Assembly: GCA_017458195.1 (NCBI GenBank)
Contig: JAFTGI010000199.1
Coordinates: 1 to 42,369 of the forward strand
Direction of reading: 5' to 3'
Length of the DNA stretch: 42,369 nt
Source: Prevotella sp.
GTDB taxonomy: Bacteria; Bacteroidota; Bacteroidia; Bacteroidales; Bacteroidaceae
How positions within the stretch are numbered: the first letter of the stretch is position 1; each line of letters opens with the position of its first letter. A program made the position numbers and the translations under genes. Positions 1 to 42,369 of the stretch are shown here, piece by piece. A model generated the notes under the pieces. That model saw nothing but the letters and a program-made list of their open reading frames with translations. It ran no database searches and had not been told where the DNA came from.

Positions 1-310
1 CGACAAGCTGCAGGATCGCGGCAAGTTCTTCATCGACCCGGGTGAGGAGGTCTACTACGGTCAGGTGGTCGACGAGCATGTCCACGACAACGACCTCGTC
101 ATCAACGTCTGCAAGGCCAAGCAGCTGACCAACGTGCGCGCTTCCGGTTCCGACGAGAAGGCCCGCGTCATCCCGAAGGTCGTCATGAGCCTTGAGGAGT
201 GCCTTGAGTACATCAAGGCCGACGAACTCGTCGAGGTCACCCCCAAGACGATGCGCATGCGCAAGATCATCCTCGACCACGACCAGCGCAAGAAGGCCAA
301 CAAGTCGTGA
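1..310 (+). CDS. typA: Ribosome-associated GTPase TypA/BipA, C-terminal end (5' truncated by window)
   Basis: This is the last ~102 codons of TypA/BipA, a translational GTPase that binds the ribosome and supports growth under stress. The reading frame is open from base 2. The tail shows family-typical segments: a GQVVDEH stretch, then NDLVINVCKAKQLTNVRASG, then an E-L-V-E-V-T-P-K segment near the end and a basic terminus. All of these belong to the BipA-specific C-terminal domain; the GTPase domain lies outside the window. A perfect stem-loop follows about 30 bp after the stop, so this is the last gene of its transcript. The identity is secure from the conserved tail, but nothing can be said about the start or the upstream context. 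Confidence 0.93.
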   Translation, partial: DKLQDRGKFFIDPGEEVYYGQVVDEHVHDNDLVINVCKAKQLTNVRASGSDEKARVIPKVVMSLEECLEYIKADELVEVTPKTMRMRKIILDHDQRKKANKS

Positions 311-341
311 AAAGATCTGAAGGGAATAGATAATCAGTGGC

Positions 342-393
342 GGGTGCGCAAAAGTTTGCAAATGACGGTTGGCAAACTTTTGCGCACCCTTTT
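342..393 (+). terminator. Rho-independent terminator after typA
   Basis: There is a perfect 18-bp inverted repeat: arm 342-359 (GGGTGCGCAAAAGTTTGC) and its complement 372-389, with a 12-nt loop and a T-rich tail (TTTTGTTT). It lies 31 bp after the typA stop and directly upstream of the next gene's promoter. Confidence 0.9.
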
Positions 394-394
394 G

Positions 395-426
395 TTTGGT
401 GGTTTCAGGGAAAGTGAGTAATTTTG
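395..426 (+). promoter_or_regulatory. Bacteroidetes-type promoter for the secreted-protein gene at 475
   Basis: The -33 box TTTG is at 395-398 and the -7 box TAATTTTG at 419-426, with a 20-bp spacer. Both match the Bacteroidetes consensus. The predicted transcript start is near 432, giving a leader of about 40 nt before the ATG at 475. Confidence 0.75.
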
Positions 427-474
427 CAGCGTCGATGAGACAAACATGTTTAATTTTAATATAATAAGAAAGGT

Positions 475-1380
475 ATGAAAAAGACAATGACAATGGTGGT
501 GGCCTGCCTGATGATGGCAGTGGCCGCCCAGGCTCAGGGCGTGAAGATCAGCCCGAAAATGGAAAAGGGAATGACGAAGGTCTATCAGATTGAGTCGACC
601 GTCAATGCCGCTGGCAAGGAGGTCAAGATGACGGCTAAGCAGACCATCAAGGTGGCCGACCGCACAAGCGACGGCTACCTGCTGACGAGCGTGACCGAAG
701 GATTCAAGAGCAACGTCGGCGATGACGACCTGATGGGCACGCTCATGACCATGGGTATGCAGCTGACCGACGGCATCAGCACGACCGTGAAGACCGATGT
801 CGACGGCAAGGTGACGGGCATCGCTAACTACGAGGAGATGAAGCAGAAAGCCTTCGACGCTATCGACGTGATGTTCAATCGCATACTCGAGAAGCATCCT
901 GAGGCTGCCCAGATGTTGCCGCGCGACGTGCTGACGCAGCAGATTAGTGGTCAGCTGACCGAGGAGAGCACCGTCAACAGCATGATCGAGGCTTCGAGCG
1001 TATTGGCCCTGAACGGCAAGACCGTGGCCAATGGTGCCCAGGAGAGCTTCACCAGCCAGCAGGGCCTGAAGATGCAGCGCATGTACTTCCTGACGAAGAA
1101 GGATGGCTCCATGGTGTCCACCTCGTCGAAGATGAACATGTCGAAAGAGGAACTGAAGCAGATGATTATCGCCCAGATTGAGCAGACGATGCCCGAGCAG
1201 GCCGACATGATCAAGCAGAACATTGACATGATGATGGACCAGATGACCTTCGACGCTACCGAGAAGGCCAGCTACGAACTGGGAGCCGACGGCTGGGTGA
1301 AGTCGCTCACCGTGGAGAGCCAGTCGGACGCCATGGGCCAGAAGCAGAGCTCTACAACACGCATCACGCTGGTCGAGTAA
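475..1380 (+). CDS. Secreted/periplasmic protein of unknown function (301 aa)
   Basis: The first ~20 residues form a clear signal peptide: Lys-Lys, a hydrophobic core, then Ala-Gln-Ala before the cut. The mature part is a Met-rich, mostly beta-type protein with no catalytic motif I recognise. It contains a helical section rich in Met, Glu and Gln around residues 220-260 (many M, E, Q and K residues) and ends in short strands. It vaguely resembles the Bacteroidetes DUF6263-type secreted proteins, but I cannot confirm this. The gene has its own promoter and stands alone between typA and the convergent luxS operon. Repeat array A begins 12 bp after its stop. I assign no function. Confidence 0.8.
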   Translation: MKKTMTMVVACLMMAVAAQAQGVKISPKMEKGMTKVYQIESTVNAAGKEVKMTAKQTIKVADRTSDGYLLTSVTEGFKSNVGDDDLMGTLMTMGMQLTDGISTTVKTDVDGKVTGIANYEEMKQKAFDAIDVMFNRILEKHPEAAQMLPRDVLTQQISGQLTEESTVNSMIEASSVLALNGKTVANGAQESFTSQQGLKMQRMYFLTKKDGSMVSTSSKMNMSKEELKQMIIAQIEQTMPEQADMIKQNIDMMMDQMTFDATEKASYELGADGWVKSLTVESQSDAMGQKQSSTTRITLVE

Positions 1381-1392
1381 TTCAGCTTACAA

Positions 1393-1497
1393 GAAAAGCG
1401 GTGCTTTTCCACCAGAAAAGTACCGCTTTTCCCCGAGAAAAGTACCGCTTTTCCACAAGAGAAGCGGTACTTTTCTTCATTAAAAGCACCGCTTCTT
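1393..1497. repeat. Repeat array A: five 17-bp palindromic units, 22-bp period
   Basis: The units start at 1393, 1415, 1437, 1459 and 1481, exactly 22 bp apart, with 5-bp spacers (CACCA, CCCGA, CACAA, TTCAT). Units 1 and 4 read GAAAAGCGGTGCTTTTC and GAGAAGCGGTACTTTTC. Units 2 and 3 read in the opposite orientation as GAAAAGTACCGCTTTTC. Unit 5 is a degenerate reverse copy followed by TTTTT. The array fills the space between the ends of the convergent genes at 475-1380 and luxS, so it could act as a two-way terminator. It belongs to the same family as the arrays at 11599 and 34906. Confidence 0.92.
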
Positions 1498-1527
1498 TTT
1501 GATACATATCACTTTGCTTAGTCAACG

Positions 1528-2022
1528 CTATGCGTCAGCAAACACACGACCGTCATTGAGGGTGATCCGGAGCTTTGTGTATTCCGAATGGAAATCGTTT
1601 TGCAGACGGTCGAGATAGCGGCGCGACTCCCACTTGCACATGGGCAGGTCGTGGAGCAGGTAGTTGCCGCAGGCCTCAGGGCGTGTGGCGGGCACCTCAT
1701 CCTGCGTGAGGATCCACTGAAGGCATTCGATGGTCAGCCGTCGCATGTCTTCAACTGTATAGTTGCCGATCATGATGATATACATGCCTGTGAGACAGCC
1801 CATTGGGCCGACGTAGACGACGTCGTCCTTGACTTCGGAGTTGCGGAACCACGTGGCCATCAGGTGTTCCAGACTGTGGATGGCTGCGGGAGCAATGGCC
1901 GGCTCCTTGTTTGGCTCGGTGATGCGCAGGTCGAACGTTGTGAATCCTTTATCCTCGCGCGAGACGTAGATGCCCGGCTTCAACCGGGTATGGTCGATGG
2001 TAAAACTCTGTATAACTTCCAC
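1528..2022 (-). CDS. luxS: S-ribosylhomocysteine lyase LuxS
   Basis: LuxS cleaves S-ribosylhomocysteine to homocysteine and DPD, the precursor of autoinducer-2, in the cytoplasm. The 164-residue length is normal for the family. The metal site is complete: HSLEH at residues 49-53 supplies two His ligands and the catalytic Glu, and Cys118 (in ACGNY) is the third ligand. The catalytic Cys76 sits in GPMGCLTG. It lies 39 bp downstream of mtnN, which makes its substrate, so the two enzymes act in sequence in the activated methyl cycle. The short gap is a repetitive AT-rich stretch. The gene ends with TAG, and array A lies just beyond the stop. Confidence 0.97.
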   Translation of the reverse strand: MEVIQSFTIDHTRLKPGIYVSREDKGFTTFDLRITEPNKEPAIAPAAIHSLEHLMATWFRNSEVKDDVVYVGPMGCLTGMYIIMIGNYTVEDMRRLTIECLQWILTQDEVPATRPEACGNYLLHDLPMCKWESRRYLDRLQNDFHSEYTKLRITLNDGRVFADA

Positions 2023-2030
2023 CTTTGTTC

Positions 2031-2061
2031 TAATTGATAATTGAAAATTGATAATTGATAA
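2031..2061. repeat. Short AT-rich direct repeat between mtnN and luxS
   Basis: The motif AATTGATAATTGA is repeated about two and a half times in tandem, filling the gap between the mtnN stop and the luxS start. Nothing suggests a promoter here. It would form part of the luxS leader in a joint transcript. Confidence 0.6.
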
Positions 2062-2712
2062 TTAGAGGCTTTCGACGAAAGCACGGGTGGTCGTGAAGGA
2101 GCGTTCAGCCACCTGAGCCCAGAAGTCATGATACTGAGAGGCGTCGGTGTCGCGCAGGGGCACATCGCTGATGACGCGGAACGAGATGAACGGCACGTTG
2201 CTGAGATAGCACGCCTGGGCTATGGCACACGACTCCATGTCGACGGCCCGCGCCTCGGGGAAGTGGCCGACGATCTCACGCATCTTTTCGCGCGAGTCGA
2301 CAAACCAGTCGCCGGTGACGATGAGACCGGGATGAATTTTGAATGACGAGTTATGAGTGTTGAATTCCACAGCTTTGCGAAGCAAGAAGGGGTCGGCCTG
2401 GAAACGGGCGGGCAGGCCCTGCACCTGGCCGTACTGCGTCGAGTTGTCGATGGCAGTGCCGCAGTAGACATCGTGATAGCATAGCTCCGAGCTGACGACT
2501 ACGTCCTGCACCTGGATGTCGTCGCCGTTGCCGCCGGCGCATCCGCTCGAGATGATGCAGTCGGGATGGTACTCATTGATCATGCGTTGCGCTCCGAGAG
2601 CAGCGTTCACCTTGCCGATGCCGCACTTGTCGATTCTCACCTGGCTGCCCTCGAACACGCGGCGCAGTTGCTCGAGTTCCTTGTCCATGGCGACGATGAT
2701 TCCTATTTTCAT
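2062..2712 (-). CDS. mtnN: 5'-methylthioadenosine/S-adenosylhomocysteine nucleosidase
   Basis: This enzyme hydrolyses S-adenosylhomocysteine and methylthioadenosine to adenine plus the thioribose product. The S-ribosylhomocysteine it yields feeds LuxS. The protein has 216 residues, slightly shorter than the E. coli enzyme. The catalytic residues are in place: Glu12 in the N-terminal AMDKELE segment, Glu160 in VDMES, which binds the ribose hydroxyls, and Asp183 in the ISD motif, which protonates the adenine. The G-rich SSGCAGG stretch at residues 55-61 lines the nucleoside pocket. It is 32 bp downstream of the MGMT-like gene and just upstream of luxS on the same strand, with no promoter of its own visible. 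Confidence 0.95.
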   Translation of the reverse strand: MKIGIIVAMDKELEQLRRVFEGSQVRIDKCGIGKVNAALGAQRMINEYHPDCIISSGCAGGNGDDIQVQDVVVSSELCYHDVYCGTAIDNSTQYGQVQGLPARFQADPFLLRKAVEFNTHNSSFKIHPGLIVTGDWFVDSREKMREIVGHFPEARAVDMESCAIAQACYLSNVPFISFRVISDVPLRDTDASQYHDFWAQVAERSFTTTRAFVESL

Positions 2713-2744
2713 TTTCTTCCTCTTGGTTGTTTATGTCGTTAATA

Positions 2745-3128
2745 TCAAATTGTTGCTTCTAAGTCAGGCTCCCACAGATGGCGTTGCATGTCAACATGCC
2801 CATTAGCCAGAAACGTCACACCCTCGGCTTCCAGCAAAGGGCGATGCCGGCTCCATCCTGGCGCAGTCCGACCCGCCTGATTGACCACTCGATGGCATGG
2901 CAGCGCCTCAGCCCCTGGCGTATACCTGAGTGTCCGTCCCACCATCCTCGAGTGGCTCGGCCAGCCCGCCAATGCCGCAATGATCCCGTAGGTCGTAACC
3001 CTCCCCACGGGAATCTGGCTGACGATGTTTAGCACATCGTCGCGAAACTGCCGTGCTTCGTCAGGTTTCATTCTGTCCGGATAGTCTTTCATCTTTAGAT
3101 CTGGGCTGACACTTTGTTCATTCTTCAT
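2745..3128 (-). CDS. MGMT-family O6-alkylguanine-DNA alkyltransferase-like protein (DNA-binding domain only)
   Basis: This 127-residue protein consists only of the C-terminal DNA-binding/active-site domain of O6-methylguanine-DNA methyltransferases. It keeps the alkyl acceptor: PCHR at residues 77-80 with Cys78, so it is not a Trp-type alkyltransferase-like protein (PWHR). The upstream helix-turn-helix (IPVGRVTTYGIIA, residues 39-51) and Arg-finger region (SRMVGRTLR) are present. Its role is probably repair or recognition of alkylated guanine. The chosen ATG overlaps the end of the metallopeptidase gene by 11 bp. Met13 and Met20 are possible alternative starts, since the first ~20 residues are not conserved in the family as I know it. 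Confidence 0.85.
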   Translation of the reverse strand: MKNEQSVSPDLKMKDYPDRMKPDEARQFRDDVLNIVSQIPVGRVTTYGIIAALAGWPSHSRMVGRTLRYTPGAEALPCHRVVNQAGRTAPGWSRHRPLLEAEGVTFLANGHVDMQRHLWEPDLEATI

Positions 3129-3684
3129 CTACTCCCTCCATGCGGCAGATGCGGTGAGTCTCCTTGCGGGCTTCGCGCCAACGAGGGTAATAGCAATCCA
3201 TCAAAGCGTGAAAGCGTGCGTTGTGGCTGGGCTCCAACAGGTGGCAGAGCTCGTGGACGACGATATGTTCTGCGCACCACTCGGGCAGGAGCAAAAGATA
3301 GATAGAGAAGCAAATGGACTTGTCCCTGACATTACAGAAACCCCAGCGGGAAATCATGGCCTTGTAGCTGATGCGCGACGGCTTGACATTCATTGTCCTG
3401 GCATGATGCTCCACCATTGGTTCAATCAATGCCTTGAGCCGCTGGACTGCCTCCTCAGCCTGGGCGCGAGTCTGTAATGGAAGCTGGTTGAAGAATGCTG
3501 CACGCTTCACCTGATGTTCTTCGGTCTTCTTGCGTGCCTCCGCAATCCACTCACGGTGTTCTTCGATGAACTTCATCACCTCAGCCTTTGGCATACCGAT
3601 AGGAACCGACACATGCACGTCACCGTTCTTCACAATGCGCATTGACAGCCGTCGCGTCCTTCTGTAAGTCACTTGAATTGCCAT
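3118..3684 (-). CDS. YgjP/SprT-like zinc metallopeptidase (DUF45 family)
   Basis: This is a 188-residue DUF45/YgjP-type protein. It has the zinc motif HELCH (His144, Glu145, His148) and a third His154 in EPSHNARF, preceded by the family signature SRWGFCN. The N-terminal half is beta-rich with many Arg residues (YRRTRRLSMRI), also usual for the family, whose substrates are poorly known. An upstream in-frame ATG at 3750 would add 22 residues but would overlap the preceding gene by 50 bp. The ATG at 3684, which leaves a 16-bp gap, is preferred. It lies in the minus-strand run rprX-rprY-TIGR04076-ygjP-MGMT-mtnN-luxS. Confidence 0.86.
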   Translation of the reverse strand: MAIQVTYRRTRRLSMRIVKNGDVHVSVPIGMPKAEVMKFIEEHREWIAEARKKTEEHQVKRAAFFNQLPLQTRAQAEEAVQRLKALIEPMVEHHARTMNVKPSRISYKAMISRWGFCNVRDKSICFSIYLLLLPEWCAEHIVVHELCHLLEPSHNARFHALMDCYYPRWREARKETHRICRMEGVDEE

Positions 3685-3700
3685 AATGTCTGGTGTGTCT

Positions 3701-4003
3701 TCATTCACCGATGGCTTCAATATAGAAGCTGAACGGACGAAAACCATCATTACAGCTAATCATAGCACTCATCGGGTTCTGCATCCAGCCGTCGTAGAAG
3801 TTGCCCTGTCCCCGGGCCAGCGACTCAACGAACTCGCGCATGGAGTACCACGCAGCAGGACACATGCCCTCGGGCTGCTTGCCGTCAACGGAGATCCATT
3901 GCTGGCCCTCCGTGACGTTGCAAGCATGCTCAATGGCATTCTCATACTTTGCCATCAGGTCAGGATAGACTGTCTGACGGATAGCCGTGATTCTTACCTT
4001 CAT
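3701..4003 (-). CDS. TIGR04076-type small protein of unknown function
   Basis: The 100-residue protein starts MKVRITAIRQTVYPDL, with a Cys in the next segment, then PEGMCPAAW, then a region around FYDGWM and a C-terminal CNDGFRPFSFYIE strand. This order matches the small uncharacterised TIGR04076 family. No catalytic role is known to me. The conserved Cys residues (28, 48 and 83 by my count) suggest metal or redox chemistry, but that is a guess. It sits 26 bp after rprY and 16 bp before the metallopeptidase start, so it is probably co-transcribed with both. Confidence 0.8.
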   Translation of the reverse strand: MKVRITAIRQTVYPDLMAKYENAIEHACNVTEGQQWISVDGKQPEGMCPAAWYSMREFVESLARGQGNFYDGWMQNPMSAMISCNDGFRPFSFYIEAIGE

Positions 4004-4029
4004 CAGAGACTGTTCACTTTGGCGTGGAG

Positions 4030-4728
4030 TTAATCCTCCTCAGGGGTGATGAGCTTATAGCCCTTGCCGTGGATGTTGATGATCTCAATCTGAGGATCGT
4101 CTTTCAGATGCTTACGCAACTTGGTGATATAGACGTCCATCGAGCGGGCATTGAAGTAGTTGTCGTCAATCCAGATAGTCTTCAGGGCGAAGTCGCGTTG
4201 CAGGATTTCGTTGGCATGCGAGCAGAGCAGAGCCAGGAGCTCATTCTCCTTAGTCGTCAGCTTCGTCTGCTTCTCACCGATAGTGAGCAGCTGCTTCTGG
4301 GTGTCGAAGACGAAGTTACCGATGTGATAGAGCGTTGACTCTTTGTTCTTCTTGCCACGCACACGGCGCAGGATGGCTTCAATACGGAACACGAGTTCCT
4401 CCATGGAGAAGGGCTTGGTGATGTAGTCGTCCGCTCCAAGCTTGAAGCCTTCGAGAATGTCTTCCTACAGGGTCTTTGCCGTGAGGAAGATGATGGGAAT
4501 TTCTGCATTGGCGGAGCGGATTTCCTGAGCCAGGGTGAAACCGTCCTTCTTTGGCATCATCACGTCGAGCACACAGATGTCGAACTTAGTCTTCAGGAAA
4601 GCTTTGAAGCCTGCCTCGCCATCAGGGCAAAGCTCAGCCTCGTAGCCCTTGGCTGCCAGATACTCACGGAGCAGCATTCCGAGGTTCTCGTCGTCCTCGC
4701 AAAGTAAGATTTTCAGTTTGTCTTCCAT
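4030..4728 (-). pseudogene. rprY: Response regulator RprY interrupted by an in-frame amber stop
   Basis: This is an OmpR/PhoB-type regulator of 232 codons that would be full length except for a TAG at codon 88 (4465-4467). The receiver domain runs from residue 1: acidic pair 11-13, phosphoacceptor Asp55 in CVLDVMMPKKDG, and Thr83/Lys85 in LTAK. After the stop the same frame continues EDILEGFKLGADDYITKPF, with the conserved Lys105. A complete winged-helix DNA-binding domain follows to residue 232. The lost codon is expected to be Gln (CAG), one C-to-T change away. An ATG at 4404 (codon 109) could restart a DNA-binding-domain fragment. The stop could be a real mutation, a strain variant or an assembly error. 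The rest of the gene shows no decay. Confidence 0.88.
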
Positions 4729-4756
4729 AATCGTCTTGATAATTTAAATGTTAATA

Positions 4757-6319
4757 CTATGATGTTTCTTGCAGGGTGGGCAGGGAGATGGTGAAGGTGG
4801 TCCCCTTGCCGTATTCACTTTCACAACTGATTTCTCCGTCGTGCAGGTTGATGATCTTCTTTACGTATGCTAGGCCTAAGCCGAAGCCCTTCACATCGTG
4901 AACATTACCGGTATGCACACGATAGAACTTATCGAATATCTTCTTCAGGTTCTCACGCTTGATGCCCATGCCGTTGTCGGTGATCGAGAAACACAGCTTC
5001 TCACCCTCATTCCACGTGCGGATATGGATGTCGAGCGGTTCGTCGGGCCGACGGTATTTCACGGCGTTGTCCATCAGGTTGGTGATGGCGTTTTGGAAAT
5101 GAACCTCATCGACGTAGAGGGCCGAATCGATGGCCTCAATCTCCGTGTAGATATGTCCGCCAGTATGCTCTACGCGGAGGGTGAACGAAGATGCTATCTG
5201 TTCGAGGAGCTCGTTGAGGTCGAGTTCCTTTTTCTTGAACGTTGCGGTCTTGCGGTCGAACATTGACATCTGGAGCACCTTTTCAACCAGGAAGCGCAGG
5301 CGGCGCGATTCGTCGCCGATAACACTGCCAAGATGCTTCTGCATCTGGGGACTTTTCTCAACGGACTCGTCGTTGAGCATCTGTGCAGCGAGGGAAATCG
5401 ACGAGATGGGTGTCTTCAGCTCATGCGTCATGTTGTTGATGAAATCGTTCTTGATTTCCGTATAGCGCTTTTGGCGGAATATGACAACGATGGTAAAGAT
5501 GAACGTGATGAGCAGGACAATGGTGAACACGATGGCGGGAATCATGAACCTGACACTTGAGAAGATGTAGGAATTCATGTCGGGGAAGTGGATGCGGACA
5601 ATGCCCATCTTCTGCGCAGGGTCGTTGCGGAAAAGAGTTTGGGTGTAGCTCATGTCTTCGCCTTCCTCAGAGTAGTCCGGACAGCGATAAACCTCTCTGC
5701 CATCGGCAGTTGAGACCGTGAAGTGATAGGGAATGTTGATGCCGTTGTTCAGTAGCTCGGAGCGGATGTCCTGATCGAGCAATTTGAAGTTGACGCGCTC
5801 CTTGAGGGGCTTGTCGCTGGCTGTATATAATATATTGTATATGACCTCGTCAAGCAGAGCTTTCTGATAGACATAGCGCGTGCGCACAATTTCCTGAAGG
5901 GTCTTGGCAGCCTCGGCACTGCCGCCGCGCTTGTCGCCCCGCATGATCATGGCCTTGGGGATGGTGGAAGGCTTCGTGGCAAATGTTTTCAGCTCAAAGG
6001 CTGAATACATCGTCCCGTCGTCGGCAGACACGGCGAACTGATGGGAATGCTGAATGGAGCCATCCAGACCGTTGACCACCACGGAATCTTGACTGTAGGC
6101 ACGACGCTCCACGTCGTTGACGTCTTTCTCCAGATAGCGCAGGGTCTCGTTCATCTCGAGATGACGCGAGGCCTGATAGAGGCTGCGGGTGACACTCTCA
6201 TCAAACTGCTCCTTCTTCATCTTTGCCATCTCCTCGATATAGGAAATCTGCAAGAAGAGCAATCCGAGGAACGAGAGTCCCATCACCACTGCTATTGTCC
6301 ATATAGTTGATTTCTTCAT
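4757..6319 (-). CDS. rprX: Sensor histidine kinase RprX
   Basis: This 520-residue membrane kinase pairs with the regulator 28 bp downstream. Order and length match Bacteroides fragilis RprX/RprY. Transmembrane helices lie at about residues 7-26 and 258-281, flanking a ~230-residue periplasmic sensor domain. The H-box NNMTHELKTP carries the phosphorylated His299. The N-box is at 410-421 (NAITNLMDNAVK), the G1 box DNGMG at 448-452, the F-box around 462-467 and the G2 box GFGLGLAY at 478-485. The kinase looks intact even though its partner rprY has a stop codon. A good promoter lies upstream, so rprX is probably the first gene of the long minus-strand unit. Confidence 0.94.
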   Translation of the reverse strand: MKKSTIWTIAVVMGLSFLGLLFLQISYIEEMAKMKKEQFDESVTRSLYQASRHLEMNETLRYLEKDVNDVERRAYSQDSVVVNGLDGSIQHSHQFAVSADDGTMYSAFELKTFATKPSTIPKAMIMRGDKRGGSAEAAKTLQEIVRTRYVYQKALLDEVIYNILYTASDKPLKERVNFKLLDQDIRSELLNNGINIPYHFTVSTADGREVYRCPDYSEEGEDMSYTQTLFRNDPAQKMGIVRIHFPDMNSYIFSSVRFMIPAIVFTIVLLITFIFTIVVIFRQKRYTEIKNDFINNMTHELKTPISSISLAAQMLNDESVEKSPQMQKHLGSVIGDESRRLRFLVEKVLQMSMFDRKTATFKKKELDLNELLEQIASSFTLRVEHTGGHIYTEIEAIDSALYVDEVHFQNAITNLMDNAVKYRRPDEPLDIHIRTWNEGEKLCFSITDNGMGIKRENLKKIFDKFYRVHTGNVHDVKGFGLGLAYVKKIINLHDGEISCESEYGKGTTFTISLPTLQETS

Positions 6320-6345
6320 TAGCTTCTTTTGTCTTAATCCGATTG

Positions 6346-6378
6346 CAAAGATAAAGAAACTATTTGATAAGTAGCAAA
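6346..6378 (-). promoter_or_regulatory. Promoter of the rprXY unit
   Basis: On the minus strand, TTTG at 6378-6375 (-33) and TATCTTTG at 6353-6346 (-7) are separated by 21 bp. The leader to the rprX ATG is about 20 nt. It lies in a 132-bp gap after the FHA gene, together with a single repeat unit at 6420. Confidence 0.8.
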
Positions 6379-6419
6379 CGTTTGGTTAATTATTTCCGTT
6401 AATTTTAACGATATTAACA

Positions 6420-6436
6420 GAAAAGCGGTGTTTTAA
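6420..6436. repeat. Solitary degenerate copy of the 17-bp palindromic unit
   Basis: The sequence GAAAAGCGGTGTTTTAA matches the array unit in its left arm and core but has a decayed right arm. It sits 16 bp after the stop of the FHA gene and 42 bp upstream of the rprX -33 box. No neighbouring units are seen at 22-bp steps. Confidence 0.65.
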
Positions 6437-6451
6437 ATTCAAATAACGAAT

Positions 6452-6991
6452 TTATTTAGAGTCGGGTGTATGCAGAATAATGCTCGTGGCGCCAATCGTA
6501 AAGAGCGTTCCGTCCTCAATGACGCGCCTTTCACGAGGGGTAATCTCTACGTTGTCGACGAATGTGCCCGTGTTGCTGTTGGCATCCCTAAGCGTATACT
6601 TCAGTTGGCCGTGCTTGTCAAGGCTTACGTTAACGATGCAATGCAGCAGGTCAACGCTCGGATCAACAGTCTCAATGGGTGTGTTGACGGGATTGCCTTT
6701 TTGGTAGCGGCCAATCTGGTTGTCGCCCAACTTTAAGGGCAGTGTCTGCTTATAGTGAAACACGTTCTCAATGACGATTAGGCTACCGTAGCGGCCCTCA
6801 CCTTCCTCAAGCTTGGGACCGCCGGATGCATTCTCCTCGCGCTGCGTCTGGCGCAATTTGGAGACGCCGATACGAATGCCGAATTGCTTACCGCAGTCAG
6901 GACACTGGAAAACCAGCGACTGGCCAGCTTCGTACTGGGTTTCATCAAAAGTGATGTATTGGTCGCACTTAGGACAACGTACGCGTTTCAT
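6452..6991 (-). CDS. Zinc-ribbon plus FHA domain protein
   Basis: The 179-residue cytoplasmic protein has two parts. An N-terminal zinc ribbon has two CPxC pairs (Cys6/Cys9 and Cys30/Cys33). A C-terminal forkhead-associated domain spans about residues 85-173. FHA hallmarks are IGR at 93-95, the His in LLHCIV (117) and NSNTGTFVDN at 138-147. FHA domains bind phosphothreonine peptides, so it probably reads a Ser/Thr-kinase signal, but no such kinase lies nearby. It follows the HU-like/SPOR gene by 18 bp and is probably co-transcribed with it. The partner and process are unknown. Confidence 0.9.
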   Translation of the reverse strand: MKRVRCPKCDQYITFDETQYEAGQSLVFQCPDCGKQFGIRIGVSKLRQTQREENASGGPKLEEGEGRYGSLIVIENVFHYKQTLPLKLGDNQIGRYQKGNPVNTPIETVDPSVDLLHCIVNVSLDKHGQLKYTLRDANSNTGTFVDNVEITPRERRVIEDGTLFTIGATSIILHTPDSK

Positions 6992-7009
6992 AAAACAGAA
7001 TGGCAGCGC

Positions 7010-7948
7010 TTAGTTCTTGACTTCCAGGACCCATGCCTCGGCAAAATGGCGACTGTCGGCACGGAGTGAACGTAATTTGGCGTAGGCCTCTGACTCTGTG
7101 GCATAGCTTCCGTAGACCACTCGGCGCATGCTCTTTGTCTCCATCATCTTTGCCTCGTCAAAACCCGCGTTGTGGAGCGTCTCGATGAAAGAAACGGCAT
7201 TCGGCTTTGACACCTGACTGGCAAGCACCAAACAGAAATACGACTGGGGCACATCCTGAGGGCTTACAGCCTGAGGGGCACTGGGCTCGGGAATCACAGT
7301 AGAGACTGAAGGCAAGGAAATGAAGGCACTCTGCTGCATCTCCACAGTGCTGTTCCTGACAGGAGTGGTCATCATGAAGAAAGCAATGATGGCTGCGGCG
7401 GTGGCAGCCAGATTGCGAATCCAAGCCATCTTGATGGTGATCGTGTCACTCGAGGCGGACGGCTGTCCGATAGGCTCAATCTTTGCCGTCGGAGCTTCGG
7501 CTGCATCCTCGGCATTGTCTTTCTGCTGGGCGAGAAGCTCCATCTCAAATGAGCTGAGGCCATAGAGGTGAGGAGTCAGAATGCCGGCCTCGCAGGGCTC
7601 AAATTCCAGTTTGCCCTCATCGTTAACCTGCAACACGCCAAGGTCGTTCAGTTCATAGCGTCCCTCGGTCTCCAGATGCTGTTTCAGCTCCACCACCTCG
7701 GTCTCAATGCGGCGTAATGCTTCCGGGTAGCTTAAGTCGTAAGCCTCTATGTATGACTGCACTAAGAGCGAGTCGTTCATTTTCAGCTGCGGGTTAAAGC
7801 CCAAAGTACGGAGGGGAGGGAGGAACAATTGTTCCCGTTCGTCGTAGCGTGCGTCTATATGATGCGCCATAAAACCGCCCAAGTCGGGAACGATGACGCA
7901 ATCGTTGCTCAGCAACAATATTTCTATATGTCTGTCTATTTCAATCAC
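7010..7948 (-). CDS. Membrane protein with N-terminal HU/CCDC81-like domain and C-terminal SPOR domain
   Basis: The N-terminus (IEIDRHIEILLLSNDCVIVPDLGGF) is the CCDC81-type prokaryotic HU-like domain, up to about residue 140. A single transmembrane helix follows at about 175-196, then a Pro/Ser-rich linker and a SPOR domain at ~235-310 that would bind denuded septal peptidoglycan in the periplasm. It may tie a cytoplasmic nucleoprotein or regulatory function to the division site; that is inference. The start is a GTG at 7948: an ATG 60 bp further upstream lies before the promoter, while the GTG lies 5 nt after the -7 box and directly precedes the conserved segment. The transcript is probably leaderless. 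Confidence 0.85.
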   Translation of the reverse strand: MIEIDRHIEILLLSNDCVIVPDLGGFMAHHIDARYDEREQLFLPPLRTLGFNPQLKMNDSLLVQSYIEAYDLSYPEALRRIETEVVELKQHLETEGRYELNDLGVLQVNDEGKLEFEPCEAGILTPHLYGLSSFEMELLAQQKDNAEDAAEAPTAKIEPIGQPSASSDTITIKMAWIRNLAATAAAIIAFFMMTTPVRNSTVEMQQSAFISLPSVSTVIPEPSAPQAVSPQDVPQSYFCLVLASQVSKPNAVSFIETLHNAGFDEAKMMETKSMRRVVYGSYATESEAYAKLRSLRADSRHFAEAWVLEVKN

Positions 7949-7953
7949 GCCTG

Positions 7954-7985
7954 CAAAGGTAATGTTTTTTTCTGATATGAACAAA
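7954..7985 (-). promoter_or_regulatory. Promoter of the HU/SPOR-FHA gene pair, leaderless type
   Basis: On the minus strand, TTTG at 7985-7982 and TACCTTTG at 7961-7954 are separated by 20 bp. Only five bases separate the -7 box from the GTG start at 7948. Transcription should therefore begin at or within a few bases of the start codon. Confidence 0.78.
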
Positions 7986-8055
7986 CAATTCGTTCTCTTT
8001 TTTTTCATGTGTTGTTTTTCAGTGAATTATATTTCTTCATCTCGTTTTTTTTTCA

Positions 8056-8063
8056 TACCTTTG
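8056..8063 (+). promoter_or_regulatory. -7 element of the rfbC-ugd promoter
   Basis: TACCTTTG matches the Bacteroidetes -7 consensus and lies 27 bp upstream of the rfbC ATG. The -33 position holds only TTTC (8032-8035), a weaker match. Confidence 0.65.
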
Positions 8064-8090
8064 CATGGTCATTTAGCCAAAAAAGGGACT

Positions 8091-8639
8091 ATGAATTATA
8101 GAGAGACTTCCATAAAAGATGTGTATGTCATTGAACCAAAAGTGTTTAATGACAAACGAGGCTACTTCTTCGAGAGCTTCCGTCAAGCTGAATTCGAAGC
8201 GCACATCGGTCATGTCGACTTCGTACAGGAGAACGAATCGATGTCCTCCCGCGGCGTTCTGCGCGGCCTTCACTACCAGAAGGGGGCTTCAGCGCAAGCC
8301 AAGTTGGTGAGGGTCATCAAGGGGCGCGTCTTTGACGTGGCCGTAGACATCCGTCGCAGTTCACCGACATTTGGGAAGTACCTGGCCGTTGAGTTGAGCG
8401 ATGAGAACAAACTGCAGTTCTTCATTCCACGTGGATTCGCTCATGGTTTCATGGTGCTGAGCGACGAGGCCATCTTCACCTATAAAGTGGACAACGTCTA
8501 TGCCCCCCACGACGAAGCTTCCATCCGCTGGGACGACCCCCAACTGAACATTCAATGGCCCCTGGATGTTGCCCAGCTGCTGCTGAGCGACAAGGACATG
8601 CGTGCTCCATGGCTGAAGAATGCCGTTCTTTTCGACTAA
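8091..8639 (+). CDS. rfbC: dTDP-4-dehydrorhamnose 3,5-epimerase
   Basis: This 182-residue RmlC-type cupin epimerises the dTDP-4-keto-6-deoxyglucose intermediate in dTDP-L-rhamnose synthesis for surface polysaccharides. Catalytic His61 sits in the family motif GVLRGLHYQ. The second motif FIPRGFAHGF (111-120) includes His118, and Tyr131 is the probable acid. Longer in-frame starts exist upstream, but the ATG at 8091 follows the promoter and gives the normal N-terminus (MNYRETSIKDVYVIEPKVF). It is followed after 39 bp by ugd, so two nucleotide-sugar enzymes share a transcript. No other rhamnose genes are in the window. Confidence 0.95.
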   Translation: MNYRETSIKDVYVIEPKVFNDKRGYFFESFRQAEFEAHIGHVDFVQENESMSSRGVLRGLHYQKGASAQAKLVRVIKGRVFDVAVDIRRSSPTFGKYLAVELSDENKLQFFIPRGFAHGFMVLSDEAIFTYKVDNVYAPHDEASIRWDDPQLNIQWPLDVAQLLLSDKDMRAPWLKNAVLFD

Positions 8640-8678
8640 TTAAACTATCAACTATTTATTATTAATTAAGGTAAAAGC

Positions 8679-9995
8679 ATGAACATTGCAATTGTAGGAA
8701 CAGGTTACGTCGGGCTCGTGTCAGGCGCCTGTTTTGCCGAAACAGGTGTCAACGTGACGTGTGTCGACGTTGACGCCACAAAGATTGAACGCCTCAAGCA
8801 AGGCGAAATCCCCATCTATGAGCCCGGTCTCGACCAGCTGGTCATGAAGAACGTCAAGGCAGGGCGTCTGAACTTCACCACCGACCTGGCTTCAGTACTC
8901 AATGATCAGGAGATTGTCTTCTCCGCTGTCGGCACGCCGCCCGACGAGGATGGTTCGGCCGACTTGAAATATGTGCTTCAAGTGGCCCGTACGATTGGGC
9001 AGAACATGAACAAATACCTGGTCGTGGTGACTAAGTCGACCGTCCCCGTGGGCACTGCACGCAAGGTGCACGACGCCATTGCCGAGGAATTGGCAAAGCG
9101 CGGTGCCGACGTTCCCTTCGATGTGGCGTCAAACCCCGAATTCCTGAAGGAAGGCAATGCCATCAAGGACTTCATGAGCCCCGACCGCGTGGTCGTCGGC
9201 GTTGACAGCGAAAAGGCCAAGAAGACCCTCTCGCGCCTCTATAAGCCGTTCATGATGAACAACTTCCGCGTCATCTTCATGGACATCCCGTCGGCCGAAA
9301 TGACGAAGTACGCCGCCAACTCCATGCTGGCTACGCGCATCTCGTTTATGAACGACATTGCCAATCTGTGCGAACTTGTCGGCGCCGACGTAAACATGGT
9401 GCGTGCCGGCATCGGCAGCGACACGCGCATTGGTCGCAAGTTCCTCTATGCCGGCTGCGGCTATGGCGGCTCATGCTTCCCCAAGGACGTGAAGGCGCTC
9501 ATCAAGACAGCCGACCAGAACGGCTATTCGATGCAGGTGCTGAAGGCTGTCGAGCAGGTCAATGAGCACCAGAAGACCATCCTGTTCGAGAAGCTGCAGA
9601 AGGCCTACCACGGCGAGAGCCTCAAGGGCAAGACAATTGCCATGTGGGGACTGTCGTTCAAGCCCGAGACCGACGACATGCGCGAGTCTACGGCTCTCGT
9701 CATGATCGACAAGCTCGCGGAAGCCGGCTGCACCATCCGTGCCTACGACCCCATTGCTATGGAGGAGTGCAAGCGCAGGGTTGGCGATAAGGTCATCTAC
9801 TGCCGCGACATGTACGACGCCGTGCTTGATGCCGACGCGCTTCTGCTTCTGACGGAGTGGAAGGAGTTCCGTCTGCCTACGTGGGGCGTCATCAAGAAGG
9901 CCATGCGCCGTCCGCTGGTTATCGACGGCCGCAACATCTTCGACGTCGAAGAGCTTGAGGAAAATGAGTTTGAATATCACTGCATAGGAAAATAA
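8679..9995 (+). CDS. ugd: UDP-glucose 6-dehydrogenase
   Basis: The enzyme oxidises UDP-glucose to UDP-glucuronate with two NAD+, for capsule or other surface glycans. Its 438 residues are standard length. The N-terminal Rossmann motif is IAIVGTGYVGLVSG (3-16). The active site shows EFLKEG at 154-159, Lys210 in AEMTKYAANS, and catalytic Cys266 in GYGGSCFPKD. The UDP-binding C-terminal domain follows (GLSFKPETDDMRES). It lies 39 bp downstream of rfbC, and a lipoprotein gene starts only 3 bp after its stop, so the three genes form one unit. Confidence 0.97.
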   Translation: MNIAIVGTGYVGLVSGACFAETGVNVTCVDVDATKIERLKQGEIPIYEPGLDQLVMKNVKAGRLNFTTDLASVLNDQEIVFSAVGTPPDEDGSADLKYVLQVARTIGQNMNKYLVVVTKSTVPVGTARKVHDAIAEELAKRGADVPFDVASNPEFLKEGNAIKDFMSPDRVVVGVDSEKAKKTLSRLYKPFMMNNFRVIFMDIPSAEMTKYAANSMLATRISFMNDIANLCELVGADVNMVRAGIGSDTRIGRKFLYAGCGYGGSCFPKDVKALIKTADQNGYSMQVLKAVEQVNEHQKTILFEKLQKAYHGESLKGKTIAMWGLSFKPETDDMRESTALVMIDKLAEAGCTIRAYDPIAMEECKRRVGDKVIYCRDMYDAVLDADALLLLTEWKEFRLPTWGVIKKAMRRPLVIDGRNIFDVEELEENEFEYHCIGK

Positions 9996-9998
9996 CTG

Positions 9999-10814
9999 AT
10001 GGACAAGATGGTATTGCTGCGCCCGTTTGCACTGTTGTTCGCTGTGCTGGTGCTTGCGTCGTGCAAGCATCAGCCGGCCGGCAGCGTGGACAACCAACCA
10101 AGGAATGAGACAGAAAGCCGCGAGGCCAAGCGGCTTCTGCAGGGCATCTGGCTGGAATCAGTCACCGAGGAGGTCATGTTCCGTGCAGAGGGCGACACCA
10201 TCTACTATCCCGATGCCTCCAGCCAGCCCACTCACTTCCGTATCGTCAACGACTCGCTGGAACTGGGGCGGCAACGCTATCCCATTCTGAAGCAGAGTGA
10301 GTATCAGTTCTGGTTTCAGAACCAAGGGGGTGATGTCGTCAAGCTTGTCAAGAGCGAGACGGCCGACGATAGCCTGGCCTTTGTGCACAATCAGCCGGAA
10401 ATCCTGTCGCTGTCCGAAGTGCTGAAGCTCGACTCGGTGGTGATGTACGAAGGTGAACGCTATCACTGGTATATCGCTGTCAACCCCACGAAATACCGCG
10501 TCCGTAAGGTCAGCTACAACGGCGAGGGCGTTGCCGTCGAAAATGTCTATTTCGACAACATCATCCACATCAGTCTTTTCCAGGGGAAGACTCAGCTCTT
10601 TTCCCGCGACTTCAACAAGCGGATGTATGGCGCCGACGTGCCCCAGGATTTTCTTGAGCAGGCCGTCCTGGGCAACATGCAGTTCGATCATGTCGACGCC
10701 AAGGGCTTCCACTTCAATGCCACCATCTGCATCCCCGACGGAGCGAGCTGCTATCTGGTGGAGACCCTCATCAACTTCAAGGGTGAAATGACTATGACGC
10801 TGCTGGAGTATTGA
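9999..10814 (+). CDS. Lipoprotein, DUF4738-like
   Basis: The 271-residue protein has a lipoprotein signal: hydrophobic residues 5-20 and a lipobox LASC with Cys22. The mature part is beta-rich, with two probable halves. A segment near 133-170 (EILSLSEVLKLD, then ERYHWYIAVNPTKYRV) recalls the Bacteroidetes DUF4738 family; I give that as likely, not certain. It starts 3 bp after ugd, so it is co-transcribed with sugar-nucleotide enzymes, but I infer no joint function. Its last 23 bp overlap the end of the convergent nudC. Confidence 0.78.
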   Translation: MDKMVLLRPFALLFAVLVLASCKHQPAGSVDNQPRNETESREAKRLLQGIWLESVTEEVMFRAEGDTIYYPDASSQPTHFRIVNDSLELGRQRYPILKQSEYQFWFQNQGGDVVKLVKSETADDSLAFVHNQPEILSLSEVLKLDSVVMYEGERYHWYIAVNPTKYRVRKVSYNGEGVAVENVYFDNIIHISLFQGKTQLFSRDFNKRMYGADVPQDFLEQAVLGNMQFDHVDAKGFHFNATICIPDGASCYLVETLINFKGEMTMTLLEY

Positions 10815-11571
10815 TCCAGTGGTCAATGAGACGCCGGGCTATGCTCAGTTTCTCAGGCAGTAGGGGCAGGTCGGTCCGCGTGAACCAACCTGCCTTTGTC
10901 AGTTCTTCGCGTTGCAGCCGGAGCGTACCGCCGGCATAGTCAGCGGTGAAGCCGACCATGAGGCCACTCGGATAAGGCCACGGTTGGGAGTCGAAGTATC
11001 GGATGTTCTCAATCTCAAGCCCCGTTTCTTCCCTCACTTCGCGGCGGACGGCTTCCTCCAGCGTTTCACCTGTCTCGACGAATCCGGCAATCAAGCCGTA
11101 GAAGTCGGTGCGGAAGTTGCGCCCATGGGCCAACAGCACCTCGTCGTTGCCACGGCGGATAAGTACAATGATGGCAATGGCCAGTTGCGGCCAGACCTCT
11201 TTTCCACAGTTCGTGCAGCGCTTGGAAATGTCAGTATGCAGCTTCATCGGGGCTCCGCAGACGCCGCAGAAACGGGTGTTCTGATCCCAGTAGAGCAGCT
11301 CGGCGCACTTGCCGGCCTTCTGGTAGAGCGCCTCCGGCAGCTTGTAGTAGCTCTGTCTGAGCGGGCACATCTCATACTCCGCCCGTCCTGTGACAGGCGC
11401 TTCCAGCGCGTAGGTCCTGACCTCATGGCCGTCAAGCGGTCCCGGATTGAGCATCTGCGTCCAGGGCTTCAGAGCAGTCGGCGGTTCGTCCCCGAGTGGG
11501 ATTGTATACGAACCGTCGTCATTTCGCTGAAGCAGGAGCGCATCCTTACAAAAAGCAAAGTAGTAATTCAT
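10792..11571 (-). CDS. nudC: NADH pyrophosphatase NudC (NAD+/NADH diphosphatase)
   Basis: A Nudix hydrolase of 259 residues that cleaves NAD(H) to NMN(H) and AMP; the family also removes NAD caps from RNA. The four zinc ligands Cys102, Cys105, Cys119 and Cys122 are present. The Nudix box runs from Gly163 to Leu185 (GFVETGET, then REVREETGL), and the NudC signature SQPWPYPSG is at 195-203. The ATG at 11571 is preferred over one three codons upstream because MNYYFAF is the more natural start. I see no clear promoter; array B fills the space between it and the upstream nucleotidase gene. The 3' end overlaps the convergent lipoprotein gene. Confidence 0.94.
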   Translation of the reverse strand: MNYYFAFCKDALLLQRNDDGSYTIPLGDEPPTALKPWTQMLNPGPLDGHEVRTYALEAPVTGRAEYEMCPLRQSYYKLPEALYQKAGKCAELLYWDQNTRFCGVCGAPMKLHTDISKRCTNCGKEVWPQLAIAIIVLIRRGNDEVLLAHGRNFRTDFYGLIAGFVETGETLEEAVRREVREETGLEIENIRYFDSQPWPYPSGLMVGFTADYAGGTLRLQREELTKAGWFTRTDLPLLPEKLSIARRLIDHWINTPAAS

Positions 11572-11598
11572 AATTATCAAAGCTGAGCTTTACTTGGA

Positions 11599-11703
11599 GA
11601 AAAGCGGTACTTTTCCGGGAGAAAAGCGGTACTTCTCTGGCAGAAAAGCGGTACTTTTCCGGGGGAAAAGCGGTGCTTTTCTTATACTAAAGCGCCGTTT
11701 CTC
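11599..11703. repeat. Repeat array B: five 17-bp palindromic units, 22-bp period
   Basis: Units start at 11599, 11621, 11643, 11665 and 11687. Units 1 and 3 are GAAAAGCGGTACTTTTC, unit 2 ends CTTCTC, and unit 4 has the GTGC core that makes a perfect 7-bp stem. Unit 5 (CTAAAGCGCCGTTTCTC) is degenerate and overlaps the final codons and TAG stop of the 5'-nucleotidase gene. All lie in the same orientation on the plus strand. The array occupies the gap between two minus-strand genes, so it is read as the 3' end of the nucleotidase transcript or the leader of nudC. Confidence 0.92.
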
Positions 11704-13447
11704 CGAAAACAAGCTTTCGGTCACGCTCAGCAGCGGGCTTGGTCCACTGCTCGGGCACGAACCGCCAGTTGTGGTTGGGAGCAGGGCTGACGCTTCCCAT
11801 CCGCTCGATTTCCTCCATCAGGTAGTGACGCAAGTCGAGGGGTGATTGATAGATGATGCGCTCGTCAATCTTCTCCTTGGGAATGCCGGCACCCTTGGTC
11901 AGCAGCTCGCCACCGCCGTTGCCGCGGTAGCTGTTCATCACGACGCGGTAGGTCTTCTGCTCGTCGAAGGGCTCGCCGTTCGACATGCGGAGAATGCGCA
12001 CCTTCTGTCCGTCGGGCTTGGTGACGTCCACCTCGTAGTCGATGCCGGCGGCAGAATCGAAGTTGAAGGTATAGTTGCGGAATCCCATGCGCTGCTGGTC
12101 GCCCCGCGATTCGTCGTTGAGCAGCAGCAGATGGTCGTCGGCCGAGCGCATCGTGTTCACCCAGCGGTCGTAGCTTTCCTCCAGATGACCGCGGATTTCG
12201 CGTCCCGTCAGTTTGAGGATATAGAGCTGGTTTTCAAAGCGATAAAGCTTAAACATGTCAGCCACCGTCACGTCGCCGGCCTTGATTTCCGAGTCGAAGG
12301 ACAGCGGCGCGTTGAAGCTGATGTCAGCTTTCGAAATCTGAAGCTGCAGGTTATGCACGAAGTCGGTGAAGGCCGAATTGCCGAAGTAGCTGTCCCGAGT
12401 GCGCGTCGTGTTCTCGAAACGGCCGATTCGTCGGCTGACATAATCCTTGATACGGTCAATCTGCGGCTGGAAGTGTTTCACCATAGCCTCGTCAATTGCC
12501 TCATCGCGCACACTGACGACGTCGCCCTTAATGTCCTTCCGTGTCAGTTTTCCGTTCGTATAGGTCAGCTCAATCTGCGCGTCGACCACGTTCAATGCCC
12601 AGCACGACGGGTCGAGAATCAGCACTTTCCGGCCCTCCGTGTTGGTCACCCACTGGTTGTGCTGCATGTGGTCGTGGCCGAAGAAGATGATGTCGAAGCC
12701 CGGCACCTCGCGCGCCACGCGCTCCGAGGCGTCCTCCTCAATGCCGCCAGGCATCGTGATGCCCCCCGACAGGCCACTGTGGAACAGGCCGAAGATAAGG
12801 TCGGCATGCTCCACCTCCCTGATGTGCTTCACCCATTGTCGGGCTGTCGCGACCATCTCGCGGAACTCTAGCCCCTGCCAGAGACTCTCGTTGAGCCAGC
12901 AGGGAATGGTGGGAGTCAGCATGCCGAGCACGGCAATCTTCACGCCGTCGCGTACGAAGATCTGGTAGGGGCGGACGTAGGGCTGCCCCGTTTCCTTGTC
13001 GACAATGTTGGCGCCGAGCATCGGGCAGCGCACCTCGCGGATCCACTTGTCGTAGACCGCATGCCCCGTCTCGACGTCGTGGTTGCCAAATGTCTCAGCA
13101 TCGTAGTTCATGTAGTTCACCACCTGTGCCGCAATGTTCTCGTCAGCGTTGCCCACGACGTAGTTCGACCAGTAGCACGTCGGCTGCCCCTGCAGGATGT
13201 CGCCGTTGTCAATAAGCAGCAGGCGGTCGCCATACTGCCTGCGCAGACGGTTGACATACGTGTTGACGCGGGCGAGCGTGCCCTTCAGCGGCTGTCCCTC
13301 GACGAAATCATAAGGGAAGAAGTGCCCGTGGACGTCGCTTGTCTCGACGACTCTCAGGCTGACGGTCTTGTTTTCCTGTGCCATAACTGATGTGGTGGCG
13401 ATGGTAAGCGCCATGGCTCCCAGAGCCGATGCCAATGTTTTTCTCAT
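11687..13447 (-). CDS. Periplasmic 5'-nucleotidase / 2',3'-cyclic phosphodiesterase-type metallophosphoesterase
   Basis: The protein has 586 residues with a signal peptide (cut near Ala23). The N-terminal calcineurin-like phosphoesterase domain has its metal motifs: Asp38 and His40 in SDVHGH, the NGDILQGQP segment at 81-89, GNHD at 121-124 and GHDHMQH. The C-terminal half is the UshA/CpdB substrate-binding domain (residues ~335-560), including FNAPLSFDSEIKAGDVTVAD and NSYRGNGGGELL. It should release phosphate from extracytoplasmic nucleotides; the exact substrate (5'-nucleotide or 2',3'-cyclic nucleotide) cannot be told. The ATG at 13447 is chosen over 13456 because it starts directly at the Arg-Lys of the signal peptide. 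The stop codon lies inside repeat array B. Confidence 0.92.
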   Translation of the reverse strand: MRKTLASALGAMALTIATTSVMAQENKTVSLRVVETSDVHGHFFPYDFVEGQPLKGTLARVNTYVNRLRRQYGDRLLLIDNGDILQGQPTCYWSNYVVGNADENIAAQVVNYMNYDAETFGNHDVETGHAVYDKWIREVRCPMLGANIVDKETGQPYVRPYQIFVRDGVKIAVLGMLTPTIPCWLNESLWQGLEFREMVATARQWVKHIREVEHADLIFGLFHSGLSGGITMPGGIEEDASERVAREVPGFDIIFFGHDHMQHNQWVTNTEGRKVLILDPSCWALNVVDAQIELTYTNGKLTRKDIKGDVVSVRDEAIDEAMVKHFQPQIDRIKDYVSRRIGRFENTTRTRDSYFGNSAFTDFVHNLQLQISKADISFNAPLSFDSEIKAGDVTVADMFKLYRFENQLYILKLTGREIRGHLEESYDRWVNTMRSADDHLLLLNDESRGDQQRMGFRNYTFNFDSAAGIDYEVDVTKPDGQKVRILRMSNGEPFDEQKTYRVVMNSYRGNGGGELLTKGAGIPKEKIDERIIYQSPLDLRHYLMEEIERMGSVSPAPNHNWRFVPEQWTKPAAERDRKLVFGETAL

Positions 13448-13473
13448 ACAGATCAATTATCTAAAATCAGCGG

Positions 13474-13505
13474 CAAAATTACAAAAAAACGAGCGAAATG
13501 CCAAA
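13474..13505 (-). promoter_or_regulatory. Promoter of the 5'-nucleotidase gene
   Basis: On the minus strand, TTTG at 13505-13502 and TAATTTTG at 13481-13474 are separated by 20 bp, with a ~25-nt leader. It is back to back with the promoter of the ATP-grasp gene; the two -33 boxes are five bases apart. Confidence 0.8.
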
Positions 13506-13510
13506 TTTCC

Positions 13511-13541
13511 TTTGTATTTCGTTCTATTTTTCGTAACTTTG
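13511..13541 (+). promoter_or_regulatory. Promoter of the ATP-grasp-like/GH43 pair
   Basis: TTTG at 13511-13514 and TAACTTTG at 13534-13541 are separated by 19 bp. The ATG follows 14 nt after the -7 box. Confidence 0.8.
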
Positions 13542-13555
13542 TCCCCAAAAACAGT

Positions 13556-14653
13556 ATGACGCTACATATATTCAATCCTGAACACGACATTGCCCTGGCG
13601 GCTGACACGGATAACTTCACTGCGCCTCACGCCGGACGACAGCTTCGCCACGACCTCGGCTATCTGCCCGCACTGTGGGCTGAGGCAGGCGACGACGTGC
13701 TCGTCGACAACGTTGAGACGGCTGAAAACGGCTTCCGCCAGCTGATGAGCAATGTAGCCCGACTGTCAGGGCGCCCCTTGACGACTCACGCCAGATGGAC
13801 GCTGAAGCCGTCGGCCGACACGGAAAGGGTGGAGCCCTGGGGGTGGGACCGTGCACTGTGCGCCCAGCTCCTGCACCGGAGGAAAAGCATCCGTGAGGTG
13901 CTGCCCACAGGTCTTGAGCTGGCTGACATGCGACGGCTGTCGCACCGTTCAACAGCTGCGGAGGTGCTCCCAAGGCTGAGGGTCAGCGGAACTGTAGGCG
14001 AAGCTTATTATTGCACATCGTCTGAGGAGGTCTTGACACTGCTCCACCACTACGGGCGACTGGTGCTGAAGGCTCCATGGAGTTCCAGTGGCCGCGGCGT
14101 GCGGTTCGTTGACACGCCCTTCCTCCCCACATCTGACACGACCCAGAGCGGGTGGTTCCGCAATGTCCTGCGCAGGCAGGGAAGCATGATGGCTGAGCCT
14201 TATTATAATAAGGTGAAGGACTTTGGCATGGAGTTCAGCTGCGACGAGCATGGCATTGTATCCTATCTTGGCTTGTCGCTGTTCCATACGACCGGCGGTG
14301 CCTATACGGGCAATCTGCTGGCAACGGAGGAACGGAAGCGCCAGGAGCTGGGCCGATACCTGCAGACTGACCTCGTCGACAGGGTTCGCTCACTGCAGTG
14401 CGACCAACTTGGAGAAGTCATACAGGGGCGCTACCGTGGGCCGCTCGGCGTCGACATGATGATTGTGAAAAGCGACGATGCTGACGGCTTCCTGCTCCAT
14501 CCCTGCGTGGAAATCAACTTCCGTCGCACGATGGGCCATGTAGCCCTGGCCCTTGAGCGGCTGGTGAATCCTGATGCTGACGACGACGTAGTGCGCGTGA
14601 TGCGGATTGACACCCAAGACGGAAACTACAAACTAAAAATACAACGACTATGA
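13556..14653 (+). CDS. ATP-grasp-like protein of unknown function (365 aa)
   Basis: I do not recognise a named family, but the C-terminal half looks like an ATP-grasp ligase: a nucleotide-loop candidate LKAPWSSSGRGV (171-182), AEPYY (213-217), a metal-binding candidate GPLGVDMMIV (295-304) and HPCVEINFRRTMG (315-327), whose Glu and Asn suit Mg-ATP chelation. The N-terminus MTLHIFNPEHDIALA is distinctive and probably family-wide in Bacteroidetes. ATP-grasp enzymes join a carboxylate to an amine or thiol; no substrate can be inferred. There is no signal peptide, so it is cytoplasmic. Its stop overlaps the start of the secreted GH43 gene by 4 bp (ATGA), implying coupled translation of two seemingly unrelated products. 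Confidence 0.8.
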   Translation: MTLHIFNPEHDIALAADTDNFTAPHAGRQLRHDLGYLPALWAEAGDDVLVDNVETAENGFRQLMSNVARLSGRPLTTHARWTLKPSADTERVEPWGWDRALCAQLLHRRKSIREVLPTGLELADMRRLSHRSTAAEVLPRLRVSGTVGEAYYCTSSEEVLTLLHHYGRLVLKAPWSSSGRGVRFVDTPFLPTSDTTQSGWFRNVLRRQGSMMAEPYYNKVKDFGMEFSCDEHGIVSYLGLSLFHTTGGAYTGNLLATEERKRQELGRYLQTDLVDRVRSLQCDQLGEVIQGRYRGPLGVDMMIVKSDDADGFLLHPCVEINFRRTMGHVALALERLVNPDADDDVVRVMRIDTQDGNYKLKIQRL

Positions 14654-16284
14654 ACAGACTACTTAAGTATGCACTGCTCCTGGCGGCGTTGCCGACGGGC
14701 ATGAATGCACAGTATCGATCGCAGGTGTGGTCGCCCGACAATGGCGACGGCACCTACACCAACCCGGTCATCAATGCCGACTACTCTGACCCTGACGTCT
14801 GTGTGGGTGCCAGCGGCGACGACTACTATCTGACGGCCTCCTCGTTCCAGTGCATTCCCGGTCTTCCAATTCTTCACTCTAAGGATCTGGTCAACTGGGA
14901 AATCATCAACTATGCGCTCCGGCGCTTGGAGCCGAGGGAGGTGTTCGACGCTCCGGCCCATGGCATGGGTGTATGGGCGCCAAGCATCCGCTATCATGAG
15001 GGTGAATACTTCATCTATTGGGGCGACCCTGACTATGGGGTGATGATGACCAAGACGAAGGATCCTGCCGGTGTGTGGGAGGAACCCGTCTGCGTCATTC
15101 CCGGCAAGGGGCTCATTGACACAACGCCTCTTTGGGACGACGACGGCCGATGCTATCTGGTGAACGCTTATGCCAATTCGCGGTCGAAGTTTGCCTCGGT
15201 GCTGGCCGTACGCGAATTGTCGGCCGACGGCACGCGGGCCATCGGCAATCCCGTCATTGTGTTCGACGGCAACGGCAATGAGAACCGCACCTGCGAGGGA
15301 CCGAAGTTCTACAAGCGCGACGGGTGGTACTGGATCATGTGTCCGGCTGGCGGTGTGCCAACGGGATTCCAGCTGGCCATGCGGAGCCGGTCGCCCTATG
15401 GTCCATACGAGCACAAGATTGTGCTGGCACAGGGCAAATCGAGTGTCAACGGCCCTCACCAGGGTGGATGGGTGCACACGAAATACGGCGAGGACTGGTT
15501 TCTGCACTTTCAGGACAAGGAGGCCTATGGACGCGTGGTCCATCTGCAGCCCGTCGACTGGTCGTCAGGCTGGCCAGTCATGGGGCGCAAGGGTGAGCCC
15601 GTGCTGACCTTCAAGAAACCTCAGTCGGCCTCTGACGTGATTGTCAATCCCGTCGAGAGCGATGAGTTCAACTCACCTTCGCTGGGACTCCAGTGGCAGT
15701 GGCATGCCAACTATAGCGAAACCTTCGGAATGCCGACGGCTTTCGGCACGATGCGCATCTACACGCACCAGTCGGAGGAGGTCGACGAGACGTTCTGGAA
15801 CATCCCAAACATGTTGCTCCAGAAGACGCCGGCCGACAAGTTCACGGCCACGGCGAAGCTGCGCCTGACGGCAAAGGCCGAGGGGCAGATGGGCGGGCTG
15901 ATCATGATGGGGCTCGACTATTCGGCGCTGGTCGTCAAGCGTGTCGGTCAGGAATTCCAGTTGCTCCAGCTGACCTGCCACCAGGCCGACAAGGGCAAGA
16001 AGCACTCGTCGACGCTCATCGCAACGCTGAAGCCTACGGCAGAGGACAAGATTGACTATAAGCCGGCTAAGCATGAGGACATCTATCTTCAGCTTCAGGT
16101 GGACGACAGCAGGCTGCAGTTTGCCTACAGCCGCGACGGCAAGAAGTTCACGCCCTGCGGCGAAACCTTCAAGATGCGCGAGGGCAAGTGGATAGGCGCT
16201 AAGTTCGGCTTTGTGGCAGCTGATGCCTCTACGAAGAACGACCGCGGATGGGTGGAAGCCGACTGGATCCGGGTGACGCCCTAA
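14650..16284 (+). CDS. Secreted GH43 glycoside hydrolase (arabinofuranosidase/xylosidase type)
   Basis: The 544-residue protein has a signal peptide (residues 1-20). The five-bladed GH43 propeller begins at TNPVINADYSDPDV (37-50), with the base Asp in that segment. The pKa-tuning Asp157 is in LIDTTPLWDDDG and the general acid Glu216 in TCEGPKF. From about residue 340 a C-terminal beta-sandwich follows, as in two-domain GH43 beta-xylosidase/arabinofuranosidase enzymes. The architecture recalls the GH43 subfamilies found with pectin side chains; specificity is not determinable here. It is translationally coupled to the ATP-grasp gene upstream. Its last 4 bp overlap the end of convergent addB. 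Confidence 0.92.
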   Translation: MNRLLKYALLLAALPTGMNAQYRSQVWSPDNGDGTYTNPVINADYSDPDVCVGASGDDYYLTASSFQCIPGLPILHSKDLVNWEIINYALRRLEPREVFDAPAHGMGVWAPSIRYHEGEYFIYWGDPDYGVMMTKTKDPAGVWEEPVCVIPGKGLIDTTPLWDDDGRCYLVNAYANSRSKFASVLAVRELSADGTRAIGNPVIVFDGNGNENRTCEGPKFYKRDGWYWIMCPAGGVPTGFQLAMRSRSPYGPYEHKIVLAQGKSSVNGPHQGGWVHTKYGEDWFLHFQDKEAYGRVVHLQPVDWSSGWPVMGRKGEPVLTFKKPQSASDVIVNPVESDEFNSPSLGLQWQWHANYSETFGMPTAFGTMRIYTHQSEEVDETFWNIPNMLLQKTPADKFTATAKLRLTAKAEGQMGGLIMMGLDYSALVVKRVGQEFQLLQLTCHQADKGKKHSSTLIATLKPTAEDKIDYKPAKHEDIYLQLQVDDSRLQFAYSRDGKKFTPCGETFKMREGKWIGAKFGFVAADASTKNDRGWVEADWIRVTP

Positions 16285-19139
16285 TTGCAGAGATGATAAT
16301 AAGGACACGTGCGGCATCGGCTACGGTCGGCCGTAGGAGCGAAGGCTACGTCAGGCGAAAACATCACGTCAATCGTCTGGCGTAGCTTTTCGTTGAAGGC
16401 TTCCTGATGCCCGGCAATGTCACTGACAGGCGTCTTCCCTAAAACCAGCGTCGGGTCGTAGTCGCTGCCTCGGGCATGCTGGATGAACAGCAAGGCCGGC
16501 GCCACTGGCGTCGATGGATGCTCATCACGCACGATGGAGGCATAGAGGAACGTCTGCAGATAGTAGTCGCTGTGCTTCGCAATGTTCTCCTGCATGAAGA
16601 TGGAGTCAACGTCGGCCAATGGCGTGATACGGCCGCTACCTGTTTTATAGTCAATCACACGAATGCGTTCACCCGTGCCGTCGTTCACCTTGTCAAGCCG
16701 GTCGATGCGTCCTCCGATGGTGGTTCGCAAGTGGGGCGTTGAGAACTCCGTGACCACTTCGCCCTCAAGTTCGAGAATCTCGAACGGAGCCAGCTGGCTG
16801 TCAATCTGGAGCAGCTGGCGCAGGTAGTGGATGATGACCTCGCGGTTGATGATCTGGAGCCCGTTGAGTTCCATGCGGAAATGCGCCTTGGGGTCACGAA
16901 TCTGAAAGAGCTCGGTGCGGAAAGCCTCGTCCACCGCCCGTTCAATGTCGACCTTCGTCTTGAGCAAGTTCTCAATGTCGGTAGCCAATATCCTGTGACT
17001 TCGTTCCATCAGCTTCCGATAGATGCCATGCGACGCTTCGTGGAAAATGTTGCCGAAGATGCGGTTGTCGATTTCGTCCTCCTCGTTGGTGTCAGGTTCA
17101 CGGAGGTTCTTCACATAGATGTAGTAGAAGCGAAGGGGGCAACGCTGGTAGCTGTTGATGGCTGTCGGCGTGAGCAAAGGATGCTTCGAGTCGGGATGAG
17201 CCTCAATGGAGAAGCGGTCCTGCAGCGCTTTCATCACCTCGGGAGTCTTCTCAATGACAGGCGGATTAAATGGATGATAAACCTGAGAGGCCTGAAGCGT
17301 CTCCAAGCGCACATGGTGAGGGCTCTCCACCATCAGCTGAAGGAGGAATCGGCTCATCTCGCTGCGCTGGCCATCGGTGGTCGCATTGTTATAGACAATG
17401 GTCACGTCATCAGCACGCTGAAGCAGACGATGGAAGTAGTAGCTGTAGATGGCCACCTTGTGATCGATGGTCGTCAGTCCGTGAGCCTTGCGGATGGAGT
17501 AGGGAATGAACGATGTGTCGTTGACGCCCTTCGGCATGTTGCCTTCGTTGCATGAAAGGAGCAGCACGTGGCGGAAGTCGATGTTGCGGGTCTCGAGCAC
17601 GCCCATCACCTGGAGTCCCTCGGCAGGTTCGCCATGGAAGGGAATGGAGGTCGTTGCAATGAGCTGTCCGACGAGTCGCTGGAGGGTGATGATGTCGACG
17701 TTCAGATCGCCGGAGTCAACCAGTGCCTTGAGGCGGTTGAGCAATGTGTAGGCACGGAACAGCGACTCCTGGAAAAGGGGATCATCGGTTGAAGCGCGAC
17801 GGGCGGTCAACTGCAACACGTCGCAAAGCCAGCGTAGCAACTCAGAGTTGAAGAACAAGTCGTCAATGGGGCGGAACAGCAGCGACGTGGCTTCGTCGCG
17901 CTGAAGGAGGTCGAGGGTGGGGTAGTAGACCTTCTGCTCATTGAGTTCCTTAGTCAGCGTAGTGACTTCATCGGAAAGGAAAGATGTGTAGCTATGACGA
18001 AGCACAGCATTCACATGGCGCAGGCGGTAGCGCTGATGCTGACGGTCGTAGCCGTTAGTGCGGAGGTCGATAAGATGCGTAATAAGAGCCGCAACCGGCG
18101 ACTGAGCCAGAGGGAATCCTGTAGTTACATTCACCCGGCTGACCTCATCGGGAAGGCAATGAACAAGCGTCTGCAGCAGATTCTCGTTGCACATCACGAT
18201 GGCGGTCTGTCGCCCATCGGCAATGCGGCTTCCTTCTTTCAGCCATGTGCTGGCATAGCGTCCCTGTATGTTCTCCGTTGGTGCAGAAATGAGGGTGATG
18301 TGCTTCTGGCCTGAGAAGCATCCGTAGATGGCATTGTCAGTCGAATCAAGTTCATTAGGGAAGTGCTCAAGATATTGCCTGATGTAATGACCTGCCTCGT
18401 TGCGCTGCATGTAGTAGTGGTCGAAGTCCCAGTAGAAGCGAGCCTTGCCTTGCCTGCGAAGCGTAGTAAAGAGCCTTTGCTCGACGCGTTGGAGAAGATT
18501 GAAGCCGACAAAGAGGTAGGCGTCATATTGGAATTCAACATCCTCCTTTTGGGCCACTTCGCGATAGAGGGCTCCCTCGTAAGCCAACCGTTGGTCGCGG
18601 AGTCGGCGGTTGAAGTCATGGTAGATGGCGCCCATGTTTGACCATAGCTTCAGGAAGCGCTCCTTAAGCACAGAATTATGGTCGGCCGAGAAATTACTGA
18701 AGAAGCGCATGATGGCTGCTCTTTGTTCATCGGTGAGATAACTGACGTCGTCGAGTTCGTGCAGGTCGCTGAGGTTGGCAAACACTTTGTCGGCTTCGGC
18801 CATGTTCTTGTCAATGTCGTCGAAGTCGGCCAGCAACACCTGTCCCCAACCATAGAAGTGGTCGAGTGTCTCGTCTATGCCGGTGACGCTGGTGAAGCTC
18901 TTGTGCAAATCACTGACGAGCTTGATGGGGTCGGCCACAGATAGGTCGGAATGCCGGCGAAAGAGGTCACTGATCGTGATGTAGGAAGGGCTCCACGTCG
19001 GTTTTCCGGCCAGGTGAGCCAGGTAGTCGTTCATGAACAGGGAGGCACGCTTGTTGGGGAACACTACAGCCACGCGGGAAAGATTGGTGCCATACTTGCT
19101 GAGGATGTCCTCGGCCACATATTCCAAGAAAGTCTTCAT
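16281..19139 (-). CDS. addB: AddB-like exonuclease subunit (helicase-like fold plus PD-(D/E)XK nuclease)
   Basis: The 952-residue protein is the second subunit of an AddAB-type helicase-nuclease for double-strand break processing. Its N-terminal UvrD-like half lacks a proper Walker A, as in other AddB proteins. The C-terminal nuclease domain starts near the YQRCPLRFYY segment. It contains an Asp and Lys in VIDYKTGSG and ends in CRTCPYYHLC (Cys942, 945, 951), which with the earlier Cys forms the expected four-Cys Fe-S staple. The start codon overlaps the addA stop by 4 bp, so the subunits are translationally coupled. Naming follows AddAB, although Bacteroidetes copies diverge strongly. Confidence 0.88.
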   Translation of the reverse strand: MKTFLEYVAEDILSKYGTNLSRVAVVFPNKRASLFMNDYLAHLAGKPTWSPSYITISDLFRRHSDLSVADPIKLVSDLHKSFTSVTGIDETLDHFYGWGQVLLADFDDIDKNMAEADKVFANLSDLHELDDVSYLTDEQRAAIMRFFSNFSADHNSVLKERFLKLWSNMGAIYHDFNRRLRDQRLAYEGALYREVAQKEDVEFQYDAYLFVGFNLLQRVEQRLFTTLRRQGKARFYWDFDHYYMQRNEAGHYIRQYLEHFPNELDSTDNAIYGCFSGQKHITLISAPTENIQGRYASTWLKEGSRIADGRQTAIVMCNENLLQTLVHCLPDEVSRVNVTTGFPLAQSPVAALITHLIDLRTNGYDRQHQRYRLRHVNAVLRHSYTSFLSDEVTTLTKELNEQKVYYPTLDLLQRDEATSLLFRPIDDLFFNSELLRWLCDVLQLTARRASTDDPLFQESLFRAYTLLNRLKALVDSGDLNVDIITLQRLVGQLIATTSIPFHGEPAEGLQVMGVLETRNIDFRHVLLLSCNEGNMPKGVNDTSFIPYSIRKAHGLTTIDHKVAIYSYYFHRLLQRADDVTIVYNNATTDGQRSEMSRFLLQLMVESPHHVRLETLQASQVYHPFNPPVIEKTPEVMKALQDRFSIEAHPDSKHPLLTPTAINSYQRCPLRFYYIYVKNLREPDTNEEDEIDNRIFGNIFHEASHGIYRKLMERSHRILATDIENLLKTKVDIERAVDEAFRTELFQIRDPKAHFRMELNGLQIINREVIIHYLRQLLQIDSQLAPFEILELEGEVVTEFSTPHLRTTIGGRIDRLDKVNDGTGERIRVIDYKTGSGRITPLADVDSIFMQENIAKHSDYYLQTFLYASIVRDEHPSTPVAPALLFIQHARGSDYDPTLVLGKTPVSDIAGHQEAFNEKLRQTIDVMFSPDVAFAPTADRSRCRTCPYYHLCN

Positions 19140-22100
19140 TTCACTTCGATGATTTTATTTGAATAGACAAACCACAGGAAACCTCTGACATGCGGGAACG
19201 ACATGTCTTCAAGCAGCGACATGTATTCGCGAACCTGGTCATGATATTCCCCTCGCTCACGTCCGAACTTGAAGTCGACGACAACAGTTTCCTCGCCGTC
19301 ACTCATCACGCGGTCAGGACGACGCTCGTAGACACGCCCACTCTCCGGGGCGACGTTCAATATTGTGCATTCGTTATAGAGCGTCCACCGCTCACTGAAC
19401 CAATCAGACACACGCTGGTCAGAGAGACGTTTACGGATCATGTCCTCAATGCGTGGACGGGTGATGTCGGCATCGTAGATGATACCCTCCAGCTCCAACC
19501 GTTGCAAGGCATGTTCGATGTCGGCCGTCGTGGAGATGGTAGAAAACACCTCATGAAGTACGCTTCCCAGTTGGATGTAGTTTGTCTGGCGGAGTTGGTC
19601 GTCGTCGGCATCTGGGTTTGCAAAATCGCGGCTCTTGTTGCTCTGCTTGAATTCCACTTTCTGTGCATACGTCTGAATGGTCGCCTCACGGGGCTCTGCC
19701 GTGGCCAGGAAGGGATTCCTGCTCGGTTGAATACCGGACTTTGAAGCCTTTGTTTCATGAGACGGCTGCCCATATTCGAATTCGAGCGGGGCAGCATCGT
19801 CAGTCTCACCTGTGATTATAGAATTCAGGTCGCCTGCCACCTGAGGAAGTACGACCTCAAGCAAGGCAGAACGTGAGGATCGTCCGCCCCGCTTGCCGTA
19901 GACGTGTAGCGAACGAGAAGCACGCGTAAAGGCTACATAGAGCAGGTTAAGATTGTCGACCGTTGTCTGCCCGTGTTCCTCATCATAGTCGGCTTCGAAA
20001 ATTGTGCCCTTCATTCCCTTCTGAGAGTAGTCGACGGGCACGATGGGAAGGTCGCTGAATGGGGCTTCCCTTGGCTGGCACCACAGCACATCCGAGTGTT
20101 CCATACGCCAGTCGCAGAAAGGAATGTAGACGTGAGCAAACTCCAGACCTTTCGACTTATGGATTGATATGAGACGAATGCCGTCGAGGGCAGGACTCTG
20201 GATTGTTTTCGAGCAAATCGTCTCATCCCATTCGCGGAGGAAGGTGGTAACGTCAGTCGTGGAGTCGTTGACGAATGTGGCAATCTGGTCGTAGAAAGCA
20301 CAGAGGTAGGCACTTTGTCCTTCCATCTCATCGAGACTGAACAGTTGGAAGATTCGCTCTGTCAGTTCATAGAGGGGCAGGTGGAGCAAGTCGGGCGTGA
20401 AACCGTCTGGTAAAGCTCCATCGAGTTCACCTGATGCCGTCTTGCAGAGATAGGCGCGTGCTATGGCATCATCGGGATGAGTCAGATAGCGGAGAGCCTG
20501 GATGACCGTCGTCACGGCTGGCGAAGCATCGAGGCGGAAGGCTTCATCGCTGACCACCGGTACATCGGGCATCTGCTCAGAAAAATAGTTAGCTATGAGA
20601 GGAATATAGCTGTTGGTGCGCACAAGAATGGCAATGTCGGATGCCGCCGTACCTCCGGCTATCAACGCCATGATGTCGTCAGTCAGACGCTGAAGTGTGG
20701 CGGTCTGATAGTCAGTTTGAGGCAACAGGACAACACTCACCCATCCTTCGTCAGGTTTACCTTCGGGCACATGTTGAACAACGTCATCATAAGCGCTGAC
20801 ATCTTCCTCTGCGGCGGCATGGGTGAAGAAGGCGTTGTTGAAATCAACCACGCGACGAGCCGACCGGTAATTGTCCGTGAGTGCCTTCACTACGAGGCGC
20901 TCGCTGGCATCGGCAAACTCTTCTTGGATGTTGGCCAACAGCCGCCAGTCGCCCGAACGCCATCTGTAGATGCTCTGCTTGACATCGCCGACGATGAGGT
21001 TCTCTGTGCCTTCGTGACTCATTGTTTCCTCAAGCAGCACCTTGAAATTCTTCCACTGAACGGTCGACGTATCCTGGAACTCATCAATCATGATGTGCTC
21101 CAACTGAGTACCGATTTTCTCGAAGATGAAGGGCGAGTCGCTGCCTTCGATGAGTTCATGCAGCAAATGCTGCGTGTCACTCAGCAGAAAACGATTGGCG
21201 TCCTCATTCAAAAGTCGCACCCGCTTCTCAATGTTTCCCAAGAGCCTCAATTGCGAGAGGTGGCGCAGGCAGAGTTCAGCGCTCTGATAGAGCTGCCATT
21301 GGCGTGGACGCTCCTCGATGGCAAAGCGCAGGATATCGCCAAGCGTCGTTTCTGCCAGATGATAGAGCTCTGCGCCTCGCGGATGGCTTTTCTTGTACCA
21401 ACGCTCAGGTTGCCCCAGACAATCAAGTACCCGTTTACCGACTATGCTCTCGTCAAACACGCCGTCACGCATCTTCAGGAAAAAGCTGGCCATACCCGTT
21501 CGCCCATATGAGAGATCGTCAAGCGTAAATCCCTCAGCTTCCAATTCAGAAAAGAATGACTCGGCTATTTCCTTCATACGCTCGCGTGCGTGCATGCGCA
21601 CATCTTTTAAACGGTCAGTATACCGTTCGAAGAAGTCAGGGTCGGCAAAGACATGTGCCAGTTCATGTCGCTGTTGTTTATAGAAATCTCGGAAGATAGT
21701 TTGACCAAAATGCTTAATCTGGCCGATGACATTCCATGAACGGTCGTCGCCTATGGTGTCCATGATGTAGCGTAGAAGCCATTGCAGGACGGGGTCGGTG
21801 GGCGTAAGTTCATCGATGAGTTGGTCAACGGCCATTTCTTCCACCTGATAGTCGTTGAGCCCCACGCGGAGGTTGGCTGTCAGTTCCAGTTCACGTGCAA
21901 GGTTGCGAAGCACACTCTGGAAAAAGGAATCGATAGTCTCCACCCGGAAGTAGCTGTAGTTGTGGAGTAGGTTCTGCAGGGCCTGGCCGGCACGTTCGCT
22001 GACGAATTCGGGCGTAGCCTGAAGCTCTTTCTCCACCTTATGTGCATAGCCCTGCGATTCAGGCAGGCGCTTCCAGATGCCATAGAGCTGGCTGAGGATG

Positions 22101-22258
22101 CGCATCTTCATCTCCTCAGTGGCCTTATTGGTGAAGGTGACGGCCAGTGTCTGTCTGTAGCTCTGTGGATTGTCCACCAGCAGTTTGATGTATTCTGTGG
22201 CCAGCGTAAAAGTTTTTCCGCTGCCAGCACTGGCCTTATATACAATTAATGGCTTCAT
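19136..22258 (-). CDS. addA: AddA-like UvrD-family helicase with C-terminal nuclease
   Basis: This is a 1040-residue superfamily 1A helicase fused to a PD-(D/E)XK nuclease. Helicase motif I is KASAGSGKTFTLA (8-20), motif II DEFQDT (392-397), motif III GDVKQSIYRWR (424-434), motif V SIHKSKGLEFAHV (near 700) and motif VI around LLYVAFTRAS. The nuclease motif is VVDFKFG, with Asp995 and Lys997. With addB it should unwind and resect broken DNA ends for RecA loading. It lies 36 bp downstream of the DUF5686 gene with no promoter seen, so it is probably read from that gene's promoter. Confidence 0.92.
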   Translation of the reverse strand: MKPLIVYKASAGSGKTFTLATEYIKLLVDNPQSYRQTLAVTFTNKATEEMKMRILSQLYGIWKRLPESQGYAHKVEKELQATPEFVSERAGQALQNLLHNYSYFRVETIDSFFQSVLRNLARELELTANLRVGLNDYQVEEMAVDQLIDELTPTDPVLQWLLRYIMDTIGDDRSWNVIGQIKHFGQTIFRDFYKQQRHELAHVFADPDFFERYTDRLKDVRMHARERMKEIAESFFSELEAEGFTLDDLSYGRTGMASFFLKMRDGVFDESIVGKRVLDCLGQPERWYKKSHPRGAELYHLAETTLGDILRFAIEERPRQWQLYQSAELCLRHLSQLRLLGNIEKRVRLLNEDANRFLLSDTQHLLHELIEGSDSPFIFEKIGTQLEHIMIDEFQDTSTVQWKNFKVLLEETMSHEGTENLIVGDVKQSIYRWRSGDWRLLANIQEEFADASERLVVKALTDNYRSARRVVDFNNAFFTHAAAEEDVSAYDDVVQHVPEGKPDEGWVSVVLLPQTDYQTATLQRLTDDIMALIAGGTAASDIAILVRTNSYIPLIANYFSEQMPDVPVVSDEAFRLDASPAVTTVIQALRYLTHPDDAIARAYLCKTASGELDGALPDGFTPDLLHLPLYELTERIFQLFSLDEMEGQSAYLCAFYDQIATFVNDSTTDVTTFLREWDETICSKTIQSPALDGIRLISIHKSKGLEFAHVYIPFCDWRMEHSDVLWCQPREAPFSDLPIVPVDYSQKGMKGTIFEADYDEEHGQTTVDNLNLLYVAFTRASRSLHVYGKRGGRSSRSALLEVVLPQVAGDLNSIITGETDDAAPLEFEYGQPSHETKASKSGIQPSRNPFLATAEPREATIQTYAQKVEFKQSNKSRDFANPDADDDQLRQTNYIQLGSVLHEVFSTISTTADIEHALQRLELEGIIYDADITRPRIEDMIRKRLSDQRVSDWFSERWTLYNECTILNVAPESGRVYERRPDRVMSDGEETVVVDFKFGRERGEYHDQVREYMSLLEDMSFPHVRGFLWFVYSNKIIEVK

Positions 22259-22294
22259 TTGTTCATTTTACATTATTCATTGTACATTACCGCT

Positions 22295-24340
22295 CTACCA
22301 TCGCCGAAAGAGTTCGAAGGTGAACTTGGCGCCGATTTCTTCATACTTCAAGTTGAAGAAACTGGCAAAGAATCCCATTGAGAAATAGCGGCAGGTGAAC
22401 CCATAACCCCATTCCGTATAGGGACGAGTATGGGCGATGAAAAGCGTACTGACGTAGGCACGCTCACGCTCGACGTAGCGGCCAACGAGGGGCACCATTG
22501 AGAACAGCAGCAGCGGCGACTCATAGCTGACATTGCCGCGCAGATAGTATTTCGAAGAGTTGTAGAGTCGGGAAGACAGGAGTTGGAAATTGCCTGTCCA
22601 GTCGTCGTCCCAACCTTCAGGCAGGTTCTCGTCACGGAAATTCGAGAAGTCCATAAAATAGTTCTTGTCCTTGCGGGTGTAGATGCCGCCACCGATACGC
22701 ATGTTCAGTGTCTGCATGCGCACCATGCGATATTTCAATGAGGCGTCGGCCTCCCAACGTTCGTAAGCCAGGTCGATGTTCTCACCCTTCAGACCTCGCT
22801 CATAGTCGATGCTGAAAAGAGGTGCATGCTCCCAGGGGCGTATCTTCAATGAGAGCATTGGCGCCAGAGAGCGATACTCCGTCGGTTTGCCATACTGGCG
22901 CATGGCAGCAACATTGGCCGACTGGCGTTTATGGAACACGAGACCCGTCTCAAGACTCAGCCAGCGGAGAGGACGATAGTTGCCCGACACGCGCAGGTGA
23001 AGGTCGTCGAAGCGGACGAGGTCAGTGCCGTCAAGACCTCCATCGCTGCCTTGCTCAGCAATGATTTCGTCGACCACCGAAGAATTGCTGATGCGGTTGC
23101 CGTTGCCCCAGATAATGTCGGCATGACCCTCGTGCTCGCGGTCGAAATCAAATCGGAAGGGAGCCGTAAAGTAGAACTTCCGGATCTTGAAGTTATAGCC
23201 AACTGTGGGGTTGAAACTGAGACTCATCTTGTCGCTGAAGTTGTATCGTGCACCCAACTTAAGCTTATAGGATAGGCCCTTACGGTGACTATAGCTCAGG
23301 TATTGCGGATTGATGATGGGCGACAGCTTCACATAGCCGTTCTCAGAATTGGCTCGAAGACTCCTGATGAGGTTTTCGCCAATAAGGTCCCATCCAATCT
23401 CTTTCAGGTAGTCATGATGACGGGGTGGGGGCGGCATGGTGTCGTTCAGGGCTTGAAGCAAGGCGGCAGAATCCGTTGGTTGCGGACGATGAATGGAGTC
23501 GTAGTAGTCGTAGATGGCCTGCTCACGCTCTGAAAGGCTTATGGGGCGGACGGAGTCGATCAGCTGACGGTCGCCCTTGACGCTGAACGTATCGGGCAGT
23601 GTGACAGGGCAATCGAATACGGCTTCAAAATGCGACTTGATGTGATTGCCCAGGAACTTGAACTCCACGTCTGTTTCATTTAGCCGAGGCAACAGCGAGC
23701 GTGCCCCTTGTGCTCCCTGCATCGAACGCGTCTGGAAGCGGATCATGTCGAACTCGCCGTTCAGTTCCACTTGCAGGATGCGCCCTGTCTCAATCACGAC
23801 GAGTGCCTGCCCGTTGACCAACTGAGTGTTATTGACAAACCGAGGACGAAAATAGACACGCGCCAAGCCGCCTGAAAGGTTGTTCACCCGATAGCGATAG
23901 AACACGCGGTTGCTGCGGTTGAAGGGCGAAAGGATGTGGTCGCCGTAGATGGCAGCATCATAGAGGTTGGGCGTCAGAAACTCCATCAGCAAGGGCATTG
24001 TGCGGCGGTGGTGAGGAATGGTGGTGTAGTAGACCTGGCGTCGGTTCTCGTAGTCGTCAATGTCGCGAAAAGTGAAGCGACTGTATTGCTCACTGACAAA
24101 CTGGCGTTCGCCCTTGGCAATGGCATACATCGAAGGGATGGCCCACAGCATTGCATTGCGCTTCTGAGTCTCATAGAGATGCTTGACATAGACATTCGAC
24201 TGGAATCCCTCGACGCCAGAGGCATAGTGCTGCTGATAGGTAAAGATGCGTGCCAGAACCAACGTGTCAAGCTGCCCGACTGCCTTAGAGGCTGTCAGCA
24301 CGAACATCAACATGAACAGTATGAGCACCTTTTTCTTCAC
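22295..24340 (-). CDS. DUF5686-type outer-membrane protein
   Basis: The protein has about 681 residues from a GTG start. It begins with a signal peptide (VKKKVLILFMLMFVLTASKAVG). An N-terminal soluble region of ~300 residues precedes a C-terminal set of amphipathic strands ending in Phe/Trp (FELFRRW), typical of an outer-membrane barrel. Segments such as YSHRKGLSYKLKLGARYNF fit Bacteroidetes DUF5686 proteins, whose N-terminal carboxypeptidase-regulatory-like domain is often present; here the first part looks short. The ATG 39 bp upstream lies inside the -7 promoter box, so GTG at 24340 is preferred. Function is unknown. The gene heads the unit DUF5686-addA-addB. Confidence 0.8.
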   Translation of the reverse strand: MKKKVLILFMLMFVLTASKAVGQLDTLVLARIFTYQQHYASGVEGFQSNVYVKHLYETQKRNAMLWAIPSMYAIAKGERQFVSEQYSRFTFRDIDDYENRRQVYYTTIPHHRRTMPLLMEFLTPNLYDAAIYGDHILSPFNRSNRVFYRYRVNNLSGGLARVYFRPRFVNNTQLVNGQALVVIETGRILQVELNGEFDMIRFQTRSMQGAQGARSLLPRLNETDVEFKFLGNHIKSHFEAVFDCPVTLPDTFSVKGDRQLIDSVRPISLSEREQAIYDYYDSIHRPQPTDSAALLQALNDTMPPPPRHHDYLKEIGWDLIGENLIRSLRANSENGYVKLSPIINPQYLSYSHRKGLSYKLKLGARYNFSDKMSLSFNPTVGYNFKIRKFYFTAPFRFDFDREHEGHADIIWGNGNRISNSSVVDEIIAEQGSDGGLDGTDLVRFDDLHLRVSGNYRPLRWLSLETGLVFHKRQSANVAAMRQYGKPTEYRSLAPMLSLKIRPWEHAPLFSIDYERGLKGENIDLAYERWEADASLKYRMVRMQTLNMRIGGGIYTRKDKNYFMDFSNFRDENLPEGWDDDWTGNFQLLSSRLYNSSKYYLRGNVSYESPLLLFSMVPLVGRYVERERAYVSTLFIAHTRPYTEWGYGFTCRYFSMGFFASFFNLKYEEIGAKFTFELFRRW

Positions 24341-24368
24341 AGGAGGAGTTCTCGAAGCAATATTTGTG

Positions 24369-24398
24369 CAAAGATACATATTTATTACGACAATGCAA
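24369..24398 (-). promoter_or_regulatory. Promoter of the DUF5686-addA-addB unit
   Basis: On the minus strand the -7 box TATCTTTG is at 24376-24369 and a partial -33 (TTG, 24398-24396) lies 19 bp upstream. The leader to the GTG start is about 20-25 nt. A divergent promoter for the GH28 gene lies 65 bp away. Confidence 0.68.
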
Positions 24399-24439
24399 TG
24401 AAAAAGAATAAATTATTTTGTTTTAATTTATCTGTTTTA

Positions 24440-24470
24440 TTTGTTATTTCAATATAATTTCGTACCTTTG
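24440..24470 (+). promoter_or_regulatory. Promoter of the GH28-GH2 pair
   Basis: TTTG at 24440-24443 and TACCTTTG at 24463-24470 are separated by 19 bp. The ATG follows 20 nt after the -7 box. No regulator-binding repeat is evident in the 100-bp AT-rich gap. Confidence 0.8.
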
Positions 24471-24490
24471 CGCCACTAAAACGAATTAAA

Positions 24491-25966
24491 ATGATTAACA
24501 GAATTGGAATTACGCTATTAGCGTTGATGATGGCCATCATTGGCGGCAACGCTAAAAACCCTTACAAGAAGTGTTTCGGACAGTTGCCCTTTGCCATGTC
24601 GGAAGTGAAGGCTCCGAAGATTCCCAACCGTAGGGCCGTATTAGACAATGGTGGTGATTATCGCGAACGTCTCTGCACTGAGGTTCTCCAGTCGGCTATC
24701 GACCAGCTGGCTGCCGAGGGTGGCGGACATGTTGTGTTGCGCCCGGGCGTCTGGCTGACTGGCCCTATCGTCTTGCGCTCCAACATCGACCTTCATCTGG
24801 AGCAAGGCGCCGTGTTGCAGTTTGCGGCTGACGAGAGCCTCTACCCGCTGGTGAAGACCTCGTTCGAGGGACTTGACACGCGCCGCTGTCAGTCGCCCAT
24901 CAGTGGCCTGAACCTCGAGAACGTCTCGATCACGGGGCAAGGGGTCATCGACGGCAACGGACAGTATTGGCGACCGGTGAAGAAGTCCAAGGTGACCGAA
25001 GGCCATTGGAACAACCTTCTCGCCCAGCCGGGCAGCCGCGAACTGCGCAAGGGCTATTGGGTGCCGTCGGAGAGCTATGCCAACGGTGAGGCCAAGGCCA
25101 ACATGAATGTGCCGGAGGCCAAGAGCGAGGCTGAGTGGGAATCGATGAAGCGCTTCCTCCGTCCCGTCATGGTGAATCTGGTGGGCTGCAAGAACGTGCT
25201 CCTGCAGGGCGTCATATTCCAGAACTCGCCGGCATGGAACCTGCACCCTCTGATGTGCGAGAACATCATCATCGATAATGTGCTGGTGCGCAATCCTGCC
25301 TATGCCCAGAATGGCGATGCGCTCGACCTGGAGTCGTGCCGTAATGCACTCATCGTCAACTCGAAATTCGATGCCGGCGACGACGGCATCTGCATAAAGA
25401 GCGGCAAAGACGCTGACGGACGCCGACGTGGACGTCCCTGCGAGAATGTCGTGGTTGACGGCTGCACCGTCTTTGCCGGACATGGCGGCTTCGTCGTCGG
25501 TTCGGAGATGAGCGGCGGTGTCAGGAACATCAAGGTGTCCAACTGTCAGTTTGTCGGTACCGATGTGGGGTTGCGGTTCAAGTCTACCCGCGGCCGAGGC
25601 GGCGTGGTGGAGAATATCTATGTCGACGGCATCACCATGACCGACATCTCGACCTATGCCTTGACGTTCAACATGTACTATGGTGGAAAATCAGTGACTG
25701 AGGTATTAGCTGAAGGCGGACAGCCGCAGAAGGTGGAGGCCGTGCCCGTCACTGAGGAGACGCCCATCTTCCGCAACATCGACATCCGCAATGTCGTCTG
25801 CCACCGGGCCGGCTTTGCCATGGAATTCAACGGACTGCCTGAGATGCCCATCGACGGCATCCACCTGAAGGACATTTACATCTCAGCATATAAGGACGCT
25901 GAGTTTAACTATAGCAAGGATATCACCAAGGACAACGTGAGAATTGAAATATTAAAGAATAACTGA
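24491..25966 (+). CDS. GH28 polygalacturonase-type glycoside hydrolase
   Basis: The 491-residue secreted protein has a signal peptide (~20 residues) and a right-handed beta-helix. The GH28 catalytic signature is complete: NGDALDLES with Asp276, DAGDDGICIKSG with Asp297 and Asp298, GHGGFVVGSE with His331, and an Arg-Phe-Lys (RFK) in place of the usual RIK. It should hydrolyse galacturonosidic bonds in pectin or a rhamnogalacturonan; exo or endo action cannot be read from sequence. It ends 1 bp before the GH2 gene, so both are transcribed together for pectin breakdown. A ~45-residue insertion (residues ~162-220) carries a Lys/Glu-rich stretch. Confidence 0.93.
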   Translation: MINRIGITLLALMMAIIGGNAKNPYKKCFGQLPFAMSEVKAPKIPNRRAVLDNGGDYRERLCTEVLQSAIDQLAAEGGGHVVLRPGVWLTGPIVLRSNIDLHLEQGAVLQFAADESLYPLVKTSFEGLDTRRCQSPISGLNLENVSITGQGVIDGNGQYWRPVKKSKVTEGHWNNLLAQPGSRELRKGYWVPSESYANGEAKANMNVPEAKSEAEWESMKRFLRPVMVNLVGCKNVLLQGVIFQNSPAWNLHPLMCENIIIDNVLVRNPAYAQNGDALDLESCRNALIVNSKFDAGDDGICIKSGKDADGRRRGRPCENVVVDGCTVFAGHGGFVVGSEMSGGVRNIKVSNCQFVGTDVGLRFKSTRGRGGVVENIYVDGITMTDISTYALTFNMYYGGKSVTEVLAEGGQPQKVEAVPVTEETPIFRNIDIRNVVCHRAGFAMEFNGLPEMPIDGIHLKDIYISAYKDAEFNYSKDITKDNVRIEILKNN

Positions 25967-25967
25967 C

Positions 25968-28370
25968 ATGAAAAGACTACTGACAACGCTATGCTTAGCG
26001 ACACTCGGATGCTGGACAATGGCTGTGGCTCAGCCTCGTTCGGTCGTGAACCTGAACTTTGGTTGGCGATTCCATGCCGGCGATGTGGAGAACGCAGCTG
26101 CCACGACGCTTGATGACTCCGCATGGCGCGTGGTCAACGTGCCACATGACTTTCAGATTGAGCAGCCCTGGGTAGCTCCCGGGGCCGACGAGAAGGCCGA
26201 CAACACGGACGTGGCTGCCAACATCAAGAGCCGTCTGTCGAGCCGTGGCTTCAAGGAAATGGGCCGTGGCTGGTATCGCCTCCACCTGACGCCTGCCGAC
26301 GAGTTACGCGGACGCCGTCTGTTGCTTGACTTCGGGGGCATCATGTATGTGGGCGATGTCTACCTTAATGGACAGCTCATCGGCGGCACCGACTATGGCT
26401 ACGTAGGGTTTGAAATCGACGTCACCGACAAGCTGAAGATTGGGCAGGAGAATGTCATAGCAGTCATGGCCGATACCCGCGAGCCTGGCAACTCGCGTTG
26501 GTACACCGGCGGCGGACTCTTCCGCGATGTCAAGCTCGTCAGCACGCCCAAGGATGTCTACTTCGGCCGTCATCCGCTCTATATTACCACACGCGAGAAT
26601 AAGTATGTCAACATCTCCGGTGAACTGACCAACCGCACCCGCCAGCCTGCACAGGTGCGTGTGCGCATCATGAATCCCGATGGCGAGCAGGTCTACGAGG
26701 AGAGCCGCTCGATTGCCCGCCACCAGATGGCCCGCACGCAGGAGGTGGCGCTGGTGGACGAGGTGACGATTGAGGACCCACAGCTCTGGGATCTCGATAC
26801 GCCGCGCCTCTACACTGTCGTCGCTCAGATATTGGGGCAGGACGGCTGGGTCGTAGATGAAGTCAGCGAGCATTTCGGCATTCACACCATCGAGATTGGC
26901 CCTGACTACGGATTGAAGCTCAATGGCCGGAAAGTGCTCCTGAAAGGCTATGCCAACCACCACACGCTGGGTGCCCTCGGTGCTGCCGCCTACCCGCGAG
27001 CCATCGAGAAGCGCCTGCAGCTGATGAAGCAATTCGGCATCAATCACATCCGCACCTCGCACAATCCCTATAGCCGCGAGTTCATCGAACTTTGCGACAA
27101 GTACGGCATACTCCTTGTAGATGAGCTCTACGACAAGTGGACACGCCAGCACACTGGAGGCCGCATCGCATTCGAACAGCACTGGCAGCGGGAGGTGCCC
27201 GAGTGGATCAAGCGCGACCGCAACTCACCATCGGTAGTGCTCTGGAGTCTCGGCAACGAGCTGCAGCAAGACCCCAACCAACCCTTCAACGACTTCGGCG
27301 TGACGATGTACCGACTGATGCGCCCACTCGTCAGCCGCTACGATTCTACCCGACTTGTTACCGTGGCCATGCATCCCCGCTACCGCAACTGGCAGACGGA
27401 TTCGCTACCCTGCGACCTGGCCATGCTGACCGACATTCAGGCATATAATTACAGATATATGTATTTCCCCGGTGACGGCCGCCGATTCCCATGGATGACC
27501 TTCTATCAGAGCGAGGCCAGTGTGGCCGCCATGGGCGAGAACTTCTTCGCCATGAATCTCGACAAGGTTATCGGCTTGGCCTATTGGGGCGCCATCGACT
27601 ACCTCGGCGAGAGCCAGGGTTGGCCTGCCAAGGGATGGTCACAGGGAGTCTTCGACATCTCGCTTGAACCGAAGCCTAAAGCCTTCTACATGAAATCGTT
27701 CTTCATGCCCGAGGAGGCCGTCGTCCATATTGCCGTCATCGACAAGAAGGGCGACCAGATGTGGAACGGCGTCCAGACAGGAAACGACGGTATGAGCGAC
27801 CATTGGAACCGCATTGAGGGACAGAAACTTTCGCTCGTCACCTACACCAACGCAGACGAGGTGGAGCTCGTGCTCAACGGCAAGTCGTTAGGCCGCCAAC
27901 AAAACGATGTGAAGAATGCCAAGATGCGCAATCAGATCCGTTGGAACGACATCATCTACAAGCCCGGAAAGCTTGAGGCTATTGCCCGCACAGCAGGAAA
28001 AGTGGTTGCCCGCCACGCCATAGAGACCACGACGGAGGCAACAAAACTGATTGCCGAAGCTGACCAACAAGCATGGAAAGCTGACGGACAAGACCTGCAG
28101 CACGTGCGCATCGTGGCCGTCGACAAGAAAGGGCGCCGCGTGCAGACAACTGACGCCGATGTGAATTTCTCCATCAGTGGTAACGCCGAGATTGTAGGTG
28201 TCATCAACGGCGACATCAATTCCGATGAAATGACTGTCGGTAATCATCGCCGCCTATACAACGGTACATGCACCGTCATTCTTCGTAGTACACGTGAGGC
28301 GGGCCCGATTACCTTAACAGCCACGACCTCAGGCCTTAAGCCCATTACGTTGAAGATGCAGACGAATTAA
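25968..28370 (+). CDS. GH2 glycoside hydrolase (beta-galactosidase type)
   Basis: The 800-residue secreted enzyme has a signal peptide (cut near Ala21). Domain order follows GH2: a sugar-binding jelly roll (~25-195), an Ig-like domain (~200-305), a TIM barrel (~310-600) and C-terminal beta-domains (~610-800). Catalytic acid/base Glu431 is in WSLGNELQQ and the nucleophile is Glu516 in FYQSEAS. The motif GANHH-like NHH (330-332) and IRTSHNPYS fit beta-galactosidases. It probably removes galactose from pectic side chains alongside the GH28 enzyme encoded 1 bp upstream. Beta-glucuronidase activity is a less likely alternative. Confidence 0.92.
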   Translation: MKRLLTTLCLATLGCWTMAVAQPRSVVNLNFGWRFHAGDVENAAATTLDDSAWRVVNVPHDFQIEQPWVAPGADEKADNTDVAANIKSRLSSRGFKEMGRGWYRLHLTPADELRGRRLLLDFGGIMYVGDVYLNGQLIGGTDYGYVGFEIDVTDKLKIGQENVIAVMADTREPGNSRWYTGGGLFRDVKLVSTPKDVYFGRHPLYITTRENKYVNISGELTNRTRQPAQVRVRIMNPDGEQVYEESRSIARHQMARTQEVALVDEVTIEDPQLWDLDTPRLYTVVAQILGQDGWVVDEVSEHFGIHTIEIGPDYGLKLNGRKVLLKGYANHHTLGALGAAAYPRAIEKRLQLMKQFGINHIRTSHNPYSREFIELCDKYGILLVDELYDKWTRQHTGGRIAFEQHWQREVPEWIKRDRNSPSVVLWSLGNELQQDPNQPFNDFGVTMYRLMRPLVSRYDSTRLVTVAMHPRYRNWQTDSLPCDLAMLTDIQAYNYRYMYFPGDGRRFPWMTFYQSEASVAAMGENFFAMNLDKVIGLAYWGAIDYLGESQGWPAKGWSQGVFDISLEPKPKAFYMKSFFMPEEAVVHIAVIDKKGDQMWNGVQTGNDGMSDHWNRIEGQKLSLVTYTNADEVELVLNGKSLGRQQNDVKNAKMRNQIRWNDIIYKPGKLEAIARTAGKVVARHAIETTTEATKLIAEADQQAWKADGQDLQHVRIVAVDKKGRRVQTTDADVNFSISGNAEIVGVINGDINSDEMTVGNHRRLYNGTCTVILRSTREAGPITLTATTSGLKPITLKMQTN

Positions 28371-28429
28371 AAAGTGGCGCTTCTTGAAGGTAATATACCC
28401 CTATATTACTTTCGAGAAGCGCCATTTTC
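28369..28429. terminator. Long stem-loop between GH2 and rsmD, probable bidirectional terminator
   Basis: Near-perfect inverted repeat: arm 28370-28397 and arm 28402-28428 with a CCCC loop, one bulge and two positions that become G-U pairs in RNA. A-rich and T-rich flanks make it suitable as a terminator for both convergent genes. The outer arms (AAAAGTGGCGCTTCTT and GAGAAGCGCCATTTTC) resemble the 17-bp array unit in opposite orientations, about 45 bp apart. Confidence 0.75.
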
Positions 28430-28484
28430 GAATAAGAATCCCGCACTTCCGCAGGTCTTTTACCTGCGTACCATCACCAAAGAA

Positions 28485-29018
28485 TTATCTGAATATTGAA
28501 AAATTCACACTGCCGTACTGGCGGTGTTCCACGAAGTGTGGATGGGCAGAGAAGTCGTTCTGTTGACCATGCTCGAAGACGAAGATGCCGTCAGGCTTAA
28601 GCAGCTGGCGCCCGAGGACGAGGTCGGGAATCTGGGGAAGGTCAGGCAGAGCGTAGGGAGGATCGGCGAAGATGAAGTCGAACTGCTGATGGCAGGTCTT
28701 CAGGAAGCGGAAGACGTCGCCGCGGATGGGCAGGCAGGTCTCGCGGACATCCAGCTTCCTCAGACAGTCGGTGATGAAGCGATGGTGGTCGCGGTCGAGC
28801 TCGACGCAGACGACGCGGCTGCAACCTCTGGAGAGCAGTTCGAGCGTGATGCTCCCCGTGCCGGCGAAAAGGTCGAGCGCCGTGGCATCGTCGAAATCAA
28901 TGTACTGCGTCAGGACATTGAAAATGTTCTCCTTTGCGAAATCTGTCGTCGGACGGGCTTTGAAGGTGCGAGGAATGTCGAAGCGGCGGCCCTTGTATTT
29001 TCCTGTAATGATTCTCAT
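28485..29018 (-). CDS. rsmD: 16S rRNA (guanine(966)-N2)-methyltransferase RsmD
   Basis: The 177-residue methyltransferase modifies G966 of 16S rRNA using SAM. The N-terminus MRIITGKYKGR and the RPTTDFAKENIFN segment (22-34) are typical. The SAM-binding motif is LDLFAGTGSITLE (48-60), and the catalytic DPPY tetrad is at 119-122 (FADPPYAL). The start overlaps the end of the DUF3822 gene by 4 bp, so both are translated from one message. A 7-bp stem-loop at 28450-28468 lies just downstream of its stop, before the large terminator hairpin. Confidence 0.96.
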   Translation of the reverse strand: MRIITGKYKGRRFDIPRTFKARPTTDFAKENIFNVLTQYIDFDDATALDLFAGTGSITLELLSRGCSRVVCVELDRDHHRFITDCLRKLDVRETCLPIRGDVFRFLKTCHQQFDFIFADPPYALPDLPQIPDLVLGRQLLKPDGIFVFEHGQQNDFSAHPHFVEHRQYGSVNFSIFR

Positions 29019-29827
29019 CGGCCTTTAAGCAGTAGTGTTTGCATGTCGTAGGGCATTCCTTTGGGCAGCTGGACGGCAGACTGCAGGAAGTCGGCCTGTG
29101 GGTTGACGGTGAAGACATGACTGAGGTAGCGGCGCAGCTGGGCATTGAGCCATTCCGAATCAGGGGCATCGCCAGCGATGTGGAGTTCATCGTCAGCGGC
29201 GCTGAGCTGCAGTTGACGCCAGACGTAGAGCAGGAAGTAGAGCGCGTCGTGGCTGCGCCCGGCTTCGTAGGAATTGAAGAAGCGGAAACGGTTCTGCTGG
29301 AAGCTGAACACATCGAGGCGGCGCTCATGGAAATAGCCGAAAAGCTTGCGCGATGCACCGGTGTAGCTGCGCTGATGGAGGTGGCGCCAGACGGGGCTTG
29401 CGGCAGCGATGACCTGAACGTCGCTGAAGTGGTCGTCGACGACGAGACGCAAGTCGCGGTTGATGGCAAAGAGGGCCACGCAGTTGAGGTCAGGCACGAC
29501 ATTGAAGTAGGTGGCATCAGGCTCGGTCTGGGGGAAGGCATGATGGAGCATGTCGTCCATGGACTGCTCACTGAACAGGTCGACAGGCACGAGGAGCACG
29601 TCGGTGTCGAGCATGAGCCGCACGCGCGGCGGAGCCTGAAGCAGCAGGTCGCTGGTCTTGAAGGCCTCGCGCAGGTTGGCGGCAATGGAGACGCCGCTCT
29701 TTACGACATAGGGTTCGTAGAGGATGGCCGGCTGTCGGTCATCTTCTTCGCTGAACGTGGCGAACGACATGGTTCCCCGCCCGATGCGCAGGATCAGTCG
29801 CTGTCTGTTACTATTTCTGGCTTGCAT
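29015..29827 (-). CDS. DUF3822 family protein
   Basis: A 270-residue protein with features of DUF3822, a Bacteroidetes family with an actin/acetate-kinase-like fold, commonly encoded next to rsmD. It has LRIGRGTMSFATF near the N-terminus, a DTDVLLVPVDLF segment, and a terminal helix. Function is unknown. The start at 29827 (MQARNSNRQRLILRI) is chosen because longer versions add a low-complexity Arg/Lys stretch that is actually another reading frame of the upstream small ORF. The gene overlaps that ORF by 17 bp and rsmD by 4 bp, so all three are one unit. Confidence 0.85.
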   Translation of the reverse strand: MQARNSNRQRLILRIGRGTMSFATFSEEDDRQPAILYEPYVVKSGVSIAANLREAFKTSDLLLQAPPRVRLMLDTDVLLVPVDLFSEQSMDDMLHHAFPQTEPDATYFNVVPDLNCVALFAINRDLRLVVDDHFSDVQVIAAASPVWRHLHQRSYTGASRKLFGYFHERRLDVFSFQQNRFRFFNSYEAGRSHDALYFLLYVWRQLQLSAADDELHIAGDAPDSEWLNAQLRRYLSHVFTVNPQADFLQSAVQLPKGMPYDMQTLLLKGR

Positions 29828-29951
29828 GTTCTGTCGTCGTTTGTTTGTGGCTGCTTTGCGCCTCGGTGGCAATGCTGCGGGCACAGATAGCCACGAGGGC
29901 TACGGCCAGCAGGAGGAGCAGCAGGTTGATGTAGAAATCTGAACGTCTCAT
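29811..29951 (-). CDS. Small single-pass membrane protein (46 aa), new
   Basis: This short ORF (ATG at 29949-29951, TAG at 29811-29813) encodes 46 residues: MRRSDFYIN, then a run of hydrophobic residues (six Leu, then AVALVAICA, about residues 10-24), then a polar tail with Ser, His, Lys, Thr and Gln. It is predicted to be a single-spanning inner-membrane peptide. Support is positional: the best promoter in this gap places its -7 box 11 bp upstream of this ATG, with no other gene between it and DUF3822. It overlaps the DUF3822 start by 17 bp. I know of no named family, and the coding status is inferred. Confidence 0.55.
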   Translation of the reverse strand: MRRSDFYINLLLLLLAVALVAICARSIATEAQSSHKQTTTEHASQK

Positions 29952-29962
29952 ACTTCAGGGTG

Positions 29963-29970
29963 CAAAGTTA
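29963..29970 (-). promoter_or_regulatory. -7 element of the small ORF-DUF3822-rsmD unit
   Basis: TAACTTTG on the minus strand (29970-29963) matches the -7 consensus. The -33 region at the correct distance is weak. Transcription should start around 29957-29955, leaving a leader of only a few bases before the ATG at 29951. Confidence 0.65.
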
Positions 29971-30045
29971 CGACTTTTTCAGTTAGTTTCCATTGCATGA
30001 GGCGTTAAAGGGAGTTAAAGCCCGCTTAGTTTTTTCGAAAATGAC

Positions 30046-30053
30046 TAACTTTG
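30046..30053 (+). promoter_or_regulatory. -7 element of the helicase promoter, leaderless type
   Basis: TAACTTTG at 30046-30053 is followed after five bases by the ATG at 30059, so transcription should begin at or beside the start codon. The -33 match is weak. Confidence 0.62.
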
Positions 30054-30058
30054 CAGTC

Positions 30059-31471
30059 ATGTTAGCTACAGAATTCATCTATCGCATCCGTTCTGCCTTT
30101 GGACAGATGGCGCCGACGGCCGAGCAGCTGAGGGCCTCGGAGGTGCTGGCCGCATTCATGACCGACGTCAGGGCCGACCGCCCGGTGATGGTGCTTCGCG
30201 GTTCGGCCGGCACCGGCAAGACAACTTTGGCGGCAGCCGTGGTGAAGGCCATGGTCGGGATGGGACAGAAGCTCGTGCTGATGGCCCCGACGGGGAGGGC
30301 TGCCAAGGTGTTCTCACTTTATGCCGGGGAGGCAGCCTACACGATCCATCGCCGCATCTACCGCCAACAGACGGCTGGCGACCTGTCTGCTTTCCGGCTG
30401 AACGACAACCTGCATACCGACACGCTGTTCATCGTCGACGAGGCCTCGATGGTTTCGCATGCATCATCGGGCGACATGTTCGGCTCGGGCGATGTGCTCG
30501 ACGACTTGATCAGCTATGTCTACCAAGGGCGCAACTGCCGGCTGATGCTTATTGGCGACGGTGCCCAGCTGCCGCCAGTCGGCGAGGAGGAGGCTCCTGC
30601 CCTGATGGGCAATGTGCTTCGGCAGTACGGGCTGACGGTTTATGAGGCCGACCTGAACGAGGTGCTGCGTCAGAGCCAAGAGTCGGGCATCCTCTATAAC
30701 GCGACGATGGTCAGACAGATGATCACGCATGACGACATCACCCAGCTGCCCCGTCTGAAACTTCAGGGCTTTACGGACATCAGTATCGTCAGGGGCGACG
30801 AGCTCATCGAACATCTGGCAGGCAGCTACAGTCGGGCGGGGCAGGACGAGACGGTCGTCGTCTGCCGCTCGAACAAGCGCGCCAACATTTACAACCAGGG
30901 CATCCGCAACACCGTGCTTGACCGCGAGGAGCGACTGACACGTGGCGACCAGCTGATGGTGGTGAAGAACAATTATTTCTGGGCTCCGAAGAAGGAAATC
31001 CCTTTCCTTGCCAACGGCGATCGTTGCGTCGTCTACAAGGTGAGGAACGAGGAGGAACTCTATGGCTTCCATTTCGCCGACGTGACCCTGCAATTCCCTG
31101 ACTACGACGACTATGAACTGACGGCCAAGGTGATGCTCGACACGCTGACCACCGAGGCTCCAGCCCTGACGCGCGAGCAGCAGGAACAACTATACAATAA
31201 AGTGATGGAGGATTATGCCGACGTGCCCTTGAAGGCCGACCGCCTAAAAGCCTTGAAGGGCGATGCCTATTACAACGCCCTTCAAGTGAAATATGCCTAT
31301 GCCGTCACCTGCCACAAGGCTCAGGGAGGACAATGGGTCCACGTTTATATCGACCAAGGATACATGACCGACGACATGCTGACGCCCGACTATATCCATT
31401 GGCTATACACGGCCCTGACGCGAGCCACCGAACAGGTGTATCTCGTCAATTGGCCTAAAGAACAAACTTAG
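30059..31471 (+). CDS. RecD/Dda-like superfamily 1B DNA helicase
   Basis: The 470-residue ATP-dependent helicase has Walker A GSAGTGKTT (48-56), DEAS (127-130) as motif II, GDGAQLPPVG (166-175) as motif III, a central SH3-like insertion region (~285-390) and the motif VI-type segment TYAVTCHKAQGGQW-like (AVTCHKAQGGQW) with TALTRATEQVYLV near the end. This matches short RecD2/Dda-type helicases of Bacteroidetes, which lack the N-terminal RecD2 domain. Role in replication or repair is inferred. An upstream in-frame ATG at 29993 precedes the promoter and is not used. The 3' end overlaps the convergent DUF4332 gene by 4 bp. Confidence 0.9.
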   Translation: MLATEFIYRIRSAFGQMAPTAEQLRASEVLAAFMTDVRADRPVMVLRGSAGTGKTTLAAAVVKAMVGMGQKLVLMAPTGRAAKVFSLYAGEAAYTIHRRIYRQQTAGDLSAFRLNDNLHTDTLFIVDEASMVSHASSGDMFGSGDVLDDLISYVYQGRNCRLMLIGDGAQLPPVGEEEAPALMGNVLRQYGLTVYEADLNEVLRQSQESGILYNATMVRQMITHDDITQLPRLKLQGFTDISIVRGDELIEHLAGSYSRAGQDETVVVCRSNKRANIYNQGIRNTVLDREERLTRGDQLMVVKNNYFWAPKKEIPFLANGDRCVVYKVRNEEELYGFHFADVTLQFPDYDDYELTAKVMLDTLTTEAPALTREQQEQLYNKVMEDYADVPLKADRLKALKGDAYYNALQVKYAYAVTCHKAQGGQWVHVYIDQGYMTDDMLTPDYIHWLYTALTRATEQVYLVNWPKEQT

Positions 31472-31875
31472 TAGGTCATGCGGGGCTCAAGCTCCTTGGC
31501 CTGGTCAATCATCTTCTGCACCTCAACAACAGCGGGCACGCGGCCGCAGATGTGATACTGCTCGTTGACTTCCTCAAGCTTCGGCTGCAGATTCTCAGCT
31601 ACACGATGGCGGAACTCCTTCACGGTGTCGACGCCGGCCTTCTCAAGCAGTTCGGCGAACTGAGGGCCTACGCCGTTGATACGGAACAGGTCGGCATGGT
31701 TCGTCCAGCGCAGAATCAGCTTCTCGCTGATGCCGGTTGCCTCAGCCAGTTCCTTGCGGCCCTTGGGAGCATCGCACTTGTCGAGCAGTTCGCTCACCTT
31801 GTTGATACCTGCGGCAATGAGCTTCTCAGCATACACGTCGCCAACACCTTCGATGTCAATAATCTTGTAATCCAT
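31468..31875 (-). CDS. DUF4332 helix-hairpin-helix protein
   Basis: The 135-residue protein has two helix-hairpin-helix-like segments (IEGVGDVYAEKLIAAGI at 8-24 and INGVGPQFAELLEKAGV at 66-82), each with the Gly-Val-Gly turn that contacts nucleic-acid backbone. This is the layout of DUF4332. It may bind DNA non-specifically; no catalytic residues are seen. It has its own good promoter upstream, and the gene ends 4 bp into the convergent helicase gene. Confidence 0.85.
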   Translation of the reverse strand: MDYKIIDIEGVGDVYAEKLIAAGINKVSELLDKCDAPKGRKELAEATGISEKLILRWTNHADLFRINGVGPQFAELLEKAGVDTVKEFRHRVAENLQPKLEEVNEQYHICGRVPAVVEVQKMIDQAKELEPRMTY

Positions 31876-31923
31876 AATGTTTGGTTTTTAGTTGTAAATA
31901 TAAAGGTCTGAATGTTCTGTGAG

Positions 31924-31955
31924 CAAATTTACATCAATTTGTCGGACTAACCAAA
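31924..31955 (-). promoter_or_regulatory. Promoter of the DUF4332 gene
   Basis: On the minus strand, TTTG at 31955-31952 and TAAATTTG at 31931-31924 are separated by 20 bp. The leader to the ATG at 31875 is about 40 nt. Confidence 0.72.
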
Positions 31956-31997
31956 TAATTTAATAATTATTAAAGACTAATTATCAATTTTTTTGTG

Positions 31998-32005
31998 TAC
32001 TTTTG
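31998..32005 (+). promoter_or_regulatory. -7 element of the transporter promoter
   Basis: TACTTTTG matches TAnnTTTG and is followed after nine bases by the transporter ATG at 32015. It is divergent from the DUF4332 promoter 43 bp away. The -33 match is weak. Confidence 0.62.
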
Positions 32006-32014
32006 CGCTCCGAT

Positions 32015-32974
32015 ATGGATGTGATTCGTTTTGTAAAGGATTGGACGCTGCCCGTCTCGATGACTTTGGGCACATTGCTCTATCTCGTGTTTGCCTTCGT
32101 GCCGGCACTCGACGGGGCGGCTCTGTTCTTTGCGCCCATCTTCGAGGCCATCCTGCCGTTGTTCATGTTTCTCATCCTTTTTGTCACGTTCTGCAAGGTC
32201 GATTTCCATGCATTGCGCCCCGTGATGTGGCATCTGTGGGTGAGCGTGTTCAATGTGCTGCTGGTGGTCATCTGCATGGGTGTCATTCTGGCTTACCGGT
32301 TGCAAGGCGACAGCCTGGTGCTGATGGAAGCCATCCTGATGTGCATCATCTCGCCCTGCGCAACGGCGGCCGCTGTGGTGACGCAGAAGCTGGGCGGCTC
32401 GCTTGAACAGACGACGACCTACACCTTCCTGTCGAACTTCCTGACGGTGCTGTTGGTGCCCATCTGCTTCCCCATGATTGAGAAGTCGGCCCACATCACC
32501 TTCATGGAGGCCTTCCTGAAGATTTTCTACGAAGTGCTGCTTGTGCTCGTCGTGCCAATGGCCTTGGCCTATGTCGTAAAGCACTACATGCACCGGCTGC
32601 ACCGCTGGATCATCTCGGTGCGCGACCTCAGCTACTATATGTGGGGCTGCTCGCTGATGATCGTCACGGGCACGACGGTGAAGAACATTGTCCACGCACA
32701 GACCACCGTCGCCCTGCTGCTCAGCATCGCCCTGCTTGGACTGGTGCTCTGCGTGGTGCAGTTTGCCGTAGGGCGCTTCATCGGCCATTACTTCGGCCGT
32801 ACGCAGGAAGCCGGTCAGGCTCTTGGCCAGAAGAACACGGCCTTTGCCATCTGGATAGCCTATACCTACCTGAACCCCCTCTCGTCAGTGGGCCCAGGGT
32901 GCTACATACTATGGCAGAACATCATTAATTCTGTTGAGATTTGGCAGAAGCGGAAGTCAGAAGCCGCCGCATGA
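32015..32974 (+). CDS. Bile acid:sodium symporter (BASS)-like transporter
   Basis: The 319-residue protein has about nine to ten hydrophobic helices and no signal sequence. Features fit the BASS/NTCP superfamily: an early helix with Pro-Leu-Phe, a central SPCATAAAVVTQKLGG segment with a crossover-type motif, and near the C-terminus GQALGQKNTAFAIWIAYTYL. BASS proteins take up organic anions with Na+; the substrate here is not identifiable and bile acids should not be assumed. The ATG at 32015 is preferred over a TTG 12 bp upstream that lies in the promoter. Its last 50 bp overlap the end of the convergent lpxB. Confidence 0.8.
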   Translation: MDVIRFVKDWTLPVSMTLGTLLYLVFAFVPALDGAALFFAPIFEAILPLFMFLILFVTFCKVDFHALRPVMWHLWVSVFNVLLVVICMGVILAYRLQGDSLVLMEAILMCIISPCATAAAVVTQKLGGSLEQTTTYTFLSNFLTVLLVPICFPMIEKSAHITFMEAFLKIFYEVLLVLVVPMALAYVVKHYMHRLHRWIISVRDLSYYMWGCSLMIVTGTTVKNIVHAQTTVALLLSIALLGLVLCVVQFAVGRFIGHYFGRTQEAGQALGQKNTAFAIWIAYTYLNPLSSVGPGCYILWQNIINSVEIWQKRKSEAAA

Positions 32975-34061
32975 TGCGGGCAGCGTTTAGCGGTGCTTGT
33001 TCCTTGCCGAGCCGGCGATGCACTTCCTCATAGCCTTCAAGCATCTCCTGACGGGCTGGCCCGTTGAGGATTTTCTCAAGCTCACTGCGGATGTTGGCAA
33101 TGCTGAACGAGTCGGCCACGAGTTCGCGCACCACCTCGCGGTCGGCAATAAGGTTAACCAGCGAGATGTAGCGCACCTTCAATATCTTCTTTCGCAGATA
33201 GCCGATAAGACGGGGCAGAGGTGTCTCATAGCAAACCACCTGAGGCACGCCGAACAGGGCCGTCTCGAGGGTGGCAGTACCACTGGTGACTAAGGCGGCA
33301 TGTGCCGTCGAAAGCAGTTCGTAGGTGCGGTTCTTCACCAGCTGCACGTCGCTTCCCTCAATGAATTTCGCGTAGTAATCTTCGTCAATGCCTGGGGCTC
33401 CGGCCAGCATCAGGTCGTAGTCAGCTGAGAGTTGTCTCGTAGCCTCGATCATGGCGGGCAGGTTGTCCTTGATCTCTTGCCGGCGCGAACCGGCCAGCAA
33501 GGCGATGACGGGTCGTGGCCGCTGTCCTGCGTCGGCATTTGCAGCCTTAAATTCAGCCACCTCGTCGGCCGTCGGATTACCGACATAATGGATAGGATAG
33601 TGGTGCTTGCCCTCGAAGAATGCAACCTCGAAGGGCAGGATGGAGAACAGTTCGTCGACGTCGCGCTTGATGCTCTTGATGCGATATTCCTTCCACGCCC
33701 AGATCTTCGGCGAAATATAATAATAGATCGGACAGACACCGCGGCGGTGCACATACTTGGCGATGCTGAGGTTAAAGCCCGGATAGTCGACTAGTATAAC
33801 CACGTCGGGCCGCCACGCCTCGATGTCGTGCTTGCACCGGCTCATATTGCCCAGAATGGTGGGCAGGTGGAGCAGGACGGGCACGAAACCCATGTAGGCC
33901 AGCTCACGATAATGGCGGACCAACGTGCCACCCTCAGCCTGCATCAGGTCGCCCCCGATGCAACGGAACTGTGCATCAGGGTCTTCCGTCCGCAACGCCC
34001 GCATCAGTCGCGAGGCATGGAGGTCGCCACTGGCCTCACCGGCTATCAGATAATACCTCAT
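32925..34061 (-). CDS. lpxB: Lipid-A-disaccharide synthase
   Basis: LpxB joins UDP-2,3-diacylglucosamine and lipid X into the lipid A disaccharide at the inner membrane. The protein has 378 residues from the ATG at 34061 (MRYYLIAGEASGDLH, 1-15), a standard N-terminus for the family. Other conserved segments are IYYYISPKIWAWKEYRIKSI, VGNPTAD, LAGSRRQEI and LVTSGTATLETALFGVPQVV. A longer ATG-initiated frame runs upstream, but it is just the frame inside surE. The start overlaps the surE stop by 4 bp (ATGA), so surE and lpxB are coupled. The 3' end overlaps the convergent transporter gene by 50 bp. Confidence 0.95.
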   Translation of the reverse strand: MRYYLIAGEASGDLHASRLMRALRTEDPDAQFRCIGGDLMQAEGGTLVRHYRELAYMGFVPVLLHLPTILGNMSRCKHDIEAWRPDVVILVDYPGFNLSIAKYVHRRGVCPIYYYISPKIWAWKEYRIKSIKRDVDELFSILPFEVAFFEGKHHYPIHYVGNPTADEVAEFKAANADAGQRPRPVIALLAGSRRQEIKDNLPAMIEATRQLSADYDLMLAGAPGIDEDYYAKFIEGSDVQLVKNRTYELLSTAHAALVTSGTATLETALFGVPQVVCYETPLPRLIGYLRKKILKVRYISLVNLIADREVVRELVADSFSIANIRSELEKILNGPARQEMLEGYEEVHRRLGKEQAPLNAARIMRRLLTSASAKSQQN

Positions 34062-34831
34062 TTTTCCCAATCCTTCATCTGCCGCAAGGCTTCGTAGGCC
34101 GTCACGTCGATGGTCGTAGGCGTGATGGCGATATAGCCGTGCTGCAATGCCCAGTTGTCGGTGTCGTCGCTCTCGGGCTCGTCGTTCTGGTAGGTGCCCA
34201 CCATCCAGTAGTAGTCGTAGCCGCGCGGATGGTGGCATTTGCGCAATTCGTTGGTCCACGAAGCCTCGGCCATCCGGCATACTCTGACCCCGCTGAAGGC
34301 TTCGACCACCGGGAAGTTGATGTTCAGGCAGACGCCCTTAGGCAGTCCTTCGGCCAGCACGCGGCGGGTGAACTCGACGATGTAGGGGCGCAGCGGCTCG
34401 AAGTCGGCATCAGCACGATGGTCACAGATAGAAAAGGCCACCGAAGGAATATACTTCATGCAGCCTTCAATGGTGACGCCCATCGTGCCGCTGTAGTGGG
34501 AATTCACCGAGGCATTGTCGCCGTGGTTGATGCCACCGATGACCATGTCTGGACGGCGGTCGGTTATGATTTCAGCCAGAGCCATTTTCACGCAGTCGAC
34601 AGGTGTGCCGTTGCACGACCAGATCTCCACGCCCTCACGTCGCTGGCGAAGGGTCAGCAGCAGGGGCGTAGTGGCAGAGAAGGCGCACGAGAAGCCTGAA
34701 CGGGGACCTTCTGGGGCGCAGACGACGATGTCGGCCATGGGGCTGAGCATGTCAACGAGGCAGTTGATGCCCCGGGCTTCATAGCCGTCGTCATTGGAAA
34801 TCAGTATAAGGGGTCTTGAGGGTTTTGCCAT
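34058..34831 (-). CDS. surE: 5'/3'-nucleotidase SurE
   Basis: The 257-residue SurE phosphatase dephosphorylates nucleoside monophosphates and is associated with stationary-phase survival. The metal-binding Asp14 and Asp15 lie in LISNDDGYEARG, a further motif is PRSGFSCAFS (with the conserved Ser), and the Asn of GGINHGDN completes the site. The downstream VNSHYSGTMGVTIEG segment is also typical. It is translationally coupled to lpxB. Its promoter is good, and repeat array C lies just upstream of the -33 box, so the array could modulate it. Confidence 0.96.
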   Translation of the reverse strand: MAKPSRPLILISNDDGYEARGINCLVDMLSPMADIVVCAPEGPRSGFSCAFSATTPLLLTLRQRREGVEIWSCNGTPVDCVKMALAEIITDRRPDMVIGGINHGDNASVNSHYSGTMGVTIEGCMKYIPSVAFSICDHRADADFEPLRPYIVEFTRRVLAEGLPKGVCLNINFPVVEAFSGVRVCRMAEASWTNELRKCHHPRGYDYYWMVGTYQNDEPESDDTDNWALQHGYIAITPTTIDVTAYEALRQMKDWEK

Positions 34832-34852
34832 TCTGTTTTACGTTTTTGCGTG

Positions 34853-34884
34853 CAAAGGTACAAAAAAGGGAGCGAAAAGCCAAA
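34853..34884 (-). promoter_or_regulatory. Promoter of surE-lpxB
   Basis: On the minus strand, TTTG at 34884-34881 and TACCTTTG at 34860-34853 are separated by 20 bp. The ATG follows after ~21 nt. The first unit of array C begins 22 bp upstream of the -33 box. Confidence 0.82.
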
Positions 34885-34905
34885 CAATTCCGTTTCTTTT
34901 GAAAA

Positions 34906-35010
34906 ACAAAGCGGTACTTTAAGGCGAGAAAAGCGGTACTTTTCCCCCAGAGAAGCGGTACTTTTCTCAGAGAAAAGCGGTACTTTTCCCGGGGAAAAGC
35001 GGTGCTTTTC
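34906..35010. repeat. Repeat array C: five 17-bp palindromic units, 22-bp period
   Basis: Units start at 34906, 34928, 34950, 34972 and 34994. Unit 1 is degenerate (ACAAAGCGGTACTTTAA). Units 2 and 4 are GAAAAGCGGTACTTTTC, unit 3 has GAGAAG, and unit 5 has the GTGC core giving a perfect 7-bp stem followed by TTTT. All read in the same orientation on the plus strand. The array lies in the 290-bp divergent gap between surE and parA. The stretch from 35011 to the parA promoter holds no other motif I recognise. Confidence 0.92.
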
Positions 35011-35076
35011 TTTTAAAGGTGTGTGCAAAAATACTTAAAATGTATGCTGATTGGTGGTGGTTAGGATTTTTTTTCG

Positions 35077-35084
35077 TAACTTTG
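35077..35084 (+). promoter_or_regulatory. -7 element of the parAB promoter
   Basis: TAACTTTG at 35077-35084 is preceded by a T-run. The -33 box is poor (TTGG at 35051-35054, spacing 22). The ATG at 35121 lies 36 nt downstream, with an AAGGAG 12 nt before it. Confidence 0.65.
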
Positions 35085-35120
35085 CATCCTAATTTTAGTA
35101 AAAAGGAGAAAAAGATTGAA

Positions 35121-35888
35121 ATGGGAAAAATAATAGCATTAGCCAATCAGAAGGGAGGCGTCGGGAAAACCACCACGACGATCAACCTGGCTGCATCGCT
35201 GGCAACACTTGAAAAGAAGGTACTTGTGGTCGACGCCGACCCTCAGGCCAACGCCTCGAGCGGACTGGGCGTAGACATCAAGGAGGTGGAGTGCTCGCTC
35301 TATGAATGCATCACCAATCATACCGACGTGCGCGACGCCATCTATATGACTGACATTGACGGACTTGAAATCGTGCCGAGTCACATCGACCTGGTGGGCG
35401 CTGAGATAGAGATGCTCAACATTGAGAACCGTGAGCGCGTGGTGAAGCGCCTGCTTGAACCCGTGCGCGATGAGTACGACTATATACTCATCGACTGTTC
35501 GCCCTCGTTGGGACTCATCACGGTGAATGCCCTGACGGCAGCCGACTCGGTCATCATCCCCGTGCAGTGCGAATACTTTGCCCTTGAGGGAATTTCGAAA
35601 TTGCTCAACACCATCAAGATCATCAAATCGCGGCTCAACCCTAAACTCGAGATCGAAGGCTTCCTTCTGACGATGTACGACTCACGCCTGCGTCTGGCTA
35701 ACCAGATCTACGACGAGGTGAAGCGTCACTTCCAGGAACTGGTGTTCAAGACCGTCATTCAGCGCAACGTCAAGCTCTCGGAAAGTCCCTCACACGGTCT
35801 GCCCGTCATCCTCTACGATGCCGACTCTACCGGCTCAAAGAATCATCTTGCCCTGGCAAAGGAAATAATCAGTAAAAACCTGAAATAA
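35121..35888 (+). CDS. parA: ParA/Soj chromosome-partition ATPase
   Basis: The 255-residue ATPase acts with ParB in origin segregation. The deviant Walker A is KGGVGKTTT (11-19), the Asp in VVDADPQANAS (~40) belongs to the A' motif, and IDCSPSLG the Walker B. There is no N-terminal extension, as in chromosomal Soj-type ParA. A longer in-frame ORF begins at 35019, but the extra residues come from the leader and precede the promoter, so ATG at 35121 is chosen. The stop TAA overlaps the ParB start (TAATG). Repeat array C lies just upstream. Confidence 0.97.
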   Translation: MGKIIALANQKGGVGKTTTTINLAASLATLEKKVLVVDADPQANASSGLGVDIKEVECSLYECITNHTDVRDAIYMTDIDGLEIVPSHIDLVGAEIEMLNIENRERVVKRLLEPVRDEYDYILIDCSPSLGLITVNALTAADSVIIPVQCEYFALEGISKLLNTIKIIKSRLNPKLEIEGFLLTMYDSRLRLANQIYDEVKRHFQELVFKTVIQRNVKLSESPSHGLPVILYDADSTGSKNHLALAKEIISKNLK

Positions 35889-36811
35889 TGGCTGTTAGGA
35901 AGAAATACGACAAAGGCGTGCTGGGGCGCGGCCTCGACGACATTGGCAGTGGGCGCGGCCTTGACGCGCTGATTGACACCACCGACGTGAAGACTCAGGG
36001 ATCATCCAACCTCAATGAGATTCCTATAGAACAGATTGAGCCGAACCCCGACCAGCCCCGCCGAGAGTTCGACGAGACGGCCATGCAGGAATTGGCCGCC
36101 AGCATCCAGAACATGGGCATCATCGCGCCAATAACCTTGCGACAGGTGGCGCCCGACCATTATCAGATCATTGCCGGCGAGCGCCGCTGGAGGGCTTCCC
36201 AGCTGGCAGGACTGAAGTCCATTCCCGCCTACATCCGTACGGCTGACGATGAGAGCGTCATGGAACTGGCTCTGGTAGAGAATATCCAGCGCGAGGATCT
36301 TAATGCCATCGAGATTGCCCTGGCCTATGAGCATCTGGCTGAGACGAGCGGCATGACTCAGGAAAAGATTTCTGAGCGTGTAGGAAAGAGCCGTACGGCC
36401 GTGACCAACTATATGCGCCTGTTGAAGTTGCCCGCCCAGATTCAGATGGCACTGAAGAACCGCGAGATTGACATGGGACACGCCCGTGCGCTACTGGCGC
36501 TCGATTCACCGTCGATGCAGCTGAAGCTGTTCCGTGATGTGCTCAAGAATCAGTATTCCGTGCGCAAGGTGGAGGAGATGGTGCAGCTGCTGAAAAATGG
36601 TGAGGACGTGCAGGGCATACGCAAGAAGATTGCCACCAAGGCCCAGCTGCCGAAGGAATTCGACGCAATGAAGAAGCGCCTTGCCGACCGCCTGAATGCC
36701 AAGGTCCAACTGTCGTTCACCGCCAACGGACGCGGCAAGATCAGCATTCCTTTCACCAGTCAGGACGAACTGACGCGTATCTTGAACGCTATTGAAGGTC
36801 AAAACCAATGA
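35888..36811 (+). CDS. parB: ParB/Spo0J chromosome-partition protein
   Basis: This 307-residue CTP-dependent clamp binds parS. Motifs: NPDQPRREF (53-61), the CTPase/arginine patch GERRWRA (97-103), ENIQREDLNAIEIA (131-144), and a helix-turn-helix around 155-180. The C-terminal dimerisation domain ends ARGKIS-type strands near 290. It starts inside the parA stop codon and ends 4 bp into DUF5683. I see no 16-bp palindrome matching the usual parS (TGTTTCACGTGAAACA) anywhere in the window. Confidence 0.97.
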   Translation: MAVRKKYDKGVLGRGLDDIGSGRGLDALIDTTDVKTQGSSNLNEIPIEQIEPNPDQPRREFDETAMQELAASIQNMGIIAPITLRQVAPDHYQIIAGERRWRASQLAGLKSIPAYIRTADDESVMELALVENIQREDLNAIEIALAYEHLAETSGMTQEKISERVGKSRTAVTNYMRLLKLPAQIQMALKNREIDMGHARALLALDSPSMQLKLFRDVLKNQYSVRKVEEMVQLLKNGEDVQGIRKKIATKAQLPKEFDAMKKRLADRLNAKVQLSFTANGRGKISIPFTSQDELTRILNAIEGQNQ

Positions 36812-37542
36812 GACGCTGGGGATTCCGACTATACATTCTTGCAGCGCTGATGTTAGGGTGGGGTGATGCTTCGGCCCAGACGGAGGTGTCAGACTCTATC
36901 GTCATGATGCTCGACTCGATGTATCAGGCCTTGCCAGACGATACGACCCTGATTGTCGACAAAGGAAATAGCGGAATCATTGAGGGCAGGCAAATAGTTC
37001 AACGCCGACCGGCACGCGACTGGTCGACATGGCGCCCTGACCCGCAACGCGCCTTGTGGCTGGCCCTGGTCATTCCCGGAGGCGGTCAGATCTACAACCG
37101 CAAATACTGGAAGCTGCCCATCGTCTATGGCGGATTCGTCGGCTGTATCTATGCCATGAACTGGAACAACATGATGTATAAGGACTATGCCCAGGCATAT
37201 CTCGACATCATGGACGACGACCCTACGACGCAGAGTTACAACAAGTTCATGCATCTGGGCCGCCAAATCAACTCCTCGAATGAGGAGCGCTATAAGACCA
37301 TATTCAAGAAACGCAAGGACCGCTACCGTCGCTGGCGCGACCTGAGCTTCTTTGTCATGGTCGGCGTCTACGCCATTTCGGTGATTGACGCCTACGTCGA
37401 CGCCGAGCTGTCAGAGTTTGACCTTTCGAAGGACCTCTCGCTCAAGGTGCGTCCGTCGGTGATGCCCTCTGGTCCGGGCGTCATCAGTAGTAACCCGCTG
37501 TATGCCACGTCGGTAGGCGTGAATTGCAGTTTGAACTTTTAA
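36808..37542 (+). CDS. DUF5683 membrane protein
   Basis: The 244-residue protein has a signal peptide (1-23) and a conserved central segment rich in Gly and aromatic residues: ALVIPGGGQIYNRKYWKLPIVYGG (~86-109) forms a transmembrane or re-entrant stretch, with a second hydrophobic helix near 180-200. This matches the Bacteroidetes DUF5683 family, often found beside parAB; the role is unknown, though a cell-envelope function is plausible. The start overlaps the end of parB by 4 bp. Confidence 0.85.
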   Translation: MRRWGFRLYILAALMLGWGDASAQTEVSDSIVMMLDSMYQALPDDTTLIVDKGNSGIIEGRQIVQRRPARDWSTWRPDPQRALWLALVIPGGGQIYNRKYWKLPIVYGGFVGCIYAMNWNNMMYKDYAQAYLDIMDDDPTTQSYNKFMHLGRQINSSNEERYKTIFKKRKDRYRRWRDLSFFVMVGVYAISVIDAYVDAELSEFDLSKDLSLKVRPSVMPSGPGVISSNPLYATSVGVNCSLNF

Positions 37543-37551
37543 TGTAAAACG

Positions 37552-38838
37552 ATGATTAAGAAAACAACATTCCTATTTGCCTGCCTATCCCTTGGCTTCG
37601 CTTCAATGCAAGCTCAGGTCGAGGTGGACGACGATGAAATAATTGTGACTGACGAGGATGGCGAAGTTGAGCAGATTGACTTTCCTGAGGCTATGGATGT
37701 CAACCCTGACAGCCTTCTGAGCCTCTATTCTTCGCAGGCCTATCTGCAGACTGACAATGACTGCCGTACGACAGACGAGAATCCGCTGTTTGAGCGTGAC
37801 GTCTACATCGACCGTCTGCAGCGCATGCCGACCATCATGGAGATGCCTTACAACGATGTGGTGCGGGCATGCATCGACCGCTACACGGGCCGTCTGCGCC
37901 GCTCGGTCAGCATTATGCTGGGGGCAGCCAACTTCTACATGCCAATCTTCGAAGAAGCCCTTGAGACCTATCAGCTGCCTCTGGAACTGAAGTATCTGCC
38001 TGTCATCGAGTCGGCTCTCAACCCGACGGCCGTCTCACGTGCAGGTGCAACAGGGCTCTGGCAGTTCATGCTTACGACAGGCAAGCAGTACGGACTCGAA
38101 GTCAACAACTATGTCGATGAGCGCCGCGATCCCATCAAGTCGAGCTATGCCGCCGCCCGCTACTTGCGCGACCTGTATAAGATCTTCGGCGACTGGAATC
38201 TCGTCATCGCAGCATACAACTGCGGCCCCGAGAACATCAACAAGGCCATCCATCCGGCAGGCGGCGAGCGCGACTACTGGCGCATCTACCCCTACTTGCC
38301 GCAAGAGACCCGAGGCTACGTGCCGGCCTTCATCGCAGCCAACTACGTGATGAACTATTATTGTGAGCACAACATCTGCCCGATGCGGTCGGAACTGCCG
38401 GCAAAGACCGACACGGTGGTCATCAACCGCAATGTGACGTTTGGGAACATCGCCCGCGTCTGCAATCTCGACATGCAGATGCTCCGTTCGCTCAATCCTG
38501 TCTATCGGCGCGACGTCGTTTCGGGACTCACGGCACCTGCCACGCTTCGCCTGCCCATAGCCGACGTCACCCGCTTCATCGACTTGCAGGATTCCATCTA
38601 TGCAACTGATGTCGAGCTGAAGCGTGCCGAGGTTGCCGTAACACAACCGCCGGTCGTGGCGAAAAGTTCACGCTCAAAGTCAAGACGCGGCCGCGGCGCA
38701 AGCTATACCACGGTTCGTCGGGGCGATACCCTTTCAGCTATTGCACGGCGTAACGGCACCACAGTTGCCAAGTTGCGCAAACTCAACGGCATCCGTGGCA
38801 ACAACATCCAGTCGGGCAAGAAGCTCAGGGTGAAATAA
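37552..38838 (+). CDS. Lytic transglycosylase, MltD-like, with LysM domain
   Basis: The 428-residue secreted peptidoglycan enzyme has a signal peptide (1-20) and an acidic linker (23-45). The lytic transglycosylase domain spans about 130-280: catalytic Glu153 in PVIESALNP, and GATGLWQFM (166-173). A basic Ser/Arg-rich stretch leads to a single LysM repeat (~383-428, RRGDTLSAIARRNG). It cleaves the glycan strand to 1,6-anhydro-muropeptides and is anchored by LysM. It follows DUF5683 by 9 bp within the parAB-rel run. Confidence 0.93.
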   Translation: MIKKTTFLFACLSLGFASMQAQVEVDDDEIIVTDEDGEVEQIDFPEAMDVNPDSLLSLYSSQAYLQTDNDCRTTDENPLFERDVYIDRLQRMPTIMEMPYNDVVRACIDRYTGRLRRSVSIMLGAANFYMPIFEEALETYQLPLELKYLPVIESALNPTAVSRAGATGLWQFMLTTGKQYGLEVNNYVDERRDPIKSSYAAARYLRDLYKIFGDWNLVIAAYNCGPENINKAIHPAGGERDYWRIYPYLPQETRGYVPAFIAANYVMNYYCEHNICPMRSELPAKTDTVVINRNVTFGNIARVCNLDMQMLRSLNPVYRRDVVSGLTAPATLRLPIADVTRFIDLQDSIYATDVELKRAEVAVTQPPVVAKSSRSKSRRGRGASYTTVRRGDTLSAIARRNGTTVAKLRKLNGIRGNNIQSGKKLRVK

Positions 38839-38850
38839 TCATTTCTGCAG

Positions 38851-38856
38851 AGGAGG
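38851..38856 (+). promoter_or_regulatory. Strong Shine-Dalgarno (AGGAGG) upstream of rel
   Basis: AGGAGG lies 8 bases before the rel ATG at 38865. Bacteroidetes rarely depend on such a site, and most genes in this window lack one, so this is unusual and fixes the start. Confidence 0.7.
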
Positions 38857-38864
38857 AACGTTGT

Positions 38865-41147
38865 ATGAATACAGATGAAGAACAAGTCAGACGTGAAGAA
38901 GCTGACGACAAAATGATCAACGACGCCTTTGAGCGACTGGTCGGCGACTATCTCAAGTCGCGACATCGCAAGAAGGTCGACATTATAACCAAGGCATTCA
39001 ACTTCGCACGGCAGGCCCACAAGGGCGTCCGACGACTGTCAGGTGAGCCATACATCATGCACCCGATAGCGGTGGCTCAAATCGTGTGCAGCGAGATAGG
39101 CTTGGGGTCCACAAGCATCTGCGCAGCCCTGCTCCACGATGTCGTTGAGGACACTGACTATACGGTGGAAGACATCGAGAACATGTTTGGCCAGAAGATT
39201 GCGCAGATTGTCGACGGTCTGACCAAGATTTCGGGAGGCATCTTCGGAGTGCAGGCTTCTGCTCAGGCGGAAAACTTCAAGAAACTGCTCCTCACGATGA
39301 GCGAGGACATCCGCGTGATCCTCATCAAGATAGCCGACCGCCTGCACAACATGCGAACGCTCGAGTCGCAACCTGCCAACAAGCAATACAAGATTGCAGG
39401 AGAGACGCTCTACCTCTATGCACCGCTGGCGCATCGGCTGGGCCTCTACAAGATCAAGTCAGAGCTCGAGAACCTGAGCTTCCGCTTTGAACATCCTGAT
39501 GACTATGCAGCCATTGAGCGCAAGCTGGCGCAGACCCAGGTGTCGCGCCACGAACTGTTCGACCAGTTCACGGCGCCCATCGAGGAGATGCTCGGGCGCA
39601 TGGGCCTGAAGTATCATATCCGCGAGCGTGTCAAGACACCTTATTCTATATGGAGTAAGATGCAGAATAAGCACGTCACGTTCGATGAGATCTACGACAT
39701 CCTGGCCGTGCGCATCATCTTTACGCCTACAAGTCGCGAGACCGAGGCCAAGGAGTGCTTCAACATCTATGTAGAGCTGAGCCAAATCTATAAGAGTCAT
39801 CCCGACCGTCTGCGCGACTGGGTCAACCATCCCAAGGCCAACGGCTATCAGGCTTTGCACGTCACGCTGATGTCGAAGCAGGGCCATTGGATTGAAGTCC
39901 AGATCCGTTCCGACCGCATGGATGAGATTGCCGAACAGGGGCTCGCAGCTCATTGGAAATACAAGGAGGGCGACGAGTACAGTGAGGATGAGAGTGAACT
40001 CAACGAGTGGCTTCACACCATCAAGGAAATTCTCGACGACCCGCAGCCCGACGCCATGGACTTCCTTGATGCCATCAAGCTCAACCTCTTTGCCAGCGAA
40101 ATATTCGTCTTCACGCCCAAGGGTGAGATTAAGACGATGCCTGCCGACTGCACGGTCCTCGACTTTGCTTTCTCAATCCACACCTTCCTCGGCAGCCATT
40201 GCATCGGAGCCAAGGTGAACCACAAGCTCGTGCCCCTGAGCCACCGCCTCAACTCGGGCGACCAGGTGGAAATCCTTACCTCAAAATCACAGCATGTGCA
40301 GCCTTCGTGGATAAACTTCGCCTCGACGGCTAAGGCCAAGGCTAAGATCCAGGCCATCCTGAGGCGCGAAAGCCGCGAGAAACAGAAGGTGGGCGAAGAA
40401 CTGTTCAACGAGTGGCTCACCAAGCATGGCTTTGAGCCGTCCATCTCGCTGGCCGACCAGCTGGCACACTTCCATGACGGCGAACGGCGCGAAGAATTCT
40501 TCCAGGCCATAGGCGACCACATCTTGACACTTGGCGACGAGGATCTCGACGAGCTGAAGGGAAAGAACAAGAAGAAGGCAGACAACAGCGGCAATTCCGG
40601 CGGAGGATGGCGTAAGTACGTTCCCTTTGTTAAGTCGAAGAAATCCGACGAGGAGGCACAACAGCCCGAACTGTTCATCGTCCCGGAGAAGTTCAACCGT
40701 AAGAAGCCCGTCTACATCACCGACGAAAACATCACGCAGTATCTGTTCCAGGATTGCTGTCACCCTATCCCAGGCGACGACGCCCTCGGCTATATAGACA
40801 ACAAGAACCGCATCGTCATCCATAAGCGTGCCTGCCCTGTGGCCAACAAGCTAAAAGCCAGCTACGGCAACCGCATCCTCGACGTGAAGTGGGACATGCA
40901 CAAAAAACTCTTCTTTGATGCCACCATCCGGATGTCGGGCATTGACCGGCGCGGCCTGGTCAACGACGTGACGCGTGTCATCTCGAATCAGCTGAACGTC
41001 GACATGCGCAAGATGATATTCACCACTGAGGACGGCATCTTCGAGGGCAGCATCGACATCCGTGTCTACGACCGTGAGAATGTGCGCTCCATTATGAACA
41101 GCCTTAAGCAAGTGCAAGACCTGAAGGAAATTTCACAAGTATTATGA
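38865..41147 (+). CDS. rel: Bifunctional (p)ppGpp synthetase/hydrolase RelA/SpoT
   Basis: The 760-residue long RSH enzyme makes and degrades (p)ppGpp. The hydrolase HD site is intact: His52, His91-Asp92 in LLHDVVEDTD, and Asp158 in IADRLHNMRT. The synthetase domain spans about 250-360, with RVKTPYSIWSKM, YDILAVRIIF (Asp278) and NGYQALH (326-332) and EVQIRS. A TGS domain lies at ~409-470 and an ACT domain at ~685-757. Both activities are therefore expected. It follows the LysM gene by 26 bp. Its stop overlaps the pectinesterase start by 4 bp (ATGA), linking the two by translation. Confidence 0.96.
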   Translation: MNTDEEQVRREEADDKMINDAFERLVGDYLKSRHRKKVDIITKAFNFARQAHKGVRRLSGEPYIMHPIAVAQIVCSEIGLGSTSICAALLHDVVEDTDYTVEDIENMFGQKIAQIVDGLTKISGGIFGVQASAQAENFKKLLLTMSEDIRVILIKIADRLHNMRTLESQPANKQYKIAGETLYLYAPLAHRLGLYKIKSELENLSFRFEHPDDYAAIERKLAQTQVSRHELFDQFTAPIEEMLGRMGLKYHIRERVKTPYSIWSKMQNKHVTFDEIYDILAVRIIFTPTSRETEAKECFNIYVELSQIYKSHPDRLRDWVNHPKANGYQALHVTLMSKQGHWIEVQIRSDRMDEIAEQGLAAHWKYKEGDEYSEDESELNEWLHTIKEILDDPQPDAMDFLDAIKLNLFASEIFVFTPKGEIKTMPADCTVLDFAFSIHTFLGSHCIGAKVNHKLVPLSHRLNSGDQVEILTSKSQHVQPSWINFASTAKAKAKIQAILRRESREKQKVGEELFNEWLTKHGFEPSISLADQLAHFHDGERREEFFQAIGDHILTLGDEDLDELKGKNKKKADNSGNSGGGWRKYVPFVKSKKSDEEAQQPELFIVPEKFNRKKPVYITDENITQYLFQDCCHPIPGDDALGYIDNKNRIVIHKRACPVANKLKASYGNRILDVKWDMHKKLFFDATIRMSGIDRRGLVNDVTRVISNQLNVDMRKMIFTTEDGIFEGSIDIRVYDRENVRSIMNSLKQVQDLKEISQVL

Positions 41148-42133
41148 AAATGAATAAACTACTGACCCTAATTCTGCTTTCTCTCTCCATCCAGGCCGGT
41201 GCTGCCGGCAAGTATGACAATCCCGACACGCTTGTCGTCGCCCGCGACGGCACGGGGCAGTTCCGCAATGTCGGCGAGGCCATCGAGGTGTGCCGTGCCT
41301 TCATGGACTACCACAAGGTCATCTTTGTCAAACGGGGTGTCTACAAGGAGAAACTCATCGTCCCCCAGTGGCTGCAGAACGTCGAAATCTGTGGTGAAGA
41401 CCGCGACGCGACCATCATCACGTGGGACGACCATGCCAACATCAAGACCTTTGAGCACCCGAACGGCATGGGCACTTTCCGCACTTACACACTGAAGATT
41501 GAGGGCAGCGACATCACGCTGAAGAATATCACCATAGAGAACAACTCGGCCCGGCTGGGACAGGCTGTTGCCCTGCATACTGAAGGCGACCGCCTGACGT
41601 TCATCAACTGCCGCTTCCTTGGCCATCAGGACACTATCTACACGGGCAACGCCGGATGCCGCCACTATTTTGACCATTGTTACATTGAGGGGACGACCGA
41701 CTTTATCTTCGGTCCTTCGACGGCTTGGTTTGAACAGTGCGACATCTACTGCAAGGCCAACAGCTACATCACTGCGGCCTCCACACCGGCCGACCAACCC
41801 TTCGGCTATGTCTTTAACGCATGCTCCGTGCGCACCGCTCCCGACGTGACGAAGCTATACTTAGGCCGTCCTTGGCGCGACTATGGCTATACGCTGTTCA
41901 TGCACTGCCAGCTGCCTGCTGCCGTCGTGCCCGAGGGTTGGCACCGCTGGGAACCGCAGCGCGAAAAAACTGCCCGCTACGCCGAGTTTGAGAACACCGG
42001 CGAGGGGGCAGCCGTTGAGGGTCGCGTATTCTGGAGCCGTCAGCTTACAAAGAAGGAAGCCCGTCAGGTCACGACAGACAATGTCTTCCATCGCGACAAT
42101 CCGTGGAATCCCGTCATTTCAGGTGAGCCTTGA
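41144..42133 (+). CDS. Secreted pectinesterase (CE8)
   Basis: The 329-residue protein removes methyl groups from pectic homogalacturonan. Signal peptide (cut near Ala21), then a beta-helix. The catalytic set is visible: Gln140 in GQAVALHTEGD, Gln162-Asp163 in GHQDTIYTG, nucleophile Asp186 in EGTTDFIFG, and Arg242/Trp244 in LGRPWRDYG. It starts inside the rel stop codon. Physically it belongs to the parAB-rel run, but by role it belongs with the GH28 and GH2 genes about 15 kb away. Its last 20 bp overlap the convergent esterase gene. Confidence 0.94.
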   Translation: MKMNKLLTLILLSLSIQAGAAGKYDNPDTLVVARDGTGQFRNVGEAIEVCRAFMDYHKVIFVKRGVYKEKLIVPQWLQNVEICGEDRDATIITWDDHANIKTFEHPNGMGTFRTYTLKIEGSDITLKNITIENNSARLGQAVALHTEGDRLTFINCRFLGHQDTIYTGNAGCRHYFDHCYIEGTTDFIFGPSTAWFEQCDIYCKANSYITAASTPADQPFGYVFNACSVRTAPDVTKLYLGRPWRDYGYTLFMHCQLPAAVVPEGWHRWEPQREKTARYAEFENTGEGAAVEGRVFWSRQLTKKEARQVTTDNVFHRDNPWNPVISGEP

Positions 42134-42369
42134 TCCATTCCATCTGGCCATAGTTAGTGGCGTCACTGGTCCAGTGTTCGTTGATGGGAGTGATCAGGCT
42201 TTCCTTCGGCGCACTGATCAGGTTCCAGACGATGTAGCTCGTCGTCGGGGGACAAGTGTTGTCGTTGAAACCCCATGTCAGGTAGACCGGACAGTTGATC
42301 CGGCGGGCGAAGTTCACCACGTCATAGTAAGCCAGCGTCTTAACCTTCTCGTCGGTCAGCATACCGTTC
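42114..42369 (-). CDS. Acetylxylan esterase-like hydrolase (CE7/AXE1), C-terminal part
   Basis: This is the C-terminal ~85 residues of an alpha/beta hydrolase; the start lies beyond the window. The segment YYDVVNFARRINCPVYLTWG, then an Asp in NDNTCPP, then a His in INEHW matches CE7 esterases, where that Asp and His belong to the catalytic triad. Such enzymes remove acetyl groups from polysaccharides, consistent with pectin or xylan utilisation. The identity rests on a short segment. Confidence 0.72.
   Translation of the reverse strand, partial: NGMLTDEKVKTLAYYDVVNFARRINCPVYLTWGFNDNTCPPTTSYIVWNLISAPKESLITPINEHWTSDATNYGQMEWIKAHLK

Follow-up and report, generated by a model that had tools for sequence, protein, structure and literature searches.

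REP elements, as described in the accounts drawn on here, carry a GTAG (or CGTC) tag that marks one end of their palindrome (PMC3733652), and BIMEs are reported, in the excerpted source, to bind gyrase and IHF (PMC2817692). The partial account of BrickBuilt, a MITE minisatellite of Porphyromonas gingivalis, describes a 23-nt tandem repeat that occupies 19 intergenic places per genome and consists of 1 to about 23 repeats without spacers, accompanied by a leader and a tail with IS5-type ends (PMC4596501). In the portions of the literature surveyed, most interspersed palindromes are those of Proteobacteria, and what they do is a matter of continuing debate. Porphyromonas gingivalis, like Prevotella, belongs to the Bacteroidales. 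The iterons of plasmid R6K are 22 bp long and lie in several copies about two helical turns apart, where an initiator protein binds them next to one another; in iteron origins, the replication initiator gene resides beside the iterons.

The window, that is, the whole 42,369-nucleotide stretch of Prevotella DNA analysed here, lies on contig 68 of a 3.19-Mb draft genome (238 contigs, 76% complete; G000 in what follows) and contains three arrays of 17-bp palindromic units. Array A (1393..1497) is composed of five such units at a 22-bp step in the orientations + - - + -, and is located in the convergent gap between a 301-aa ORF without a Pfam match (475-1380, + strand) and luxS (1528-2022, - strand). 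Array B (11577..11703) has four good units (11599-11681) and diverged, in-register units at 11577, where AAAG and CTTT are intact, and at 11687. Its gap is co-directional, between a NUDIX gene (10792-11580, - strand) and a 5'-nucleotidase/metallophosphatase gene (11687-13456, - strand), and these ORF calls, at their ends, run into the two outer units. Array C (34906..35010) contains five units, all in one orientation, and resides in the divergent gap between surE (34058-34831, - strand) and parA (35121-35888, + strand, with the ATG at 35121 taken as the start). These arrays are real and far beyond chance: 12 window units lie within 3 mismatches of the consensus, as compared with 0.11 expected from 100 dinucleotide shuffles. 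The earlier note on this DNA had described palindromes at 1393, 11599 and 34906 with 6-bp arms, an asymmetric CGGTA/CGGTG core, 5-bp spacers and a 22-bp step, mixed unit orientation in array A and three gap types, all of which is correct for the window. It had also called the arrays identical, which they are not, as array A has four good units and a diverged fifth, array C four good units and a diverged first, and array B four to six units. Two familiar classes were considered and rejected: a known RNA family, there being 0 Rfam matches in the window at the gathering cut-off, and CRISPR, in which direct repeats of at least 23 bp alternate with unique spacers of about 30 bp, as against a 17-bp unit, a 5-bp spacer and a 22-bp step here. 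No description of such arrays was recognised in the open-licence literature, as represented mostly by titles and listings.

The arrays belong to a family that extends throughout the genome and into other genomes of the genus. The sequence AAAGCGGTRCTTYTC has 143 matches at no more than one mismatch in G000, versus 0 for the reversed control, and the possibility raised in the earlier note that the unit occurs by chance only is not the case. For a closer view, 52 stretches of G000 taken around array matches and three others from the matches listed (100 of the 143) were combined with the window, giving 401 kb selected for arrays rather than drawn at random. This material contains 48 unit clusters, 40 of which have three or more units. 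Among the 33 clusters from the fetched stretches with at least three units and 22-bp steps only, 5 have three units, 16 have four and 12 have five, such that a fixed five-unit rule is rejected; of the fixed five-unit, 22-bp architecture that had been proposed, the step alone stands. Internal 44-bp duplications are present within three G000 arrays (L040, L053 and L067). In some other genomes (L117, L127 and L222), the arrays form part of a more extended conserved module, in which GAATTTTC-TTTACAT-like repeats flank them on either side.

Of 299 genomes from the genus, 45 contain the triple pattern (AAAG-N5-CTTT)x3 at 22 bp, one of them in as many as 135 overlapping matches, whereas the reversed control matches four genomes, one to three times each. 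The reversed-control match in G000 can be explained by CTTTTC-N5-GAAAAG across spacers. In the other three genomes, G094, G018 and G083, this control, (TTTC-N5-GAAA)x3 at 22 bp, has 3, 1 and 1 matches, respectively, which are not expected by chance for 24 fixed bases and possibly represent a further palindrome family on a 22-bp lattice. A draw of 395 genomes from the phylum gave 2 AAAG-triple matches, both in the same genus, and absence from sister genera is thinly supported, as the draw included no more than three further genomes from the family. The core N5 varies by species (CGGTA/CGGTG in G000, CTATG and GGCTG in G012, GTTAT in G010), and array length is alike in three species with different cores, four to five units being commonest. 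A phage origin was rejected; among viral contigs, the AAAG triple occurs in 3 stretches on 2 contigs, and a second pattern, the GTACA pair described below, in 3 stretches on 3.

The fixed feature of these arrays is the 22-bp step, not the number of units. When the gap was left free (steps of 16-37 bp), the step was 22 bp in 75/75 forward pairs from G293 and G010 and in 50/50 from G012, among the matches listed; the free-gap pair search ran on nine genomes (73 to 278 pairs each), two of which supplied its listed matches, and the forward matches were counted by eye. With a looser triple pattern, both steps were 22 bp in all 50 forward triples of G041 among the matches listed. The same pattern in G297 gave 22-bp steps in 21 of 25 listed triples, the other four coming from a single expanded array with a 24-bp step. 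Pooled, the step is kept in 175/175 listed matches from G293, G010, G012 and G041, and the fixed phasing claimed earlier is thus borne out in these four genomes and, at 21/25, largely in G297. In a pattern-free scan of all loci for four or more palindromes, the 146 clusters obtained at 22 bp had no counterpart at steps of 16-21 or 23-40 bp, in a set of loci that is redundant and mostly picked by the 22-bp pattern. In two 200-kb stretches, chosen for the arrays that they share and scanned whole, 15 and 11 triples have a 22-bp step, and each of the remaining steps between 17 and 33 bp has 4 or fewer.

In Prevotella genomes, this layout is not confined to a single palindrome, and unrelated ones have it as well. 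The pair pattern GTACA-N7-TGTAC-N5-GTACA-N7-TGTAC has 106 matches in G000 and occurs in 16 of the 299 genus genomes (control, 0). Its palindrome, GTACAT-N5-ATGTAC, is unrelated in sequence to the AAAG family of the same genome, and has the same arrangement of 17 bp plus 5 bp. In the fetched G000 loci, these arrays consist of exactly three units at a 22-bp step in 7/7 cases (L048:4034, L056:398, L057:1621, L064:4095, L065:286, L077:6784 and L245:1501), and longer arrays exist in some other genomes, such as one of five units in G119. Those in L048, L056 and L064 adjoin an AAAG array. A third palindrome, TCYAG-CCC-CTRGA (TCYAGCCCCTRGA), directly follows an AAAG array at one site, keeping to its 22-bp register, in G278 (L093) and at the orthologous L113. 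A fourth, TATACAC-T-GTGTATA (TATACACTGTGTATA), forms a 22-bp palindrome array at one site, L282 (G041 C16, about 147835-147896), inside an 8.6-kb segment that has no alignment to the G297 stretch.

A comparison of close relatives indicates which parts of the array are constrained. The aligned DNA of G041 and G297 has an identity of about 96%, and the changes between the two amount to 2/198 in arms, 6/165 in cores, 10/196 in outer arms, 20/163 in spacers and 119/1071 in flanks (arm versus spacer, p = 6e-6, with arm divergence lowered somewhat by the picking of units by exact AAG/CTT in either genome; spacer versus flank, p = 0.69). By these site counts, the spacers drift like their surroundings and the arms hardly change. 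Three comparisons of single arrays are too small to add much: G278/L113 (arms 3/36, spacers 11/30) agrees with arm constraint, G017/G084 (0/24 and 3/20) agrees weakly, and in G293/G012 (4/30 and 5/25) it is not seen. Hence the earlier argument from conserved arms and variable spacers to selection for protein binding is upheld in its first half mainly by one species pair, in which arms change far less than spacers, although G293/G012 fails to reproduce it.

The placement of the arrays bears on what they might do for neighbouring genes. Genes were called with a home-made codon-score finder at loci all chosen for having arrays, and the 43 G000 arrays counted here were measured by span and so include three composite stem-loops (L061, L066 and L075, of a type described below) beyond the 40 clusters. 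Of these, 18 lie in co-directional gaps, 15 in convergent and 4 in divergent ones, 3 overlap a predicted ORF (7/48 clusters by an alternative criterion) and 3 lie at an edge. The distance to a gene 3' end in G000 is at most 40 bp in 35/48 cases, and the distance to a 5' end is greater than 60 bp in 23/26. Among 35 arrays in G293 (16 co-directional, 8 convergent, 11 divergent), the pull to gene ends is weaker, and 5'-end distances exceed 60 bp in 37/38. The pull is not seen among the 20 arrays of G012 (11 co-directional, 1 convergent, 7 divergent, one at an edge), where 3'-end distances range from 38 to 662 bp and 5'-end distances exceed 60 bp in 25/25. Cooperative repressors typically bind phased arrays of palindromes, and the arrays could on those grounds be operators through which a classical regulator controls the adjacent genes. 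However, the long distances to start codons, the 15/43 G000 arrays in convergent gaps and the functionally unrelated neighbours of the window arrays make this very improbable.

A further possibility, put forward earlier as a five-hairpin RNA, is that the arrays act as RNA or single-stranded hairpins, in the form of 3'-UTR structures or processing or termination signals. The frequent location of G000 arrays directly after stop codons is in keeping with this, and all three window arrays fold better as RNA than shuffled sequences on both strands (z -3.1 to -11.9, array A being best at -11.9), which keeps the reading alive but does not favour it. A design for pairing is nevertheless lacking in the G000 arrays. 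Mirror units have opposite orientations in 22/61 pairs, as compared with 20.7 expected, and in tandem arrays core positions 1/5 pair in 31 of 94 cases (49.6 expected) and positions 2/4 in 2 of 94 (46.6 expected). Core pairing is below chance, with z values to -9.2, as it must be for an asymmetric core read in both orientations. The outer column pair -2/+14 is paired somewhat more often than expected in G000 (70 of 94 cases, 64.4 expected, z 2.5), with no such excess in G293, G010 or G012. The orientation of units relative to transcription is mixed, at 41 sense and 27 antisense in 17 co-directional arrays. Moreover, divergent gaps hold 4/43, 11/35 and 7/20 of the arrays in G000, G293 and G012, respectively, and tandem hairpins need no strict 22-bp step.

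The pairing test itself is capable of seeing pairing, as is evident from a related composite stem-loop in the same genome. The window copy (28371..28428) resides in a convergent gap, directly after a stop codon ending at 28370, and comprises two AAG...CTT half-elements around AATATACCCCTATATT. There are 18 copies in the 401 kb of array-selected G000 sequence, with the centre AATATA(CCCC/GGGG)TATATT. Their left and right arms change in a complementary manner, such that position 14 is paired in 15/18 copies (9.3 expected) and position 17 in 13 (8.3 expected); positions 3 and 7 are below expectation unless G-U pairs are counted. Although these compensatory pairs lend some weight to RNA structure in a related element, hairpin arrays are rejected for want of orientation symmetry and core pairing, and such a role seems improbable despite the good folding of single arrays.

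Taken together, the fixed step, which equals two helical turns, the constraint on the arms, the drift of the spacers and the lack of hairpin design are what would be expected if a protein bound adjacent palindromes in a row. The reading that we tentatively prefer, at somewhat less than an even chance, is that the arrays are intergenic, BIME-like platforms with multiple, helically phased sites for a putative dimeric DNA-binding protein. Each putative dimer would read one AAAG-N5-CTTT palindrome, and neighbouring dimers, 22 bp or two helical turns apart, would lie on one face of the DNA, where three to five of them could assemble into a small filament or wrapped complex. Such platforms would be distributed over numerous gaps between genes, at a distance from start codons and, in G000, mostly just after gene ends. 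Rather than serving as operators of single genes, they may behave like the BIMEs of E. coli and maintain the topology of the local DNA, or else insulate or organise the chromosome. The bound protein, its cooperative assembly and the topological or organising role are what we infer from the arrangement of the sequence; no binding protein for the arrays was found. As the AAAG triple is present in only 45/299 genomes, any function must be dispensable or be performed otherwise elsewhere. A broader and more doubtful conjecture is that AAAG-N5-CTTT, GTACAT-N5-ATGTAC, TCYAG-CCC-CTRGA and TATACAC-T-GTGTATA are exchangeable palindromes of a chromosome-wide, helically phased docking system built on a single 22-bp lattice. 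If true, this would imply either that a family of DNA-binding proteins co-evolves or that the lattice is imposed on the chromosome by one assembly.

The history of individual sites can be followed among relatives. Where flanking genes with at least 70% protein identity adjoin arrays in both of two genomes, the array is on the same side in 13/13 gene pairs from 10 locus pairs, one of which is a probable recent transfer; over all flanking-gene matches, the figure is 16/20. In a 200-kb stretch of G041, 7 of 11 array clusters have a counterpart in G297 within DNA that aligns at high identity; the others comprise one in a paralogous alignment at 66%, one that has expanded in G297 and two in unshared segments. 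At about 83% identity, three G000 sites can be compared with G041 and G297: the L035 array is present in all three genomes, and those at L053 and L080 are present only in G000. The surE-parA site was sought in 23 genomes that have AAAG triples and 7 that lack them, and all of these 30 but G065 and G039 were readable. In 27 of these 28, the 420 bp upstream of parA contain no array, including G297 and G041, the closest by ParA (98% and 97%). Only G188 has a (loose) array there, and conservation at this site is rejected. Arrays are thus inherited over short times and turn over during longer ones, being shared at about 96% identity and mostly not at about 83% or at parA, so that the positional conservation anticipated in the earlier note is found among close relatives (7/11 arrays), at one of three sites at greater distance, and not at parA. 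An array-bearing segment of about 5 kb (L153/L203) is 99% identical between G293 and G012, in which two other loci are about 86% identical, and probably represents a recent transfer.

This turnover is also what might be expected of selfish short repeats, the strongest rival reading, in which mini-elements are spread and lengthened by a putative enzyme or by slippage, with no benefit to the host. The palindrome recognition of such an enzyme would account for the conserved arms and the step. Patchy occurrence (45/299), species-specific cores, the internal 44-bp duplications, local expansion in G297 and the discrete three-unit GTACAT elements of G000 (7/7) are all consistent with it. However, the arms are conserved in arrays already common to two relatives. 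Among 80 flank segments of 40 G000 arrays there are 15 matches, 9 of them, including all the strong ones, between neighbouring GTACAT arrays, and 6 short and weak; with no leader or tail in common, a MITE is rejected for G000. RAYT/IS200 as the maker of the arrays is likewise rejected, because PF01797, which covers all Y1_Tnp proteins and not RAYTs alone, shows no association, being present in 9/15 genomes with arrays and in 8/15 without the AAAG triple (one of which, G055, has GTACA pairs). Nor was it found in G012, G078 or G247, which are array-rich and at least 97% complete. Overall, a selfish origin appears rather unlikely, and the platform reading remains the one that we prefer.

With respect to known systems, the arrays share with BrickBuilt, as far as the source excerpt describes it, an intergenic tandem repeat of similar length, but differ in their palindromic units, 5-bp spacers, 22-bp step, mostly three to five copies and absence of a common leader or tail (PMC4596501). 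They also differ from plasmid iterons in occupying dozens of chromosomal sites; ParA/ParB are encoded beside array C, and no rep gene is among the 18 window proteins scanned. The likeness to REP/BIME elements, on the partial accounts of these, is closer, involving short extragenic palindromes of high copy number, regular grouping, mixed orientations, a mosaic of families and species specificity (PMC2817692, PMC3733652). High-copy, regularly grouped extragenic palindromes are indeed what G000 contains (143 matches versus 0; 40 clusters; 3/43 overlapping an ORF). What sets the Prevotella arrays apart is one strict 22-bp step common to unrelated families, with conserved arms and drifting spacers, and the units, read directly, do not have the GTAG/CGTC tag. 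Binding of gyrase, IHF or Pol I is a further trait of REP/BIME membership. Because the tag and the link to a Y1 transposase are not found, the arrays are classified, by analogy, as probably working like a BIME and not as a BIME. The fixed helical step, constrained arms and drifting spacers make array DNA a directly testable bait for a protein, and if one lattice truly serves several unrelated palindromes, it could point to a common architecture of chromosome-organising proteins in this group. In sum, the arrays look like multi-site docking strips for a putative DNA-binding protein, for which REP/BIME elements are the closest known kind.
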